Below are positions 1-64,000 of a DNA stretch of 64,000 nt, piece after piece. A program made the position numbers and the translations under genes. This stretch comes from an uncultured Paracoccaceae bacterium (GTDB lineage Bacteria > Pseudomonadota > Alphaproteobacteria > Rhodobacterales > Rhodobacteraceae). The notes beneath the pieces were generated by a model. That model was given only the letters and a program-made list of their open reading frames with translations. It was not told where the DNA came from and made no database searches. How positions within the stretch are numbered: position 1 is the stretch's first letter; the number at the start of each line of letters is the position of its first letter. The stretch lies in assembly GCA_947503175.1 (NCBI GenBank), contig CANNCO010000002.1, forward strand, positions 248,001 through 312,000, in the 5' to 3' direction.

Positions 1-486
1 CAGATCCTGTATCGTCGCCACTGTGGCAGATGCCGTCTGTTCGCCCGCAATCACCTCGATCATCGGGATGATGTGCGGCGGGTTCGACCAGTGCATGCCC
101 ACGAACCGTTCGGGCTGCGAGATATGGGCCTGCAATTTAGTAATCGGTATGCCCGATGTATCGCTGGCAACCAATACATCCGCCGCGATCAGGGCATCGA
201 GTGCGCGATAAAGCTCGGCCTTGATTTCGACACTCTCGGGAACGTTCTCGATCACCAGATTGGCTCCGGCGACGGCCTCTTGCAGCGTCGCAGAGAATCT
301 CAGCTTCCCAGCCTGATCGACAATGCCCAACCCGTCGAGCGCATTCTCGATCATGGGCAACATCGCCTTCGCGCGCTCGGTCGCAGCAGTGGCGACATCA
401 TACGCACGCACCCGGTGCCCGCCACGCGCCAGCCTGGCGGCCATACCGGGCCCCATCGACCCCATCCCTATGATCGCGATCTTCAT
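1..486 (-). CDS. 3-hydroxyacyl-CoA dehydrogenase-like NAD-binding protein (3' part outside window)
   Basis: Only the first 162 codons are present; the gene runs off the left edge. The ATG at 486 begins a Rossmann fold with a GMGSMG dinucleotide loop at residues 7-12. Further on are a conserved DTSG segment and a GMHWSNPP motif, as in the NAD-binding half of 3-hydroxyacyl-CoA and 3-hydroxybutyryl-CoA dehydrogenases. The family oxidises a beta-hydroxyl group to a ketone with NAD in the cytosol. It starts three bases after the GST gene stops, so it is the last visible gene of the minus-strand operon that begins with the cupin gene. The true substrate cannot be told from this half; a 3-hydroxyacid dehydrogenase acting on a non-CoA compound is also possible. 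Confidence 0.85.
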   Translation of the reverse strand, partial: MKIAIIGMGSMGPGMAARLARGGHRVRAYDVATAATERAKAMLPMIENALDGLGIVDQAGKLRFSATLQEAVAGANLVIENVPESVEIKAELYRALDALIAADVLVASDTSGIPITKLQAHISQPERFVGMHWSNPPHIIPMIEVIAGEQTASATVATIQDL

Positions 487-489
487 GGG

Positions 490-1089
490 TCAGCCCGTTG
501 CCACCTTGAACGCCGCCCGCCGCGAGATACGGTCGAACCAATGCTCAAGCCCTGGCATCGACGAACGCTCATAAGGGAAGTTCAGGCATCGGCCCATGAT
601 CGGTGCTAGGGCACAATCGGCGATTGTCAGTTTTCCGAGCGCAACAAAGCCCTTGCCCTCCAGATGCGCGCTGACGATCTGCATTTGTGCGTGCAGGTCG
701 GCGATCTGTGCGTCGAACCCGGCGGGTCGGTCTGCGGGGTCCTGCTTCGCCCCCTTGAAACCCGCCATGTAGCCTGGGTTCACCGCGGCCAGAACGAAAT
801 CCATCCACCGCTCGACCTCGGTCCGTTCGGCTGGTGTGGCACCGGTCAGGCCATGTGCCCGTGTGTCCGCAAGATAACGCAGGATCGTGTTACTTTCCCA
901 GATCACCGCATCTCCGTCCACGAGGGTCGGCACCTTGGCCGTCGGGTTCATTGCAAGGTATTCGGGGGTCTTGGTGTTCTCGAACAACCGACCATAGTCT
1001 TCGCGCTCGTATTCCGCGCCTATCTCCTCCAGCGCGAACAATACCTTCTGGACATTTCCTGACGTTTTCCGCCCCAGCAGCTTCAGCAT
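490..1089 (-). CDS. Glutathione S-transferase family protein
   Basis: A 199-residue protein of normal GST length. The N-terminal thioredoxin-like half (about residues 1-75) holds the cis-proline segment AKVPTLVDGD and the glutathione-binding WESNTILRYL motif. The C-terminal half is helical. The family conjugates or isomerises substrates with glutathione; some members work as maleylpyruvate isomerase or in aromatic-compound breakdown. A role in processing a ring-cleavage product made by the neighbouring gentisate-dioxygenase-like cupin is an inference from context. A purine-rich GAAAGAAG ribosome-binding region precedes the ATG at 1089. Confidence 0.85.
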   Translation of the reverse strand: MLKLLGRKTSGNVQKVLFALEEIGAEYEREDYGRLFENTKTPEYLAMNPTAKVPTLVDGDAVIWESNTILRYLADTRAHGLTGATPAERTEVERWMDFVLAAVNPGYMAGFKGAKQDPADRPAGFDAQIADLHAQMQIVSAHLEGKGFVALGKLTIADCALAPIMGRCLNFPYERSSMPGLEHWFDRISRRAAFKVATG

Positions 1090-1109
1090 TCTTCTTTCCC
1101 TTCTGCCGC

Positions 1110-1502
1110 TCAGGGTTCGAGCGGTTTGTAGACGATGGCTTCCATCTCGACCCGCACACAGATCGCGGCTTTTGCCTCGACCGTCGTGCGTGCGATAACG
1201 CAGCCCTCGAAATATTTTTTGAAAACAGCGTTGTAGCGGCCAAAGTCACGCGTATCTTCAAGATAGGTGGTGACGCGGACGACATCTTTGAGCGTCGCGC
1301 CCTCTTCTGCGATGATGCGTTGAATCGCTTCGATCGTGCCCGCCGTCTCTTCCTCGATCGAGCCGACCATCATGTTGCCGTTCTCGTCTTTCGAGACCTG
1401 GCCAGAGACATAGATGTAATCCCCCGCCCGCACGGCGGGATGGAAGGGCAGGTTCGGGTTCTTTTTCCCGATAGCGTAGTGCTGGTCCGAAATCCTGGCC
1501 AT
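1110..1502 (-). CDS. RidA/YjgF family protein
   Basis: A 130-residue single-domain RidA-family protein, the usual size. It carries the family core YVSGQVSKDENG near the middle, then segments ending ARTTVEAKA and a C-terminal VEMEAIV strand. The canonical RidA arginine that binds the carboxylate is in this region (ARTTVEAK). Family members hydrolyse reactive enamines or imines, but many catabolic-cluster members have unknown deaminase or hydrolase roles. A GAGGAG Shine-Dalgarno lies just upstream of the ATG at 1502. It sits between the LVIVD-repeat gene and the GST gene in the same transcription direction, which suggests it handles an intermediate of that pathway. Confidence 0.85.
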   Translation of the reverse strand: MARISDQHYAIGKKNPNLPFHPAVRAGDYIYVSGQVSKDENGNMMVGSIEEETAGTIEAIQRIIAEEGATLKDVVRVTTYLEDTRDFGRYNAVFKKYFEGCVIARTTVEAKAAICVRVEMEAIVYKPLEP

Positions 1503-1511
1503 GGAGGCTCC

Positions 1512-2639
1512 TCAGAATGCGGTTGTTTCGATGATGTCGACACCATGAAACCGGTCGATAAGATAGATGATGCCACGATCGTCGATCGTCACATCGTTCG
1601 ATGACGGGCGGCTGCCGCCCTTGGGGGCGTCAGGAGTGTAGTGACCCACCTCACGCGGGTTATAGGGATCGGCAATATCCACAAGCCGCAGGCCTTGCGC
1701 GAACCACGCGAAGGGAATGATTGTCCCCGCTGGGCGCTCTGAGGGCTGGTGACAGCCCATCATCGGTTCCTGCGGGCTGCCATCGCCGTGCAACCCCTCA
1801 ACCTGCCATGTGGCAATCGGCGTCGGATGAGTTTCGACAGTAATGTCATAGATCCATGTGAATGCAGGTGCAGCCGGGTAAAGCTTAGCCACATCTTCAT
1901 CTGCCACGACCATGATGTCCCGCCCGGCAATCGGCTGCGCCATGGGCAGGCAGGTATGGGTCGGGTGCGGATAGACCGGGCTTGTGTTCACGCCCGAAAT
2001 CGCCTTGGGCTTCGACATATCCGAGATATCGAGTATGTAAAGCCCATGGTGCCAATAGCTTACGTAAAGCCTGTCGCCCCTCCGGATCGGGTGGTGGCAG
2101 CGTGGCGCGACCCAGTTGTCCCATGGGTACTCCTCGCCACCCGCCTGCCACTGGCCCGGTATCCACCAACGACCCACCTCGATCGGGTTCACCGGATCCT
2201 GAAGGTCGAGGATCATGACGAAATTGCCGATATAGCCATCTGCCGTCGGTGAGATGTAGGCGTAACGCCCATCGAAGTCATAGCGATGAACACCGCGGCC
2301 ACCCGTCCGCCATTTCGAGATCAGCTTTGGTTCGGCCGGTTTCGATACATCATAGATGCCCATACCGCCGCCAAATTCCTGATCGCCATCCTGACCGATC
2401 TTTTCGTGGTTCACGATCATGATGTCACCGGACGCGCGCACCTTGTGCGAGTGCCAGCCGTCGGGAACATCGATGCGCGCGAGGATCTTTGGCGCACGCG
2501 GGTCCGCGACATCAACAATCGTCGTCCCGGAGGGGTTTCGCATATGTCCAATGTAAAGAGTCGTCCCCTCGACCCAGACCTGACCGCCACCGGGGCAATC
2601 GATATGCGACAACAGCTTGGTGTTCAGTGCATTTGGCAT
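1512..2639 (-). CDS. LVIVD-repeat beta-propeller-like protein
   Basis: A 375-residue protein with recurring units ending in a hydrophobic strand followed by D(I/V)(S/A)DP-type turns, for example TTIVDVADPRAP, GIYDVSKPAEPK, MILDLQDPVNPI, YILDISDMSKPK and LRLVDIADPYNP. This is the LVIVD-repeat pattern expected to fold as a beta-propeller. No signal peptide is visible, so a cytosolic place is likely. No enzymatic activity can be assigned. Several His- and Cys-containing segments (CHHPIRRGD, HPTHTCLP, GCHQPSERP) could bind a metal. It lies 20 bp downstream of the cupin gene in the same operon, so it probably acts in the same unknown catabolic route. Confidence 0.75.
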   Translation of the reverse strand: MPNALNTKLLSHIDCPGGGQVWVEGTTLYIGHMRNPSGTTIVDVADPRAPKILARIDVPDGWHSHKVRASGDIMIVNHEKIGQDGDQEFGGGMGIYDVSKPAEPKLISKWRTGGRGVHRYDFDGRYAYISPTADGYIGNFVMILDLQDPVNPIEVGRWWIPGQWQAGGEEYPWDNWVAPRCHHPIRRGDRLYVSYWHHGLYILDISDMSKPKAISGVNTSPVYPHPTHTCLPMAQPIAGRDIMVVADEDVAKLYPAAPAFTWIYDITVETHPTPIATWQVEGLHGDGSPQEPMMGCHQPSERPAGTIIPFAWFAQGLRLVDIADPYNPREVGHYTPDAPKGGSRPSSNDVTIDDRGIIYLIDRFHGVDIIETTAF

Positions 2640-2659
2640 CCTACGTCCCCCAATCCAAC

Positions 2660-3808
2660 TCAGGCACGACGGACCACATCACCGCCCTCGGTCTGCCCCC
2701 ATGACTTGAAGAGTGACAATTTCTTTAGTGTCGGTTCATCAGATGCGACGAATAGATAGACCGGTTCGGTCTCGGACCCGTTGTGATGCTCGCACCATGC
2801 GCCGCCGGGAACGGCAAGCGTATCGAACTCATTCCAGTCGAAACGCTGCCCATCGACGATGGAATATCCGCTGCCCTGGAAGGGAGCGACAAGGAGGCTG
2901 GCCGTCTGACGCAGTGGCAGGGTCTTTTCGCCGGGACGGAGCATCTGCGCAAAGAACGTGATGGTCTTGAACACCGGTTCGCCGCGCGTCGGGTCGGTGT
3001 ACTCGACCATAAGCGCCTCGTGAGGATCGCCCTCTTCGTCGCGGAAGCGGTGGAAAATCTCCATCATTGCATCCCAACGATAGACATACATCGGCGAGGA
3101 CAGACCACCGCCACGGTGGTGGTCCACCCAGCGCGGCGTCATTCCCCCCGTCCCATAGATCGCGCGGGAATAATCCGTCGGGTATTGTGCCGTTTGCTGC
3201 TTGCGCCGCACCTCTTTACCGTTCTCGATCTCTGTATAGTTGTGGTCGAAATGGATCGCGTTCAGCGTTTCGACCAGAGGAAGATCCAGAACCGACAGAT
3301 TGACCGCTTCCTGATCACCCATCGTTCCGTGATTGTGCCAAGTGTCGTTCGGCGTCAGGACCATATCTCCCGGTCCGAACGTGATGTCTTCGCCCGCGAC
3401 ACCGGTGAAGTTGCCCTTGCCGGTCAGACCAAAGCGGATCGCCGAGGGCGAGTGTTTGTGCGGCGGCATGATCTCGTTCGGATCGTTCAGACGATAGGCG
3501 GTGTACATCGTCGACACAGTCGCGCGCTTAGGAGCGAGGCCCGGGTTGACCAGCACCAGACTGCGCCGCTCGCTGTCATCCATGGTGATCAGATCCGCCG
3601 ACATCCTCAGAAGCGGCTCGATGTCGTCCTTGTAGGTCCAAAGGTGAGGAACTGCGTGCTTTGTCGCCATCAGTTGGCGCACTTCATCATTGGTTACATC
3701 GTCTGAGGTCGCCCAGAAGGGAAACATGCTTTTTTCGGCAATTGCATCGTACATTTTTGCAAGAGCGGTATCGCGGTTTGACAGGGCGTTGGCAGAGGTG
3801 TCCGACAT
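2660..3808 (-). CDS. Bicupin dioxygenase of the gentisate 1,2-dioxygenase family
   Basis: A 382-residue two-cupin protein of the size of gentisate and 1-hydroxy-2-naphthoate dioxygenases. The N-terminal cupin has the metal ligands in PPHKHSPSAIRF, followed by a GPGDMVLTPNDTWHNHG segment that supplies the third histidine. The C-terminal cupin is degenerate, with the related AVPGGAWCEHHN strand. The family uses Fe(II) and oxygen to cleave an aromatic ring next to hydroxyl groups without a catechol. Gentisate is only one possible substrate; salicylate and hydroxynaphthoate enzymes look similar. It is the first gene of the operon running to 1, and an AT-rich upstream region separates it from the GMC oxidoreductase. 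Confidence 0.75.
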   Translation of the reverse strand: MSDTSANALSNRDTALAKMYDAIAEKSMFPFWATSDDVTNDEVRQLMATKHAVPHLWTYKDDIEPLLRMSADLITMDDSERRSLVLVNPGLAPKRATVSTMYTAYRLNDPNEIMPPHKHSPSAIRFGLTGKGNFTGVAGEDITFGPGDMVLTPNDTWHNHGTMGDQEAVNLSVLDLPLVETLNAIHFDHNYTEIENGKEVRRKQQTAQYPTDYSRAIYGTGGMTPRWVDHHRGGGLSSPMYVYRWDAMMEIFHRFRDEEGDPHEALMVEYTDPTRGEPVFKTITFFAQMLRPGEKTLPLRQTASLLVAPFQGSGYSIVDGQRFDWNEFDTLAVPGGAWCEHHNGSETEPVYLFVASDEPTLKKLSLFKSWGQTEGGDVVRRA

Positions 3809-4092
3809 GGATAGCGGTCCTTCTTGATCAGTCTCTTTTCGGTCAACTTGGACGAAGCCTATCGGTCAGACTGAACCAAATCAACCAATCTATACAGATT
3901 AATGGTTGCATGTTTCCACGTTGATCGTAGAAATCCAAACGAGTGCCGCGGAGCTATTTATTTTCAAATCATTGTTTTAAATGAAAATATTCACTCACTA
4001 AGTTAGTATTCTAACCATTTACGTAATAAATGGTTCACATCTTGATCAGAACCAGGTCAGTCACCACATGATTGCGCGGCGGCAATCTCGCC
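3809..4092. promoter_or_regulatory. AT-rich intergenic region with inverted repeats, probable promoter/operator
   Basis: This 284-bp gap is markedly richer in A and T than its surroundings and holds no credible gene. Two dyads stand out. TGGTTC at 4031-4036 pairs with GAACCA at 4049-4054. AACCA at 3883-3887 pairs with TGGTT at 3903-3907. GntR/FCD regulators often bind TGGT-ACCA-type dyads, and a GntR gene lies at 5921, so these may be its sites upstream of the cupin operon. That link is an inference. Confidence 0.4.
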
Positions 4093-5712
4093 CTAATGGG
4101 AACCGGAAAGAATCATATCTGACGCCTTCTCGGCGATCATCAGAACGGCCGCATTGATGTTACCGTTGGGCAGATCCGGCATCACCGAAGCGTCGACGAC
4201 GCGAAGTCCCTCGACCCCGTGCACCCGCAGATCGGGGCCGACAACGCTGCGGGAATCCTCTGCTGCGCCCATCCTGCATGTTCCTGCCGGGTGGTGCACA
4301 GTGATCAGACTCTTGCGGATATAGGCATCGATCGCATCACGGTCGGTACAGTCAGGCCCCGGCACGATTTCGGCCTTGACGAAAGGACGCATCTCGGCGC
4401 TGGCAGCCAGCTCCCGAGCAATCCCGAACCCTTCGCGCAGAACGGTCCAATCATGATCTGCGGCCAGAAAATTCTGCCGGATCAGAGGCGCCCGTGCCGG
4501 ATCAGCGGAGGCCAGCGAGATCTTTCCACGCGCCTCGGGCTGCGTCAAAACAAGCCGCGTCGCAAAGCCGTCTGCGAAAGGCGCCTTGAACGGCGACAGG
4601 TAAGGCCAAGCCGCCAGGGGCGCTGCGGTGAACAAGAACTGGATGTCGGGAACGTCTGCGGCAAGGCTCGACCGCAGGAAGGCCGTAATGCCACCCGGAA
4701 CATCCCCCGTAAAACCCTCACCGCCCAGATAGGTTCGAGCCAGATCGGGAACGATGCGGTCATACCGCATCATCCGATGGAACGGCCCTTGCGGCAAAGA
4801 CCGGTGGTACATCGCTATGATCGATGGATGGTCCGACAGGTTCTGGCCGACGCCTGGCAGGTCAACACGAACCGCGATGTCATGACTTTTAAGGTGCTGG
4901 GCGGGGCCAACCCCAGAAATCATCAACAATTGCGGTGAGTTAACGACGCCTCCGGACAACACGACCTCTTGTGTGGCGCGCGCTTCGCGCATCCCACCCC
5001 TGTCGCGCCAACGAAGGCCGGTTACCCTGTCTCCCTGAAAGGTCAGGGCCTCGACGAAAGCGCCGGTCCTGACCGTCAGCGACTGGCGGTAGAGGACCGG
5101 GCGCAGATAGGCATTCGACGCGCTGTCCCGTCGTCCTCGCCGGATCGACATTTGCAGACGCGCGAACCCCTCCTGTTCGGCGCCATTGTAGTCGTCGGTC
5201 CAGCCGAAAGCGTTGCGTCCCGCAGCACCGAATGCCTCGACAAGCGGATCTTCGAACTTGCAGTACTGGGTATTGACCGGGCCGCTCTCGCCACGCCAGT
5301 CGCTTGGGCTTTCGGTCCAATGTTCCTGTCTCTTGAAATAGGGCAGCGTCTCATCGGGACCCCAATCCGCAAGCTCCGGCTCCGACGCCCAGCGCCGGTA
5401 GGTTCTCCGGTCGCCCCGTACATAGGCCATCGCATTGGTCGACGAACAGCCGCCGACGACCTTGCCGCGTGCGAACTCGACCTCGCGGCCGTCCACGTTA
5501 TCTTCCGCGATGCAGTCATAGCCCCAGTCATGCCGACGCTCGACAAACATCTTGCCCCAGGTCAACGGAATATCGATCAGGGGATCACGATCCCACGAAC
5601 CTGCCTCAAGCAAAAGAACCCGATTGATGCCGCCTGCGCTCAGGCGATTGGCAAGAACGCAACCTGCCGATCCTGCACCCACAACGATGTAGTCATATTC
5701 CTCGATTTTCAT
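4093..5712 (-). CDS. GMC-family FAD-dependent oxidoreductase (choline/alcohol dehydrogenase type)
   Basis: A 539-residue protein. It opens with the FAD-binding [16 protein letters not shown] motif at about residues 8-23. It has the GMC signature [18 protein letters not shown] near residue 90 and the C-terminal catalytic [10 protein letters not shown] motif followed by [17 protein letters not shown]. Family members oxidise primary alcohols or choline, or serve as alcohol or sugar dehydrogenases. The ATG at 5712 is preferred over an upstream in-frame start at 5796 because the FAD motif then falls at its usual distance. It is divergent from the GntR gene. A second GMC enzyme lies at 6668, so this cluster may oxidise an alcohol in two steps or act on two related alcohols. 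Confidence 0.88.
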
Positions 5713-5920
5713 GGGCCCCAAGCGTGGTCGGAGAAAGAGCGAGAGCGGCTCCCGCAACAGAACCAGAGCGAACCATTTATGAACCGTTAATGTCAATGGT
5801 CTTGTCCAAGCATCACGTTTCCGCTATAAGATCGCAGGCGTCGATGCCATTCAGGGGCGTGGCATCCGATCTTCTGCCGACTTCGGCACGCCATTTCGTA
5901 GACCGACCAGAGGACGTGTA

Positions 5921-6646
5921 TTGACGCAGACATCTTCGCAAACAGTATCGCGCAGCGGCGGCCCAACGCCCGCCCATCTTCGGGCCGTTCTGGCAGAGCT
6001 TGCCGCTGGCGGCACCACGCTCCCTCCGGAGCGTGAACTGGTGGAACAACTGGGTGTTCCGCGCTCCCGTTTGCGCAGGGTTCTGGCGGAAATGCGTGAA
6101 GCCGGGCACCTGCCACCGGCACAGGTCGGACGCCGGACGACCCGGGAAGGCAGCATGCAGACCGACACACTCGCACGCCTCGCCAATCCGACCGATGTCA
6201 TCGAATTGCGTCTCATCCTGGAACCGCAGTTTGCGCGGCTTGCGGCCGTCCGCGCGTCGGCGCTTGAAATTGCCCGAATCACCAAAGCCGCGGCAAGCGG
6301 GCCGGACGAGGATTACGGCGCGCCAGACCTGACATTCCATCTCGAGATTGCGAGCGCCTCCCGCAACGCACTGGGCCGCGAGCTTTACAACATCCTGCGA
6401 CAGGTCGGAGCGGATGCGCGTGTGCGCCTGCCGGCGCGAAGACCGCTTTGCCCGAAACGCCGCGAAGCGCGCGATGCCGAACACATGCGTATTGCCCGCG
6501 CCATCTCGGAACGTGATCCGGAACGCGCCGAAGACTGTATGCGTGCACATCTTTCAAGCGTCCAGGCTCTTGTCATGAAAAGAATTTCTCCCGAGATCGC
6601 AGATACATCCAAGACAGCCACCACCGATGCTGCACACGCAACGTGA
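5921..6646 (+). CDS. GntR-family (FadR/FCD) transcriptional regulator
   Basis: A 241-residue regulator with an N-terminal winged helix around residues 15-70 (LPPERELVEQLGVPRSRLRRVLAEM, read in two parts). The C-terminal helical FCD ligand-binding domain begins near VIELRLILEPQFARLAA, and its metal- or ligand-binding histidines appear in LTFHLEIA and EHMRIARAI. The start is TTG at 5921, with GAGGA six bases upstream; no ATG is available before the winged helix. FCD regulators usually repress catabolic genes until an organic acid binds. It lies between two GMC oxidoreductase genes, divergent from the first and 21 bp ahead of the second, so it probably controls both. Confidence 0.85.
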   Translation: MTQTSSQTVSRSGGPTPAHLRAVLAELAAGGTTLPPERELVEQLGVPRSRLRRVLAEMREAGHLPPAQVGRRTTREGSMQTDTLARLANPTDVIELRLILEPQFARLAAVRASALEIARITKAAASGPDEDYGAPDLTFHLEIASASRNALGRELYNILRQVGADARVRLPARRPLCPKRREARDAEHMRIARAISERDPERAEDCMRAHLSSVQALVMKRISPEIADTSKTATTDAAHAT

Positions 6647-6667
6647 CCCGCTGCTGCTACTTTTGAC

Positions 6668-8233
6668 ATGACTGACACCGCCGATGTGATCGTCGTCGGT
6701 GCAGGTACGGCGGGGTCTGTTCTTGCAAGCAGGTTGAGCGAAGATCGATCCGTTCGCATCCTTCTTGTCGAAGCGGGCGGTGAAGCCCTTGACCCCCGGA
6801 TTGCCGACCCGGCCGCATGGCCGAACTTGCAGGGCACGCCGATCGACTGGAACTACATGACAGCGCCGCAGAAGCATATGGCTGGGCGGGTGCATCCTTG
6901 GCCGCGCGGCAAGGTCATCGGCGGGTCAAGCGCGATCCATGCGATGGGTCATATGCGCGGCCACCCGGTGGATTTCGATGCCTGGGTCAACGACGGGGCG
7001 CCCGGATGGGGCTGGCAGGACTTGCTGCCGTACTTCATGAAGTCCGAAACCTCGCCCTTTGCCGATGGTCGCCACTACGGCGGGTCCGGGCCTATTCATC
7101 TTGAGCAGCCCCGAAAACCGCATCCTTTGACCGAAGCCCATCGTGCTGCAGGCGCGTCGCTCGGTCTGGCACCATTACGTGACCATAACGGACCGGATGG
7201 GATGTCTGGACCGACACTCAACACGATGACCATTCAGAACGGTCTCAGACAAAGCACCGCCGATGCGTATCTGACCGAATCCGTTCGTGCACGGCCCAAT
7301 CTTGAGCTGCGCACAGGACTGCTGGTCGACCGCCTTACCTTTGAGGGCGACCGTATCGCGGGTCTGATCGCCGAAGAAAACGGCCGCATCGTCAATCTGA
7401 CAGCCGCACGCGGGGTACTGCTTTGTGCCGGGGCTATTGCGACGCCGCTCATCCTGATGCGATCCGGCCTTGGGCCTGCAGCGGACCTGCGCAACGCAGG
7501 CATCGAAACTCTGCGCGACATACCCGCGATCGGAGACAACCTTCAGGATCATCTTCTGTCTGCTGGCAACGTCTACCGCGCCCGGCGGCCCGTTCCACCG
7601 ACCAGCACGCAGCATTCGGAATCTCTGACCTATATCCACGCGAAAGGTCAGGATGCCAGCGACGCCCCCGAACTCGTCGTGGGCTGCGTTACCGTTCCGA
7701 TCGTCTCCGAGGCGCTGACTGACGAGGTCGATGCCCCGGGGGCCGGCGCGGGATACACGCTGATGTTCGGCATCACACATCCGAGAAGCCGGGGGCGTCT
7801 GCGTATAGCCTCGGCAAGTCCGGATGCCAGACCAGTGATTGACCCGGCCTATCTTTCGGATCAGACTGATCGCGATCATTTCCTTGAAGCACTGGACTGG
7901 GCCCGCGCACTGGGCGCATCTGAACCCTATTCCGGCTGGCGGCAGGATGAGGTTCTGCCACGCGCAGACCACCTTGCCAATATGGCGGCGAAGCTTGACT
8001 TCATCGAGAAGGCGGCATTCACGCACCACCACCCGATCGGCACATGCCGCATGGGAGATGGCGTGAACGCCGTTATCGGCAGCGACTTGAAGTTAAAAGG
8101 TTTTTCAGGAGTTTGGGTGTGTGATGGCTCGATCCTGCCGACGCTCACGACAGGTCCGGTGAATGCGGCCATCGTTGCGGTCGCGGAGCGCGCAGCCGAC
8201 CTGCTGCGGGCACAACTGCGCCAAGGCATCTGA
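6668..8233 (+). CDS. GMC-family FAD-dependent oxidoreductase
   Basis: A 521-residue GMC flavoprotein. The FAD motif VIVVGAGTAGSVLASRL is at residues 8-24. The family signature PRGKVIGGSSAIHAMGHMRG follows near residue 80. The catalytic THHHPIGTCRMG motif comes before VCDGSILPTLTTGPVNAA near the C-terminus. It is clearly a paralogue of the enzyme at 4093-5712 but distant in sequence. It follows the GntR gene by 21 bp and is likely cotranscribed. The substrate is unknown. The stop at 8233 ends the first catabolic cluster. Confidence 0.88.
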   Translation: MTDTADVIVVGAGTAGSVLASRLSEDRSVRILLVEAGGEALDPRIADPAAWPNLQGTPIDWNYMTAPQKHMAGRVHPWPRGKVIGGSSAIHAMGHMRGHPVDFDAWVNDGAPGWGWQDLLPYFMKSETSPFADGRHYGGSGPIHLEQPRKPHPLTEAHRAAGASLGLAPLRDHNGPDGMSGPTLNTMTIQNGLRQSTADAYLTESVRARPNLELRTGLLVDRLTFEGDRIAGLIAEENGRIVNLTAARGVLLCAGAIATPLILMRSGLGPAADLRNAGIETLRDIPAIGDNLQDHLLSAGNVYRARRPVPPTSTQHSESLTYIHAKGQDASDAPELVVGCVTVPIVSEALTDEVDAPGAGAGYTLMFGITHPRSRGRLRIASASPDARPVIDPAYLSDQTDRDHFLEALDWARALGASEPYSGWRQDEVLPRADHLANMAAKLDFIEKAAFTHHHPIGTCRMGDGVNAVIGSDLKLKGFSGVWVCDGSILPTLTTGPVNAAIVAVAERAADLLRAQLRQGI

Positions 8234-8532
8234 CTCCTGATCGAATCAGAACCATCCCCGGGGGGCATGGGTCCGGAAGGCTGCAGTGCGGTTTCGAAGA
8301 AAGCACTCCAGATACAATGCATTTCCGGCACTGTGACTTGTCGACTTTCCGTGCCTTCCGTGAACCTCGGATAAGCATCCAAAATAGTTTCGACTAATGG
8401 GCGATAACTCAACAAGACAAGACCAAACCTCTGGATTTTCACCTCCCATATGATAAACTGGCATCTTATTAGACTATTTATTTTAATTATCAGTACTCGC
8501 GTCTGATCAGACTCTGGGGGGTGTGAAGCGCA
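8234..8532. other. Intergenic region upstream of the TolC-type gene
   Basis: About 300 bp without a convincing gene. The last 150 bp become AT-rich, which would suit a promoter for the outer-membrane component. A G6 tract at 8516-8521 lies 11 bases before the ATG at 8533. No clear terminator for the GMC gene was recognised. Confidence 0.4.
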
Positions 8533-9906
8533 ATGAAGAATGGTTCGATTGCCACGATTATGTTGCTTCCGATTATGGGATGCACAATAGCAGGTCAGGA
8601 CTACAAAGAACCGCAAGTTGTTGTTCCTGAAAGATTTGTAAATGCTCCATCCGACACGCTTAGCCAGGCTGCAACGATAGCTTGGTGGAGAATGCTGCGA
8701 GATCCACTTCTTGACGAATTCGTTTCGGTCGGACTGAAGCAGAACCTTGATATTCGAAGCGCGGTGGAGCGAATATCGGCCGCCGCAGCCGGTGCACGCA
8801 GAACCGGAATCAATTCTCAAATCGATGGAAGTATTTCCGGAGATCTAAGGCGATCCCGCGATGATGATGGCATTGTTTCCAACGAGGAAATAGGTGTCGT
8901 AAATGCTTCATTCGTATTCGACCTTTTTGGTGGGATAAGACGGGGCCGCGAAGAGAGCCTTGCCAGAGTTGACGTCGCGAAACTGGATGTCGGCACCGTT
9001 CGGCTTGCATATCTTGCCGATCTTGTCGGCAGTTACATCACTGCCCGCTATTATCAGAACGCGGCGTGGATCACGCGCCAGTCGATCGAAAGTCGGCGGC
9101 AGGCTTTGGATTTCGTTGAACGCCGTTTTGAGGCGCGGGAAGCGACAAGCCTCGAAAGAGCTCAGGCCCGGTCGCTTCTTGCGACAGCTCAAGCATCGCT
9201 GCCCATCTTGGAAGCCAATTACCAGGTCAGCGCATTTCGGATTGCAACTCTGATCAACCAGCCAGCGGGAGCCGTGTTAAGCCGGATGAACCGGGGCCGT
9301 GCCCAACCGCGCCCCCAGGGCGGCCTGCGAACGGGCGTGCCGGCGGATCTTTTGCGCAACCGTCCCGACGTTCGGGCCGCCGAGCGCGAATTCGCGGCCT
9401 CGATTGCCGCGATCGGCGTCGCCGAAGCGCAGCTTTACCCTTCGCTCCAACTCCTCGGAAATGTGACCGCGGGCAACGGGCGCACCTGGGCATTTGGACC
9501 ATCAATCACAGTTCCCCTTCTGAACCTTCCCATCCGCGCGGCCAACCGCGACATTGCCCGGTCCCGCGCCCGCGAGGCTGAACTGATCTACCGGCAACAG
9601 GTTTTGCGCGCGATCGAAGAAACCCAATCCGCTTTGGTTCTGACGAGATTCCAAAGACGTCAAACCGGATCATACGGGGCTGCAACAGCAGCGGCACGCG
9701 AAGTCGTGGAGCTTTCACGCGAAAGCTACGAAAATGGTGCCGTGACGATCATCGAGATCCTGGATGCCGAAAGAACTCTGCTGAGTAACCGACTGGAACT
9801 CGCCCGCTCGACCCGCGACTGGACGTCAAGCTGGGTGCAGCTTCAGGTTTCGGTCGGAAAAGGATGGCTTGCGGGGGTCAAATCGGTACGGGTCGCGTCT
9901 CGCTAG
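8533..9906 (+). CDS. TolC-family outer membrane efflux lipoprotein
   Basis: A 457-residue protein with a short hydrophobic leader ending in an IMGC lipobox (Cys about residue 16), so it is predicted to be a lipoprotein of the NodT/OprM type. Two coiled-coil outer-membrane-factor repeats follow. The first has ISAAAAGARRTGIN and DIRSAVERI heptads; the second has RPDVRAAEREFAASIAAIGVAEAQLYPSL split over the usual hinge. It would form the trimeric outer-membrane channel. It is convergent with HlyD (16 bp apart) inside the type I secretion locus, so it probably completes the TolC-HlyD-ABC machine. The first third of the gene is poorer in GC than its neighbours. A general RND efflux role remains possible. 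Confidence 0.85.
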   Translation: MKNGSIATIMLLPIMGCTIAGQDYKEPQVVVPERFVNAPSDTLSQAATIAWWRMLRDPLLDEFVSVGLKQNLDIRSAVERISAAAAGARRTGINSQIDGSISGDLRRSRDDDGIVSNEEIGVVNASFVFDLFGGIRRGREESLARVDVAKLDVGTVRLAYLADLVGSYITARYYQNAAWITRQSIESRRQALDFVERRFEAREATSLERAQARSLLATAQASLPILEANYQVSAFRIATLINQPAGAVLSRMNRGRAQPRPQGGLRTGVPADLLRNRPDVRAAEREFAASIAAIGVAEAQLYPSLQLLGNVTAGNGRTWAFGPSITVPLLNLPIRAANRDIARSRAREAELIYRQQVLRAIEETQSALVLTRFQRRQTGSYGAATAAAREVVELSRESYENGAVTIIEILDAERTLLSNRLELARSTRDWTSSWVQLQVSVGKGWLAGVKSVRVASR

Positions 9907-9922
9907 AACGCGGCCCCGCTTC

Positions 9923-11263
9923 CTACTGCTCCCGAAATGCGCGCGACATGCTGTCCGAGATCGGCTTTGTCAGGTATTGCGCGAATGTCCGCGTCGCTGT
10001 CTGGATCATGATCTCGGCTGGCATCCCCGGCGTCGGAACGAACCCCCGAACGCGGGCCAGTTGCTCGGGGCTGAGATTCACGCGCGCCACGTAAACCTCG
10101 CGTCGTGTTCCATCGGTGTTGTCCGTGATCGCATCGGCCGAGATATAGATGACCTCGCCCTCAAGCACGGGCGTTGTTCTCTGGTTCAGCGCCGAAAGCC
10201 GGACAACGGCCGTCTGTCCCTGCTGAATATCATCGATATCGGTCCGCGAAATCAGCACCTCAATGATCAGAGGCGCATCCGAGGGAAGGATTTCGGCAAT
10301 CGGTTTACCGGTTTCAATGACGCCGCCCGGGGTGTGATAGTGCATCCGGACAACCGTTCCCGAAACCGGGGCTTTCACATCTGAACGGCGCAGAATGCTC
10401 TGGGCCTTTCGCGATTTTTCACGAATGCTCTCAAGCTCGGCCTGTATCCCCTGAAGATCATCAAGAGCCGCCTGCCGATACTGAGATAACGCCTTTTGAA
10501 TCTGCGTCTCGTATTTGATCCGGATCTCTTCTATTTCACTGATCTCCGCTTTAAGACGACCGATCTGACCTTCAGTCTCGATCACTGCACGTTTCAGAAC
10601 GTTCAGTTCCGATTGGCGGATCAGACCCTGATCCAGAAGCCTTGATTTATCCTCGAGTTCCTCGGCCAGCAGAGCAAGTTGATCTTCATGCGATGCAAGC
10701 TGGACGGAATAGCCTTCGCCTCGAAATGCCAATGCGCTGATATTGCTTCCCAAAAGCGAGATATCGTTTTCGCGCGACGTCTTGGCCACGCGAAACGCCA
10801 GTTCCTGTCCGTGCAATATCGCCGCGATCTCGTGATCATCGCGCGCTGCTTCGATATGCGCCGGGAACGTAACATCATCAAGCGCCTGATACTGGGCAAA
10901 AAGCCGGGCGGATGTTGCCTCTAACCGGGCCTGACGGATGAACAGCTCTCGCCCATTGGCTTCGGCTGCGGTTTCATCAAGGCTCAAGATTACGTCGCCG
11001 GCCTCGATGCGGTCGCCCTCGGCTACCCGGATTTCTTCAATGATTCCTCCTTCCAGATGCTGAACGATCTTGTTCTGACCGGTTGCCACGAAGCTACCCT
11101 GCGCGATGATTGCCGCAGCAAGCGGCGCGCGGAACGCCCAGGCTCCGAAACCGCCAAATGCGACGACCAGCAGCGTGATACCGATGATGGCGTGTTTCCT
11201 GATCGAGCGCGGCACCTCGTGGTGCCACTCATAGGGGACCGGAAGGTTCGTGATGTTACTCAT
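9923..11263 (-). CDS. HlyD-family type I secretion periplasmic adaptor (membrane fusion protein)
   Basis: A 446-residue adaptor. A single transmembrane helix lies near residues 25-45 (IIGITLLVVAFGGFGAW), followed by a lipoyl-type half (GSFVATGQNKIVQHLEGGI and EGDRIEAGDVILSLD). A long coiled coil spans about residues 100-280. The second lipoyl half (VKAPVSGTVVRMHYHTPGGVI) and the C-terminal HlyD beta domain ending IMIQTATRTFAQYLTKP are typical of PrtE/HlyD proteins. The ATG at 11263 overlaps the ABC stop by eight bases, which indicates coupled translation. The protein would link the inner-membrane ABC transporter to the TolC channel encoded next door. Confidence 0.92.
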   Translation of the reverse strand: MSNITNLPVPYEWHHEVPRSIRKHAIIGITLLVVAFGGFGAWAFRAPLAAAIIAQGSFVATGQNKIVQHLEGGIIEEIRVAEGDRIEAGDVILSLDETAAEANGRELFIRQARLEATSARLFAQYQALDDVTFPAHIEAARDDHEIAAILHGQELAFRVAKTSRENDISLLGSNISALAFRGEGYSVQLASHEDQLALLAEELEDKSRLLDQGLIRQSELNVLKRAVIETEGQIGRLKAEISEIEEIRIKYETQIQKALSQYRQAALDDLQGIQAELESIREKSRKAQSILRRSDVKAPVSGTVVRMHYHTPGGVIETGKPIAEILPSDAPLIIEVLISRTDIDDIQQGQTAVVRLSALNQRTTPVLEGEVIYISADAITDNTDGTRREVYVARVNLSPEQLARVRGFVPTPGMPAEIMIQTATRTFAQYLTKPISDSMSRAFREQ

Positions 11264-13277
11264 CGCTGCTCTCGCTGATCGGTTTCCGGGGCGCATTAAC
11301 CTGGCCGTTCTTGCCTGCGGCAAGGCGCTGCATCACCTGTTCCCGTGCGCCAAACAGCGCGACGGAACCGCCGGCAAGCAACATGATCTTGTCAACGCAG
11401 CTTAGAAGCGCGGGTTTTTGCGTGATAACGACGACCGTGATCTTGTTGCGTTTCGCGTGTTCTACGGCACGGGCCAACGCCTTGTCGCCCGTGGTATCGA
11501 GGTTCGAGTTCGGTTCGTCCAGAACGACAAGCCGTGGACTGCCGAAGAACGCGCGCGCAAGGGCAATGCGTTGCTTCTGTCCTCCGGACAGGGGTGACCC
11601 ATCCGCCGCAACGACCGTCTCGTAACCATGTGGCAGGCTGGCAATCATCTCGTGGACATCCGCAAGCATCGCCGCTTCATGGATCTGGCTGTCGGTCGCG
11701 TCCTGACGCATCCGGCCGATATTGTCTTTGATCGTTCCGGGGAAAAGCTGAACGTCCTGTGGTAGGTAGCCGATGCTTTCCCCGAACTGGCGCGGATCCC
11801 AGTTCCGAAGGTCCATGAGATCGAGACGCACATTGCCGGATGTGGGAAGGATCGACCCCACAAGCATCTTTCCTAGCGTCGTTTTGCCGGCGCCCGAATT
11901 GCCGATAATCGCCAGTGTCTCACCGGGGTTCAGCGAAAAACTGACGCCGTTCAGGATGACTTGCTTGGTACCTGGCGGAACGAAGAGCAGCCGCTCCACA
12001 TCAAGCCGGCCTTCCGGTTGCGGCAAGCGTAACCGCTCGAACTGAAGCTTCGAACCATTCAGCAGGCTCACGATCCGTCCATAGGAGCCGCGTGACAAGA
12101 GAAAAGAGTTCCAACCCTCGATCGAGCCCTCGATCGGCGCAAGGGCACGCCCGGCGATGATCGATGCTGCGATGACCATGCCGCCGGTGATCTGACCGTC
12201 AATCGCGAGATAGGCACCCCATCCCAACATACCGATTTGCGTCAGCAAACGAGCAGCGCGTGAAAAGGCGGCCGAGACGATATTGCGATCCTGAGCGCGA
12301 ACCTGCGCCGTCAGGGACTGGGCCGTATCCCGACCCCAGATTGTCACCGCCTCCGGGATCATCGCCAGAGCATTGATGATCTGGCTGTTTCGCGACATCG
12401 AGTCGAGATGCATGTTGGCCTTCGACTGTGCAAGGTTGGCCTCGGCGAAGGGTTTCGACGTGGCACGCTGATTGATCAACGCGATGACCAGAAGGATCAG
12501 CGACGTAACCACGACGATAGATCCGAGATGCGGGTGCACAAGGAAGATCGCAAAAATGAAAAGCGGCGCGAACGGGACATCCAGGAACGAAATGAGCGTG
12601 CCGGAGGTGATGAAACCCCGCAACTGCTGAAGATCACCCAATGTCTGGTATTCGCGCCCGGTTCCATGCAATGACGCATGCGCCGCGGCGCTCAGAATGG
12701 GCGCGCCAAGCCGTGCAGCCACCTCAACGGCTGTCCGCATCAGCATGAAACGCCGGATTGCATCGAACACCGCCTGAAGAATGACAGCCCCTGCGATGAC
12801 GATCGTCAGCATGATCAGTGTATCGATCGACCGGCTTGTCAGCACCCTGTCGGAGATCTGAAAAAGATAGATCGGGATGGCAAGGATGAGCAGGTTCGTC
12901 GCGCAGGTCAGGATCATCACGAAGAACATGTTCCTGCGAACGGCTGCCTTGCCGATCCGCAGGGCATTCGCAAAATCCTCGGGCCCTGTCCTCTCGTGAA
13001 AGCGCGGCGTTCCGCCGCCACCCCCGCCCGCTCCGGAGTTCGACGGCGTGGGTTTGTCCGAACGGGGAATGGGCTCTCCAGCCTTGCCTTCTATCGTTAC
13101 GCCGACACCGCTTGCCTTGGCCGATGGCTGATCAGAACCGGGTTCGTTGACGCGCTGCTCGGGACTGAGACGCAGCTTGTCGGCCGCAGACCGGGCGAAG
13201 TCCTCAGCCTCCTTATTCGGCGCACGTGGAAATTCGTCCTGCTCAGGCGACGAGTAAGTGTGATCTTTCAATTTCAA
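11256..13277 (-). CDS. Type I secretion ABC transporter, permease fused to ATPase (PrtD/HlyB type)
   Basis: A 673-residue half transporter. The first 120 residues or so are a low-complexity hydrophilic extension with a GAGGGGGG run, and there is no C39 peptidase domain. Transmembrane helices follow from about residue 120 to 390. The ATPase has Walker A GNSGAGKTT near 450, the signature LSGGQKQR near 560 and Walker B LVVLDEPNSNLD. The best start is a TTG (13277, or 13271) because no ATG precedes the membrane domain; a G7 tract lies just upstream. It is downstream of two repetitive, acidic proteins on the same strand, which are its probable cargo. It would recognise an uncleaved C-terminal signal and export in one step. 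Confidence 0.92.
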   Translation of the reverse strand: MKLKDHTYSSPEQDEFPRAPNKEAEDFARSAADKLRLSPEQRVNEPGSDQPSAKASGVGVTIEGKAGEPIPRSDKPTPSNSGAGGGGGGTPRFHERTGPEDFANALRIGKAAVRRNMFFVMILTCATNLLILAIPIYLFQISDRVLTSRSIDTLIMLTIVIAGAVILQAVFDAIRRFMLMRTAVEVAARLGAPILSAAAHASLHGTGREYQTLGDLQQLRGFITSGTLISFLDVPFAPLFIFAIFLVHPHLGSIVVVTSLILLVIALINQRATSKPFAEANLAQSKANMHLDSMSRNSQIINALAMIPEAVTIWGRDTAQSLTAQVRAQDRNIVSAAFSRAARLLTQIGMLGWGAYLAIDGQITGGMVIAASIIAGRALAPIEGSIEGWNSFLLSRGSYGRIVSLLNGSKLQFERLRLPQPEGRLDVERLLFVPPGTKQVILNGVSFSLNPGETLAIIGNSGAGKTTLGKMLVGSILPTSGNVRLDLMDLRNWDPRQFGESIGYLPQDVQLFPGTIKDNIGRMRQDATDSQIHEAAMLADVHEMIASLPHGYETVVAADGSPLSGGQKQRIALARAFFGSPRLVVLDEPNSNLDTTGDKALARAVEHAKRNKITVVVITQKPALLSCVDKIMLLAGGSVALFGAREQVMQRLAAGKNGQVNAPRKPISESSDE

Positions 13278-13301
13278 TCCCCCCCGGGGTGAAAGTACTT
13301 G

Positions 13302-15341
13302 TTACGCGGTCATTGATTGCATTACGTCAGCCGTCTGCGAACCAGCATCGGACGCAGTTCCGCCATAGCCGTTTTCGCCATCTCCGGATGCTCCCGGATA
13401 CTCAGGCAAGAGCATGTCATCGGCGAGAAATGCGACTGCCTCGTTCGCAAGGGCCGACAGTTCGACACCCAATGGTGACGCATCGGTATCGACCAGTTCC
13501 GCTTGATAAAGCAGCGCGTCGTCATAGGTGTCGCCCCCCACCATGACCGTCGAGTCAAAGCCAAGATCGACAATGTTCACTGAGTTGATCAGGCTGTTCG
13601 AACCGGTGATGACCTCGACTGCGTCTTCGGTATCGTCCACGAAGTCGTCAAGTGCTTCACTCACCTGATCCTGATCGCCAAAGATGTTCGTCTGGGCAAT
13701 CGACGTGACCTTAATCAGATTGCCGGCGACGTAGAGAACGCTCAGCGCGTCCAGACCGTTAAACAGCGGGTTCTGCGCAACGTCACTTGCGATGTCCTCG
13801 GCTCCGTCGGCCAGGTCATCCAGTGCATCTGCGAAACTGTCCTGCATGTCCTCGAACGCATCGGTGCCATGCTTTTCAATCGATACATGGTTCAGCAGAA
13901 GGTTATCGTGACCCGAGATGCTCGAGTTCATCGACACTGTTGTGTCGTCATCATCCAGCAAGACATTGGTCTGGGAGATGACGGTCGCATTCATCATGTC
14001 CCCGCCGACGATGATCAGATCGTAACCAAAGCCGATCTGAAGCGCCTGACCATAGTTGAACAGCAGGTTCTCTCCTGTCCCGATAAAGGTCGCACTTGCC
14101 GAAATCGAGTAGTCGACCACATCGGCATCCATCGCAAAGCTGAACTGGGAGAAACTGTTCAACAGAACGACATCGGACTCGATCCGTTCGATATTCCAGA
14201 CCGATGGAAGGGCAAAAGATGCGGGGATCGCCGCCTCGCCTTCCACATCCGGGTTGCTGGACGGTGTCAGGAACTGGGCAACATTCATCGTCGTCGATGG
14301 TGCGTCGATGTTGAAACCCGAGCCGGTATCGTTGTCGCTCAACACATTGACCTGACTGATCATCGTGGCGTTTGTCATGTCGCCGCCGACGACAATGACG
14401 CCGGCATCGATCCAGCTGGTTGTCAGGTTCACTTCGTTCGTCGCTTCGTTCGCTCCGGTGACGACCTGATGACCTGCAGCAACGGTATAGGGGTTTGGCG
14501 TGTCGTCCTCATGCTTGGCGGCAAGAGTGCCGTCCTCGGCCTCCTTCGCCTCTGCTTCCGCTTCCGCCTCGGCTCTTTTTTCCGCCAGATATGCAGGAAG
14601 CAGGTCTTCAATCTCTACCGGTTCGCTCAGAACCTCACCACCCGATATCACGAGCGGGCCATCGGCATCGGCTGCCGCTTCGTCAAGTTCTTCCTTATCG
14701 AGCACTGCGACGGTTGCACCTTCGATCTCCGGCAGTTCAAATCCGTCAACTGTCGCCTTCAGAACCTCCGCAAAGTCAGGATGCAGGGCGAGGATGGGGT
14801 CAACCAATCCCGAGCCATATCCTCCAAGCGCTGCCGCGACTGCTGCTGCACCTGTCAGGTCCAGGTAAAGCTGTTCGAGATCGACGACTGAACTGTCGTC
14901 CGAAAAACCGATCACGTCATTGTCGAACAGGGTAATGCTTTGAAGCGTTACCGTTACAAGCGACGACGGGATCGGAACAAAGGGCAAAAGAATCATGCCC
15001 GAACTTGAAAAGGATCCCAGCCACCCGCCGACATCCTCGACAAGGGGTACGCCGAAAAAGGGGGCCGCGGTTTGTGTGGCTGGGATCGACGCATCTGCAA
15101 CCGCCTGGGACTCAAGTAAGGGATCGGTTACGGGTGCGTATTTCACTCCGGGTTCAAATGGTTTCAGATCATGACCGTTTTTGACCTTAACCTGAGTAAT
15201 TTCATGGGTTCTGGCCGCGTCCTGGGCTGCTTTCTCGGCCTTGAACACCTCGTATTGATCCCGGAGTCGCATTTCTTCGGCGGTAAGATGAAAGACGCCG
15301 ATGAAATGACTGATGGTTTCCGTCGTCTGATCTAATGGCAT
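13302..15341 (-). CDS. Acidic repetitive protein, candidate type I secretion substrate (second)
   Basis: A 679-residue acidic protein with no N-terminal signal peptide. No known domain was recognised. From about residue 310 to 610 it has four imperfect repeats spaced by roughly 60 to 130 residues. They begin VVGGDMTNATMISQVNVL (near 315), IVGGDMMNATVISQTNVL (near 440), VAGNLIKVTSIAQTNIF (near 537) and MVGGDTYDDALLYQAEL (near 600). Each repeat has alternating hydrophobic and polar residues rich in Asn and Gln, followed by an Asp-rich turn, which suggests stacked beta strands. The residue 240-300 stretch is Glu/Ala-rich and perhaps helical. It lies directly upstream of the ABC gene (24 bp), so secretion by that machine is likely. 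It lacks RTX nonapeptides. Adhesin or matrix-fibre function is inference. Confidence 0.75.
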   Translation of the reverse strand: MPLDQTTETISHFIGVFHLTAEEMRLRDQYEVFKAEKAAQDAARTHEITQVKVKNGHDLKPFEPGVKYAPVTDPLLESQAVADASIPATQTAAPFFGVPLVEDVGGWLGSFSSSGMILLPFVPIPSSLVTVTLQSITLFDNDVIGFSDDSSVVDLEQLYLDLTGAAAVAAALGGYGSGLVDPILALHPDFAEVLKATVDGFELPEIEGATVAVLDKEELDEAAADADGPLVISGGEVLSEPVEIEDLLPAYLAEKRAEAEAEAEAKEAEDGTLAAKHEDDTPNPYTVAAGHQVVTGANEATNEVNLTTSWIDAGVIVVGGDMTNATMISQVNVLSDNDTGSGFNIDAPSTTMNVAQFLTPSSNPDVEGEAAIPASFALPSVWNIERIESDVVLLNSFSQFSFAMDADVVDYSISASATFIGTGENLLFNYGQALQIGFGYDLIIVGGDMMNATVISQTNVLLDDDDTTVSMNSSISGHDNLLLNHVSIEKHGTDAFEDMQDSFADALDDLADGAEDIASDVAQNPLFNGLDALSVLYVAGNLIKVTSIAQTNIFGDQDQVSEALDDFVDDTEDAVEVITGSNSLINSVNIVDLGFDSTVMVGGDTYDDALLYQAELVDTDASPLGVELSALANEAVAFLADDMLLPEYPGASGDGENGYGGTASDAGSQTADVMQSMTA

Positions 15342-15442
15342 TTTGGCTATCCTGCTGCGTTACATCCGCGATCCGTTGTTATGCCGCGGCTTGATGTGGG
15401 GCCGAGAGCGCCGATGGCGCTCTCGGTACTTGTAAGAACCGA

Positions 15443-17557
15443 TCAGGTGTCGTCTTCACCGATCCATGTGGATGTCATCGCACCACCAACAACGGTCATG
15501 TCGACCGTGTTGCCGAGGACGTTGGCACCCATCACGATGTTCTGGTTGAACGCCGTATTTTCGATGGCAGCCGCAGCCGAGGCATAGGATTCGCCAGTGA
15601 CATATCCGTCGTCACCGTTGTTCGAACCCCAGGAGCCAAGGTTCCCGCCAGCACCACCGGCGCCGTTGGTTGCGGTACCGCCCATGCCACCCATGACGTC
15701 GCCGCCATTGGCCGGGCCGACACTTGCCATACCGCCCATCGCATCGCCGGTCGAACCACCGGTTGCGGTGACTGTGCCACCCATACCGGTATCGCCGCTC
15801 TGCGCATCGGACTCACCGGTTCCACTGGCTTCGGTCGAAGCATCGTCATCCGACTTTCCGGCACCGCCGTAACCGGCAATGGCTTCCGCCATGCTTTCGG
15901 CAGATCCGTCGAGATCATCTTCGGACCACAGCTTGGAGATGGCATCGGAGGAGCTTGATGCATCCGCATCGCCGTCCCCGTCACCCGAAGCGTCGGCTTG
16001 CGACGACACATCGTTGGTACCGCCGGCACCGCCAGCTGAATCGGCCGAACCTTTGCCCGTACCCGTCGCGGCAGAATCCGCGGCCGAGTCGTTGGATCCG
16101 CCTTCACCGCCGGTCGAGGTACCAGTCGCCTCGCCGGTCGACGTCTGCGTGGCATCGCCGGAATCGGCTTTGCCGTTTCCACCGTCTCCGCCATCGGCAT
16201 CGGCGTCACCGTCGTTCTTGGCCTTGGCTGTCGTATCCTCCGACTCTGCTTCACTACCTTCGGAGCCAAAGCCGAGGAACGGAATACCGCCACCGTTTAC
16301 GGTTGCCGTGGAATCGGCATCTGCTTTTGCACCACCAAGGTTGATCGCGCCGGCATCGCCGCCATCGCCACCGTCACCGTCAGCATCCGACGATGAGTCG
16401 CCATCCACATCAGACTTGGCCTTCGACTTGGCGTCACCACCTTCGGCACCTTCAGCATAGGATGCAGCGCCGGAAAGCGCGCCACCCAACCCGGCACCGA
16501 GTGCACCGGAATCGCCACCGTTGGCATCGTCGGCTTCGGCTCCCGATCCGGCAAGCCCGGCACCGACACCAACGCCGATTGCTCCGGTATCGCCGATATC
16601 GCCACCGTCGGCATCCGCGTCATTATCGGTTTCAGCATTTCCTTCGGTCTTGGCCTTGACCTTGGCGTCACCGCCATCGCCGCCTTCGCTATCGGAGTCG
16701 GTCGAAGACGACCCAACGCCCAAACCGACACCAAGCGAGAATGCCGAACCGCTGTCGCCGCCATTGCCACCTTCGGCCTCGACGTCGTCATTGCTTCCGC
16801 TTTCGCCGCCCTTGGCCATGGCCACGCCGCCATAGGTCTTGCCGCCGTGAGCATCGCCACCATAGGCGTCCGCACCACTGCCGCCGGAGCCGCCTTCGGA
16901 CTCGGCATTGATGCCTTCTTCCGCATAGGCATGGCCACCTGTCGCGTTACCCGACTGCTTGAACTCACCGTCGTTAACGACGCGGGCGTCACCAAGGTGA
17001 TCGTTGTCCGTCAGGTTCGCGGACTGCGCATTGACGATACCGGTATCGTTTCCTTCGCCATTCAGGGCATCGCCCAGAATGTCATCGAGGTTCAGATCAT
17101 GGCCGGGGTCATAATCGATATCACCCTTCGCCGCAAAAACATCGTCGATGGATGACCCATTGTCCTGATCGATGTCGATCATGTCATCATCGCGCGGGAT
17201 CCACTCGCCACCACCGAAGTCGATATGCACCGAGTTCGAGTTGTCGTTGGAATCGTCGCCGCCGTTCTTGTTCTTGACGGTGGTGTCCTGATCGTTCTGC
17301 TGCTGCTGCTGCTGTTTTTGCTTCTGCTGCTGCTGCTGATCGGACTCCGACGACGTCTTCTGCTGCTGTTGCACCTTGTTGTGGTTGTCGTTGTCGCTGG
17401 TGTTATCGACATCCGTCTTCTGCTTCTGTGCCTGAAGATCGGCTTCGATGTTTGCCTCTTTCACAAACGCAGTCGTGTGAAAATCAGCGTCGATATTGTC
17501 GACCTTAATGTCGTCGAAAACCACCTGGTTGTTGGTTTGATGTCTCTTTCCAGACAT
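15443..17557 (-). CDS. Very low-complexity Gly/Asp/Ala/Ser protein, candidate type I secretion substrate (first)
   Basis: A 704-residue acidic protein. The ATG at 17557 is chosen because an AAGGAG site lies eight bases upstream; an upstream in-frame TTG (17584) has no such site. Residues 1-60 are a distinct head (KVDNIDADFHTTAFVKEANI). Residues 65-105 are Gln-rich, with runs of five and six Gln. Residues 105-190 are Asp/Asn-rich. Residues 200-660 are a Gly/Asp/Ser/Ala field with recurring GGDGGDA, GGDAKVKAK and GVGVGAG blocks. A short hydrophobic tail has NQNIVMGANVLGNTVDM and TVVGGAMTSTWI, resembling the repeats of the next protein. It has no signal peptide, enzyme motif or RTX nonapeptide. 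Position suggests export through the adjacent ABC system; an extracellular fibre or gel-forming role is inference. Confidence 0.75.
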   Translation of the reverse strand: MSGKRHQTNNQVVFDDIKVDNIDADFHTTAFVKEANIEADLQAQKQKTDVDNTSDNDNHNKVQQQQKTSSESDQQQQQKQKQQQQQQNDQDTTVKNKNGGDDSNDNSNSVHIDFGGGEWIPRDDDMIDIDQDNGSSIDDVFAAKGDIDYDPGHDLNLDDILGDALNGEGNDTGIVNAQSANLTDNDHLGDARVVNDGEFKQSGNATGGHAYAEEGINAESEGGSGGSGADAYGGDAHGGKTYGGVAMAKGGESGSNDDVEAEGGNGGDSGSAFSLGVGLGVGSSSTDSDSEGGDGGDAKVKAKTEGNAETDNDADADGGDIGDTGAIGVGVGAGLAGSGAEADDANGGDSGALGAGLGGALSGAASYAEGAEGGDAKSKAKSDVDGDSSSDADGDGGDGGDAGAINLGGAKADADSTATVNGGGIPFLGFGSEGSEAESEDTTAKAKNDGDADADGGDGGNGKADSGDATQTSTGEATGTSTGGEGGSNDSAADSAATGTGKGSADSAGGAGGTNDVSSQADASGDGDGDADASSSSDAISKLWSEDDLDGSAESMAEAIAGYGGAGKSDDDASTEASGTGESDAQSGDTGMGGTVTATGGSTGDAMGGMASVGPANGGDVMGGMGGTATNGAGGAGGNLGSWGSNNGDDGYVTGESYASAAAAIENTAFNQNIVMGANVLGNTVDMTVVGGAMTSTWIGEDDT

Positions 17558-18282
17558 TGGAAATCTCCTTGAAGATCCCTGCAACGCCGCGCGTCATCTA
17601 CAAAGCGGCCAATCGCTTGGGATTAGGTTTAGGTCTGATAGATTGATTGGATGGCGGTCGACGCGATCGCTATCTCCCACCTTCCCACTGGACAGAGTCC
17701 GAATGGTCTGTGTCTTGCGATCCCCTCTGTTAGTGTCGCAGAACCAGCGTCTTCCCGAAGGCGACATGCCCGCCAGAATCTGCGGAGCACCGGGAGCGAC
17801 TTGTTAAAATCAAGCGCCAATAATGTTTCGGCAAGGGAATGGTGCGCTGGCAAAACGCGGCGCGCTAGCCGCCCAATCGGCTAGTCCGTGTTAAGCGATT
17901 GCCAAACCAGCGCATTCGGTCTCGCAACGTTTCAACCGCACTTGATTCGGGAAACATCGCGCAAAATACACAACCTTAAGATGCATCAAATTCCGGGAAA
18001 CAAACCATTGGCCGAGTACGGTAGAGCGAACGTACTAACCCAACCTATCTGTTTATACAGGAGAACCCAAAAAACTCTGCTCGTCCGGACAGTATGATTT
18101 GAATGAAACGCCTCGATGGGTAATATTGAAGCATTAACCACGAGTTCCGCATTTCTGCGTTTTCAAGCCTCGGCGGTCCCACGGAGCCAGTATTTCTGGC
18201 GGTGTTTCTTGCGAATTGCTTCCGCTTTACTGGAAGTGTGTGGGTGAGTTGAGAGGTTCATTAGTACCCGGGGGGGTTTATT
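17558..18282. promoter_or_regulatory. Long divergent intergenic region between first substrate gene and LuxR-type regulator
   Basis: About 725 bp that I cannot assign to a real gene; the short open frames on both strands look random. It must carry the divergent promoters of the secretion operon and the regulator. A dyad GTACG (18016-18020) and CGTAC (18031-18035) is present. A CCC-G7 motif (18267-18276) lies six bases before the regulator's ATG and resembles the G tract before the ABC gene. The length suggests several regulator sites, as at curli or cellulose control regions, but this is inference. Confidence 0.4.
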
Positions 18283-19062
18283 ATGGGATACAGTTCCACT
18301 TCGGAATGGGCGAGTCAGTTACCTCAAGTCCATGTTTCAAACAACAAGCGAGCGGTTATCGCTTTCGTCGGAACAAGCTTTGATTTTTCAGATCGAACAA
18401 TTCAATTCTTAAGTGAAGAGCTTGATAATATTGATGTAATCAGGCTCGAAAGACTTTCGGAAGTCACGCGAGTGGCGAAACATGAGGCCTATGATTTAAG
18501 GCTCATTATCGTTGCGCAATCCAGATCAGATGACCTGCTCTCGCGCACAGCGACCTATCGCGAAGCCGCTGGCAACGGATGTCTCGTTCTGGCGTATGAC
18601 GACACCAGCGCCGCAAAGCGATTTCGAAAGGCATTTATCAACGCACCGGACACACCTTGCCTGAGGTTCCTGCCTCTGCGCAGCTCGATCGATGGTCTGG
18701 TCTCGTATGTTCGTGTTCTTCTGATGCGCGAGTGGGTTGTTCCGGAAGAGCTTATTGACCACGACTGGAACCCGATGACACAAAACCGACCCTGCGAAAG
18801 CAAGCCTGGATCAGAGGTCATCGAGAAAGATCCTGTGCCGTCACCACGTCTGACGGTGCGCGAGTGCGAAGTGTTGGTCCGTGTTTCCGAAGGGCACCGG
18901 AACAAGACAATCGCGCATCAGTTGGGTTTGTCGGAACACACCGTCAAACTGCACCTGCATAACATTTTCGGAAAGCTGGGCGTGGATAACCGATCCCGGG
19001 CAACCGCGTGGTATCTCGCCAATGCCGACCAGATTGCCGAGCAACGGATGCTCCCGAAATGA
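18283..19062 (+). CDS. LuxR-family (CsgD-like) transcriptional regulator
   Basis: A 259-residue regulator. Residues 190-245 form a clear LuxR winged helix-turn-helix: LTVRECEVLVRVSEGHRNKTIA, read in two parts, then LSEHTVKLHLHNIFGKLGV. Residues 20-150 look like a receiver-type alpha/beta fold. However, the usual phosphorylated aspartate context is missing (DLRLIIVAQS), as in CsgD-like regulators that act without a kinase. It is divergent from the two repetitive substrate genes across a 725-bp control region, so it probably governs the secretion locus. The first 200 bases are poorer in GC than the HTH-coding part. The ATG of the next gene overlaps its stop. Confidence 0.8.
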   Translation: MGYSSTSEWASQLPQVHVSNNKRAVIAFVGTSFDFSDRTIQFLSEELDNIDVIRLERLSEVTRVAKHEAYDLRLIIVAQSRSDDLLSRTATYREAAGNGCLVLAYDDTSAAKRFRKAFINAPDTPCLRFLPLRSSIDGLVSYVRVLLMREWVVPEELIDHDWNPMTQNRPCESKPGSEVIEKDPVPSPRLTVRECEVLVRVSEGHRNKTIAHQLGLSEHTVKLHLHNIFGKLGVDNRSRATAWYLANADQIAEQRMLPK

Positions 19063-19559
19063 CCACGGGGTCATCGGCCACATCTTTCGATGACTTCCTG
19101 CTGTTACTCGGGCGGCTCAACTATACCTGGACGAACACCGAGAGCCTTTTGATCCATCTGATCGCAGGGCTTTCGGGAACACGCAAAGACGTCGCCGTCA
19201 TCATCTTCCTGACCCTCAACACGACAAGGGCCAGGATCGATCTGGTTGAGCGTCTGGCAAAACACCCGGACGTCTCGGATGTGGATCGCGACGAAATCCT
19301 CGAACTCACCGGTTCGTTCCAGAGGCTTTCAGGGACGCGAAACCGCTACAATCACTGTATCTACTCGTTTGATGTCGAGAGCGGCAGCACAAGCACGATC
19401 CTGATGCGGATCGCGGATCGGCGAAAGAAGATCAAGGTCGGCGAAGTCAGCCTTCTGGACAAGGAAGCGTTCGAGGGCGTCGAGACGGCCATTGCCTCTC
19501 TTTCTAAGCTCAACCAACAGGTATGGGGCCTGATCCGGGCGAAGGGATACCCGGTCTAG
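19059..19559 (+). CDS. Conserved-looking helical protein of unknown function
   Basis: A 166-residue soluble protein whose ATG (19059) overlaps the LuxR stop in an ATGA arrangement, so the two are translationally coupled. It is mostly helical. A hydrophobic helix FLLLLGRLNYTWTNTESLLIHLIAGL (in two parts) is followed by a basic segment and a TRNRYNHCIYSF motif near residue 95. The pattern of an early WTxTE segment and a later RNRYNHC-type motif resembles small helical proteins that may bind nucleotides, but I do not recognise the family. Its place behind a regulator of the secretion system hints at an accessory role in control. An N-terminally longer version from 19008 is less likely. Confidence 0.6.
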   Translation: MTTGSSATSFDDFLLLLGRLNYTWTNTESLLIHLIAGLSGTRKDVAVIIFLTLNTTRARIDLVERLAKHPDVSDVDRDEILELTGSFQRLSGTRNRYNHCIYSFDVESGSTSTILMRIADRRKKIKVGEVSLLDKEAFEGVETAIASLSKLNQQVWGLIRAKGYPV

Positions 19560-20137
19560 TCCTACTGTTCAGCATGGCCGTCCGGATCCGGTCGGACTTC
19601 TACCTCCACTGGTCTGTATCGATGGCGCCGGAAATGACGCAAAGTCCGATTGCATGTCGTAGCGGGACATCGAAGTACGGCCTGATCCCGGGCATCGGCC
19701 TGGTATTCCCGTTTGTCCTGCTTGTTTCTGTTCCAGACGATCTCTCGCCACGCCGACAAGGGGCCATCGGGGCTTCCGGCACTTCTGCCCGACGCGCCGC
19801 ACGCCCCGCGATTCCCCGACCGATCTCGACAATCGATCCGTCACGAACTCTGATGCTTTGGCCATATCGCCCGACGGACAGCCGCGCTCCGACCTGTTCG
19901 TAAAGACACTGAGAGACGTGCCAAAGGCAAAAAGCACCGGCACTGCCGAGATTCCTTGTGACGGTACCTCTTCGCGGAGTAAGCTAGCACCGCCTGTTCC
20001 ATCAGCGTCGCTGGCCGGTTGCGCTTTCAGCTTCGCGCGCCTTCCGGTGTTCTTCATGCGCTTTCGCCCTGTTCACCACGGGCCAGATGTATCATGTTCC
20101 GGCGCGAAAACCGCTATGTAGGAAAGGCAAAAGACAC
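19560..20137. other. Intergenic region without a recognisable gene
   Basis: Nearly 580 bp with overlapping open frames on both strands, up to 162 codons on the minus strand. None has a recognisable domain or a plausible start site. It could be decayed coding sequence. The last 70 bp should hold the isocitrate dehydrogenase promoter, and an AGGAAAGG ribosome-binding site lies near 20120. Confidence 0.4.
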
Positions 20138-22360
20138 ATGGTCGAGACGACACCCCCAGATATCATCTACACTAAGGTTGATGAGGCACCGCAAATCGCC
20201 TCCGCTTCGCTTCTCCCGATCATCCGGTCTTTTGCAGGTGCTGCAAACATCTCTGTAGACACCAAGGACATTTCACTGGCCGGGCGGATCATCGCCGCGT
20301 TCCCGGAGCGTCTCACGGCGACGCAGCGGCAGGAGGATGATCTGGCGGCGCTGGGCGAACTCGTGAAACAGCCCGGTGCCAACGTGATCAAGCTGCCCAA
20401 TATCTCTGCTTCGGTCCCCCAGTTGACCGCGGCGGTGGAGGAGCTTCAGTCACAGGGATACGATATCCCGGACTATCCCGAAGCGCCGGCGACAGATGAA
20501 GAGCGCGACATTCGGGCCCGGTTTGATGCCATCAAGGGCTCGGCCGTGAACCCGGTTCTGCGCGAAGGCAACTCCGACAGGCGTGCCGCCAATGCGGTCA
20601 AGAACTATGCCAAGGCCAATCCCCATTCGATGGGCACGTGGGTCTCTGACAGCAAAACCCGCGTCTCGACCATGTCCGCCGGAGATTTTCGGTCGAATGA
20701 AACATCGGTCACCCTATCGGCAGCACAGGCTGGCCCGGCAAAGATCGAACTCTTGGGCAGTGATGGGTCTGTCACTGTACTTAAAGAAAGCCTCAAGTTG
20801 CCCGCAGGTACAGTCGTGGATGCTACCTTTATGTCCGCCAGTGCACTGGATGCCTTTCTGTCCGAACAGATCGACGCCACGGCCAGCGACGGCATCCTCT
20901 TCTCACTGCACCTCAAGGCAACGATGATGAAGGTCTCGGACCCGATCCTGTTCGGACATGCCGTGACGCAGTATCTCAAACCTGTCTTTGACCGGCACGG
21001 CGAGGCGCTGGCCAACGCTGGCGTGAACCCCAACTCGGGCCTCGGTGCGATGCTGGACCGGGTCGCGGAGATGCCCGATGGCGATACCGTTCTGGCAGAG
21101 ATCAACGATTTGATGAACGAGCGCCCGCCGCTTTACATGGTGAACTCGGACAAGGGGATCACCAACCTGCACGTCCCGTCCGACGTGATCATCGACGCTT
21201 CGATGCCGGCACTGATCCGTGCGGGTGGCAAGGGCTGGGGGCCCGATGGCAAGGAAGCTGATACCAACTGTGTGATCCCCGACAGCTCCTATGCTGCGGT
21301 CTACGACGAGGCGATCGCCTATTTCAGGCAGAACGGTGCACTCGACCCGTCGACGGCAGGAACGGTGCAGAACATCGGCCTGATGGCCCAGAAGGCCGAG
21401 GAGTACGGTTCGCACCCCACAACCTTTGAGATGCCGGCAGCCGGGACGGTCAGAATGACCGCCGCCAATGGCGACGTCCTCCACGAGCACAAAGTCGAGG
21501 CAGGCGACATCTGGCGTTCTGCATCCACACGGCAGGCCCCGATCGAGGATTGGGTCAGGCTGACTATCGACCGCCAGAAGGCCGAGGGATGCCAGGCGAT
21601 TTTCTGGCTCGACGCGAGCCGCGCCCACGATGCCGAACTGATCAGATACGTCACCCCGATCCTCGAGGATGCGGGCGTGCAGGACAAGTTCCTGATCCTC
21701 GCCCCGCGCGAAGCGACCCGGGTGACCCTCGAGACGATCACAAAGGGCGAAAACTCAATCGCGATCACGGGCAACGTTCTGCGCGACTACCTGACCGATC
21801 TGTTTCCAATCCTCGAACTCGGTACCTCGGCCAAGATGCTGTCGATTGTGAAACTGATGAACGGAGGCGGCCTGTTCGAAACGGGCGCTGGCGGCTCGGC
21901 CCCGAAGCACGTCCAGCAGATGATGGAGGAAAATCACCTGCGTTGGGACTCCTTGGGAGAGTTCTGCGCTCTTGGTGAGAGCCTTAAGTTCCTCGCCGAC
22001 TCAAACGGGAATGATGCGGCTCGCGTTCTGGGCAAGGCGGCCGAAGCAGCGACGCAGGGCATACTCGATCACAACAAATCACCCGGGCGCAAAGTCGGAC
22101 AGCCCGACAACCGCGACAGCCATTTCTACTTCGCACTCTACTGGGCCAAGGCCCTTGCCGCGCAAACCGACGACGCGGCACTGGCCACCCATTTCGAGCC
22201 GATCGCCCGGGCCCTTGCCGAGAATGAGGCAACCATCGTGGCAGAGCTGTCAGAGACCCGTGGGCAACCCGCAGACCTTGGCGGGTACTATCACACCGAC
22301 CCGGCAAAGACAGAGTCTGCGATGCGCCCGTCGGAAACGCTCAATCAGATCATTGGCTAG
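20138..22360 (+). CDS. icd: NADP-dependent isocitrate dehydrogenase, monomeric type
   Basis: A 740-residue protein, matching the 740-residue length of the monomeric Icd family. It begins with the family opening [14 protein letters not shown] and keeps long conserved stretches such as [44 protein letters not shown] and [10 protein letters not shown]. It converts isocitrate to 2-oxoglutarate and CO2 in the TCA cycle and makes NADPH in the cytosol. The ATG at 20138 is preceded by AGGAAAGG; an upstream in-frame ATG at 20087 lacks a site. A strong hairpin follows the stop, so it is monocistronic. Confidence 0.95.
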
Positions 22361-22376
22361 GGTCTAGATACTCAAG

Positions 22377-22405
22377 GGCCCGCCGCGGGATTATTGCGGC
22401 GGGCC
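22377..22405 (+). terminator. Hairpin terminator after icd
   Basis: A perfect 10-bp GC-rich stem (GGCCCGCCGC with GCGGCGGGCC) around a nine-base loop starts 17 bases after the icd stop. Only a weak T stretch (ACCTTTCC) follows. It is well placed to end the icd transcript or protect its 3' end. Confidence 0.7.
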
Positions 22406-22567
22406 GACCTTTCCAAGAACGACCTGCCCTTACACATGACCACACGCAGCCTTCGGACCTGCTGCGGGATCGGTCTCGTTCCATAACCCACGAAATTGGA
22501 AAATGCTGTTGACGGGCCTCGCAGCATGCGAATTTCTGTTAGCCAAGGTAATCCCAAAGGGGAACAG

Positions 22568-24160
22568 ATGCGATTTGCCATATTCGCCGGAACCGTCGTT
22601 CTGGCCCTTTTGTCTCTGATCGGCCTGTTCTGGAGTTCGTGGTTTCTTCTGGGCCTCCTCGTCTTCGGAAGCCTTGCGCTTTTAGGTCTTTATGACGTCA
22701 TCCAGTCCAGCCATGCGATCCTGCGCAACTATCCCGTTATCGGTCATATGCGGTTTCTGTTCGAAGGGATCCGCCCCGAAATCCGCCAGTACCTTATCGA
22801 AAGCGATCAGGACGAAGAGCCGTTTTCCCGCGACAAGCGTTCGATCATCTATCAACGCGCCAAGGGCGTCGAGGATAAGCGCCCGTTCGGGACGCGGCAA
22901 CGGGTCTACGATTCCGGCTATGAATGGCTGACACACTCCGTCACGCCGAAACACCTTGCTGATCACGATTTCCGCATCAAGATCGGCGGACCCGACTGCA
23001 GGCAACCCTACAACGCCTCTATCTACAACATTTCGGCGATGTCCTTCGGATCGCTTTCGGCGAACGCGATCCTCGCACTGAACACAGGTGCCAAGAAGGG
23101 CGGCTTTGCACATGACACGGGCGAGGGCGGCATCAGCAGATATCACCGCGAGGGGGGCGGCGACATCATCTATGAGATCGGTTCGGGCTATTTCGGATGC
23201 CGGACGCCCGAGGGCCGGTTCGATGTCGACAAGTTCCGGGAACAGGCCGCGGACCCGCAGGTCAAACTTGTGGAGCTGAAGCTGAGCCAGGGTGCAAAAC
23301 CGGGTCATGGCGGCGTGCTGCCAGCATCAAAGATCTCACCCGAGATTGCCGAGGCACGGGGTGTCCCGATGGGCGAGGACTGCATTTCGCCGTCGGCTCA
23401 CCCAGAATTCACGACGCCGCTCGAGATGATGAAGTTCATCAAAACCTTGCGCGACAACGCGTCGGGAAAACCCGTAGGATTCAAACTGTGTATCGGACAC
23501 CGGCGCGAATTCATGTGCATGGTCAAGGCAATGGTCGAAACTGACATAGTGCCGGATTTCATCGTGATCGATGGCAAGGAGGGCGGCACCGGCGCAGCAC
23601 CTCTGGAGTTCGCAAATCACATGGGCATGCCACTGGTTGAGGGCCTGACTTTCGCCCACAACACCTTGCTCGGCGCCGGGCTCCGGGACCGCCTCAAGAT
23701 CGGCGCGTCCGGCAAGCTTGTGACATCTTTTGACATCGCCAAGGCCCTTGCCCTCGGGGCAGACTGGGCCAACTCTGCCCGGGGCTTCATGTTCTCCATC
23801 GGCTGCATTCAGGCGCAGACCTGCCATACGAACCACTGTCCCGTCGGCGTTGCGACACAGGATCCGTTGCGCCAGCGTGCGCTGAAAGTATCAGAAAAGT
23901 CCGAACGCGTTTACCGTTTTCACCGGAACACGCTCAAGGCGCTTGGCGAAATGACGGGTGCCGCGGGCTTGAGCCATCCGGGCGACTTTCGGCCCCATCA
24001 CCTTCTGATGCGGGAAAGCGACCGGGACATGGTCACTGGTCAGGATGTCTATCCCTATCTGCCCGATGGATTCCTGTTACGCGCGGAAGAAGACCAGTTC
24101 GGCTATCTGACTCGCTGGAACAGGGCGCGCTCTGACAGTTTTGAGCCAGTCGACGCCTAG
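22568..24160 (+). CDS. FMN-binding glutamate synthase family protein
   Basis: A 530-residue protein. Two transmembrane helices lie in the first 45 residues (about 5-22 and 25-42), followed by a GltB2-type TIM barrel that binds FMN. Conserved motifs include YNISAMSFGSLSANAI, GEGGIS-YHREGGGDIIYEIGSGYFGCR (in parts), KPGHGGVLPASK, IDGKEGGTGAAP and the cysteine cluster CIQAQTCHTNHCPVGVATQ that holds a 3Fe-4S centre. There is no amidotransferase domain, so it is not a classical glutamate synthase large subunit, and its reaction in bacteria is uncertain. The ATG at 22568 follows AAAGGGGA. The end overlaps the convergent ABC ATPase gene by four bases. Confidence 0.88.
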   Translation: MRFAIFAGTVVLALLSLIGLFWSSWFLLGLLVFGSLALLGLYDVIQSSHAILRNYPVIGHMRFLFEGIRPEIRQYLIESDQDEEPFSRDKRSIIYQRAKGVEDKRPFGTRQRVYDSGYEWLTHSVTPKHLADHDFRIKIGGPDCRQPYNASIYNISAMSFGSLSANAILALNTGAKKGGFAHDTGEGGISRYHREGGGDIIYEIGSGYFGCRTPEGRFDVDKFREQAADPQVKLVELKLSQGAKPGHGGVLPASKISPEIAEARGVPMGEDCISPSAHPEFTTPLEMMKFIKTLRDNASGKPVGFKLCIGHRREFMCMVKAMVETDIVPDFIVIDGKEGGTGAAPLEFANHMGMPLVEGLTFAHNTLLGAGLRDRLKIGASGKLVTSFDIAKALALGADWANSARGFMFSIGCIQAQTCHTNHCPVGVATQDPLRQRALKVSEKSERVYRFHRNTLKALGEMTGAAGLSHPGDFRPHHLLMRESDRDMVTGQDVYPYLPDGFLLRAEEDQFGYLTRWNRARSDSFEPVDA

Positions 24161-25209
24161 TATCGCGTGCCGGTCTGAGGATCAAAAAGATGAATGTCCT
24201 CTGACGCGACCTTCAGTTTTAGCATCTGATGACTGCCAATTGACGTCCGGTGGACGCCGGGAAGACTGGCCGTAAAAGGCTCTTCGCTCCCGCGCAGTCG
24301 TCCGTGCAAAAGCGTATTGGCCCCAAGGGGTTCTGAAAGCTGAACCTCCATGTCGATCGGTCCAGACGGATCGGGTTTCAGATGCTCCGGTCGGATCCCA
24401 AGCTTGACCTTTCCGTCAGCAGCGTCCGTCGGCGCGATTTTGACACCGCCCAACCTTACAGAGCCATCCTTGATCTCAGCATCCAGAACGTTCATCGCCG
24501 GGCTGCCGATGAACTGCGCGGCAAACAAGGTTCGCGGGCTTTCATAGACTTCCAGCGGCGTGCCGATCTGCTCGGCCACCCCGCCATTCATCACGATCAT
24601 CCGGTCAGCCATGGTCATTGCCTCGACCTGATCATGGGTCACATAAAGCGCGGTGACCCCGAGTTTCGACTGAAGTTCCTTGATCTCAAGCCGCATCTGC
24701 ACCCGCAGCTTCGCATCCAGGTTCGACAAGGGTTCGTCGAACAGGAACACCGAAGGCTCGCGCACGATCGCCCGTCCCATGGCAACACGCTGACGCTGAC
24801 CGCCCGAAAGCTGACGGGGTTTACGATCCAGAAGAGCTTCCAGTTGCAGAAGCCGCGCCGCCTCACCGACCTTCGCGTCAATCTGATCCTTGGGAAGCCC
24901 TGCGATCTTCAGGCCATAGCCCATGTTCTGCGCAACGGACATATGCGGATAGAGCGCGTAGTTCTGAAACACCATCGCGATGTCGCGATCCATGGGTTCC
25001 TTATCGTTCGCCCGGTCGTCACCGATATGAATGTCCCCTGCTGTGACGGTCTCAAGGCCCGCAACCATGCGCAAAAGCGTCGACTTACCGCAGCCGGACG
25101 GCCCGACAATGACGATGAACTCTCCATCCGCGATCTCGACGTCGATCCCGTGAATGACATCGGTCGGCCCAAAGCTCTTCTTGACGTTCTTCAGTGTTAC
25201 TGTCGCCAT
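24157..25209 (-). CDS. ugpC: ABC transporter ATPase, UgpC type
   Basis: A 350-residue ATPase of the MalK/UgpC group. Walker A GPSGCGKST is near residue 36, the signature LSGGQRQRVAMGRAI near 134, Walker B VFLFDEPLSNLD near 155, and the switch histidine lies in YVTHDQVEAM. The C-terminal third has the regulatory TOBE/OB domain (LGIRPEHL). It would power the UgpA/UgpE permease. It is the last gene of a minus-strand operon starting at the LacI gene. The related MalK family is often promiscuous between transporters. Adjacent sulfonate genes suggest the substrate may be an organosulfonate rather than glycerol-3-phosphate. Confidence 0.9.
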   Translation of the reverse strand: MATVTLKNVKKSFGPTDVIHGIDVEIADGEFIVIVGPSGCGKSTLLRMVAGLETVTAGDIHIGDDRANDKEPMDRDIAMVFQNYALYPHMSVAQNMGYGLKIAGLPKDQIDAKVGEAARLLQLEALLDRKPRQLSGGQRQRVAMGRAIVREPSVFLFDEPLSNLDAKLRVQMRLEIKELQSKLGVTALYVTHDQVEAMTMADRMIVMNGGVAEQIGTPLEVYESPRTLFAAQFIGSPAMNVLDAEIKDGSVRLGGVKIAPTDAADGKVKLGIRPEHLKPDPSGPIDMEVQLSEPLGANTLLHGRLRGSEEPFTASLPGVHRTSIGSHQMLKLKVASEDIHLFDPQTGTRY

Positions 25210-25212
25210 CTT

Positions 25213-26070
25213 CTATTTCTCGCTGTCCACAAGGCCGCGGATAAAGAGTTTCTGCATCGAGATGACCACGATCACCGGTGGGATCATGGCAAGGATCGAC
25301 GTCGCCATGATCACCGGCCAATCAGCCACATCATCTCCCGAGGGAAACATCTGCCGGATGCCCATGACGATGGTATTCATTTCCGGATCGGTCGTGATCA
25401 GAAGGGGCCAAAGATACTGGTTCCAACCATAGATGAACAGGATCACGAAAAGCGCAGCAACATTCGTGCGGCTCATCGGAACCACGATGTCGATGAAGAA
25501 GCGCATCGGACGCGCTCCGTCGACCCGGGCCGCTTCCGCCAGTTCGTCGGGTATCGTTAGGAAGAACTGCCGAAACAGGAATGTTGCCGTGGCCGATGCG
25601 ATTAACGGAAAGATCAGGCCAGAGTAGGAGTTGAGCATGCCGAAACCAGCCACGACTTCATAAGTCGGCACGATCCGCACCTCGACCGGCAACATCAGCG
25701 TAAGGAAGATCAGCCAGAAGAAGATGTTCCGGCCCGGAAACCGGAAATAGACGATGGCAAAAGCCGAAAGGAGTGAGATGATGATCTTTCCCACGGCGAT
25801 CCCAACCGCCATCACAAGTGAGTTGAACAGCATCGTCGCCACTGGCACGTTCACGCCCGAAAACAGCGCGGCCTTGTAATTTTCCAGAAACTGGTCACCC
25901 GGCCAGATCGGCATCGGAGGTCGCACGATCTCGGGCTGGCTGACCGTCGAGGCCACGAAGGCAAGCCAGATCGGGAAAAAGATTACCAGAACGCCGATGA
26001 TCATCAGGACATGGGTCAGCCATAGTCCCATGCCGCGTTTTTCGACCATGCCGTGGACTTCGCGCGCCAT
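25213..26070 (-). CDS. ugpE: ABC transporter permease, UgpE type
   Basis: A 285-residue inner-membrane permease with about six hydrophobic helices. The binding-protein-dependent transport signature, the EAA loop, reads [24 protein letters not shown] in two parts near residue 190. The segment [24 protein letters not shown], in parts, matches UgpE-type proteins. It shares one base with the UgpA stop, so the pair is coupled. With UgpA it would form the membrane channel for the periplasmic binding protein at 27014-28327. Confidence 0.9.
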
Positions 26071-26951
26071 CAGTAGTGCACCCGTCGCTCTATGTATTTG
26101 AACTGAACCACCGTCAAAAGTCCGACCACGATCAGGAGGATTACCGATTGAGCAGAGGATGATCCCAGATCCTGCCCGACAAACCCGTCAGAGAACACCT
26201 TGTAGACAAGGATCGTCGTCGACTGCTGCGGCCCGCCAGAGGTGATCGTGTGGATGACGCCAAAGGTTTCAAAGAAGGAATAGACGACGTTGACGACCAG
26301 AAGAAAGAACGTCGTGGGCGACAAGAGTGGCAGGACGATTGTAAAGAACCGACGCCAGAACCGTGCCCCGTCGATTGCCGCCGCTTCGATCACTGATTTC
26401 GGCACCGACTGAAGAGCCGCGAAGAAAAACAGGAAGTTATAGCTGATCCGCCCCCAGGCCGACGCGACAACGACCAGCCCCATCGCCTCGCCGCCATTCA
26501 GAACGTGGTTCCAGTCGTAACCAAGTTGCCCCAGATACCACGAGACGACGCCAACGCGCGTGTTGAACATGAACAGCCAGAGAACGCCGGCCACTGCGGG
26601 GGCAACAGCATAGGGCCAGATCAGAAGCGTCCGGTACACGCCCGCACCCTTGATCAAACGATCTGCCAGAACGGCGAGGAACAGCGCCGGAATCATCGAA
26701 ACGAGCGTCACGAGGACAGAGAAGATCGCGGTTGTCAGGAATGATGCCCTATAGAACCGGTCTGTCAGAAGAAACTCGAAATTCCCAAGCCCCACGAACT
26801 GCTTTGACAGGCCAAAAGGATCGGGAATGAACAGCGACTGCCAAACGGCCTGCGCGGCCGGGTAAAAGAAGAAGACGGCAGAAATGAAAACCTGCGGTGC
26901 AATCAGGCAAACAGGCAGAAGCCAACCTTTGAAGGTGACGCGCTTTTCCAT
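26070..26951 (-). CDS. ugpA: ABC transporter permease, UgpA type
   Basis: A 293-residue inner-membrane permease with six predicted helices. The EAA loop is at about residues 195-215 ([20 protein letters not shown]). The ending is typical of UgpA ([13 protein letters not shown]). The ATG at 26951 is chosen because GGGAGG lies five bases upstream; the in-frame start 15 bases earlier is a TTG. It follows the binding-protein gene after a 62-base gap that contains a hairpin. Confidence 0.9.
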
Positions 26952-26969
26952 AAGACCTCCCGACAATGC

Positions 26970-26998
26970 GTCGGGCGAACACCAAGGGCCCGCCCGAC
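26970..26998 (-). terminator. Intercistronic hairpin between binding protein and permease genes
   Basis: An 8-bp stem (GTCGGGCG with CGCCCGAC) around a 13-base loop lies in the gap between the binding-protein stop and the permease start. Such hairpins often stabilise or partly terminate the upstream message, giving more binding protein than permease. No T run follows, so full termination is unlikely. Confidence 0.5.
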
Positions 26999-27013
26999 CA
27001 GCAAGAAGCCACT

Positions 27014-28327
27014 TTAGCCGTTTGCTTGTTCAAAACGGCGCAGGAGCTGGTTCCCCCGTTCAGCCGCACTGTCCAGAGCTTCCTGTGCGGTCTTGTCACC
27101 GGACCAGACACCTTCAAGTTCTTCGTCGATAATGCCACGAATCTGGTCGAACGAACCAAGACGCAGGCCCTTCGAGTTCGCTGTGGGCTGCTTCGCTGTC
27201 ATCTGGATTACGGCGATATCTGTGCCGGGGTTATCCTCATAGAATCCCGCGGCTCGGGTTGCATCACCCGCCGCTGCGGTGATCGGCAGATAGCCGGTAT
27301 TCTGGTGCCATTCGGCCTGAACCGGAGTCGAGGACAGGAAGGCCAGGAACTCGCCAACGCCCTTGTATTCCTCAGCCTCGTGGCCCTCCATCACCCAAAG
27401 CGACGCGCCGCCAATGATTGTGTTCTGCGGCGCATTGCCGACACCCTCCCAATAGGGAAGCGGACGCACATCGAAATCGAACTCCGCCTCTGCGCTGATC
27501 CCAGCATACCCGGCGGAGCTTTCGGTGAAGAGCGCGCATTCGCCGGCGCGGAAATTCGCGCCGCCTTCGTTGCGGCGCCCCGTATATATGAACTTTCCGT
27601 CCTGCGCCCACTGGCCCATCGCCGAGATATGAGCGACCTGTGCTTCGCCATTCAGCGCAAGTTCGGTGTCGAGACCCGCAAAACCGTTATCCTGCGTGGC
27701 AAACGACACATCGTGATAGGCTGAGAAGTTTTCGAGATGAATCCAGCTTTGCCATGCGGTGACAAGCGGGCATTCATGACCCGCGGCCTTCAGATCATCA
27801 AGAACCGCGCCCACCTGCTGCCATGTCGAAAGATCGATATCGGGGTCGATACCGGCACCCTCAAGCGCATCGCGATTGACCCAGAGAACCGGCGTTGAAG
27901 AGTTATACGGAAGCGACAGCATCTCGCCATCCGTTGTCGTATAATAGCCCTTCACCGATCCGATATAGGCATCGGGGTCAAACTCTGCCCCGCTTTCAGC
28001 CATAACTTCGTAGACCGGCTTGATCGCCCCCTGTGCGCCCATCATCGTCGCCGTCCCGACCTCGAACACCATGAGGATATGGGGCTGCTCACCGGCGCGG
28101 AATGCCGCGATCCCCGCATTCAGGGTTTCGGAGTAGTTGCCCTTGTGGCTCGCGACGACGGTGTATTCGTCCTGGCTGCCGTTGAACTCTTCGACCTGGG
28201 CAGCGACAAGCTCACCCAGACGTCCGGTGAAAGCATGCCAGAACTGCACCTCGATCTGTGCGCTTGCCGCAATTGGGGAAAACGCGGTGGTTCCGGCTGC
28301 GATTGCGCCGAGCATCAGATTCTTCAT
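27014..28327 (-). CDS. ugpB: Extracellular solute-binding protein, UgpB type
   Basis: A 437-residue periplasmic binding protein with a signal peptide ending AASAQ near residue 22. It is close to UgpB throughout: VQFWHAF, SHKGNYSETLNAGIAAFRAGE, FEVGTATMMGAQGAIKPVYEV, YNSSTPVLWVNRDAL, NTIIGGASLWVM, TGYLPIT and KGLRLGSFDQIRGI. The residues known to hold glycerol-3-phosphate in UgpB lie in the last of these blocks and look conserved. The ATG at 28327 begins a proper signal peptide; the longer open frame upstream does not. The operon is divergent from the DHPS genes. DHPS is a sulfonate analogue of glycerol-3-phosphate, so either compound is a plausible ligand. Confidence 0.9.
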   Translation of the reverse strand: MKNLMLGAIAAGTTAFSPIAASAQIEVQFWHAFTGRLGELVAAQVEEFNGSQDEYTVVASHKGNYSETLNAGIAAFRAGEQPHILMVFEVGTATMMGAQGAIKPVYEVMAESGAEFDPDAYIGSVKGYYTTTDGEMLSLPYNSSTPVLWVNRDALEGAGIDPDIDLSTWQQVGAVLDDLKAAGHECPLVTAWQSWIHLENFSAYHDVSFATQDNGFAGLDTELALNGEAQVAHISAMGQWAQDGKFIYTGRRNEGGANFRAGECALFTESSAGYAGISAEAEFDFDVRPLPYWEGVGNAPQNTIIGGASLWVMEGHEAEEYKGVGEFLAFLSSTPVQAEWHQNTGYLPITAAAGDATRAAGFYEDNPGTDIAVIQMTAKQPTANSKGLRLGSFDQIRGIIDEELEGVWSGDKTAQEALDSAAERGNQLLRRFEQANG

Positions 28328-28586
28328 CTTTTCTCCCTTCCACACGTTGGCTGTGTGAATTTTTGATTGTCCGGCGCACACGATCCAAGCCGCGCGGCCA
28401 GTCGACCCGCTCAGATTTGCACCGGCGTCCGACAGAGGCAAGTGAAGTTTCCGTGGCAGTTTTTGTCCGCCCCGTCCCCCATCGCTCAGCCAAAGAAGTT
28501 GTCTGACGACGCAAACCGTCGTTCGCAATCTCAAACACCGGCAGATCAAGGCCGATCCGGGGCAACACTGTCTGACAGGGCTGATC

Positions 28587-29609
28587 TCAAGGCTTTGGTA
28601 CTGACAGCGACTCTCTCATCTTCAAGACAGTCTTCAATTCGACCGTGCTGCCTGGACTGTCGTTCTCGATCATATCGATCAACTCCCGCGCCGCGATGCG
28701 CCCCATTTCGCGATGCGGAACCCCGACGGTCGTCAATGCGGGCGTGACGATCCGCGCCAATTCCATGTCGTCGAACCCGGTAATCGAGACATCGCCAGGG
28801 ACATCCAGTCCCCGTTCCCGCGCCCGCCGCAATGCGCCGACGGCCAGCACGTCATTGCCACAGATCAGGACAGTGGGACGGGGTTCCGCCCGCATCAGCA
28901 GATCAAACGCCTCGGCCCCGTTTTCGATACCGTATGCCGTCTCGGTTATGGCGAGTGTGTCCGGATCGAAACCATTGGCCTGCATTGCATCCCTGATCCC
29001 CTCGATCCGCTGTCTGACGCGGTCGTTCCCCGTTGAAATCGCCGAGATAACACCCACGCGCTTGTGGCCCAGTTTCAGAACCTCATCGGTCATTGCCCGC
29101 ATCGCCGCGCGGTTGTCGAACCCGACCGAGGGCTGCGGGGTATCGGCGGAAACGGTCCATGCAACAAGCGCGGGCACGTTCTGGCGACGCAGGTACTCAC
29201 GAAGCGATGGGTCCCGGTCATGCCCGATCAACAACAGCCCATCGGCCCCGCGAGCGACGAGCGCGCGTATCTGCTCCTCTTCAATCTCCGGCCGGTAGGC
29301 AGAACTGGCGACAAGAAGTGTGTAGTTCCGGCTGTGAAGCTCTTCCTGAAAGGCCTGCAAGCCACGCGCAAAAATCGCGTTCTCCATCGTGGGGATGATT
29401 GCACCAACCGTAAAGGTGCGCTTCGCGGCCATGACCCGCGCGCCGAAATTGGGCGTATACCCCAGTTCTTCAACAGCCCGCATCACGCGCAGGCGCGTGC
29501 TTTCGACAACCTGACCCGGCGAGTTCAGGCAACGCGAAACGGTCGCCGTCGACACGCCTGCCGACTTTGCCACATCGTCCAGCGTGGGGACGGACCGGAT
29601 GCTCGACAT
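28587..29609 (-). CDS. LacI-family transcriptional regulator
   Basis: A 340-residue LacI-type repressor. The N-terminal HTH reads TLDDVAKSAGVSTATVSRCLNSP, in parts, at residues 8-30, with a hinge helix near VMRAVEELGYTPN. The periplasmic-binding-type ligand domain ends with the typical TTVGVPHREMGRIAARELIDMI segment. It precedes ugpBAEC on the same strand by 259 bp and is divergent from hpsN. Two LacI-type palindromes lie in the divergent gap. It probably senses the imported compound or an early intermediate and controls both operons. Confidence 0.9.
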   Translation of the reverse strand: MSSIRSVPTLDDVAKSAGVSTATVSRCLNSPGQVVESTRLRVMRAVEELGYTPNFGARVMAAKRTFTVGAIIPTMENAIFARGLQAFQEELHSRNYTLLVASSAYRPEIEEEQIRALVARGADGLLLIGHDRDPSLREYLRRQNVPALVAWTVSADTPQPSVGFDNRAAMRAMTDEVLKLGHKRVGVISAISTGNDRVRQRIEGIRDAMQANGFDPDTLAITETAYGIENGAEAFDLLMRAEPRPTVLICGNDVLAVGALRRARERGLDVPGDVSITGFDDMELARIVTPALTTVGVPHREMGRIAARELIDMIENDSPGSTVELKTVLKMRESLSVPKP

Positions 29610-29679
29610 GATCAGCCCTTTTCAATCGGTTCCAAGACCATTGGCAGCATATGAGCCATGATTTGAGAGTTTATTCAAA

Positions 29680-29716
29680 TGTAAGCTCTTGCATTTTGCA
29701 TATGTAAGCGCTTACA
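29680..29716. promoter_or_regulatory. Tandem LacI-type operators
   Basis: A perfect 14-bp palindrome TGTAAGCGCTTACA occupies 29703-29716. A second copy with two mismatched positions, TGTAAGCTCTTGCA, occupies 29680-29693, 23 bp away centre to centre. The central CG and AAGCGCTT core is the classic LacI/PurR-type half-site arrangement. Both lie between the LacI start (29609) and hpsN (29884), so they can repress both promoters. Confidence 0.75.
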
Positions 29717-29883
29717 TCTGCCGACAAATCGACTCAGTCAAGAGCAAACCATGCATCGTTCAGCTTCAGGATCGCGACACGGGCTATCTCGCATCCATCG
29801 CACCGATCTTGATGGGGCTCGTTTCGTCTATGCCAGCCACTCAGGCCCCCTGCTCCCCGAAAACCAGAATTAGGACGACCTTC

Positions 29884-31191
29884 ATGCCTCGTGAATACCT
29901 GAAAAAGGCCAGCCTGACCCCGAAATCCGATGCCACCGAAGTTCATGAGACGGTCAAGACCATCCTTGCGGATATCGAGGCGGGCGGAGATGCGACGGCA
30001 TTGGAATATGCCGCAAAATTCGATCGTTATGACGGCAACGTCCTTCTGATGCAGGACGAGATCGATGCGGCCTGTGCGCTCGTGCCGGAAAAGCTCAAAC
30101 AGGATATCCGGTTCGCCCATGACAATGTGAAGCGTTTTGCCGAGATGCAGAAAGGCACCGTTTCAGATGTCGAGATGGAGATCGTGCCCGGTATGATCGC
30201 CGGTCAGAAAGTGATCCCGGTCGATGCAGCGGGCTGCTATGTGCCGGGTGGCAGGTATAGCCACATCGCTAGCGCGATCATGACGGTCACAACGGCCAAG
30301 GTTGCCGGATGCCACCACATAACGGCTTGTTCGCCGCCGCGCCCGGAGTCAGGCGTTGCACCCGCCATCGTCTATGCGGCGCATATTTGCGGTGCGGACA
30401 AGATCATGGCGATGGGCGGCGTTCAGGGCGTGGCGGCAATGTCCTTTGGCCTGTTCGGACTGCCCAAGGCCAATATCCTCGTCGGCCCAGGCAACCAGTT
30501 TGTCGCCGAAGCAAAGCGTATCCTTTATGGCCGCGTGGGCATCGACATGATCGCCGGACCGACCGACAGCCTGATCCTTGCCGACAGCGGCGCGGATGCG
30601 CATATCGTCGCCACCGACCTCGTCAGTCAGGCCGAACATGGCTACAACTCGCCGGTCTGGCTCGTCACCGACAACCGTCCGCTCGCCGAACAGGTCATGG
30701 AGGAAGTTCCGAAACTGATCGAAGATCTGCCGGAACTGAACCGCGAAAATGCGAAAGCCGCGTGGCGCGACTATGCCGAGGTGATCCTTTGCAATGACCG
30801 CGAGGAGATGGCGGCAACGTCGGACGATTACGCACCAGAGCATCTGACGGTACAGGCCGATGATCTTGACTGGTGGCTGAAGCGGCTCACCTGCTATGGC
30901 TCTCTGTTTCTGGGCGAAGAAACCACTGTCTCCTACGGCGACAAGGCCACGGGCACGAACCACGTTTTGCCAACCTCAGGCGCAGCGAGCTACACAGGCG
31001 GCCTGAGCGTGCACAAGTACATGAAGATCGTCACCTGGCAGCGCGCGACCAGAGAAGGTGCAAAGCCGGTCGCAGAGGCAACAGCGCGCATCTCACGTCT
31101 GGAGGGGATGGAAGGCCATGCCCGCGCCGCGGATGTACGGCTTGCCAAGTATTTTCCCGGCGAAAACTTCGACCTCTCGGCAGATGGGTGA
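29884..31191 (+). CDS. hpsN: Sulfopropanediol (DHPS) 3-dehydrogenase, histidinol-dehydrogenase fold
   Basis: A 436-residue member of the histidinol dehydrogenase superfamily. It shows GCYVPGGRYSHIASAIMT, GGVQGVAAMSFGLFG, VGPGNQFVAEAKR, IDMIAGPTDSLILAD and the zinc/substrate region DLVSQAEHGYNSPVWLV. The closing segment YGDKATGTNHVLPTSGAASYTGGLSVHKYMK, in parts, is that of the HpsN group rather than of biosynthetic HisD, as I recall it from Ruegeria. HpsN oxidises (R)-DHPS to (R)-sulfolactate with two NAD. The ATG at 29884 was chosen because upstream in-frame sequence shows no family similarity. The operon continues with overlapping SDR and zinc dehydrogenase genes (hpsO, hpsP) and sulfopyruvate decarboxylase, which supports the assignment. 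Confidence 0.85.
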   Translation: MPREYLKKASLTPKSDATEVHETVKTILADIEAGGDATALEYAAKFDRYDGNVLLMQDEIDAACALVPEKLKQDIRFAHDNVKRFAEMQKGTVSDVEMEIVPGMIAGQKVIPVDAAGCYVPGGRYSHIASAIMTVTTAKVAGCHHITACSPPRPESGVAPAIVYAAHICGADKIMAMGGVQGVAAMSFGLFGLPKANILVGPGNQFVAEAKRILYGRVGIDMIAGPTDSLILADSGADAHIVATDLVSQAEHGYNSPVWLVTDNRPLAEQVMEEVPKLIEDLPELNRENAKAAWRDYAEVILCNDREEMAATSDDYAPEHLTVQADDLDWWLKRLTCYGSLFLGEETTVSYGDKATGTNHVLPTSGAASYTGGLSVHKYMKIVTWQRATREGAKPVAEATARISRLEGMEGHARAADVRLAKYFPGENFDLSADG

Positions 31192-31945
31192 TCCCCGCAG
31201 CCTCTTTGACCTGACCGGCCGTGTCGCCTGCGTAACCGGGGCAAGTTCGGGCCTTGGCCGTCGCGCAGCCACGATTCTGGCAGGCGCGGGCGCCCAAGTC
31301 GTCGGCGTTGCCCGGCGCGAGGAGGCGCTCAAGGCATGGCAGGTCGAGACCGGGCCCAATGCGGAGATCGTGGTCGCCGATGTTGCCAACCGCGACGCGG
31401 TCGGCGCACTCCGCGATGCGGTTTCCGCACCTTTCGGGTCTCCGGACATTCTCGTTCATGCGGCTGGTGTGAACACGCGCGAAGCGGCAGATGAGGTAAC
31501 GCCAGAAGGATGGGATCGAACGATCGCGCTTAATCTGACGGCACCGTTCTTTGTCAGCCAGGCGCTTGTGCCTGGGATGCGCGCGAAAGGCTGGGGCCGG
31601 ATCGTCAACTTCGCCTCGCTCCAGACATATCGCGCCTTTCCCGGCGGCATCTCCTATGGCGCGACCAAAGCCGGCATCGGTCAGTTGACCCGCGCGATGG
31701 CCGAAGCCTGGTCGCGCGACGGCATTACCGCCAATGCAATTGGCCCGGGCTTCTTTCCAACAGAACTCACCGAAGCGGTCTTTGCCGACCCCGAGCGGTC
31801 AGCACGGAATGCCTCCCAGACCTGCCTTCTGCGGAATGGACGCCTCGACGATCTAGACGGCCCGCTTCTGTTTCTGTGTTCGGACGCTTCCGCCTATGTC
31901 ACCGGACAGGTCATCATGGTCGATGGAGGGTTCACCGCAAAATGA
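31184..31945 (+). CDS. hpsO: Short-chain dehydrogenase/reductase, HpsO-like
   Basis: A 253-residue classical SDR. TGASSGLGRRAA binds NAD near residue 18, the catalytic serine lies in NFASLQ, and the YGATK pair gives Tyr and Lys. The C-terminal VTGQVIMVDGGFTAK is typical. The ATG at 31184 lies inside the end of hpsN, overlapping by eight bases. In Roseobacter-group bacteria HpsO is thought to interconvert the enantiomers of DHPS through a C2 ketone together with HpsP. This role is assigned from gene order and not from a specific residue. Confidence 0.75.
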   Translation: MGDPRSLFDLTGRVACVTGASSGLGRRAATILAGAGAQVVGVARREEALKAWQVETGPNAEIVVADVANRDAVGALRDAVSAPFGSPDILVHAAGVNTREAADEVTPEGWDRTIALNLTAPFFVSQALVPGMRAKGWGRIVNFASLQTYRAFPGGISYGATKAGIGQLTRAMAEAWSRDGITANAIGPGFFPTELTEAVFADPERSARNASQTCLLRNGRLDDLDGPLLFLCSDASAYVTGQVIMVDGGFTAK

Positions 31946-32922
31946 AAGCCCTTGTCTATGACGGCGTCGAAACGCTCTCCTACCGCGATGTACCAGACCC
32001 CCGCCCCGCACCGGGTGAGCACCTGATCAAAGTCGAAGCTGTCGGCATCTGCGGATCGGACATGCATGCCTACCTCGGCCACGATGCGCGCCGCCCTGCC
32101 CCGCTGATCCTCGGCCACGAAGCTGCGGGAACAATCGAAGGCGGTCCGAAAAACGGAAACCGTGTCACAGTCAACCCACTGGTCACCTGCGGGACCTGTC
32201 CGGCTTGTATAAACGAACGCGAAAATCTTTGTCCGAGCCGCGAGATCATTTCGATGCAGCCGCGCGAAGGTGCATTCGCACAATTTCTCGCAATTCCGGA
32301 AAGCAATCTGGTCGATGTCCCGGACGATCTGTCCCTGTCCAAGGCAGCGCTTGCCGAACCGCTCGCGGTGAGTTGGCATGCCGCACGGCTTGCGCTGGCC
32401 GCACTGCATCCGCAGGCCGAACGACGGGCTCTTGTCATCGGGGGCGGGGCGATCGGGCTGGCGGCAGCCTTGGCGCTCCGCGCGATGGACGTGGCCGAAG
32501 TGACCATTGTCGAGCCCAGCGCGAAGCGTCGTACGGTACTGGCAGACGCCTTCGGACCGGATGTTGTGTCAGAGGAAAAAGGCCAGTTTCCGATAGTGAT
32601 CGACGCAGTTGGGTACGCGGCAACACGCGCCGTTGCCTCTGCAAGCGCCGAACCTGGCGGAGTAATCGCCCATGTGGGGTTGGGCGAAGACACCGGTGGC
32701 CTTGATGTGCGCCGGATGACCTTGCAGGAGATTACCTTTATCGGGACCTATACCTACACCGCCCGCGATTTTCGCGACACGGCTCAGGCCATTTTCGATG
32801 GCCGGCTGGGCACCCTCGACTGGTTTGAAACTCACTGCCTGAGCGATGGTGGTCAGGCGTTCAAAGACTTGCAGAACGGCGTCGTGGCAGCACCCAAGAT
32901 CATACTGGATCCCTGGGGCTAA
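31942..32922 (+). CDS. hpsP: Zinc-dependent alcohol dehydrogenase, HpsP-like
   Basis: A 326-residue medium-chain dehydrogenase. The catalytic-zinc region is GICGSDMHAYLGHD and GHEAAG. The structural-zinc loop has the four cysteines of CGTCPACINERENLC, and the cofactor loop is VIGGGAIGLAAA. The ATG at 31942 overlaps the SDR stop (ATGA). With HpsO it would shuttle DHPS enantiomers through a ketone using opposite stereochemistry. A general threonine- or sorbitol-dehydrogenase-like activity cannot be excluded by sequence alone. Confidence 0.75.
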   Translation: MKALVYDGVETLSYRDVPDPRPAPGEHLIKVEAVGICGSDMHAYLGHDARRPAPLILGHEAAGTIEGGPKNGNRVTVNPLVTCGTCPACINERENLCPSREIISMQPREGAFAQFLAIPESNLVDVPDDLSLSKAALAEPLAVSWHAARLALAALHPQAERRALVIGGGAIGLAAALALRAMDVAEVTIVEPSAKRRTVLADAFGPDVVSEEKGQFPIVIDAVGYAATRAVASASAEPGGVIAHVGLGEDTGGLDVRRMTLQEITFIGTYTYTARDFRDTAQAIFDGRLGTLDWFETHCLSDGGQAFKDLQNGVVAAPKIILDPWG

Positions 32923-32951
32923 GCGAACAATACAAACGATGGAGATAGAAG

Positions 32952-33362
32952 ATGTATAGCAAAATCCTTGTCCCGATGGCTCTGGACCACGACATTTCTC
33001 CAAAGACGTTGGAGATCGCCAAGGCCCTCGGTACGTCCGATTGCGAAATCATCGCCCTTCATGTCTACGAGGCCCCGCCAAGCTCGGTCGGCGCCTTTCT
33101 TGACGACAATGCAGTCAAGGCCGGGTTCGAGAAGGCTGGCGAGAAGCTCAACGAAAAGCTGGCAGGTATCCCTGACGTCAAGCGCAAGATCATGACAGGT
33201 CATTCTGCCCGGACGATCATCGACTTCGCCGCAGACAACGGCATCGATTGCATCGTCATCGGCTCGCACAAGCCCGGACTGAGCGACTACTTCCTTGGCT
33301 CGACCGCCGCGCGTGTGGTCCGCCATGCGGGATGTGCCGTGCATGTCCATCGCGACGGCTGA
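32952..33362 (+). CDS. Universal stress protein (UspA family)
   Basis: A 136-residue UspA-domain protein. It opens MYSKILVPMALDHD and has the ATP-binding G-2x-G-9x-G-S/T pattern near the end, in IGSHKPGLSDYFLGSTAARVVRHA (in parts). It lies in the middle of the DHPS operon, between hpsP and comD. A Usp gene inside a sulfonate catabolic operon suggests a stress or energy-sensing role linked to growth on the substrate, but the exact job is unknown. Confidence 0.88.
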   Translation: MYSKILVPMALDHDISPKTLEIAKALGTSDCEIIALHVYEAPPSSVGAFLDDNAVKAGFEKAGEKLNEKLAGIPDVKRKIMTGHSARTIIDFAADNGIDCIVIGSHKPGLSDYFLGSTAARVVRHAGCAVHVHRDG

Positions 33363-33414
33363 ACCCGCTAACCGGCCTCTGGCCCAACCGCCAAATCACG
33401 AAAGGCAATCCAGA

Positions 33415-33921
33415 ATGGATATCAACAAGAAGATCACGGACGATCTTGTTGCGAACGATATCTCCTTTGTCACGACAGTGCCCTGCAAACAGCTGGCCGG
33501 CGTGATCGACGAGATCGACAATTGCGACGAAATCTACCACATCCCCTCGAACAAGGAAGATGAGGGGATGGGGCTGTGCGCCGGAGCATTCATGGGCGGC
33601 AAACGGCCCGCCATCATCATGCAGAACACCGCGATCGGCGTGACGATCAATACACTGGCCACACTGATCCAGTACTACCGGATGCCCCTGCCCATGCTGA
33701 TCTCATACCGGGGCGAATTGCGCGAGCCCGTGGCCTGTCAAGTTGAAATGGCGGTCCACACCAAGGCGCTGCTGGCCCAGATGAACATCCCGACCTACCA
33801 CTTCCATCATCAGAAGGATGTGGAAGAGCTGGATATGATCCTGAAATATACCTTCATGTGCAACAAGCCGGTCGCGATCCTGACCGATGCCAACTTCTGG
33901 GGAGGCTATGGCGACCAATGA
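33415..33921 (+). CDS. comD: Sulfopyruvate decarboxylase, alpha subunit
   Basis: A 168-residue protein matching the PYR-type half of a thiamine-diphosphate enzyme. The catalytic-glutamate region is IPSNKEDEGMGLCAGAFMGG, and LISYRGELREP is a strong ComD/phosphonopyruvate-decarboxylase family signature. It pairs with the beta subunit, whose gene overlaps its stop by four bases. Together they turn sulfopyruvate into sulfoacetaldehyde and CO2. A phosphonopyruvate decarboxylase would be a fused single protein, so the split arrangement and the sulfonate context favour ComDE. Confidence 0.85.
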   Translation: MDINKKITDDLVANDISFVTTVPCKQLAGVIDEIDNCDEIYHIPSNKEDEGMGLCAGAFMGGKRPAIIMQNTAIGVTINTLATLIQYYRMPLPMLISYRGELREPVACQVEMAVHTKALLAQMNIPTYHFHHQKDVEELDMILKYTFMCNKPVAILTDANFWGGYGDQ

Positions 33922-34472
33922 TCCGTTCCGAGATTCTAAAAGAAATCGCACCGATCCTCCGGGACCAACTGGTGGTCTGCAATATCGGCATTCCGAGCCA
34001 GGAGTTGCACGCCATCGATGACCAGCCGACGAACTTCTACATGCTGGGCACCATGGGGCTGGCCTCGTCCATCGGTCTGGGGCTTGCACTGGTACAACCC
34101 AAGCCGGTAATTGCCATCGACGGCGACGGTTCGGTTCTGACCAACCTCGGCACCCTGCCGACCATTGCCAACAACACGGCAAACAACTTCATCCTGCTCA
34201 TTATCGACAATGGCAGCTACGGCTCGACCGGCGACCAGCCGACCTATGCCGGGCAAAAGACGTCTCTGGCTGCTGTGGCCACGGCGTGCGGTTGCGATCA
34301 TGTGGTCGAGTGTCAAGCTGAAGACACCGGCAAGGTCCTGCAAGAGGCGCTCGACAGCAGTGAGATGACGGTGATTGTCTGCAAATGCGAAAGCGGCAAC
34401 GCCAAGAACCCGGTCATCACTATGGACCCGGTGGTGATCCGCGACCGGTTCATGAAGGCCGTCCAAGCCTGA
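33918..34472 (+). CDS. comE: Sulfopyruvate decarboxylase, beta subunit
   Basis: A 184-residue PP-type half of the thiamine-diphosphate enzyme. The ThDP/Mg binding motif runs from GDGSVLTNLGTL to NNFILLIIDNGSYGSTGDQPT, quoted in two parts. The FYMLGTMGLASSIGLGLAL segment is typical of the beta subunit. The ATG overlaps the comD stop (ATGA). It would complete the route from DHPS to sulfoacetaldehyde. The downstream xsc gene is not in this window. Confidence 0.88.
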   Translation: MIRSEILKEIAPILRDQLVVCNIGIPSQELHAIDDQPTNFYMLGTMGLASSIGLGLALVQPKPVIAIDGDGSVLTNLGTLPTIANNTANNFILLIIDNGSYGSTGDQPTYAGQKTSLAAVATACGCDHVVECQAEDTGKVLQEALDSSEMTVIVCKCESGNAKNPVITMDPVVIRDRFMKAVQA

Positions 34473-34475
34473 CCA

Positions 34476-35576
34476 ATGGGGGCCGCCGCGCAAATCCAAT
34501 CGGCCGAGGATGCGCGACGGCTTGCCCGTCGCCGCCTGCCCTGGATGGTATTCGATTACATTGATGGTGCGGCTGGCGCGGAACAGGGTGCCGCGCGCAA
34601 CAGGGCAGCGCTTGATGCAATGACGCTGAAACCGCGCATTCTGCGGGATGTCAGCGAACGGTCGCTGACCAAAAGTCTCTTTGGCAGGACCCCCACTCGC
34701 CCCTTCGGCATCGCGCCCATGGGGATGTGCAACCTGTCCGAACCGGGCGCCGATCTGATGCTCGCCCGCCTCGCCGCGCGCCATTCTGTTCCCGTAGGCG
34801 TCTCGACCGTCGCGTCGACCCCGATGGAGCGGATGATCGAGGTTGCGGACGGCAACGCTTGGTTTCAACTTTACTTCAGCGGCGATGGGACCGGGTCATT
34901 CAAACTGATCGAACGGGCAAAGAACGCCGGATACGAAACGCTGATCCTGACTGTCGACGTGCCGGAGGTCGGGCGCAGACCGCGCGAATTGCGACATGGG
35001 TTCAAGATGCCCTTCCGTATCGGACCGCGCCAGTTCGTGGATTTCGCTCTGCACCCCCGCTGGTCCCTGTTCACCCTGCTCAACGGCAGGCCCGAAATGG
35101 CCAATTTCCAGATGGAGGGCTACGAATTCGACCGGACAGAAAGCCGGGCGAAGGCCGATTGGTCGACCCTCGCCCGCATTCGCGATGCCTGGCCCGGTCA
35201 TCTCGTGGTCAAAGGTGTCCTCAATGCCGAAGATGCTCTCCGTCTGCAAAACGCAGGCGTAGACGCCATTCAGGTCTCGAGCCACGGTGCGCGCCAGCTG
35301 GAAAGCGCCCCGGCCCCGTTCGAGGTCCTCCCCGAGATCCGCGCCGCTCTGGGCAATGACTATCCCCTTTTCTATGACAGTGGCCTTCGCTCCGGCGAAG
35401 ACGCTCTCAAGGCCCTAACGTCCGGGGCGGATTTCGTGTTCTTCGGACGCGTGTTCCAGTTCGCCATCGCCGCTGGCGGCGAGGACGGATTGTCCCGCAT
35501 CTGGGAGGTACTCAGCGAAGAGCTAAGCATTGCAATGGCGCAAACCGGGCTCATCGACCTGAATTTCAGCGCATGA
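34476..35576 (+). CDS. FMN-dependent alpha-hydroxy acid dehydrogenase, candidate sulfolactate dehydrogenase
   Basis: A 366-residue TIM-barrel flavoprotein of the lactate/glycolate oxidase family. Landmarks are FDYIDGAAG, GIAPMGMCNLSEPG, WFQLYF, LTVDVPEVGRRPRELR and the catalytic-histidine region VSSHGARQLESAP (usual form SNHGGRQLD), then YDSGLRSGEDALKAL. It lies three bases after comE. In the pathway sulfolactate must be oxidised to sulfopyruvate before ComDE, and no SlcD- or ComC/SlcC-type enzyme is seen here. An FMN enzyme doing this step is the natural inference but is unproven; a general lactate or glycolate dehydrogenase is the alternative. Confidence 0.8.
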   Translation: MGAAAQIQSAEDARRLARRRLPWMVFDYIDGAAGAEQGAARNRAALDAMTLKPRILRDVSERSLTKSLFGRTPTRPFGIAPMGMCNLSEPGADLMLARLAARHSVPVGVSTVASTPMERMIEVADGNAWFQLYFSGDGTGSFKLIERAKNAGYETLILTVDVPEVGRRPRELRHGFKMPFRIGPRQFVDFALHPRWSLFTLLNGRPEMANFQMEGYEFDRTESRAKADWSTLARIRDAWPGHLVVKGVLNAEDALRLQNAGVDAIQVSSHGARQLESAPAPFEVLPEIRAALGNDYPLFYDSGLRSGEDALKALTSGADFVFFGRVFQFAIAAGGEDGLSRIWEVLSEELSIAMAQTGLIDLNFSA

Positions 35577-35690
35577 ACCAAGCTTTGAAAGTCTGCTGAA
35601 CGGTTTTTTACAATTGGGAACGCGATAAGGCCGCCGGCTTCGAAACGGTCCGGCATTGCACAAAAACCTGTACGCTCCTATCTCCTATCC

Positions 35691-35894
35691 ATGAACTACA
35701 TCCTCGCGATCCTTCTGCCCCCAGTCTCGATCCTTCTGACCGGGCGGCCGATACTGGCTCTGATCGTCTTCATCATCTGGGTCCCGGCCCTGTTCCTGTC
35801 GGGCGGGCTGACGCACCCGATGTTCATCCTTCTGGCGTGGTTCCTGATCTTTCAGGCACGCGAAGACCGGCGCGAACGACGGATGGACCGTTAG
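35691..35894 (+). CDS. Small membrane protein, possibly Pmp3/YqaE-like
   Basis: A 67-residue protein with two hydrophobic helices (about residues 3-18 and 22-52) and a basic tail EDRRERRMDR. The opening ILAILLPPVSILLTGRP resembles the Pmp3/YqaE stress-related proteolipids, which begin ILAIFLPPLGV. The rest diverges, so family membership is tentative. It stands alone after the DHPS operon and is convergent with the VOC gene, overlapping by four bases. Confidence 0.55.
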   Translation: MNYILAILLPPVSILLTGRPILALIVFIIWVPALFLSGGLTHPMFILLAWFLIFQAREDRRERRMDR

Positions 35895-36301
35895 GCTTCG
35901 TCATCCGTGCCGATCATCCACTTGATCCCGAACCGGTCGGTCAGTGTCCCGAACCCAGAACTCCAGAACGTCGCTTCAAAAGGCATCTCGGTTTCACCAC
36001 CCTCGGCCAACCGGTCGAAGGCCGCCTTCGCCGCATCGCGGGAGGGCAGGCTGATGATGACCGAACATCCGGCCATGGCTCCGGCCTCTCCCGTCACATC
36101 GTCCGAGGCCATCAGCACTCCATCGCCGATCTGAACCGCAGCATGCATGATCCAGTCTTTCCGATCCTCAGGCACCGTGTATTCCGGCGGCATGTCAGAG
36201 GCAGGCATGGTCATAACGATCTTCCCGCCAAAGATATCGGCATAGGCGTCGATCGCCTCTGCGCAGTTTCCGTTGAAGAAGACATAAGGTGAGGGTTGCA
36301 T
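35891..36301 (-). CDS. VOC-superfamily protein, PhnB/glyoxalase-like
   Basis: A 136-residue single-domain protein. It has the PhnB-type opening PSPYVFFNGNCAEAIDAYADIFGG, in parts, and the ending FWSSGFGTLTDRFGIKWMIG, where the domain-closing beta strands lie. The group is annotated as 3-demethylubiquinone-like or PhnB-like, without a proven reaction. The ATG at 36301 gives the normal length; the longer open frame runs through the divergent ychF gene and is not real. Confidence 0.8.
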   Translation of the reverse strand: MQPSPYVFFNGNCAEAIDAYADIFGGKIVMTMPASDMPPEYTVPEDRKDWIMHAAVQIGDGVLMASDDVTGEAGAMAGCSVIISLPSRDAAKAAFDRLAEGGETEMPFEATFWSSGFGTLTDRFGIKWMIGTDDEA

Positions 36302-36403
36302 CGTCTGTCCTTTCTTTTCTGCCACGACACCAAGTATAGCACAGCTTGCGTCAGGGCCGGTGGAGGGATAGATGCCCCCTGCCATTGGCCGAAAGGATCG
36401 AGC

Positions 36404-37501
36404 ATGGGTTTCAAGACCGGGATCGTTGGACTGCCGAATGTGGGTAAGTCGACCTTGTTCAACGCGCTGACGCGGACCGCCGCCGCTCAGGCCGCTAATT
36501 TCCCGTTCTGCACAATCGAACCCAATGTCGGCGAAGTCTCGGTCCCCGATCCGCGCCTCGCGAAGCTGGCCGAGATTGCAAAGTCGAAACAGGTGATCCC
36601 CACACGGATGACCTTTGTCGACATTGCCGGTCTGGTGAAGGGAGCATCCAAGGGGGAGGGCTTGGGCAACCAGTTCCTTGCCAACATCCGCGAGGTGGAT
36701 GCCATCGCCCATGTCCTGCGCTGTTTCGAGGACGGTGACGTGACCCATGTGGAAGGCCGCGTGAACCCCATTGAGGATGCCGAGACGATTGAGACGGAAC
36801 TGATGCTCGCCGATCTCGAAAGCATCGAGAAGCGCCTTCAGGGGCTCGTCCGCAAGATACGCGGCGGCGAGAAGGAAGCGGTCGAACAGGAACGGCTTCT
36901 GAAACTGGCGCGGGCCGCGCTCGAAGACGGTAGACCCGCACGCACGGTCGAGATCTCAGACGACGATCTGAAGGCCTGGACGGGGCTCCAGCTTCTAACG
37001 TCGAAACCCGTGCTCTATGTCTGCAACGTGGACGAAGCCGAAGCGGGGACAGGCAACGCCCATTCTGCCCGCGTGGCCGAAATGGCGGCCCGCGAGGGTG
37101 CCGCCTCCGTTGTGATCTCCGCAAAGATCGAAGAAGAGATCAGCCAGCTTGAGCCGGAAGAAGCGGTCATGTTCCTCGAGGAACTGGGGCTGGAAGAGGC
37201 CGGCCTCGACCGGATGATCCGCGCGGGCTACGATCTCCTGCACCTTCAGACCTACTTCACCGCAGGCCCCAAGGAAGCCCGCGCCTGGACGATCCCCGAA
37301 GGCACGTCCGCGCCAAAGGCAGCAGGCGTGATCCACGGCGATTTCGAACGTGGCTTCATCCGGGCCGAAACCATCTCCTATGACGACTACGTCGCTCTGG
37401 GTGGCGAACAGCCCGCCAAAGACGCCGGCAAGATGCGTGCCGAAGGCAAAGGATATGTGGTCAAGGACGGCGACGTTCTGCATTTCCTGTTCAACACCTG
37501 A
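36404..37501 (+). CDS. ychF: Redox-regulated ribosome-associated ATPase YchF (OLA1 family)
   Basis: A 365-residue P-loop protein of typical YchF length. Opening [20 protein letters not shown] has the G1 motif. [32 protein letters not shown] and the NVDEAE specificity loop in place of NKxD show it prefers ATP. The C-terminal TGS domain ends [20 protein letters not shown] and [12 protein letters not shown]. It binds ribosomes and helps control stress responses. It is monocistronic here and is followed by the tRNA-Ser gene. Confidence 0.95.
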
Positions 37502-37571
37502 GACTGAAGCGACGCAATCATCGGAATAATTGAGGTTGTGCCGGGGTTTCCCTGTCGCTAAACCGGCCAGC

Positions 37572-37661
37572 GGAGACGTGGCCGAGTGGTCGAAGGCGCT
37601 CCCCTGCTAAGGGAGTAGGCGGGAAACCGTCTCGAGGGTTCGAATCCCTTCGTCTCCGCCA
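37572..37661 (+). tRNA. tRNA-Ser (anticodon GCU)
   Basis: A complete 90-nt tRNA. The 7-bp acceptor stem is GGAGACG with CGTCTCC. The D arm holds GCCGAGTGGTCGAAGGC. The anticodon loop CTGCTAA gives GCU between CTCCC and GGGAG. A long serine-type variable arm follows, then the T loop GGTTCGAATCC. The CCA is encoded at 37659-37661. It decodes AGC and AGU serine codons. Confidence 0.97.
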
Positions 37662-37740
37662 TATACATCCTTTCAGTTTATGCTTTTCCTGTGTTTTGAG
37701 GGCTGCATGTTCGGTATTCTCTCGTCAGCTACCGCGCCGG

Positions 37741-37785
37741 GTGCCGAGTGCCGAGTGCCGAGTGCCGAGTGCCGAGTGCCGAGTG
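37741..37785. repeat. Six tandem copies of a 7-bp unit (GTGCCGA)
   Basis: Six uninterrupted copies of GTGCCGA occupy 37741-37782, with a partial seventh (GTG) to 37785. They begin 80 bases after the tRNA-Ser end in a non-coding stretch. A short perfect tandem array like this is prone to copy-number change by slippage. Confidence 0.9.
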
Positions 37786-38078
37786 AAGCCACCCATCATA
37801 TGATAGATTGCAAGCTCTGTGCAGCAACCAACAGGCGCAAAGTTTTTACCTGACTGTTTTGCTTAGATGTCTCAGGAGAGCCCGAAGGAGACGTGTCAAA
37901 TCCTACGCTGTGCGCGTACGCAACGCGAAAGATGCCATACGCGCACAACACGCAGCGCTGCTGCGCCGCGGACCGACCGGTCGTTTACGCTAAACCCTGC
38001 AACCATCTTAAGCCTCAACAACTAAGTCGTGTGACCAAGCATTCCCCGCTCCGCCAACCAGAGCAAGTGTCGCATTCT
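37786..38078. other. Non-coding stretch between tRNA-Ser repeat and the CoA ligase gene
   Basis: Nearly 300 bp with no convincing gene; the small plus-strand frames show no similarity to known proteins. tRNA-Ser genes are frequent integration sites, but no integrase or direct repeat of the tRNA 3' end was seen in the window. It may be a scar of a lost element. Confidence 0.35.
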
Positions 38079-39578
38079 CTATATAGCGGGAGCCTCGATC
38101 AAGTCAGCCAGTTTCAGGCGTTGGATTTTTCCAGACGGCCCCTTTGGCAACTCATCAAGGAAATGAATCACGTCCGGCGTCTTGAAGGCGCCCAGTCTCT
38201 CCTGACAGATGCCGATAAGATCGGGCCCGGTGATTGGTGAACCGCTCTTCACCCGTACTGCGGCTTCGACCGTTTCGCCGTAGCGGTCGGACTTTCTCGC
38301 GAAAGCCGCCGCCTCGATGACGTCTGGATGGGCATAGAGCGCTTCATCAACCTCGCGGGGCGCTATGTTTTCTCCGCCCTTGATAATCAGTTCCTTAAGT
38401 CTGCCGGTCACGAAGATATACCCGTCCTCGTCCATGCGGGCGAGATCCCCGGTGCGGAGCCAACCTTTGCGGAAGGTGGCCTTTGTGGCCTTGGGGTTGT
38501 TCAGGTATCCCAGCATAACGTTCGGGCCACGCACGACGATTTCACCTTCGCGACCGTCGTCGACCCGGGTGCCATCTGGCCCTTGTATTTCGACATCGCA
38601 TCCATATCCGAACCCCGGGGAACCGATCTTACGGATACCCGGCGGAAGAGGATTGGACAGGATCTGGGCTGCCGTCTCGGTCAGGCCCATCGTTTCCACG
38701 ATTGGCACGGAAAACCGATGCTCAAATGCGGACTGTGTCTCCACGGCCAGCGCCGATGAGGCGGACCTGCCAAACCGCAGCCGGTCACGGCAGGCGTCAT
38801 CAGGCTCGGCTTCCCCGTGGAGGAGATGGGAAATGATTGTCGGTACTGCGGAAAACCAAGTGACCTCGCTTCGTGAAGCCTGCTCCCAGAAGCGTGACGC
38901 GGAAAACCGCGACACGACCGCCAAAGACCCGCCCGAAACGAGCGCCCCCATGACGGTCACGCACAGACCGTTGATGTGATAGATCGGGAGTATACAGAAG
39001 CCGCGATCTTCTTCGCCAAGTTCGTGCGCTGTGGCTGTTGTCCATCCACCGGCGAGGAGGCTTGCATGGGAATGCAGGACACCCTTAGGGCGGCCTGTCG
39101 TCCCTGACGTGTACATAAGCAGCGCGTGATCGTCCGGCGCGATTTCATGCAGTTCGACACCAGCGACATCCGCTGGGCTGATCCGGGTAACGCTTGTCGC
39201 ATTCGCAGCGTCAAAAAGATCGCTGCAGTCCGGGTGCACGAAGGCAAATCGCGCGCCAGAGTGATCGAGCGCGTAAGAGATCGCGTCACGGCCAGCGGCC
39301 AGATTGATTACCGTGGCCCGGAATCCGCCCACCAGTGTGCCATATAGCGCGACTAAACCGTCACGACTGTTGGGCGACAAAATCGCGACACTCTCGCCTT
39401 TCTCAACGCCAAGATGGGTAAGGTTCCTGGCGAGAGAACTCGCTTCGGCCTGAAGGGTCGGCCAGTCCATTTCGGTCCCTATTTCGGGAAAGACGAAGGC
39501 AATACCGCCAAGATCGGCGCGCTTCGCCAGCCAGTCCCGGACCGTACCCTCGGGCGGCCTGTCGGGAGACACCATCAT
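38079..39578 (-). CDS. sauT: Acyl-CoA synthetase, probable sulfoacetate-CoA ligase (SauT type)
   Basis: A 499-residue ANL-family ligase. The P-loop motif YTSGTTGRPKG is near residue 160. MGLTETAAQI is the A5 motif. The A8 hinge is near GWLRTGDLARMDEDGYIFVTGR (in parts), and the catalytic lysine lies in PKGPSGKIQR. It activates an acid to its CoA thioester with ATP. The start overlaps the stop of the acylating aldehyde dehydrogenase, so the two are made together. Ligase plus acylating dehydrogenase is the SauT-SauS arrangement for sulfoacetate to sulfoacetaldehyde. The nearby DHPS module converges on the same product. The substrate is inferred from this pairing; other short acids are possible. 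Confidence 0.65.
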   Translation of the reverse strand: MMVSPDRPPEGTVRDWLAKRADLGGIAFVFPEIGTEMDWPTLQAEASSLARNLTHLGVEKGESVAILSPNSRDGLVALYGTLVGGFRATVINLAAGRDAISYALDHSGARFAFVHPDCSDLFDAANATSVTRISPADVAGVELHEIAPDDHALLMYTSGTTGRPKGVLHSHASLLAGGWTTATAHELGEEDRGFCILPIYHINGLCVTVMGALVSGGSLAVVSRFSASRFWEQASRSEVTWFSAVPTIISHLLHGEAEPDDACRDRLRFGRSASSALAVETQSAFEHRFSVPIVETMGLTETAAQILSNPLPPGIRKIGSPGFGYGCDVEIQGPDGTRVDDGREGEIVVRGPNVMLGYLNNPKATKATFRKGWLRTGDLARMDEDGYIFVTGRLKELIIKGGENIAPREVDEALYAHPDVIEAAAFARKSDRYGETVEAAVRVKSGSPITGPDLIGICQERLGAFKTPDVIHFLDELPKGPSGKIQRLKLADLIEAPAI

Positions 39579-40978
39579 TTCCCAGCCGTCTCCCAGTAGT
39601 CGGAAAAGATGTCATCGAGGCTCGGTTCGCGTGGCGGGATCTCCCGCACGATCTTGGTCGATTGCAGAAAATGCTTCCAGTGCACATTCTCGTCGATGGC
39701 ATTATCCCCCCAGCTTCCGCATCCCATGGACAGCGAGAACGGCATTCCGTTGGTGAAAGAGCCGCCGGTTGCGAAGGTGTGCGCCTGATTGACGATCACC
39801 CGGCTGGTCGGGATCGCTCGCGCGAGCATCATCGGGCGTGAGGGGTCAGTTGAGTGCAGGCCGACGGAATGGCCCGCACCCTGGTGCAACTGAATGTCGC
39901 GTGCGATCCGCACCGCATCCTCGAAGTCGGTAGCGCCATAGAGCGCGAGAACGCGGCTCAGCTTTTCGCCCGACAGAGGGTGCTCGGGACCGATCCCGCT
40001 GGTCGGGACCGCGATATACTCCGTGCCCTCCGGCACCTGGCCCTCAAGTCCTAACGCCGAAAGCATCTTGTCCGCATCCTGTGCGATGACATGGCGGTTC
40101 AGATGGCCGTCGGGCCAGAGCGATGCCACGACGGAGGCCTCGTCGTCCACAAGCGCGCCGCCCGCTTTTTCCATGGCTTCGATGAACGCCTCGCGCAGGA
40201 CGTCTACGACCACCACCGCGTTTTCTGACGAGCACGACGTCGCGTTGTCGAAGGTCTTGGAGGCACGGATTTTCTCGGCCGCCGCCGCTAGATCGGCGGT
40301 TTCGTCGACGATGACGGTAACATTGCCGGTCCCTACCGCCACAGCGGGCGTTCCCGCCGTCTGTGCCCGATGCACGTTGTTCTGACTGCCCGTGGCGACA
40401 ATCATGTCGCAGGTTTCCATCAGCCGTTGGGTCTTCTCTTTCGAACCCGGGGCAGGCACCATCTGGACGAGTTCGGGGTCTTCGCCGATCTTGGCGAACT
40501 CGGCATGAATGAATTCAAGCAACAGTTCGCAGCAGGCCACGCCTTTCGGTGACGGCGCAACCACGATCGAGTTTCCGCATTTCAGCGCATTGATGATGTT
40601 GTTCGCCGGCGTCGCTGCGGGGTTGGTGGACGGTACGACAGCCCCCACGACGCCTTTGGGCCGCGCAACCTCTGTAATTCCGGTTTCGGGGTCATCGCGG
40701 ATGACGCCGCAGGTCACGACGCCCTGAATGTCACGAAGCAGTCCCAGTGTCTTGCGATAGTTCTTGATTATCTTGTCGGGGACGTTTCCGAGCCCCGTTG
40801 TCTCGACCGCCAGTTCCGCCAGGGCGCGATTTCGTCCCGGTTCCATGATCGCCCAGCCGATGGCCTGGGCGGCACGGTCATAGCGCTCTTGACTGCCTTC
40901 GGCCTCATACTTCGCCTGAGCATCACGGGACCGTGCAACTACGGCATCGAGTTCGGAAATGGGATCGGCGGCGTTCAT
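39575..40978 (-). CDS. sauS: Acylating aldehyde dehydrogenase, probable sulfoacetaldehyde dehydrogenase (SauS type)
   Basis: A 467-residue CoA-acylating ALDH. It has the EutE/AdhE-like segments VVPSTNPAATPANNIINALKCGN (in parts) and VATGSQNNVHRAQTAGTPAVAVG (in parts). The catalytic cysteine lies in FDNATSCSSENAVVV, and the C-terminal glycine-rich TFATGGSFTNGMPFSLSMGCGSWG is given in parts. It would reduce sulfoacetyl-CoA with NADPH to sulfoacetaldehyde. The ATG at 40978 is preferred over an upstream in-frame start that lacks family similarity. ATGA overlap with the ligase gene supports the pair. Butyraldehyde or propionaldehyde dehydrogenase activities are the main alternatives. Confidence 0.65.
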   Translation of the reverse strand: MNAADPISELDAVVARSRDAQAKYEAEGSQERYDRAAQAIGWAIMEPGRNRALAELAVETTGLGNVPDKIIKNYRKTLGLLRDIQGVVTCGVIRDDPETGITEVARPKGVVGAVVPSTNPAATPANNIINALKCGNSIVVAPSPKGVACCELLLEFIHAEFAKIGEDPELVQMVPAPGSKEKTQRLMETCDMIVATGSQNNVHRAQTAGTPAVAVGTGNVTVIVDETADLAAAAEKIRASKTFDNATSCSSENAVVVVDVLREAFIEAMEKAGGALVDDEASVVASLWPDGHLNRHVIAQDADKMLSALGLEGQVPEGTEYIAVPTSGIGPEHPLSGEKLSRVLALYGATDFEDAVRIARDIQLHQGAGHSVGLHSTDPSRPMMLARAIPTSRVIVNQAHTFATGGSFTNGMPFSLSMGCGSWGDNAIDENVHWKHFLQSTKIVREIPPREPSLDDIFSDYWETAGK

Positions 40979-41035
40979 GGTTTTGCCTTTTGAATAGGTG
41001 GCGCGTGCCGCCTGGGCACGCGCCAACAAGTGTGG

Positions 41036-42004
41036 TCAGAGACCGGCCAGAAGCTCTCTCAGAGTCTCTTCGCGCGCCTTCCACATTTCGATAACCTCGT
41101 CACGGGTCATGATGTGCATCGGGCTGCCGCCGGCCTTCATCCTTCCGGCCACGCGGCCGTTCTCGAACATCGTCGGTACGGTTTCGGCCAGCTTGTCGAT
41201 GATCGGCTGCGGCGTTCCCTTGGGCACCATTACACCGCGGAAGTTTACACTGGCGTTGTCGATGTCGAATCCCTGCTCCTTCATGGTGGGTACATCCGGC
41301 AGGAACTCGTTTCGCTCATTGTCGAATACGCCAAGGATCTTGACGTTGCCCGCGTCGCGCGCGCGAAATGCATCGGAAAGGTTGTTGACCCCTCCAAGGA
41401 CTTCACCCGCGATCACCGCTTTCATTGCCCCGGCGCCACCGGCGTTGTTGGGGATGTAGGCGAGTTTCACGCCTGCGGCCTTCTCAAGCTGAAGCGCGGC
41501 GATGTGATGCCCCACGAAGAGCCCCGCGCCCGAGAACGTCAGCCCACCGGGGTTTGCCATTGCGTAATCCACAACGTCCTGCATCGAATTGAACTCGCTG
41601 TCGGCGGCTACGACGAAGACCGCCGGATCTGCGCCCCAGTTTGCAATGGGCTCGAAACTGTCGGCGCCGTACTCGACACCGCCTTCTATGGACTGTGCGA
41701 TGAAATGGGGAATGTTGTATGCGCCAAGCGTGTACCCATCCGCTTCGGCCTGCGTCGCAAACCAGTTCCAGCCCACGCGCCCACCGGCACCTGGTTTGTT
41801 GATGATCGCGATCGGCATGCCAAGGGCATCCTCGTTCCCTGCCGTCATCGTCACGATGCGCGCCTGAAAGTCGGTGGCGCCTCCCGCTCCATAGCTGACC
41901 ATCAGCATGATGGGGCGCTCGGGAAAGTTTTCATGGCCATCGGCCGAGACTGCACCTGTCAGCCCCATCAGGGCGATAGAGGCGGCTGCAATTAGGTTCT
42001 TCAT
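41036..42004 (-). CDS. TctC-family periplasmic solute-binding protein (TTT transporter)
   Basis: A 322-residue binding protein of the Bug/TctC family, with a signal peptide ending AVSADG near residue 22. Opening motifs FPERPIMLMVSYGAGGATDFQAR, in parts, are typical of the family, as is PNNAGGAGAMKAVIAGEV later on. The ATG at 42004 starts the signal peptide; the upstream in-frame extension lies over the TctB gene. It would capture the substrate for the TctAB permease. Next to SauT/SauS the expected ligand is sulfoacetate; the family also binds di- and tricarboxylates. Confidence 0.88.
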   Translation of the reverse strand: MKNLIAAASIALMGLTGAVSADGHENFPERPIMLMVSYGAGGATDFQARIVTMTAGNEDALGMPIAIINKPGAGGRVGWNWFATQAEADGYTLGAYNIPHFIAQSIEGGVEYGADSFEPIANWGADPAVFVVAADSEFNSMQDVVDYAMANPGGLTFSGAGLFVGHHIAALQLEKAAGVKLAYIPNNAGGAGAMKAVIAGEVLGGVNNLSDAFRARDAGNVKILGVFDNERNEFLPDVPTMKEQGFDIDNASVNFRGVMVPKGTPQPIIDKLAETVPTMFENGRVAGRMKAGGSPMHIMTRDEVIEMWKAREETLRELLAGL

Positions 42005-42045
42005 GGTTTTCCTCCCTTGGAAGTGTGATCTGCCGCTGTTGCGGT

Positions 42046-42510
42046 TCAGAAGAAAATCTCTCGTGGTGTGAAGACGTTCAGAAGCATCCCGAAAAGTCCG
42101 TACATGACGGCAAGATATCCCGCCGTGATGATCAGGCGTTTGACCCAGGTCTTGACCTTGCCGTGCGGCGCGGGATCGTAGAGGGACAACAGTATGAAAA
42201 AGGTGATCGTGGACGCGGTGTAAAAGCCCAGTGCTTCGGCCGCCCAAAACACAAAGATCAGCGCCACGATCAATCCGGGCGCAATGTTCTTCATCGCCTC
42301 TGCCGTTAGGCCGTTTCCGACTGTGGTGCGCCCTAACAGGGCCTTTCCGAAAGTCCAGAGCGCAAGCAACACGAAGACGGTCGAGATGATGCGCGGGAAC
42401 AGGAACGCCGCGGCAGGTTCAGCGGTGTAGGAAACATAAGCAACCCATACGCCCACTGCAGCTACGATTCCGCTTGCCAGGATGTGCTGGTTTCGCGGCA
42501 GATCGGTCAT
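42046..42510 (-). CDS. TctB-family small permease subunit (TTT transporter)
   Basis: A 154-residue membrane protein with four predicted helices, matching the TctB subunit. Helices cover about residues 8-25, 35-50, 75-105 and 125-145. The gene overlaps the TctA stop by four bases. With TctA it forms the secondary transporter fed by the periplasmic TctC. Confidence 0.85.
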   Translation of the reverse strand: MTDLPRNQHILASGIVAAVGVWVAYVSYTAEPAAAFLFPRIISTVFVLLALWTFGKALLGRTTVGNGLTAEAMKNIAPGLIVALIFVFWAAEALGFYTASTITFFILLSLYDPAPHGKVKTWVKRLIITAGYLAVMYGLFGMLLNVFTPREIFF

Positions 42511-44036
42511 GACAGCGCCTCCTCCTTGGCCACGGCGTCATCTTTCGTGATGTAGCGACGGCTGCGCAGCTCCATCCAGATCGAATAACCGACCGAAGCG
42601 ACGACAATTGCGATCAGCAGCAAGTTTAGCGTGCCCGTAAAGAAATAGGAGCCGATGCTGGAGGTGGCGTTCGCGATCATCGACCCCTGTACGAAGTTCG
42701 CCTCGGCAATAGGGCCAAGGATGAGGCCAAGAACCAGCGGGGCAGCCGACAAGCCGAAGCGCTCAAGAAAATACATTCCCGTGCCAAGCGCCGCCATGAT
42801 GTACACATCGCCCATCGAGTTCTGCACCGAGTAACTTCCGAAGACGGCCAGCCCCAGCACGACAGCCGCCATCACCGCGTTCGGCACCTGCGCAACGCGA
42901 GCGGCAAGACCGGCAATGTAGAGACCGAAGACGCACATCAGGATCTGCCCGATGAGCATCGAGTTGATGAACGTCCAGGCGACATCCGGATGGTTGTCGA
43001 AAAGGTCGCTGCCCGGAAAGATGCCATGGATCAGCAAACCGCCAAGCAGCACCGCCGCCGTTGGCGAACCGGGAATGGAAAGCGTCAAGAGCGGCACAAG
43101 CGACGGCCCAACCATCGCGTTGTTCGCGCTTTCGGCGGCAATCACTCCTTCGCTATGACCGGTGCCGAACTTGTCCCGTTCAGGGCTCATCTTTCTTGAC
43201 TGGTCGTAGGCCACAAGCCCCGCGATCTGCCCCCCGACGCCGGGGATCAGTCCAATGATCGAACCGGTGATCGTCCCGATCGTGAGCGCACGAACTCGGC
43301 TGAACACTTCTTTGAAGGCTTTGGAAATCGGATGCCTCTCGACCGACAGCACCTCGGCATCGAACGGCGTCCGCCCTTTTGCAAACATCGTGATCACTTG
43401 CGGAATGGCGAACAGGCCGATCAGCGCGGGGATGATGTTGATCCCTCCCGACACGCTCGAATGGAAGATAAAGCGCTGTGCCCCCATGATGTCATCGAAT
43501 CCGATGGTGGCCAGCCAAAGCCCGATGCAGCCCGACAGAAGCCCCTTCACCACCGAACTAGAATCGAGCGAGCCAATGATCGTTACGCCAAGGATCGCCA
43601 GCCAGAAAAGATGCGACGGACCAAACGCCAGCGCCCATTTCGCCAAAAGCGGCGTCAGGAAGATCAGGAGCAGAACGCCGAAGATGCCGCCGACTGCCGA
43701 AGCCAGGAACGAAAGCTGAAGCGCCTGAGCGCCTTTGCCCTTCTGCGCCATCGTGTGCCCATCAAGCGTCGTGGCAATGTTTGCGGGTGCGCCGGGGATT
43801 TTCAGCAAGATGGCACTGACCGCACCACCGGCGACAGTTGAGGTATAGGCCGCCCCAAGGAGAATAAGACCTTGAGTCGGTTCCAACTGGAACGTGAACG
43901 GGATTAGCAATGCGACGGCCATGGTCGGTGACAAGCCGGGCGTCGCACCCAGTATCAGCCCTCCAACCGTGCCGATCAAGAGCAGCATGAAGTTGAAAGG
44001 CGTAAAGACGTCGCCGAAGTAGAGCAGAAACTCCAA
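42507..44036 (-). CDS. TctA-family large permease subunit (TTT transporter)
   Basis: A 509-residue permease with about twelve helices. The TctA signature regions are present: GTVGGLILGATPGLSPTMAVALLIP in parts, GGAVSAILLKIPGAPANIAT, PGVGGQIAGLVAYDQSRKMS and SIPGSPTAAVLLGGLLIHGI. It is the channel-forming subunit. The gene starts the operon TctA-TctB-TctC-SauS-SauT, divergent from a LacI gene. The 102-base gap to that gene holds a palindrome suited to LacI control. Confidence 0.92.
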   Translation of the reverse strand: MEFLLYFGDVFTPFNFMLLLIGTVGGLILGATPGLSPTMAVALLIPFTFQLEPTQGLILLGAAYTSTVAGGAVSAILLKIPGAPANIATTLDGHTMAQKGKGAQALQLSFLASAVGGIFGVLLLIFLTPLLAKWALAFGPSHLFWLAILGVTIIGSLDSSSVVKGLLSGCIGLWLATIGFDDIMGAQRFIFHSSVSGGINIIPALIGLFAIPQVITMFAKGRTPFDAEVLSVERHPISKAFKEVFSRVRALTIGTITGSIIGLIPGVGGQIAGLVAYDQSRKMSPERDKFGTGHSEGVIAAESANNAMVGPSLVPLLTLSIPGSPTAAVLLGGLLIHGIFPGSDLFDNHPDVAWTFINSMLIGQILMCVFGLYIAGLAARVAQVPNAVMAAVVLGLAVFGSYSVQNSMGDVYIMAALGTGMYFLERFGLSAAPLVLGLILGPIAEANFVQGSMIANATSSIGSYFFTGTLNLLLIAIVVASVGYSIWMELRSRRYITKDDAVAKEEALS

Positions 44037-44084
44037 GCCGTATCCTCCCAGCAGGCTTGTCGCGATTGACCTATCAGCGTAGGC

Positions 44085-44114
44085 AATGAAAATAGTTTTG
44101 CAAATGTTTTCATT
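44085..44114. promoter_or_regulatory. Palindrome, probable operator of the LacI/TctA divergent promoter
   Basis: An AT-rich dyad with AATGAAAA at 44085-44092 and TTTTCATT at 44107-44114 lies between the TctA start (44036) and the LacI-type gene (44138). The inner part, TAGTTTTGCAAATG, keeps a further half-site GCAAA. The position and symmetry suit a LacI-family repressor site. Confidence 0.6.
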
Positions 44115-44177
44115 TTTGCCGGGGATGAAGCATTCAAATGCCTAAAAAGCAAATAAAAAAAAGCGGATATCATTGCT

Positions 44178-45161
44178 GTGGCAAGGGCGGCGCGTGTCTC
44201 GCCGTCCACTGTCTCGCGCAGCTTCAACCACCCCGATCTGGTAAAGCCTGCGACCCGCAAAAAAATCGATGCTGCTGTGCGCCGGCTTGGCTATATCCGC
44301 AACCGGGCAGCGCAAACCATCCACGGGATCCGAAGTGGAACCATCGGTCTCATCGTGCCGACCGTGGATCAGGCGATTTTCGCCGAGTTGATCCAGAGTT
44401 TCTCGGAGGCAGTGGAGGAGATGGGCTTCACGATCCTATTGGCGTCCCATGGCTACAGTCTCGAACGAGAGTACGCTTTGACCCGAAAGATGCTGGAACA
44501 CCGCGTCGACGGAATTGGCCTGATCGGGATCGAGCACTCCGATGACACCTACGAACTCCTGGCGCAACAGAACATCCCGGCACTCCTGCTCTGGAACTAC
44601 TCCAAGGACGCGCCTCTGCCATGCGTCGGTTCCGACAATTACCGCGCCGGGTATCTTATCGGAAAGCACGTTGCACAACTCGGCCATGAGAAGATTGCGG
44701 CTGTCTTTCCGCCGCTTGTGGGGAATGATCGAGCGCTGCTCAGAATGAAGGGCGTCGCCGAGGCGCTAATGAAAGACGGCCGCAGCATCCACGAGAGCTG
44801 GCGACTGGAAACGCCCTACAGCATCACAGCCGCGAAACTGGCGGTTGCTTCTCTGATCGACGCTGCCGATCGACCAACGGCAATCATCTGTGGCAATGAC
44901 GTTCTGGCGTGGGGCGCGCTGCATGCTCTGGCGCGCGGAGGTTTCGACGTGCCGGGCGAAGTAACGGTAACGGGCATCGGCGACTTCAGCGGATCAAGGG
45001 ATTTCGAGCCCTCCCTGACAACGGTCCGCATTCCCGCGCGCGCAATTGGCGAGAAGGCCGCAGATGCGATCGTTCAATTGATAACGACGGAAGCTCAGCA
45101 GAAAGTCGGTGCCCTGGTGATGCCTGAACTCTTGGTGCGTCAGACCAGCGGCATGCGCTGA
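44178..45161 (+). CDS. LacI-family transcriptional regulator, apparent 5' frameshift
   Basis: The continuous frame starts at a GTG at 44178 and gives 327 residues. The HTH reads VARAARVSPSTVSRSFNHP, and the ligand domain ends TTVRIPARAIGEKAADAIVQL. The first HTH helix is cut short. An ATG at 44138 reads MPKKQIKK and would continue into ADIIAVARAARVSPSTVSR if one A of an A8 run (44155-44162) were removed. That is exactly a normal LacI N-terminus. Either the sequence has one extra A, or the gene is disrupted, or slippage restores the frame. It would control the TTT-SauST operon through the nearby palindrome. Confidence 0.8.
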   Translation: MARAARVSPSTVSRSFNHPDLVKPATRKKIDAAVRRLGYIRNRAAQTIHGIRSGTIGLIVPTVDQAIFAELIQSFSEAVEEMGFTILLASHGYSLEREYALTRKMLEHRVDGIGLIGIEHSDDTYELLAQQNIPALLLWNYSKDAPLPCVGSDNYRAGYLIGKHVAQLGHEKIAAVFPPLVGNDRALLRMKGVAEALMKDGRSIHESWRLETPYSITAAKLAVASLIDAADRPTAIICGNDVLAWGALHALARGGFDVPGEVTVTGIGDFSGSRDFEPSLTTVRIPARAIGEKAADAIVQLITTEAQQKVGALVMPELLVRQTSGMR

Positions 45162-45223
45162 CGGCGTGGCGAGCAGACGCGAAGGCGGCACAGAACTTCT
45201 GAATCTCAGTCGAAATGGCACCC

Positions 45224-45309
45224 GCCAAGCTTGATACAGCGTTGTTGAGTCCGCGCGTTCCCGCCGTCGCAAAAACCGATCTCGATCCCGATGCCCCTGC
45301 GATCCGGCT
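45224..45309 (+). pseudogene. Inverted remnant of an ABC-transporter gene (homologue of the gene at 45533-47149)
   Basis: This plus-strand piece reads KLDTALLSPRVPAVAKTD then LDPDAPAIRL, against KLDSALSSPRIPSIAKAD then LDPDAPAIRL in the intact minus-strand ABC protein. By hand alignment to 46167-46252, about 11 of 86 bases differ, and the last 26 match fully. It ends in a stop shortly afterwards and has no flanking ABC sequence, so it is a fragment of a diverged second copy in opposite orientation. The rest of the 45162-45532 gap shows nothing recognisable. Confidence 0.85.
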
Positions 45310-45532
45310 TCGGTGACCTGCGTCCGCCACGAGTCCGCACACGAAGGTTGCTCCGTTCGGGGAACTCGGCATTCTCAAGGCATCACCGGCCACTGAAACG
45401 GACATACGACTTCCATATAGTCCATGCGTCATCCAGCTTCCGGGAACAGGCCGGTCTTCGGCGAAGATGTGGTCTTGGCGACTGCGAATTCACTGTGGCG
45501 CTGCGGCCTAGAACCTAACGTCAACGACCGGA

Positions 45533-47149
45533 TCACGCCGCCGCGGCACTGGATCGTTGCCCATCTTGGGGATTGCTCTTCCGCAACACAAGCGGAGCAC
45601 CAGTGATCGTGCGCCGGACGCGGGTCGAGGTCACCACGAGGGCAGCGGTCCCGCATTTTTCGAAATGGTCGAGCAGGAGAGACAGGTCATCCCCATCAAG
45701 CCCGATCTCGTCGGCATCGACCAATGAAAGCGCGGGACGCGCGATCAGGCCACGGGCAAGGTAAAGACCCGTGCGCTCGGACGAGGTCAGATTGCGGCCA
45801 CCTTCAGCCACCTGACCGCCAAGCCCGCCAAGGCGCGCGGCCATGTCAGACAATCCCGACAGGCCAAGCACGGCTTCGAGCTCCTCGTCCTGCGGGGTCC
45901 GGCCCGTCCCAAGCGTCAAGGTGCGGCGCAGCGAACCTCTCAGCATCGGCGCATGGGGTCCCAGATAAAGTATGCGTCCACTTGTGAGAGCGGCCGGGGT
46001 ACTTCCCAGAGTTTCCAGTGTCCCCTCGCGCGGCGAAGCTTCGAACCCGGCAAGCGTCAGCAACAGACGGCTCTTGCCGCTGCTTGCAGGGCCGGTCAGG
46101 CGCCGAACCGCGCCACGCTCCAATGTAAGGTCGATCGGCTGCACCCCCGGAAGGCACAGGCGGTCCAGCCGGATCGCAGGGGCATCGGGATCAAGATCGG
46201 CTTTTGCGATGGAGGGAATGCGTGGACTCGACAGTGCTGAGTCAAGCTTGGCACGTGCCACACTGAACGCCTTTTGACGGTCTCGCACATCCGCGAGGTG
46301 GCGCAGCGGCCAGACGATCAGCGCAAGCGCCGTAAGTGCTGCAACGGCATCGGCGACACCCAGGCCAAGCGTCAGGCAGACCCAAAGACAAAGTGCTCCG
46401 GCCGCACCCGCCGCGGCGTCGGGCATGGCGCGAACGGTTTCGGCCAGCCAGGCGCGCCGTACCGCCGCGCGCACGATGTCGCGCGATTTCGTATCAAGCG
46501 CCCGCAATTCGGTCTGGACCCGCCCTGACCGGCGCAGGGCAATTCCTTGCGGCAGACGCTCGGCCATGGCGGCGGCCAGCCGCGCGCGTTTGCTGCGCAG
46601 GTCTGCATGGGCCTCGCCCAGTGGTCGGCCAAGCCATAGAATGGCCACCATCACCAGGCCGATGGGTCCGGCTGCCACGAGCGCAAGTCGCGGATCGAGC
46701 AGATATAGGATCAGGAAGGCCGCGGGGATCGTGGCGGACGCGGAAATGAGGCGCGCCAACCCGCGCGCCACCCAGCCCTTGAACGCCGTCAGATCGCCCA
46801 CGAAGCGGAGCGCAACGGCACCGGCGCGGCGTTCGGCCATTGCACTGAGCGGCATCTTGGTCATGTGCAGAAACAGCACCCGCCGGATCGCAGCGGCGTA
46901 GCTTTGGCCAGTGCGCTCGCCCAACGCGCCCTCGGCCGAGCGGAGTGTGAATATGGCCAGCCCCGAGACTGCGATGGCGATAAGCGCCTGCACCGGTATG
47001 GTGTCGCCGCCGTCGCGCAGCGCCCCGATGACGTCGCGGGTGGCGAAGGCGGTCACCACCATGGTGCCCGCCTGTCCCAGGGCCAGGCAGACAAGCGCCA
47101 GAAGTCCGATCCAGCGCTTGTCGCCCGTGACCTTCGGCCTCCGGCTCAT
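45533..47149 (-). CDS. ABC transporter half (CydC-like) with degenerate ATPase site
   Basis: A 538-residue half exporter. The ATG at 47149 overlaps the P-loop gene's stop (ATGA). Six hydrophobic helices lie within residues 10-290. The ATPase domain keeps Walker A GPASSGKSR near residue 355. The signature is LTSSE where LSGGQ is expected. The Walker B end reads LVDADE, with Ala in place of the catalytic Glu. The H-loop histidine is missing (VVTSTRV), and the Q-loop glutamine is not evident. It would bind ATP but hydrolyse poorly by itself. No partner half is encoded nearby. It is the last gene of the regulator-hydroxylase cluster and may export or signal its product. Confidence 0.8.
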   Translation of the reverse strand: MSRRPKVTGDKRWIGLLALVCLALGQAGTMVVTAFATRDVIGALRDGGDTIPVQALIAIAVSGLAIFTLRSAEGALGERTGQSYAAAIRRVLFLHMTKMPLSAMAERRAGAVALRFVGDLTAFKGWVARGLARLISASATIPAAFLILYLLDPRLALVAAGPIGLVMVAILWLGRPLGEAHADLRSKRARLAAAMAERLPQGIALRRSGRVQTELRALDTKSRDIVRAAVRRAWLAETVRAMPDAAAGAAGALCLWVCLTLGLGVADAVAALTALALIVWPLRHLADVRDRQKAFSVARAKLDSALSSPRIPSIAKADLDPDAPAIRLDRLCLPGVQPIDLTLERGAVRRLTGPASSGKSRLLLTLAGFEASPREGTLETLGSTPAALTSGRILYLGPHAPMLRGSLRRTLTLGTGRTPQDEELEAVLGLSGLSDMAARLGGLGGQVAEGGRNLTSSERTGLYLARGLIARPALSLVDADEIGLDGDDLSLLLDHFEKCGTAALVVTSTRVRRTITGAPLVLRKSNPQDGQRSSAAAA

Positions 47150-48213
47150 GCCGCGCCCACCCGCGAACCATGCGACAGGATCCCGTTCAGACACGAGGCG
47201 GTGGCCGGGTCGGACAGGTCCTCGCGCGAGAAGACCGGTAAACCGAGCGTTTCGGCCTCGGCCACCGCAAGTGGCGCCTGCGTCATCAAACCCGTCAGCG
47301 CGACAGGCGCGATCTGCGCCTCTGCCGACAGCCAGTCAAGGGCGCCCCGCGCCGCCAGCGCGCCAGGAGCGGCCAGAAGGAACGCATCGAACAAGGCGCG
47401 ATAATTCTGGCAACGCAACAGCTCGGCGGTTTCGACCTGGCTGATACCATCGGCAAGCTCCACGATAGCGATGTCGCAGTCTGCCGCCGCCGACAGAAGC
47501 GTCCGCGTCACGCCTTCGAGGCGATCCACTGACTGCCGGTAGGTCGAGGCCAGCCCCACATCGGTGAAATCCAGAACTTCCGCTGCGCCTGCCGCTTCGT
47601 AGTGCTGAACATCCCCGAAGGATCCCGTGCCCGTAGCTTTGATCGCCGCGACCCGAGCACCGAAACGAGCGAAGCCGTTGACGAGGCCCGCGGCAGCGGC
47701 GGTCTTCCCGGCATTCATGCCCGTACCCAGAACTCCGACGACGCGAGCCGGCCGCGACCCTGGCAAGGCCTCGAGCGCATAGTCGGCCACATTCGCGACG
47801 CAGCCATTACCGTCCGCCAGCCGCCCGATCACCGACAGACGCGTGGGGCGTTTGACCTTGCCATTGCGCGATCGCATTTGTCCTACGACACCGCCGCCAG
47901 CCAGCAGGTCGGCGCCCTCTCCTGACAACACGGCAACGCCTTCGAACTGGTCTTCGGCGAAACGGTCGGCACAGGCTAACACCACGCGGTCCTTGGGAAA
48001 GAGCGCCGAGAACCGGCCATCGCTCAATTGCAATCGCTTGTGGCTGCCAAGCTCCTGAACCTCGGCGAGCACTAGATCGCCGGATCGCGCCGAGGCCAGA
48101 TCGCCGTCGAGCAACCGGATCTCCCCACGCCGCACCCGGCGCGTGACGAAGCTCCACTTGGCACCTGCAAGAAGCGGGGAAGCCGCTGAATTCATGTCGA
48201 CAAGATGCATCAT
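47146..48213 (-). CDS. P-loop NTPase of unknown family (DUF1611/MobB-like)
   Basis: A 355-residue protein. The first 115 residues form a beta-rich domain (GDLVLAEVQELGSHKRL, DGRFSALFPKDRVVLA). A P-loop GTGMNAGKT at about 163-171 then starts a SIMIBI-type nucleotide-binding domain with ARVAAIKATGTGS and DCDIAIVELADGI. The layout recalls DUF1611 or dethiobiotin-synthetase-like proteins, whose known relatives ligate or acylate small acids. I cannot name the reaction. It overlaps both neighbours by four bases (ATGA), with GGAGG upstream of the start, so it belongs to one coupled operon with the hydrolase and the ABC gene. Confidence 0.65.
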   Translation of the reverse strand: MMHLVDMNSAASPLLAGAKWSFVTRRVRRGEIRLLDGDLASARSGDLVLAEVQELGSHKRLQLSDGRFSALFPKDRVVLACADRFAEDQFEGVAVLSGEGADLLAGGGVVGQMRSRNGKVKRPTRLSVIGRLADGNGCVANVADYALEALPGSRPARVVGVLGTGMNAGKTAAAAGLVNGFARFGARVAAIKATGTGSFGDVQHYEAAGAAEVLDFTDVGLASTYRQSVDRLEGVTRTLLSAAADCDIAIVELADGISQVETAELLRCQNYRALFDAFLLAAPGALAARGALDWLSAEAQIAPVALTGLMTQAPLAVAEAETLGLPVFSREDLSDPATASCLNGILSHGSRVGAA

Positions 48214-49049
48214 GCTACCTCCACAAGCTGGTCGTGCCGCCGCATGGGCAACGTTTTGGTTTCCATGGTCGCTTCCGGGACGAATGCGCGGTCGAGCGAC
48301 CCATTCGCCACACAATCCGCGAAGCTGTGTGCGCTGTTGTCCATCAGCCGAAAGCCGATCCGCGGACGAAGCCCGGCCTTTCGCGCCGCGCGTAGTGCGG
48401 CGGCGGTCCAGTTGCGGGCGCGTATGACCCTGTTCGCACCTTGCTGCGCCATCACATCAGGCTCCTGGCGCAGGTTATCGTCCTGCGCCACGTCGAGCGC
48501 GCCGACCATCACCTGGATTTCGCGATCGAGGAACCGTGCAAGGTTCGCACGCAGGCGAAAGGCCGCAACACCCTCGCCCGGCCCGTCCAAGCCAACTCCC
48601 AAAGGATAGGCCCCGCGCACGTCGGGGAAGGTCCACCATCCCGGCGCCACCAGGCACAGCCGCGCCACGCGGTCGGGATAGAGCCAGGCGAAACGATGCG
48701 CGAATTGCGCGCCGCCCGAAAAACCCGACAGGTCCGGCACGCCCGCGCCGATCCGGCCTTCTTCTCGCAGGACTCGCAACAGATCGAGCAAAGCCCAGTC
48801 GGACCGCTGTGCACAAGCCGCCCGCTGAAAGCGCAGCCAGGAGGTGCGGGCGAAGATCGGCAGGACGATAGTGCGCCCGGTCGCGTCCGCCCGCGGGGCC
48901 AGCAGATCGGCCATTACCCCGGCTTCACGGTTCAAGCCATGGATCGCGACCACGGGCGGCGCAGCATCGGCCACCTCTGGCCGGATCAGCCATGTCGACG
49001 GCAATACGCCCGGGACGCCGCGTCGAAAGAAAATCTGTGCCATTGTCAT
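48210..49049 (-). CDS. Alpha/beta hydrolase, possible esterase or thioesterase
   Basis: A 279-residue alpha/beta hydrolase without a signal peptide. The oxyanion region is VVAIHGLNREAG near residue 34. The nucleophile elbow GFSGGAQFAHRF places Ser at about 111. The acid is probably in MVGALDVAQD, and the histidine in DNSAHSFADC near the end. It overlaps the hydroxylase and P-loop genes (ATGA on both sides). A hydrolase within a hydroxylase-ligase-exporter cluster suggests release or trimming of a small product, but the substrate is unknown. Confidence 0.8.
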   Translation of the reverse strand: MTMAQIFFRRGVPGVLPSTWLIRPEVADAAPPVVAIHGLNREAGVMADLLAPRADATGRTIVLPIFARTSWLRFQRAACAQRSDWALLDLLRVLREEGRIGAGVPDLSGFSGGAQFAHRFAWLYPDRVARLCLVAPGWWTFPDVRGAYPLGVGLDGPGEGVAAFRLRANLARFLDREIQVMVGALDVAQDDNLRQEPDVMAQQGANRVIRARNWTAAALRAARKAGLRPRIGFRLMDNSAHSFADCVANGSLDRAFVPEATMETKTLPMRRHDQLVEVA

Positions 49050-49648
49050 GCCGCCTTTTCGAAAGTCGCGCGGGCCTTTTCGGTCGAGGCGGCGGCGCGG
49101 GCGCGCATCTTGGCCGGGAGCAGGTCGAAGATGATGTGAATGCGGTCCTCATCGCCGTCGTTGAAAGCTTCGTGCATCTGGTCGTTGTCGAACCACCACA
49201 ATTCGCCTTCCTTCATGCGGATTTCCTCGTCGGCAGCCTTGAGCCACGACCCCGCCGAAGACTTCAGAACGAAGTGGTAGCGCCCGCGGAGGCGGTAGTA
49301 CTCGCCGCGATCGACATGCGGATAGACCTTCCGGCCAGCAGGAAGGCACACGATCTTGGCACGGCTCAGGTCCGCGTCCAGTTCGGCCGCGACATCCTCC
49401 AGAAAGGCGCGGGCGACGGGGAACTTGACCGATCCGGTGGTCCAGCGGCTTTCATGCACGTCCCGCCGGGCGCGCCCCAGGATCATCGACTTGCGCAAGC
49501 CCCTGAGCGGGATCGCCAGCGCCTCGCGCTGGACTGCGATCTTTTCCTGGCGGCCCGTGGCATCGGCCCAAGCATCATCGACACCGACGATCTCGGCCAA
49601 GAACGGTTCGACCGGAACGTTGCTGCGGATCCTCTTGAAATACTTCAT
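49046..49648 (-). CDS. Aspartyl/asparaginyl beta-hydroxylase family protein (2-oxoglutarate, Fe(II))
   Basis: A 200-residue protein of the AspH/LpxO type. The metal and co-substrate residues are visible. His111 and Asp113 lie in YPHVDRGEYYRLRGRYHFVL, with Arg121 and Arg123 nearby. His159 lies in DNDQMHEAF, and Arg169 in EDRIHIIFDLL. Family members hydroxylate Asp or Asn side chains, free amino acids or lipid acyl chains. The ATG at 49648 with GAGGAG upstream gives the normal domain length; the longer frame is not supported. It follows the response-regulator gene by 179 bp. A natural product or modified amino acid is the likely target. Confidence 0.82.
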   Translation of the reverse strand: MKYFKRIRSNVPVEPFLAEIVGVDDAWADATGRQEKIAVQREALAIPLRGLRKSMILGRARRDVHESRWTTGSVKFPVARAFLEDVAAELDADLSRAKIVCLPAGRKVYPHVDRGEYYRLRGRYHFVLKSSAGSWLKAADEEIRMKEGELWWFDNDQMHEAFNDGDEDRIHIIFDLLPAKMRARAAASTEKARATFEKAA

Positions 49649-49827
49649 GCCTTTCTCCTCGCTGTTATGCACCGTCCACCGCGGAAGGTGCTTAGAAAAA
49701 TCGAAGTCTCGTTCCCCACAAACAGAGCTAGGTCCGAAGCTGACGGCGGGCTGACAGCCTTGACCCGAGCAGGCGAACCGGCAGTGTTTTGCCATCCGGC
49801 AAGGTTGGTTGGGGTCGGTCGAGCGGG

Positions 49828-50520
49828 TCATCGGCTCGGTCCCCCATCCTGTTCGGCGATGGTCAGGCGCCATCCGACGCTGCGCACCGCGGTAATGCGG
49901 GCCGGGCATGCAGCAGATTCGAGGGAGCGTCGCAACCGCGACAGCAGCGCCTCGGTGGCATTGCGGCTGGGGGGTCGCTCGGGCCCATAGACAGCCGCCT
50001 CCAGCATCGCGCGCGGTACCGGGTGGGCCAGATGGCGGACAAGGATCGCAAGCGCGGCACGTTCTCGCATCGACAGGGCAAGTGGCACACCGGCGAAGGA
50101 TGCCTGTCGGGCATCGCGGCTGACGATCAGCGCACCGGCACGATAGGTCCTGGTTCCACCATGGCGCGCGCGGTCGAGAACGGCCCGGATGCGGGCCATC
50201 AACTCGGGCATCGCCACGGGCTTCAACACCCAGTCATCCGCGCGGTGCAGCAGACCGGCCCCGCAGCCCGCCAGCGCCGTTTTGGGGACGAGCGCGATCA
50301 TTGGGATATGCCCGCCGGCGTTCCGCTCGGCCAGAAGCGCCTTCGCCCCGTGGTTCGGCGGCGAAAGATCGATGAGCGCGAGATCATGGCGCAAGAGCGC
50401 CATGATGCCCTTCGCCTCAGACGGGCAGCGCGCGAAATCGAGCCGCAGGCCCGCAGCTAAAAGCTGTTTCGCAAGTGGCGTCTGCTCGGAAGCAACTCTT
50501 TCGATCAAGAGCAGTTGCAT
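49828..50520 (-). CDS. OmpR-family winged-helix response regulator (atypical receiver)
   Basis: A 230-residue regulator. Residues 1-115 form a receiver domain with the likely phosphoacceptor Asp51 in HDLALIDLSPPN and the conserved Lys in DDWVLKPVAMPEL. The usual acidic pair near the start is reduced to IERVA, so metal-dependent phosphorylation is doubtful. The C-terminal winged helix ends ALLSRLRRSLESA and VRSVGWRLTI. No kinase gene is adjacent. It heads the hydroxylase-ABC cluster on the same strand and probably controls it. A piece of this gene recurs inverted at 50926-51010. Confidence 0.82.
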   Translation of the reverse strand: MQLLLIERVASEQTPLAKQLLAAGLRLDFARCPSEAKGIMALLRHDLALIDLSPPNHGAKALLAERNAGGHIPMIALVPKTALAGCGAGLLHRADDWVLKPVAMPELMARIRAVLDRARHGGTRTYRAGALIVSRDARQASFAGVPLALSMRERAALAILVRHLAHPVPRAMLEAAVYGPERPPSRNATEALLSRLRRSLESAACPARITAVRSVGWRLTIAEQDGGPSR

Positions 50521-50925
50521 GGTCTTCTGGCCCCGTGATTACATGAAGGCGTAACGCCCCGTCTGGTCGCAATCAGACTGACCAACAGCCTGTGCAAATC
50601 CATACGCTGGAGGTTGAAGCGGCAATCGCAGAGGCGATCTATACCTGCGGTTTAGACGCTCTATCCGTCACCTTTACAGCGACAATCCCTTACAAATATC
50701 GGCGTTTCTGTCGTTTGCTTTCGAGGCGCTCAAAGCTCGGCTTTTTTCCATGAAACACGAACAACACCTTCGATGTCCGGCGTCGATCGGCCGGGCACAT
50801 ACCATCGGTTTATGCGCAGAAGCGCCGGACGGGCGGGAATCGGCTCCGCATCAACTCTTTTGTGCTCTGCAGTACGGCGGATCCGGCCGCGCGCATCCCT
50901 GATCCGGGGCGTACACGACGCCGCA
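50521..50925. other. Non-coding region upstream of the response regulator
   Basis: About 400 bp with no credible gene. It should contain the promoter of the response-regulator operon. The only identified structure is the inverted remnant that follows at 50926. The rest looks like decayed or shuffled sequence. Confidence 0.35.
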
Positions 50926-51010
50926 TCGCGCGCTGCCCGTCTGAGGCCAAGGGCATCATGGCGCTCCTGCGCCATGATCTCGCGCTCATCGATCTTTCGC
51001 CGCCGAACCA
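50926..51010 (+). pseudogene. Inverted remnant of the response-regulator gene
   Basis: This plus-strand 85-bp piece reads ARCPSEAKGIMALL then RHDLALIDLSPPN and is an inverted copy of 50351-50435, with only two differing bases by hand alignment. Similarity ends sharply on both sides. It cannot code for a working regulator. Its near identity means the event is recent or the copies are being converted, unlike the more diverged ABC remnant at 45224. Confidence 0.88.
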
Positions 51011-51113
51011 GCGAGGCTCGTCGCTTACACCCGGTTTCAGCTTCAAGATGATTGCGGAGATGGAACCAAACCGGACCGGCTCGAACGCGAAGACGGCTGA
51101 ACGGCCAAGCACC

Positions 51114-51731
51114 CTACTGGATCTTCGGCCGGAACAGCAACTTTACGTATGAGCGCAGGAGCAGAACCTGTTTCGAGGTGATCTCGGGCTGGCCCGTGGC
51201 GCGGGAAATGATGATCCCGCCCTCCACGACACCGCTCACCATATCTGCCAGGTGATCCAGGTCGATCTGGTCGTTTGGGGGATAAAGCGTTGCTATATCG
51301 TCGAACACGGCGCGGAACCGTTTCCGCCAGCCAAGGACGGCACGCCGGTTCGCATCCCGGACATCCTTGTTGAACAACCGGTCCTGATAGGCCGCGGTTG
51401 CGACAACACATCCCGGGTGACCACCCGGCATATCCTCGATCAGTTCGGCCAACAGCTTCAGCGCGATCAGAGCCACCTGTAGCGGGTCTTCCGAAAGCTC
51501 GTTTGCGCGGCCGAGCAGATCATCGAACAAGGTGTCCTCGACAAGGATGTACCGGTCAATCAGCGCCCTCGCCAACGCGTTCTTATCCTTGAAGTGGTAG
51601 AAGAAACCGCTTTTCGTGATTTCGGCATTCGCCACGATCTCGTCGATCGAAGTCGCCTCAAATCCCTTCGCGAGGATCGAATCCTGCGCGACATCGAGAA
51701 TCCTTGTGCGTGTCTCGCTGCCTCGCGCCAT
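51114..51731 (-). CDS. TetR-family transcriptional regulator
   Basis: A 205-residue regulator. The TetR HTH reads TRTRILDVAQDSILAKGFEATSID, in parts, followed by EITKSGFFYHFKDKNALARAL. The C-terminal two-thirds is a helical ligand pocket. The ATG at 51731 is chosen over an in-frame TTG nine bases upstream. It is divergent from the homocysteine methyltransferase gene, with dyads between them, and so is likely its repressor. The effector is unknown. Confidence 0.88.
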   Translation of the reverse strand: MARGSETRTRILDVAQDSILAKGFEATSIDEIVANAEITKSGFFYHFKDKNALARALIDRYILVEDTLFDDLLGRANELSEDPLQVALIALKLLAELIEDMPGGHPGCVVATAAYQDRLFNKDVRDANRRAVLGWRKRFRAVFDDIATLYPPNDQIDLDHLADMVSGVVEGGIIISRATGQPEITSKQVLLLRSYVKLLFRPKIQ

Positions 51732-51752
51732 TACCGGCAATCCATGAAGCTG

Positions 51753-51782
51753 TACCGCAAGTACAGTACCTACGGTGCGGTA
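51753..51782. promoter_or_regulatory. Dyad, possible TetR operator
   Basis: TACCGCA at 51753-51759 pairs exactly with TGCGGTA at 51776-51782. A second hairpin, CCGGTCT (51799-51805) with AGACCGG (51811-51817), follows. Both lie between the TetR start and the methyltransferase gene. The 30-bp dyad fits the position of a TetR-type site, while the smaller hairpin could be an RNA structure in the leader. Confidence 0.5.
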
Positions 51783-51942
51783 ATCCTACGCAAATCTGCC
51801 GGTCTCGAAAAGACCGGAATGTAATATACTGAAGAATATACATATTATGTCGTCTTCTTTCAGCACCACGAGTCGTCTGTAACCCTTGCGGCACTATCGG
51901 GCATCCCGGCGGGACCGAAAACAAACCCCCGGGAGACAGACA

Positions 51943-52890
51943 ATGACTCAGATCGAAACCCTGCTTTCCGCCGAAAAGCCCTTTCTGACCGATGGCGGTC
52001 TGGAAACGTCGCTTTTCTTCCTGGAAGGCTTCGAGGCACCCGAATTTGCCGCTATCGTCCTGCTTGACGATCCCAAGGCCTGCACAGCAATGCGGCGCTA
52101 CTTCGAGCGTTTCCTTGCCACGGCGGAACAGGCAGGCACCGGCTTCGTACTCGATACCAACACTTGGCGCGGCTGCGTCGAATGGGCCCCTGAACTCGGC
52201 CTAAGCGCCAACGAACTGCTCCAGCTCTCGCGTGACGCCGTGGGTTTTGTCAGGACGATACGCGACCAGTGGAAGGACAGAGTGTCGCCGATCCTCATAA
52301 ACGGGGTCGTCGGACCTGCTGGTGACGGCTACACGCCGGAAACGGCACATGATGCGCAGACAGCACAGAGCCTTCACAGCCCTCAGATCGCGTCTTTCGC
52401 AGCGGAAGGTGTCGACTTGATCTCGGCCATCACGATGACCCATGTGGATGAGGCCGTGGGCATCGCACGCGCCGCCACCGCGGCCGGACTGCCGGTCGTG
52501 GTATCGTTCACCGTCGAAACAGACGGATGCCTGCCCACGGGCGAAACGATCGGCGATGCCATCAGGGCCACCGATGCCGCCACCAGGAACGCGCCGCTTT
52601 ACTACATGGTGAACTGCGCTCACCCTGATCACTTCCGCAGCGCCTTCGAGGCGCAGGAGGACTGGGTTTGGCGGATCGGCGGGCTGCGCGCGAATGCATC
52701 GCGCCTGTCCCATGCCGAACTCGACATCGCAGAGGAACTGGACGACGGCGATCCGACCGAATTCGGACAGCTCCATGCCGACATGGCCCGACTGGTGCCG
52801 AACCTGCGCGTTGTCGGTGGGTGCTGTGGAACCGACCACCGCCACGTGGGCTGCGTTTCGCAGCATCTGCACGCTGGCATCAAGCCTTGA
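51943..52890 (+). CDS. Homocysteine S-methyltransferase family protein
   Basis: A 315-residue TIM-barrel protein. The opening is FLTDGGLETSLFFLEG. The zinc-binding cysteines appear as VNCAHPDHF near residue 225 and GGCCGTDHRH near 300. The family moves a methyl group from S-methylmethionine, betaine or similar donors to homocysteine or a related thiol. The ATG at 51943 has GGGAGA upstream. It is divergent from TetR and is followed by a short open frame and a GNAT gene, so it may sit in a methylated-amine or sulfonium-compound pathway. The methyl donor is unknown. Confidence 0.85.
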   Translation: MTQIETLLSAEKPFLTDGGLETSLFFLEGFEAPEFAAIVLLDDPKACTAMRRYFERFLATAEQAGTGFVLDTNTWRGCVEWAPELGLSANELLQLSRDAVGFVRTIRDQWKDRVSPILINGVVGPAGDGYTPETAHDAQTAQSLHSPQIASFAAEGVDLISAITMTHVDEAVGIARAATAAGLPVVVSFTVETDGCLPTGETIGDAIRATDAATRNAPLYYMVNCAHPDHFRSAFEAQEDWVWRIGGLRANASRLSHAELDIAEELDDGDPTEFGQLHADMARLVPNLRVVGGCCGTDHRHVGCVSQHLHAGIKP

Positions 52891-52922
52891 CCGGGCCTTC
52901 AAGTCCCATCACTCAAGAGGAT

Positions 52923-52976
52923 ATGGAAATGAAACACTTTGCTTTCGGACCCGATGCATTCGAGGTGGCCGGGTGA
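52923..52976 (+). CDS. Possible 17-codon minigene coupled to the GNAT gene
   Basis: A short frame, MEMKHFAFGPDAFEVAG, has AAGAGGA close upstream of its ATG. It ends in TGATG, where its stop shares a base with the GNAT start. It could be a leader peptide that couples translation, or a leftover of a gene start. No similarity was recognised. Confidence 0.35.
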   Translation: MEMKHFAFGPDAFEVAG

Positions 52977-53563
52977 TGCCCGCCGCGGCCGCAAACCTGC
53001 AACTGCGGGACGGTGTTCGTGAAGACGCCGTCCCGCTCACGCAGGTCGTCCATCTCGCAAGCGAGGGACTGGCACTGGCGATGTGGACGGACATCGCCGG
53101 GCCGGAAGGCGATCCCTGGCAGATCGGGCGCGATCGCGCTCTTCGGGATGAAGGCGCATTTTCCTGGCGAAACGCACGTGTCTGCGAAAGAAACGGTGTC
53201 TTTGCCGGAGCCCTGATCGGGTATCACGTAGGACCCACGCCCGAGCCGATCGACCAGGATACGCCGGCCGTGTTCGAGCCATTGATCGATTTGGAAAACC
53301 AGGTGCCCGGTTCGTTCTACGTCAACGTTCTCGCGACCCTTGACGGACATCGGGAACACGGTGTCGCGCGATGCCTGATAGAGGATGCCGTGCAGCGCGC
53401 CGACGGGTCCGACCTCAGCCTTGTCGTCGCGAGCGGCAATACCGCGGCGCGCGCAGTCTATGCCGCGCTGAATTTCATAGAGGTCGCGGCCGCGCCCGCC
53501 AACGACGGCTTCGGCTGGACACCCGACTTTACCGAATGGATCCTGATGCGGCGAAACGCATGA
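52976..53563 (+). CDS. GNAT-family N-acetyltransferase
   Basis: A 195-residue acetyltransferase. The acetyl-CoA core runs through FYVNVLATLDGHREHGVARCLIE, in parts, and the family ending ASGNTAARAVYAALNFIE is clear near residue 160. The catalysed acetylation of an amine cannot be specified. The ATG at 52976 touches the stop of the upstream minigene. It follows the homocysteine methyltransferase gene on the same strand, so the two are likely cotranscribed. Confidence 0.82.
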   Translation: MPAAAANLQLRDGVREDAVPLTQVVHLASEGLALAMWTDIAGPEGDPWQIGRDRALRDEGAFSWRNARVCERNGVFAGALIGYHVGPTPEPIDQDTPAVFEPLIDLENQVPGSFYVNVLATLDGHREHGVARCLIEDAVQRADGSDLSLVVASGNTAARAVYAALNFIEVAAAPANDGFGWTPDFTEWILMRRNA

Positions 53564-53666
53564 GCCAACCGGATGCCGCGTTGACCAGCCCCCACGGGGA
53601 TCAACCGCTGTTCCAAGAGCATGAAGGAACAGTTCAGCAGGACCGGAGGAGCCCCTTTTCTGTAAC

Positions 53667-54614
53667 TCACCCCACGGCCGAGCGTGAATCGAGTACATCT
53701 TCTAGGTCGGCCTGCATGCGATCAACCGCGCTCTGCAGATCGGCGATGAACGCGCGGCCCACCAGCGACTGCGTGATGTATCCCGGAGTGAGGATCGAGA
53801 CGCTGTTCGATATCCTTGGCCGGAATCGCCGGATCGCGAGTTTCGAGCCGTCAGGGGCCTGAAGCAGGTGGCTATATGCGGTGATCATGTCGCAGACCAT
53901 CGCGCAGGCACCCGCTGCAACGAACTGCAAGCCGGGAAGAAAGGTTCGCAATTCCAGCCGTTTGTTGAAACTGCGGCCCGCAGCCCGAAATGCGGCTTCG
54001 GTCTGTATGGCGGTTGCATGCTCATCGAACAGGGCGGCCAAGGGACGCCCATGCAAATCGGCAGGCGTGATGACCTCTGCCGTTGCCAGAGGATCATCGG
54101 CTGGCAGCACGCAAACGCACTCCAGATCGTAGTCGGTCTGCTGGAGTGACGCACGCGGTTCGGGGGTTTCAGAAAAGCCGACATCGAACTGCTGCGAAGC
54201 GATCAGATCCTCGATCACGTCGGATGATCGCATGATCAGGGACACGTCGAGATCATCACGTTTTTCAAGGAAGCGAGTCATCAACTGCGGCAGGAAAACG
54301 CTGGAGGCGGCCGGATGGCAGGCAACCTGCAGCTTACCCGACTGCAGTGTGCTGATCCGTTCGAGCGTGCGTTCGGTGCGCTCGACGCGTTCCAGGATTT
54401 CCTCGCATTCCTCAAGGAAGAAACGTGCTTCGGGCGTCGGTGTTAGCTTGCCGTGGGTCCGCATGAACAGGGCAAAGCCCAGTTGATCTTCAAGCGTGCG
54501 CATCATCGTTGAGACTGCGGGTTGCGTACGGCCCACCGTCCGTGCCGCCTGGCTGATTGAACCCGAGCGCATCACCTCCCGAAAAGTCGCAAGCTGTCTG
54601 AGCGAAAGGTGCAT
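53667..54614 (-). CDS. LysR-family transcriptional regulator
   Basis: A 315-residue LysR protein. The winged HTH has the opening LRQLATFREVMRSGSISQAAR and AVSTMMRTLEDQLGFALFMR, followed by a co-inducer domain with LQVACHPAAS and LVGRAFIADLQSAV. It is divergent from the TRAP operon at 54730, with an AT-rich 115-bp gap. It is a likely activator of the TRAP and dehydrogenase genes. Confidence 0.88.
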   Translation of the reverse strand: MHLSLRQLATFREVMRSGSISQAARTVGRTQPAVSTMMRTLEDQLGFALFMRTHGKLTPTPEARFFLEECEEILERVERTERTLERISTLQSGKLQVACHPAASSVFLPQLMTRFLEKRDDLDVSLIMRSSDVIEDLIASQQFDVGFSETPEPRASLQQTDYDLECVCVLPADDPLATAEVITPADLHGRPLAALFDEHATAIQTEAAFRAAGRSFNKRLELRTFLPGLQFVAAGACAMVCDMITAYSHLLQAPDGSKLAIRRFRPRISNSVSILTPGYITQSLVGRAFIADLQSAVDRMQADLEDVLDSRSAVG

Positions 54615-54729
54615 GTCTTTATATAACTTTTATTTATGAAGTCAGAAATATAATGAAATTGATTTTATGGACGATGTCCAGTGTGATCGCCGAAGTCTGA
54701 CGCGAAAAGCGCGAAGACTTTGGGGGATC

Positions 54730-55200
54730 ATGGACATATTTTCCAAATACCTGCTGACCGCGCTGATCTGTATCGTTGCGCTTGGTCAGTTCGTTCAGGT
54801 CATCACGCGTTACGTCCTTCAAGTGCCTGTGATGGGCCTGGAAGAGACGATGCTCTACCCGACCTTGTGGCTTTACATCCTCGGATCGGTCAACGCATCG
54901 CGCGAGAACACCCATATCCGCGCAAACGTGCTGGAAATCTTCATCCAGACGGATCGGGGCCACAAGATCCTCGCCATAATCGGAGAGATCATCAGCCTTG
55001 TCGTGGGTCTATGGCTGCTGTCCTGGGCGTGGGACTACACCCGCTATGCATGGCGCGTCTGGCGCGAGAGTCCGACACTCTACATCCCGACATTTTATTC
55101 CGACATTGCACTTCTGACGGGCCTGACGCTGATGATGATCTTCACCGCATGGCATTTACTGCGCCACATCCTGTCGCTGCGCACAGGAGACCCTCTATGA
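54730..55200 (+). CDS. TRAP transporter small permease (DctQ family)
   Basis: A 156-residue protein with four helices, as is usual for DctQ. The conserved RYVLQVPVMGLEETMLYPTLWL segment, in parts, lies near residue 35, and SRENTHIRANVLE follows. The ATG at 54730 follows GGGGGA; an upstream in-frame ATG at 54667 is possible but gives a hydrophilic head foreign to the family. It overlaps the large permease gene by four bases. It forms the TRAP membrane complex. Confidence 0.87.
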   Translation: MDIFSKYLLTALICIVALGQFVQVITRYVLQVPVMGLEETMLYPTLWLYILGSVNASRENTHIRANVLEIFIQTDRGHKILAIIGEIISLVVGLWLLSWAWDYTRYAWRVWRESPTLYIPTFYSDIALLTGLTLMMIFTAWHLLRHILSLRTGDPL

Positions 55201-56507
55201 TTGAAATCGCGCTAATCGCCATCGCTGTCCTGGTGATTGCGCTGACGCTTGGCGTACCGCTGCCTTACTGTTTTGGCGCGGCACTCATGGTGATGTATTT
55301 CATCGGTGACGTCACCATGAGGGGCATGATGCTCTGGGGGTTTCAGCAGCTTGGCAACCCGGTGTTGCTGGCGATCCCGCTCTTTGTCCTTGCAGGAACC
55401 GTCATGTCTCAAAGCGGCATAGCCGCGGCACTCTTGCGCTTTGTAAATGCCTTCATCGGCCATGTGCGTGGGGGCCTTGGAGTCGTCGCCGCCGTCTCCT
55501 GCGCTGTGATCGGAGCGATTTCGGGCTCGGGTCTGACCGGCATTGCCGCCATCGGGCCGCTGCTCATTCCCGAAATGGAAAAGCGCGGTTATCCGCGGGA
55601 ATATGCAACGGCGCTGATCGCGAACTCGTCCATTCTTGGCCTGCTGATCCCACCCTCGGTCACGATGATCGTCTATGGCTGGGTGACCGACACCTCGATC
55701 TTGGCCTGTTTCCTCGCAACGCTCGGCCCCGGCCTGCTGATCATGGTGGCGTTCTCCGTCATCAACCTCTTCATGTCCCGCAAGTTCTCGCTGGTTCTCG
55801 ATGACAAGCCGTCCTTTTCCGAACTGTCGAGCGAGGTCGCGAAGCGGGGCGTTCATGCCTTCCCCGCCCTTCTCATGCCGGTGATCATACTGGGTGGCAT
55901 CTATGGCGGTGTCATGACTCCCACAGAGGCTGCCGCCGTCGCGGTGATCTACGCCATCCCGGTTGGTTTCCTGATCTACAAGGGGCTGAAGTGGCAAAAC
56001 TTCCTGTATGCCGGCAAAGAGGCCGCGACCTCTGTGGGCGCGATCATGATGATGATCCTGTTCTCCATGATCCTCAGCCAGATGTTCGTCTTTGAGAGCA
56101 TTCCGCAGCGGCTGGTTGAAAGCATCTTTGCTATCACCGAGAACAAGATTCTGCTGCTGATCATGATCAACATCCTGTTGTTCCTCGTGGGCATGGTCGT
56201 CAACGATGTCACCGCGATTATCCTGATTGCGCCGCTGCTTCTGCCCCTGATGGAGGCCATCGGCGTCAGCCCGGTGCAGTTCGCCGCGATCATGGGTGTG
56301 AACACCGCCATGGGCGGGGTGACACCGCCCTATGCCTCGATCCTCTATCTCGGCGCGCGGATCGGCAATGTGAAGGTGACCAAGGTCATCCCACCCGCCA
56401 TGAAACTTATCCTCTTCGGCTATGTGCCCGTAGTCTTTCTGACCTCGCTCTGGCCGGATCTGTCGCTCTTCCTGCCGCGTTTCTTCGGATACGACGTGAC
56501 GCCTTAA
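55197..56507 (+). CDS. TRAP transporter large permease (DctM family)
   Basis: A 436-residue permease with about twelve helices. It opens IEIALIAIAVLVIALTLGVPLPYCFG, in parts, and the typical IPLFVLAGTVMSQSGIA and AVSCAVIGAISGSGLTGIAAIGPLLIP are seen. The ATG overlaps the DctQ stop (ATGA). It drives uptake using a sodium or proton gradient. The substrate is set by the binding protein downstream. Confidence 0.92.
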   Translation: MIEIALIAIAVLVIALTLGVPLPYCFGAALMVMYFIGDVTMRGMMLWGFQQLGNPVLLAIPLFVLAGTVMSQSGIAAALLRFVNAFIGHVRGGLGVVAAVSCAVIGAISGSGLTGIAAIGPLLIPEMEKRGYPREYATALIANSSILGLLIPPSVTMIVYGWVTDTSILACFLATLGPGLLIMVAFSVINLFMSRKFSLVLDDKPSFSELSSEVAKRGVHAFPALLMPVIILGGIYGGVMTPTEAAAVAVIYAIPVGFLIYKGLKWQNFLYAGKEAATSVGAIMMMILFSMILSQMFVFESIPQRLVESIFAITENKILLLIMINILLFLVGMVVNDVTAIILIAPLLLPLMEAIGVSPVQFAAIMGVNTAMGGVTPPYASILYLGARIGNVKVTKVIPPAMKLILFGYVPVVFLTSLWPDLSLFLPRFFGYDVTP

Positions 56508-56546
56508 CCACCCCGAACTCATCAACAAGACAACGAGGACGCTCTA

Positions 56547-57545
56547 ATGAAACACGCTTTCCTGACAACTGCTGCCGCCGCGCTGATGGCACTTGGTTCT
56601 TTCGCGCAGGCGCAAGACCTCAAGATGAGCCATGTGCGCCCGCAGGACGCAACCATCGACGTCGAACTGCGCGCCTTCTCGGCGGCGGTGGCCGAAGCCA
56701 CGGGCGGATCGTTGAACGTCAATCTCTTCCCGGCCTCCGCACTGGGCGATTACACCACGGTGCAGGAGCGCGTCAGCGTCGGCGCCGTAGACATGGCGAC
56801 CCAGCCTGCGGCCACCGCAGCCGACCGGCGCATGCAGATCAGCTCGTTCCCCTATCTTGCCGGGAACTGGGAACAGGCCCGCGCCGTGTACGGTCCCGGC
56901 GGTGTCGTCCGCGAAGTCATGGCCGAGCTCTACAGTGAGCAGGACATCACAATGCTTGCGGCCTATCCGGTCTATTTTGGCGGCATTGCGCTGAACGTCG
57001 CGAACCCGAACGCCGGGTCTGTCGAGCCCAATGGCATCAAGGTGCGCGTGCCCGGCATCAAAAGCTTCCAGATGACCGGCGAAGCGCTTGGCTATATCCC
57101 GTCGCCGATCCCGTTCTCTGAGGCCTTCACCGCCGTGCAGACCGGCGTCGTCGACGGTGTGATCGGCTCCGGGGCGGAAGGCTACTACGCATCGTTCCGC
57201 GATGTGACAAAAACCTACATCCCGGCCAACACCCATTTCGAAGTCTGGTACATGATCATATCGAACGAGAGCCTTGCCGGGTTGTCGGACGAGGATCAGG
57301 CCGTTTTGAGAGACAAGGCAGCCGTCTTTGAGGCGACACGCTGGGAAGTCGCGGAGGCCGATCAGGCCAGTAACGAACAGAAACTTGTGGATGAACTGGG
57401 CGCCACACTTGTTGAACTGAGCGCGGAAGAGCTCGAGGCAATGGCTGCGAAAACCCGCAGCGAAGTCTGGCCTGCCGTTCTGGAAGACGTGGGTGTCGAA
57501 TGGGGTCAGGCGATCCTCGACAAGGTTGCCGCTAGCGGCAACTGA
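56547..57545 (+). CDS. TRAP transporter substrate-binding protein (DctP family)
   Basis: A 332-residue periplasmic protein with a signal peptide ending SFAQAQ near residue 22. It has the DctP segments LKMSHVRPQDATIDVEL, GGSLNVNLFPASALGDY and VRVPGIKSFQMTGEALGYIPSPIPF (in parts). It delivers an organic acid or amino acid to the DctQM permease. A hairpin follows directly, before an operon encoding a flavin/iron-sulfur dehydrogenase. The ligand is therefore probably an amino- or imino-acid-like compound that this dehydrogenase oxidises. Confidence 0.9.
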   Translation: MKHAFLTTAAAALMALGSFAQAQDLKMSHVRPQDATIDVELRAFSAAVAEATGGSLNVNLFPASALGDYTTVQERVSVGAVDMATQPAATAADRRMQISSFPYLAGNWEQARAVYGPGGVVREVMAELYSEQDITMLAAYPVYFGGIALNVANPNAGSVEPNGIKVRVPGIKSFQMTGEALGYIPSPIPFSEAFTAVQTGVVDGVIGSGAEGYYASFRDVTKTYIPANTHFEVWYMIISNESLAGLSDEDQAVLRDKAAVFEATRWEVAEADQASNEQKLVDELGATLVELSAEELEAMAAKTRSEVWPAVLEDVGVEWGQAILDKVAASGN

Positions 57546-57553
57546 ACCAAGAA

Positions 57554-57579
57554 GGACAGGGCGCATCGCCGCCCTGTCC
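57554..57579 (+). terminator. Hairpin between TRAP binding protein and dehydrogenase genes
   Basis: A perfect 10-bp stem, GGACAGGGCG with CGCCCTGTCC, around a six-base loop begins nine bases after the binding-protein stop. No T run follows. It may partly terminate or stabilise the upstream message so that more binding protein than enzyme is made. Confidence 0.65.
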
Positions 57580-57605
57580 ATTCGTCTCTCCAACAGGACG
57601 AAACG

Positions 57606-58706
57606 ATGGAAACCGACTATGCCATCATCGGCGGCGGCGTTGTTGGCCTCTCGGTCGCCTGGGGCTTGCTTTCGCGCGGACGGACGGTCACCGTCATTGA
57701 TGGCGACGACGGATCGTTCCGTGCCAGCCGTGGCAATTTCGGCCTTGTCTGGGTTCAGTCCAAAGGCATGAACCAGCCGCAATATGCACGTTGGTCACAG
57801 CAATCCTCCTCTATCTGGGCAGAATTCGCAGCCGAGTTGGAAGCCAACTCCGGGCTATCGGTGCCGCTGGAGCAGAAGGGTGGTTATGACCTGCACTTCT
57901 CCGAAGACACTCTGCAAGCGACCGTGGACAAGTACGAAGTGCTGAAGGAGAAGCTGGACGGCGATTACCCCTTCGAAGTGCTTGGACACAATGCGCTGCG
58001 AAAGGAAGAGCCGCATATCGGCCCCAAGGTCGTGGGGGCGATCCTGCATCACCAGGATGGTCATGCGAACCCGCTTAGACTGCTTTTGGCGATGGCTGCG
58101 GATGTGCGCCGCATGGGCGGCCGCGTGCTCGACGGCAAGACGGTCACCGGCGTCTCCAAACCGGACGGTTTCCATATCGACTGCAGTGATGGCACCACCG
58201 TCCGCGCGGCCAAGGTTGTTCTGTCTGCCGGGCTTGGTGCTGCGAAGCTTGGCCCGCAATTGGGGTTCAGGGCTCCGGTCCGCCCCCAGCGCGGGCAAGT
58301 ACTGATTACCGAAAAACTCCCGAAGATGATCAACCGCCCCTCTCTCATTGCGCGGCAGGTGGACGAAGGCGGCATTCAGATAGGGGCCACGAATGAAGAG
58401 GTCGGCCTTGATGATCGTGTCACGCAACCGGGGATTTCAAAGCTCGCCGCCGAGGCCGTTGCGGCCTATCCTGCACTCGCCAAAGCACAGCTTGTCCGCA
58501 GTTGGGGGGCCTTGCGCGTGCTCTCGCCGGACGGCCTGCCGATTTATCAGGAAAGCACGGACATGCCCGGCGCCTACCTCGTGACCTGTCACAGCGGCAT
58601 TACTCTGGCTGCTGCACATGCGCGGTTTCTGCCCGACTGGATCGAAGGCACCAACGCGGCCCCTGACTTGGAGGTGTTCAGTGAATCCCGCTTCGCCGTT
58701 TCTTGA
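57606..58706 (+). CDS. FAD-dependent amino/imino acid oxidoreductase (DAO family, HcnC-like)
   Basis: A 366-residue DAO-fold flavoprotein. The FAD motif IIGGGVVGLSVAWGLLSRG is at residues 7-25. It has a Gly-rich SRGNFGLVWVQSKGMN region and a C-terminal VTCHSGITLAAAHA segment. It is the catalytic subunit of a three-part dehydrogenase with the ferredoxin-like and pyridine-nucleotide-type proteins that follow, as in HcnABC, opine oxidase and hydroxyproline dehydrogenases. It oxidises a C-N bond and passes electrons on. The specific substrate is not evident. Confidence 0.85.
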   Translation: METDYAIIGGGVVGLSVAWGLLSRGRTVTVIDGDDGSFRASRGNFGLVWVQSKGMNQPQYARWSQQSSSIWAEFAAELEANSGLSVPLEQKGGYDLHFSEDTLQATVDKYEVLKEKLDGDYPFEVLGHNALRKEEPHIGPKVVGAILHHQDGHANPLRLLLAMAADVRRMGGRVLDGKTVTGVSKPDGFHIDCSDGTTVRAAKVVLSAGLGAAKLGPQLGFRAPVRPQRGQVLITEKLPKMINRPSLIARQVDEGGIQIGATNEEVGLDDRVTQPGISKLAAEAVAAYPALAKAQLVRSWGALRVLSPDGLPIYQESTDMPGAYLVTCHSGITLAAAHARFLPDWIEGTNAAPDLEVFSESRFAVS

Positions 58707-58989
58707 GATGGACGACGTACCGCGCGTGCAGGTGTCCTTTGACGGCGCTCGGCTCAGCCTGCCGGAGGGCGCGAACCTGGCGGCTGCGCTTCTGGCGGCG
58801 GGGGTCGACGTGTTTCGAAACACACCCGTCTCCGGCGCACCGCGAGGTCCGTTCTGCATGATGGGGGCTTGTTTCGACTGCCTTGTCGAGATCGACGGTG
58901 TGATCCGGCAGGCCTGCATGATCGAAGCCACCGAAGGCTTGCAGATTGTAAAGCCGCATGAAGCCAAGGCCGGCAATGACCCGGCGTGA
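58681..58989 (+). CDS. (2Fe-2S)-binding subunit of amine/imino acid dehydrogenase (HcnA-like)
   Basis: A 102-residue protein with a plant-type 2Fe-2S motif, CMMGACFDCLVEIDG followed by a fourth cysteine in RQACM. The preferred start is GTG at 58681 because GGAGG lies seven bases upstream; an ATG at 58708 has no such site. The gene overlaps both the FAD gene and the next oxidoreductase gene, indicating translational coupling of one enzyme complex. It carries electrons between the two flavin subunits. Confidence 0.85.
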   Translation: MNPASPFLEMDDVPRVQVSFDGARLSLPEGANLAAALLAAGVDVFRNTPVSGAPRGPFCMMGACFDCLVEIDGVIRQACMIEATEGLQIVKPHEAKAGNDPA

Positions 58990-60370
58990 TCTCGTTGTCA
59001 TCGGCGCTGGCCCGGCAGGCATGGCGGCCGCGGCCACGGCGGCTGAGCTTGGACTGAGCGTCACGATCCTGGACGAACAACCCCGCGCGGGTGGTCAGAT
59101 CTATCGCGACGTCGACCGTGTCGCCATGCTGCGAGGGGACATTCTGGGTACGGATTACACCGACGGCGCAAGGCTGACGGCAGGCTTGCGCCGCGATGGG
59201 GTCGAGCACATCTCCGGTGCTGTCGTCTGGGCCGTCGAAGAGGGCTTTCGCGTGTCATACAGCCGTAACGGGCGCGGCGCGCAGATTACTGCAGACCGTA
59301 TTCTGCTGGCAACGGGCGCGCTGGAACGCCCGATGCCGTTGCCCGGCTGGACGCTTCCGGGTGTGATGGCAGCGGGGGCCGGACAGATTCTGCTCAAGCA
59401 ATCGGGTGTCCTCGCCCGTAACGCGGTTCTGGCGGGATCCGGCCCGCTGCTCTATCTGATTGCGGCCCAGATGGTGCGGGCAGGCACGCCTCCCGCCGCG
59501 ATGGTCGAAACCCAGACACGAGCGGACATGATCCGTGCGATACGACATGCAGGTGGCGCGCTGCGCGGCTGGCGCTACCTGCTCAAAGGTCTGAAAATGC
59601 TAGCGGAAATCACGCGCGCGCGGGTGCCGCGTTTCACCGGTGCCACCAATATCGCCATAGAAGGCGCGCAGCGGGCAGAGGCGGTGACCTTCACAAGCCA
59701 TGGCCGATCCCGCCGCATCCCCTGTCAAACCGTGTTCCTGCATCATGGCGTCGTGCCAAACGCCCAGGCTGCACGCTCTCTCGGTGTCAGCTACGCATGG
59801 AACACGGCACAGGCCTGCTTTGTCCCAACTGTCGATCCTTGGGGTGAAAGCGATGTTCCGGATGTCTTCATTGCCGGAGATGGCACCGGAGTTGCCGGGG
59901 CGAAAGCCGCGGCACTTGCCGGGCGTCTCGCGGCGCTCAGGATCGCCGAAGCGGCTGATCGTCTATCGGCTCCGGAGCGCGACCGCCAGGCTGCAAAGCT
60001 CCGTGCCGCGATGTCCACCGAACTGGCCGCCCGCCCGTTTCTCGATGCGGCCTACCCGCCCTGCGCGGAGGCTATCGCACCTGCGGACGACACGGTGATC
60101 TGCCGGTGCGAAGAAGTCACCGCCGGAGACATTCGCCGTTACGCGAAACTGGGGTGTGTCGGGCCAAACCAGACCAAGGCTTTCGGTCGCCCCGGCATGG
60201 GCCCCTGCCAGGGCCGCTACTGCGGGCTGACTGTGACCGCGCTTCTTGCAGACACCAATGCAAGGACTCCGGATGAGATCGGGTACTATCGCATCAGGCC
60301 CCCGCTGAAACCGGTGACACTTGGCGAACTGGCAGCTTTGGACGATAGCACGCTGAATTCAGCGAAATAG
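58976..60370 (+). CDS. FAD/NAD(P)-binding oxidoreductase subunit with BFD-like 2Fe-2S (HcnB-like)
   Basis: A 464-residue protein. The first FAD motif is VVIGAGPAGMAAAATAAELG, and ILDEQPRAGGQIYR follows. A second dinucleotide fold holds AVLAGSGPLLYLIAAQ, and FIAGDGTGVAGAKAAA is the C-terminal FAD motif. A BFD-like iron-sulfur region has cysteines in CRCEEVT and in MGPCQGRYCG. It is the reductase subunit of the complex. The ATG at 58976 overlaps the ferredoxin-like gene by 14 bases. Confidence 0.88.
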   Translation: MTRRDLVVIGAGPAGMAAAATAAELGLSVTILDEQPRAGGQIYRDVDRVAMLRGDILGTDYTDGARLTAGLRRDGVEHISGAVVWAVEEGFRVSYSRNGRGAQITADRILLATGALERPMPLPGWTLPGVMAAGAGQILLKQSGVLARNAVLAGSGPLLYLIAAQMVRAGTPPAAMVETQTRADMIRAIRHAGGALRGWRYLLKGLKMLAEITRARVPRFTGATNIAIEGAQRAEAVTFTSHGRSRRIPCQTVFLHHGVVPNAQAARSLGVSYAWNTAQACFVPTVDPWGESDVPDVFIAGDGTGVAGAKAAALAGRLAALRIAEAADRLSAPERDRQAAKLRAAMSTELAARPFLDAAYPPCAEAIAPADDTVICRCEEVTAGDIRRYAKLGCVGPNQTKAFGRPGMGPCQGRYCGLTVTALLADTNARTPDEIGYYRIRPPLKPVTLGELAALDDSTLNSAK

Positions 60371-60379
60371 GAGCAAGAC

Positions 60380-60718
60380 ATGATCGAACGTATCGACACC
60401 GGGCAGCGCATGAGCAAGATCGTCAAGCACAACGGCGTGGCTTATCTCTGCGGACAGGTGGGCGATGGTGCCAGCGTGGCAGAGCAAACCCGAGAGTGCC
60501 TTTCCCGTGTCGAGGCGCTTCTGGAAAAGGCCGGATCGTCGCCCGAAAGGATGCTGCAGGCCGTGATCTGGCTGGCGGATATGAGCGACTTCGCAGAGAT
60601 GAACGCGGTCTGGGATGCCTGGGTGCCCGAGGGCCACGCCCCGGCCCGGGCGTGCGGTGAGGCGAAACTGGCGCGTCCCGAGTTGAAGGTCGAGATCATC
60701 GTCATCGCTGCTTGCTAA
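60380..60718 (+). CDS. RidA family protein
   Basis: A 112-residue RidA-type protein with [21 protein letters not shown], in parts, and the substrate-anchoring arginine in [18 protein letters not shown]. It follows the oxidoreductase by nine bases. Because that enzyme makes imine products, a protein that hydrolyses imines or enamines is a fitting partner. A second, different RidA occurs at 1110. Confidence 0.85.
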
Positions 60719-60859
60719 GCCGGCACCGCCAGTAGAGTTGTCGATCCGATGGTGATTGCCGCTCTCACAGCGGCACCCATGATGCTGTCTTCGCCCCCCC
60801 CAAACCGCGACGGGCTTGAACCGGGATGTTTGTCGGTCGTCCGTCCTAAAACTCCACGC

Positions 60860-61762
60860 TCACTTCGCGTCACCGCGCTCGGGCGGCGGAACATAGCTGC
60901 CGAATTCCAGAAGCCGGCTTTCGAAATCCGCAATCCGCTCCGCCGACCGGCCGCTTTGGGTTATCATCTTGGCGATGATGGCTTCGACCAGAGAAAACCC
61001 CGCCGCCTGCGAAGGCAACGGCTGGGGTCCATCCATCGGCAGGCAGAAAACCATTTCGGCCCCGCGCGCGATGGGCGAGGTGTAGCTGTCGGTGATCGCG
61101 ATGACCTTGGCGGATCGGGAAAGGGCCGCGGCATGGGCCCGGACGACTTCGGCGGAATAGAGCGAAAAGGTGATGAGGATCACTGCATCTTCCGACCCCG
61201 TCTCGGTCAAGACGTCCGAGATGCTGCCCGGTTCGGACAAGGGACGCGCGAAGTTCGGAAACGCCATCCTGCCGGAATAGGAAAAGTAATGGGCCAGCGA
61301 AAAGCAGCTTCGCACACCGATGCAATAGATCCGGCGCGCATCGCCCAAAAGGGCCGCCACCTCTCTGATTCGGTTGATATTCTGCTCCGAGAACAGCGCA
61401 TCTAGGTTGTTGTGGCCGGACTCCCGGACCTTTTCGATGATCTCCAGACCGTCATCGGAACTGAGTTTTGCAGCACGGGGGCCGTACATACCGCCCTGCT
61501 CACGAAGCGCGGATTGAAACGCCTTCCGGCACGGCTCGTAGCCGGCAAACCCCAGCGCCAGCGATAACCTGTACACGGTATTCACATTGACTTCGGCGCG
61601 CCGTGCAAGGGCTCTGACCGAGTGAAAGGCCATTTCCTGTGGGTGTTCAAGCGCCCATGCCGCAAAGTCCGAAATCGCCGGCGATGCATTGTAAACCAGC
61701 TCTGCCAATGCGTGACTAAGATCGTCCAGCGTCTGATATGCGGGGTGCGTTTCCGAAACCAT
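60860..61762 (-). CDS. MurR/RpiR-family transcriptional regulator with SIS domain
   Basis: A 300-residue regulator. The N-terminal HTH has VRALARRAEVNVNTVYRLSLALGFAGYE, in parts. The C-terminal SIS domain has YCIGVRSCFSLAHYFSY and AVILITFSLYSAEVVRAHAA. The ATG at 61762 is preferred because it leaves a perfect inverted repeat outside the gene; an in-frame TTG at 61798 would place it inside. It is divergent from the TAXI binding-protein gene and likely represses it until a sugar- or amino-sugar-like effector binds. Confidence 0.85.
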   Translation of the reverse strand: MVSETHPAYQTLDDLSHALAELVYNASPAISDFAAWALEHPQEMAFHSVRALARRAEVNVNTVYRLSLALGFAGYEPCRKAFQSALREQGGMYGPRAAKLSSDDGLEIIEKVRESGHNNLDALFSEQNINRIREVAALLGDARRIYCIGVRSCFSLAHYFSYSGRMAFPNFARPLSEPGSISDVLTETGSEDAVILITFSLYSAEVVRAHAAALSRSAKVIAITDSYTSPIARGAEMVFCLPMDGPQPLPSQAAGFSLVEAIIAKMITQSGRSAERIADFESRLLEFGSYVPPPERGDAK

Positions 61763-61763
61763 G

Positions 61764-61810
61764 TGAAACAAATGCCCCCAATGCTTGACTAGTTTCAACG
61801 ATTTGTTTCA
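61764..61810. promoter_or_regulatory. Perfect 10-bp inverted repeat, probable RpiR operator
   Basis: TGAAACAAAT at 61764-61773 is repeated inverted as ATTTGTTTCA at 61801-61810. The TGAAAC-type half-sites are like those seen for MurR/RpiR regulators. The pair fills the divergent gap between the regulator and the TAXI gene and could block both promoters. Confidence 0.65.
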
Positions 61811-61856
61811 TCGTCACCCGGTCCGTCTTTCAAACGGTTCAACAGGGAGAAACAGT

Positions 61857-62828
61857 ATGAACAAGCTTTTGGTTGGCGCGCTTGTCGCGGCCACGACATC
61901 TTTTGGTGCGGGTGCCGCCACGGCCCAGGACCAGACTTTTATCGCGATCGGAACGGGTGGCGTAACAGGGGTGTATTACCCGACAGGCGGCGCAATCTGC
62001 CGTCTGGTGAACCGCGACCGCGCCGAGCACGGCATCCGCTGCGGCGTGGAATCCACGGGCGGGTCGGTGTTCAACATCAACGCCATCCGCGGTGGCGAGC
62101 TTGAGTTCGGCGTCGCGCAGTCGGACTGGCAGTATCACGCATTCAACGGGACCTCGCGCTTCGAGGAAACCGGCGCGTTCGAAGGTCTGCGGGCTGTGTT
62201 CTCGGTGCACCCCGAACCGTTTACGGTCGTGGCGCGCGCAGATGCCGGCATCTCGACCTTCGAAGACCTCAAGGGCAAGCGCGTGAATGTGGGCAACCCC
62301 GGTTCCGGTCAGCGTGGCACGATGGAGGTGCTGATGGACGCGATGGGCTGGACCATGGATGACTTCGCGGTCGCCTCCGAACTTCAGGCAGCCGAGCAAA
62401 GCCAGGCACTGTGCGACAACAACATCGACGCAATGATCTATACCGTCGGACACCCGTCTGGTTCGATCCAGGAGGCGACGACAGCCTGCGACAGCGTGCT
62501 GGTCACGGTCGAGAACGACGCGACAGCGCAGCTTGTCGCCGATAACCCGTTCTACCGGACGGCCACGATCCCCGGCGGCATGTATCGCGGCAATGACAGC
62601 GACACGACGACCTTCGGTGTTGGCGCAACCTTCGTGACCTCGGCCGATGTGCCCGAAGAGGTTGTCTATGTCGTCGTGAAAGCGGTGTTCGAGAATATCG
62701 ATCAGTTCCGTGGCCTGCACCCGGCATTCGCCAATCTCGACCCGGCTGAAATGGCCAATGACGGTCTGTCGGCGCCTCTGCATCCGGGTGCCGAGCGGTA
62801 CTTCCGCGAGGCTGGCCTGATCCAGTGA
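61857..62828 (+). CDS. TAXI-family TRAP substrate-binding protein
   Basis: A 323-residue periplasmic protein with a signal peptide ending ATAQDQ near residue 24. The TAXI features [22 protein letters not shown] (in parts), [13 protein letters not shown] and [23 protein letters not shown] (in parts) are clear. It captures an organic acid for the fused TRAP permease downstream. A 13-bp hairpin lies between the two genes. Confidence 0.92.
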
Positions 62829-62856
62829 TCGGATCCGGATCGATGCCATAACTACT

Positions 62857-62890
62857 GATCCCGGGCGCGGAACGGCTCGCGCCCGGGATC
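62857..62890 (+). terminator. Strong hairpin between TAXI binding protein and TRAP permease genes
   Basis: A perfect 13-bp stem, GATCCCGGGCGCG with CGCGCCCGGGATC, around an eight-base loop lies in the 101-bp gap. It lacks a T run, so it likely tunes expression of the binding protein relative to the permease, as with the other two hairpins in transport operons here. Confidence 0.7.
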
Positions 62891-62929
62891 CAAATAGCCC
62901 GAACGAGGCTTGAAAAAGGGGACGGCCCG

Positions 62930-64000
62930 ATGACGGATCAGGACGGGCGCGAAGGGCGCCAATTTACCGACGACGAGCTACAGGATCTGGTTGCCAGCAC
63001 CGATAGCGGTGCACGGTCACCTACGAACCGCGCCGTTGCCGCGCTGATCACCGGACTGGCGCTTGCATGGTCGCTGTTCCAGCTTTGGATCGCCCAGCCA
63101 CAGCTTTGGTTTGCAGAATACCTGCCGGTCATGAACTCGTCCCAGACCCGGCCCTTGCACCTGACATTCGCGATCATTCTGGCGTTTCTCGCCTATCCGG
63201 CGTTCAAGAATTCTCCGCGCGACCGCGTACCGATCATGGACTGGATCCTGATGGCGGGCGCAGGTTTCTGTGCCTTCTACATCTTCTGGTTCTCCGACGT
63301 GCTCGCGCTCACGGCCCGTTCGGGCCTGCCAACCGAGACGCAGGTTATCATCGGCGCGGTCGGCCTTTTCCTGTTGCTCGAGGCCAGCCGTCGCGCGCTT
63401 GGTCCGGCGCTGACCGTCGTCGGTTCGATCTTTCTGCTTTATGCCTATATGGGGCAGGGCTGGCTGATCCCCGATCTGATCGAACATGAGGGCCTGTCCT
63501 TCACCGCCCTGATCAATGCCCAGTGGCTGGATACCGGCGGTGTTTTCGGCATCCCGCTGGGTGTGTCGACGGCCTTTGTCTTCCTTTTCGTCCTGTTCGG
63601 CTCGCTTCTCGATAAGGCAGGCGCGGGCAACTACTTCATCAAACTCGCTTTTGCCGGTCTGGGTCACCTGCGCGGCGGACCCGCAAAGGCCGCGGTCGTC
63701 GGCTCTGCAATGACCGGCCTGATCTCTGGTTCGTCGATTGCCAACGTGGTGACCACCGGCACTTTCACCATTCCCCTGATGAAGCGCGTGGGCTTCACCA
63801 GCGAACAGGCCGGTTCGGTCGAGGTTGCCTCGTCCGTGAACGGTCAGATCATGCCACCGGTGATGGGGGCTGCGGCCTTCCTGATGGTCGAGTTCATCGG
63901 TATTTCCTATGTCGAGGTGATCAAGCACGCCTTCATCCCGGCGGTGATTTCCTACATCGCGCTGGTCTACATCGTGCATCTGGAAGCGCTGAAGAAAGAA
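62930..64000 (+). CDS. TRAP transporter permease, fused type (cut by window end)
   Basis: The first 357 residues are present and the gene continues beyond 64000. An N-terminal hydrophilic segment with DELQDLVASTDSGARS is followed by many helices. Fused-TRAP landmarks are LGPALTVVGSIFLLYAYMG, GIPLGVSTAFVFLFVLFG, SAMTGLISGSSIANVVTTG and VASSVNGQIMPPVMGAAAFLM (in parts). The fused DctQ-DctM type is the partner of TAXI proteins. The start at 62930 follows AAAAGGGG. Confidence 0.9.
   Translation, partial: MTDQDGREGRQFTDDELQDLVASTDSGARSPTNRAVAALITGLALAWSLFQLWIAQPQLWFAEYLPVMNSSQTRPLHLTFAIILAFLAYPAFKNSPRDRVPIMDWILMAGAGFCAFYIFWFSDVLALTARSGLPTETQVIIGAVGLFLLLEASRRALGPALTVVGSIFLLYAYMGQGWLIPDLIEHEGLSFTALINAQWLDTGGVFGIPLGVSTAFVFLFVLFGSLLDKAGAGNYFIKLAFAGLGHLRGGPAKAAVVGSAMTGLISGSSIANVVTTGTFTIPLMKRVGFTSEQAGSVEVASSVNGQIMPPVMGAAAFLMVEFIGISYVEVIKHAFIPAVISYIALVYIVHLEALKKE

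Follow-up and report, generated by a model that had tools for sequence, protein, structure and literature searches.

The frame break at the 5′ end of a LacI-type regulator gene

A regulator gene of the LacI/PurR type, located in the window (the 64,000-nucleotide stretch of DNA that was analyzed), is interrupted at its 5′ end by a run of eight A, which leaves its ATG start codon exactly one base out of frame with the DNA-binding domain. The frame break is confirmed and is an ordinary class of event; we assign a probability of roughly one half to its being a recent one-base expansion of the A tract that has left a weakened or nearly lost repressor. The features of the gene are as follows.

44138-44162, plus strand: ATG and lysine-rich arm with which the regulator gene originally began, one base out of frame, with the ATG at 25 nt against 24 nt in 46 of 84 orthologous 5′ ends
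44154-44156, plus strand: TAA that closes the LacI frame on its 5′ side, immediately ahead of the helix-turn-helix (HTH), from the sequence and the stop-to-match listing
44155-44162, plus strand: frame-shifting A8 run, one of only 20 A/T runs of at least eight in the assembly, where such runs are rare
44163-45161, plus strand: frame of LacI/PurR type, intact up to the stop and covering the HTH and a sugar-binding-protein-like domain, by PF00356, PF00532, PF13377 and PurR 2pua
44178-45161, plus strand: longest ORF with an ordinary start (GTG), from the ORF list, the PurR alignment and the Shine-Dalgarno energy

The ATG at 44138-44140 precedes the A8 run at 44155-44162, which is followed by GCGGATATCATTGCTGTG. 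The ORF that begins at this ATG runs from 44138 to 44545 (135 aa) and contains no LacI features after MPKKQIKK, while the LacI frame is open throughout from the GTG at 44178 to 45161 (327 aa). The distance of 25 nt from ATG 44138 to the GCG at 44163 gives the one-base offset, and the window sequence and its ORFs confirmed the preliminary description, in which the ATG was read as MPKKQIKK followed by a frame shift at the A8. A TAA codon occupies 44154-44156 of the LacI frame, only KK lying between this stop and the ADII of the HTH, and therefore no upstream sequence can feed that frame. Between the TAA and GTG 44178 the LacI frame contains no ATG, GTG, or TTG, leaving the gene with no complete N-terminal HTH that can be read from an ordinary start. 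Two other codons were tried as starts and rejected, ATC at 44169 (Shine-Dalgarno energy 0.6) and ATT at 44172 (−3.3), both of which lie inside helix 1.

A full-length protein might come from programmed −1 ribosomal frameshifting at the A8, and the resemblance of A AAA AAA to known −1 slippery sites counts in favor of this. A −1 shift, however, enters the third frame and not that of LacI, which requires +1, the loss of one A or the gain of two; with the 25-nt offset, this frame arithmetic rules the mechanism out, and we give it practically no weight.

The identity of the regulator was clear at the family level. PF00356, the LacI HTH model, matched the frame as it stands with 50.1 bits (cut-off 27) over positions 5-46 of 46, the ligand-binding domain matched PF00532 (102.4 bits) and PF13377 (91.4 bits), and the protein aligned with PurR (2pua) over residues 3-327 (E 6e-41). 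None of the 18 NCBIfam models listed for the regulator reached its cut-off, indicating that no named subfamily fits it. The genome has 13 LacI-family loci, and in a tally of starts that covers ten of them (L005, L010, and L011 being left out) nine have a start upstream of the HTH and the window gene is the tenth. A second run, of seven A, lies in frame in the regulator gene at 44259-44265, 104 bases further 3′, and 12 A/T runs of at least seven were counted in 464 kb.

Start positions in orthologous genes

Orthologues were gathered from several sources. Whole-genome sources gave any family match in 74 of 101 genomes, a match at E ≤ 1e-80 in 35 of 394, and 16 of 19 in one genus; from the E ≤ 1e-80 set, G227, G327, and G200 stand outside the locus comparison. 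GTDB contigs contributed 41 loci and plasmids nine records, seven of which were used. The resulting 93 loci reduced to 84 distinct 5′ ends once identical ones were merged, with L109 and L110 (37% identity) kept outside the counts as non-orthologues. The congener G001 had no orthologue at E ≤ 1e-50, a search of the genera of G113, G309, and G224 for further copies gave none that were new, and the nine plasmid records, all at 60-80% identity, included no close copy informative on the A count.

An in-frame ATG, GTG, or TTG was present at most 60 nt before the HTH in 80 of the 84 distinct 5′ ends, and in 46 of the 84 the start lies exactly 24 nt before the codon 3′ of the lysine-rich arm, the commonest distance, as against 25 nt for the ATG of the window. 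The one-base offset in the window is therefore no chance reading. These starts in the relatives, together with the better ribosome-binding energy of ATG 44138 (−5.7 against −3.3 for GTG 44178), indicate that the ancestral frame began at this ATG and that one A is extra. This intact frame in the orthologues bears out the earlier proposal that, with seven A, the reading would continue straight into the HTH.

The same comparison makes it very unlikely that GTG 44178 is the genuine start of a short, functional protein. Its 327-codon ORF is open and would miss only about five residues with respect to PurR, but the weaker Shine-Dalgarno sequence, the farther-upstream starts of the 80 orthologues, and the loss of part of helix 1 all speak against it. 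The GTG corresponds to PurR residue 6 in the alignment, so that the GTG form is without the lysine-rich arm and the first turn of helix 1, in agreement with the initial statement that this start costs part of the helix. Conservation of a GTG-initiated protein, which had been named as an observation that would count against a frame break, was not found in the relatives, which start farther upstream.

Within the 27 nt that precede the HTH, the longest run of A measured 3 to 8 over the 93 loci and was 5 or 6 in 64 of them, which provides a mutational substrate for expansion. Two loci had a run of seven and two a run of eight, these being the window and L074, where the run is in frame. Besides the window, neither an out-of-frame A8 nor any other out-of-frame run was present in the 93 loci (84 distinct 5′ ends), and therefore nothing points to slippage as a conserved device.

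Several loci had unusual 5′ ends of their own. L132 and L133, from Paracoccus plasmids, appeared to have similar breaks since their annotated start lies inside the HTH, yet both have an in-frame ATG upstream, and the late start is therefore a matter of annotation only; an apparent internal deletion in L108 is really a stretch of N in a metagenome-assembled genome. L064/L103 and L067 have no in-frame ATG, GTG, or TTG before the HTH; in its place stands an ATT that follows a strong match to the Shine-Dalgarno sequence (−6.8 and −9.5 kcal/mol), a candidate start codon in these two lineages. In L084 (uncultured Roseovarius sp. 1064-G) the ATG stands where it usually does, some 24 nt ahead of locus position 6001, but the third codon is TAA; an ATT and the HTH frame, unbroken, follow. 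It is a second case of a broken 5′ end, independent of the one in the window.

Sequencing error or recent insertion

The main rival is an error of sequencing or assembly, in which case the true genome has seven A and encodes a normal repressor. We regard this as a serious contender that is nevertheless somewhat unlikely. The break is a singleton at a homopolymer, one base away from a conserved architecture, in a gene that is otherwise perfect and under constraint and that has an intact operator, all of which an error would explain, and one category of singleton frameshifts is expected to consist of sequencing errors rather than genuine indels, as set out in PMC3711429. That a singleton frameshift looks just as such an error would also counts against a recent expansion. 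On the other side, none of 11 candidate frameshifts in 464 kb fell at A/T runs of at least six or G/C runs of at least five, as scored by a home-made codon-usage gene finder allowing frameshifts that recovers 24 of 50 planted insertions. All 11 candidates, on contig C2 of the genome (G000), lie away from homopolymers, and the number of events in segment B was 5 or 6, depending on the run. In addition, 7 of the 20 distinct A/T runs of at least eight in the 4.01-Mb assembly lie inside uninterrupted ORFs. These tests speak modestly against an assembly that is systematically poor at homopolymers and are compatible with a single wrong base.

The regulator gene showed no decay. In five three-way comparisons, with branch counts made by three-way parsimony on an assumed topology, the ratio of nonsynonymous to synonymous changes was 0.26-0.42 on the window branch and 0.53-1.00 on the sister branch, and no further stops occurred in the 327 codons of the regulator frame. 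An old pseudogene was rejected on this low ratio and the absence of further disabling changes. Either the extra A was gained very recently, or it is not real, or the cell tolerates it, and the absence of decay also fits a sequencing error or an efficiently rescued gene.

For a recent expansion, the following sequence of events is proposed. The lysine-rich 5′ end, with AAA AAA before the HTH, would have gained one A by replication slippage, putting the ATG out of frame, and the insertion would be very recent. The cell would then make little functional repressor, consisting of a protein begun at the GTG, with helix 1 clipped, and a minor full-length fraction translated from transcripts shorter by one A (or longer by two), and the operon would be partly derepressed as a result.

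Possible slippage at the A8 run

Residual rescue of the repressor by slippage is plausible. According to PMC3812077, E. coli bypassed indels of an 8A repeat (deletion of A, insertion of A or AA) at basal expression, and the E. coli transcripts presented in PMC5574713 argue for low slippage rescue. Since RNA polymerase slippage is possible and its rescue probably low, a weak repressor is expected and not a designed one.

The A8 could alternatively be a selected device, either with slippage setting a low repressor level or as a reversible A7/A8 phase switch in mixed populations. The slippage-prone 8A repeat in E. coli, the use of an A11 tract in this way in tssM (PMC4256274), and the persisting constraint on the regulator gene are in its favor. 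We nevertheless judge it unlikely, as the out-of-frame run occurs in no orthologue and PMC1088944, dealing with runs of nine, takes conserved ORF organization as the mark of functional use; such an organization, common to non-identical homologues, was not found among the 84 distinct 5′ ends. The three options first listed for this locus (a sequencing slip, a lost gene, or a slippage-controlled regulator) remain the right set, of which slippage control found no comparative support among the 93 loci. A leaky fuse on a catabolic repressor, with A8 slippage holding a few per cent or A7/A8 switching giving bet-hedged sulfoacetate use, is likewise quite doubtful. If the switching were true, some cells would be constitutive for sulfoacetate use, a bet-hedging of an organosulfonate pathway in a marine bacterium.

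The probable operator and the divergent, probable sulfoacetate operon

Between the ATG of the regulator and the point where a divergent tctA ORF first starts there are 101 nt, which hold a palindrome. The features of this region are as follows.

44089-44116, strand not assigned: imperfect palindrome ATGAAAATAG..TTGCAAATGTTTTCAT, operator-like and conserved, in the interval from tctA to the regulator; AAATGTTTTCAT is exact in 77 of 84 relatives
42507-44036, minus strand: TctA permease, divergent from the regulator (PF01970, 449.5 bits; syntenic in 37 of 39 loci)
42046-42510, minus strand: TctB (PF07331; synteny comparison)
41036-42007, minus strand: TctC substrate-binding protein (PF03401; synteny comparison)
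39575-40978, minus strand: SauS, acylating sulfoacetaldehyde dehydrogenase (NF047625, 652.9 bits, cut-off 600; 34 of 39 loci)
38079-39578, minus strand: acyl-CoA ligase, taken as SauT from its position (every match to an acyl-CoA ligase family below cut-off; role from context)

The palindrome ends in AAATGTTTTCAT, which is found unchanged upstream of those 77 of the 84 distinct orthologous 5′ ends, and the 14-mer GCAAATGTTTTCAT, a part of the palindrome, is single copy in the 464 kb read. The operator of the window is intact and agrees with the consensus of the relatives. The palindrome probably serves as operator to the regulator and to the transport operon alike.

TctA adjoins the regulator in 37 of the 39 contig loci and SauS is present in 34, some loci being too short to reveal it. 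The acyl-CoA ligase matched acyl-CoA ligase families only below their cut-offs and had no SauT model match. Together, tctABC, sauS, and the ligase gene probably serve sulfoacetate uptake and degradation, and the regulator is probably an autoregulated repressor of this divergent tctCBA-sauS-(sauT) operon. The window also encodes a sulfopyruvate decarboxylase beta subunit (TIGR03846, above cut-off), indicating that the region handles organosulfonates. Genes for a HisD-like dehydrogenase, sulfopyruvate decarboxylase, and lactate-dehydrogenase-like proteins lie beside the sulfoacetate operon at 29689-35576. This stretch presumably also encodes, to judge by the translations, an SDR and a zinc-type dehydrogenase, and it is probably a sulfopropanediol/sulfolactate pathway.

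If the A8 is real, nature has provided here a clean example of a single-base change in a tract prone to slippage, within a repressor whose operator hardly varies among relatives, so that the consequences for a single operon are directly measurable. If the A8 is an error, the gene deserves annotation as a full LacI-type regulator. Either way, the regulator and its operator form a conserved pair that offers a useful point of entry to sulfoacetate use in the Roseobacter group.

Comparison with known systems

The regulator resembles PurR and the LacI family in combining an HTH with a periplasmic-binding-protein-like domain, and differs in having its 5′ end out of frame. Clusters of SauS and SauT with a TTT transporter are described in PMC12625764 as putative sulfoacetate uptake and degradation clusters. 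The window holds the TctABC and SauS of such a sauST-TTT cluster, and its likeness to them extends to the joint presence of SauS, a CoA ligase, and TctABC, also reported there in Rhodobacterales bins, whereas the LacI-type regulator is absent from the main text of that paper. In Cupriavidus, a system controlled by SauR answers to sulfonatoacetate, as stated in PMC7057948.

Among slippage cases, the drift of M.HaeIII described in PMC3812077 shares with the window a one-base change at a repeat of the 8A class in an otherwise intact coding sequence, although there the bypass was measured in E. coli and the window case is known from sequence alone. PMC1088944 gives six cases of genes disrupted at 9A or 9T whose product slippage would restore, and these are similar in having a disrupted ORF with single-ORF homologues in other species, whereas the run in the window is of eight A in a GC-rich genome (61%). 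In tssM1 of Citrobacter rodentium (PMC4256274), a poly-A run likewise stands at the frame break, but that tract is A11 and its function and ratio are presented there as experimental results, in contrast to the window gene, which was read from DNA only.

Follow-up and report, generated by a model that had tools for sequence, protein, structure and literature searches.

Most of what is known about inverted template switching in bacteria comes from laboratory selections. In E. coli, a single replication fork is given a span of ~1.5 kb, and it has been proposed that secondary structure triggers inverted switches within the fork (PMC3161906). Inverted units of 5-43 kb have been documented in lac amplification in E. 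coli and Salmonella (PMC3161906), and template switching from one arm to the other is known to homogenise inverted repeats (PMC8604942). The window analysed here, a stretch of 64,000 nucleotides from an uncultured Paracoccaceae bacterium (positions 248,001-312,000 of contig C2 in genome G000), contains an apparently acquired operon that is flanked on each side by a short stretch copied, in inverted orientation, from within the gene at that end.

The genes of the operon all lie on the minus strand. The gene at the left end (45533-47149) encodes a CydC/CydD-like ABC exporter subunit with a membrane domain and an ATPase domain (PF00664 and PF00005), with the CydC and CydD models themselves scoring far below cutoff. 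It is followed, in coordinate order, by genes for a P-loop protein with weak AAA_26/MobB-like similarity that is conserved at the related loci L050-L059 (47146-48213), an alpha/beta-hydrolase-like protein with no significant Pfam match and a weak match to HsaD hydrolase (48210-49049; E = 0.018), an aspartyl/asparaginyl beta-hydroxylase family protein (49046-49648; PF05118, E = 7e-17) and, at the right end, an OmpR-type response regulator with an atypical receiver domain (49828-50520; PF00486, with a weak PF00072 match below cutoff). The first four of these genes (45533-49648) form a conserved and apparently undescribed operon found in scattered roseobacters. This four-gene core was present in Roseobacter sp. 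HKCCD6576-2, three Tateyamaria genomes and one Paracoccaceae MAG, with the P-loop protein showing 76-83% identity, and more distantly in other genera, with different neighbours in every genome. The P-loop protein has matches in 41 of the 395 family genomes, and some 25 of these matches span almost its whole length. Since the GC content of the operon is 66%, compared with 58-59% in the LacI (left) and TetR (right) flanks, and since its neighbours change across genomes, the operon was probably acquired horizontally. In Roseobacter sp. HKCCD6576-2 the operon is immediately followed downstream by a gene for a phage-type tyrosine integrase (L051:10809-12230), a possible vehicle of transfer. PADLOC detected no defence genes.

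No histidine kinase adjoins the response regulator in the window, whereas a full histidine kinase and OmpR-type response regulator pair adjoins the operon at three related loci (L055:3902-6174, L056:3867-6139 and L058:9522-11905). The atypical response regulator alone remains in the window, in contrast with the kinase/regulator pair of several relatives, and no close homologue of their kinase was found in the window genome, the best match being 35% over the kinase core. At another related locus, the operon-adjoining response regulator is broken (L050:5888-6391), with its C-terminal half in another frame and the open frame ending at 167 aa.

On the left, an inverted piece of the ABC gene had been reported at 45224-45309 from the letters alone; our alignment recovered it and showed that it is slightly longer, occupying 45216-45309 on the plus strand. 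It matches 81 of 94 positions of a source segment at 46167-46260 (-), which encodes the linker between the membrane and ATPase domains, and the repeat search returned the pair as 94 nt with 86% identity and 857 nt between the arms (E about 1e-24 by chance for the 1.54 Mb searched). A spacer of 59% GC (45310-45532) separates the copy from the ABC stop codon. The copy carries the ABC sense sequence on the plus strand, in a frame that stays open to just beyond the copied stretch, and no second full copy of the piece was found elsewhere in the genome. The source segment contains no unusual hairpin and folds no better than its shuffles (z of +0.5 to +0.8).

Alignment with five outside orthologues showed the left copy to be sister to the present ABC gene, so the copy was taken from the ABC gene of its own lineage after the split from L050. 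Copy and gene match L050 at 71 and 70 of 96 positions, respectively, and L051 at 65 positions each; as the two are equally distant from both relatives, a piece of a foreign homologue is not supported as the origin of the copy. With the outside sequences as a guide, four of the differences read as changes in the copy, three of which are amino acid replacements (including Arg-to-Pro and Ser-to-Leu), and four read as changes in the ABC gene, three of which are silent, while the remaining differences are ambiguous. Although the numbers are small, this is the pattern expected for a copy that drifts freely and a gene that is under selection.

On the right, alignment bore out the claim of an 85-bp inverted piece of the response-regulator gene with two differences. 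This copy (50926-51010, +) is identical at 83 of 85 positions to an internal segment of the gene at 50351-50435 (-), and both differences are synonymous. The repeat search returned the pair as 85 nt with 98% identity and 490 nt between the arms (chance expectation of E about 1e-34, again for 1.54 Mb), and the genome contains no second full copy of this piece elsewhere. The copy lies within an open plus-strand frame (ORF 50862-51152). Its source segment holds a hairpin with a 10-bp stem at 50383-50406; stems of at least 9 bp occur in 0.8% of the 85-mers of the window and in 2.5% of those of the cluster, and the single strand of the source folds better than shuffled sequence (z of -2.6 to -2.9). 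The strongest hairpin in the window lies at 62857-62890 and has a perfect 13-bp stem (GATCCCGGGCGCG...CGCGCCCGGGATC). The right spacer (50521-50925, 57% GC) is the region upstream of the response regulator, and its first ~140 bp can be aligned with the corresponding region of L050. Because the response-regulator start and its upstream region follow the ordinary order in this alignment, the 490-bp spacer is in its original orientation and the small flip that the repeats would allow is absent.

Base-by-base alignment indicated that both copies end sharply, with no further similarity in their flanks. To determine how unusual such pairs are, we compared 1.54 Mb of the genome with itself (contig C2 in full and 740 kb of C3) and retained inverted pairs with E <= 1e-8, identity >= 70% and a distance of less than 10 kb. 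At these thresholds the left and right pairs were the only short, non-palindromic local inverted duplications, the other inverted matches being a 1.6-kb pair and two self-palindromes. In 400 kb from each of two control genomes, the comparison yielded only two self-palindromes and one inverted pair, a 124-bp match in G010 that reflects two divergent paralogous FAD-dehydrogenase-like genes and is not a scar. A weaker 68-bp inverted pair of 78% identity, below the search threshold, is present at G000:C2:225681-225748 / 227473-227540. If scars were placed at random in 1.54 Mb, a second would fall within 6 kb of the first in ~1% of cases, a figure that was calculated post hoc. No inverted pieces of the terminal genes were found at ten related operon loci, and neither intergenic segment had more than short, chance-like matches in the 395 family genomes.

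The two pairs differ in divergence, with 13 differences in 94 positions on the left and 2 in 85 on the right (Fisher p = 0.006). The idea that the remnants are of different ages is therefore supported, although later homogenisation of the right arms could imitate such a difference and make that copy look younger than it is. The left piece matches the ABC gene and the right piece the response regulator, so the pieces are unrelated to one another, and no significant inverted similarity was detected between the spacers or the outer junctions of the two sides. A mobile element with terminal inverted repeats would have related ends, in contrast with what is seen here. Since each piece pairs only with its own neighbouring gene, the whole cluster cannot flip between them, contrary to one suggestion of the sequence-only reading; recombination could invert just the 857 bp on the ABC side or the 490 bp on the response-regulator side.

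We found no relative that has both flanks without the operon. The same-genus genome G001 lacks the cluster as well as close LacI or methyltransferase matches, while G002 keeps the Tct-LacI flank and G009 the TetR-methyltransferase flank, neither joining the two. Plasmid searches gave no near match, only partial distant ones, and viral contigs gave none. Outside both scars, a 13-bp direct repeat matches at 12 of 13 positions (45177-45189 and 51085-51097, both +), but 10 of 500 shuffles scored equally high and the comparison was one of eight tests, making the repeat too weak to call a target-site duplication.

We consider it rather probable that two out-and-back inverted template switches, made at different times and on the right provoked by a hairpin, produced these scars, which are most likely without function. 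During replication or repair in the intergenic DNA outside each operon end, the growing strand would have left its template, the polymerase would have copied ~90 nt off the opposite strand, 490 or 857 bp away within the adjacent gene, and the strand would then have returned to the first template, so that an inverted copy was left past the end of that gene. The switch partners would lie within one replication fork. The left event would be old, with copy and gene having since diverged by 14%, while the right event would be recent, or its arms may have been made alike later; the hairpin in the response-regulator gene probably provoked it. The inverted copies, with their ends, uniqueness and unequal divergence, are observed directly; from them we infer this mechanism, the order of the events and the lack of function. 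As expected for such switches, each scar is a single nearby segment copied in inverted orientation with sharp ends, and the arm distances of 490 and 857 nt are below the ~1.5-kb span of a fork. Secondary structure at the switch source is present on the right and absent on the left. It is an uncomfortable coincidence for two independent switches that the sole such scars in 1.54 Mb sit 6 kb apart.

This coincidence would disappear under the main rival to template switching, in which a single cause accounts for both scars flanking one operon: the operon was amplified in forward-reverse-forward order (a tandem inversion duplication, or DUP-TRP/INV-DUP), the triplication collapsed to its middle copy and the forward copies on either side left only the two pieces behind. 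The geometry fits exactly, with the ABC pieces tail to tail on the left and the response-regulator pieces head to head on the right, giving the forward-reverse-forward order at both junctions. The two scars should then be of equal age, which the unequal divergence contradicts unless the right arms were homogenised, and two further deletions are required, each leaving about 90 bp. When both flanks were compared with the operon at high sensitivity, the two pieces were the only traces of operon genes to emerge. We regard such a collapse as possible but unlikely; it is likewise unlikely that the operon was once amplified in forward-reverse-forward order in nature, with the scars as its fossil and the present operon inverted relative to its original orientation. 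The sequence-only reading had also proposed that the cluster was gained more than once; repeated gain survives only in the form of this collapsed triplication, and the unequal ages count against it. Its further proposal, that the cluster replaced an older copy lying the other way, would account for inverted pieces of unequal age, but such a replacement should have left the response regulator on the left and the ABC gene on the right, the opposite of what is seen, and the left copy is sister to the present gene rather than to an outside homologue; we therefore view it as extremely improbable.

The contrast in GC between operon and flanks, together with the different neighbours of homologous operons in every genome, would also fit an illegitimate integration in which the ends of a linear operon folded back or were joined with filler copied from its own terminal genes, and short inverted templated insertions at breaks are described in yeast (PMC11724301). 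One such event should nevertheless give two scars of equal age, and the spacers between scars and genes are host-like in GC, although intergenic GC is often lower anyway, leaving this account rather improbable. A role for the repeats, whether as long hairpins or antisense in the operon transcripts or as an invertible response-regulator start, would fit right arms that are 98% alike, with silent differences only and the copy in an open frame. Between the ABC stop codon and the left copy we detected nothing resembling a terminator, and a transcript reading through from the ABC gene into that copy could fold on itself. Against a function, the upstream region conserved with L050 lies inside the right spacer, so a response-regulator transcript starting there would exclude the copy, and a flip would replace the first strand and helix of the receiver. 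We saw no recombinase gene next to the cluster, Rfam yielded nothing that attained a gathering score, and every homologous operon examined lacks the copies. We thus judge a function very improbable and the scars probably functionless. Strand-displacement amplification can generate inverted chimeras, but an artefact of assembly or amplification is hardly credible for copies that differ from their sources at 13 and 2 positions, in an assembly of 4.0 Mb and 16 contigs that is 100% complete and shows no further pair of this kind in the 1.54 Mb compared.

Taken together, the scars are real and unusual for this genome, and they are most readily viewed as a known mutational process caught in a natural setting. 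Two scars of different ages on either side of an apparently acquired operon make for a clean natural example, and they suggest that acquired DNA may be unusually unstable at its borders. They also indicate that inverted fragments adjoining an operon need not imply an earlier reversed copy.

As in the inverted template switching proposed at the E. coli fork (PMC3161906) and for the short inverted repeats of yeast (PMC8604942), a short inverted copy lies near its source, at less than the span of a fork, and one of the two copies has a hairpin at its source. The arms of 85-94 nt and spacers of 490-857 nt are longer than those of the short repeats in PMC8604942. With the tandem inversion duplications of the E. 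coli and Salmonella lac region, the locus shares the forward and reverse order of gene pieces on either side of an operon, but unlike the lac amplicons it retains just ~90-bp traces, of unequal divergence and with no amplified copies. The inverted templated pieces near an end likewise resemble the foldback insertions of yeast, which are mostly 5-34 bp and lie at a single break (PMC11724301), in contrast with the 85-94 bp, two sites and different ages of the scars described here.
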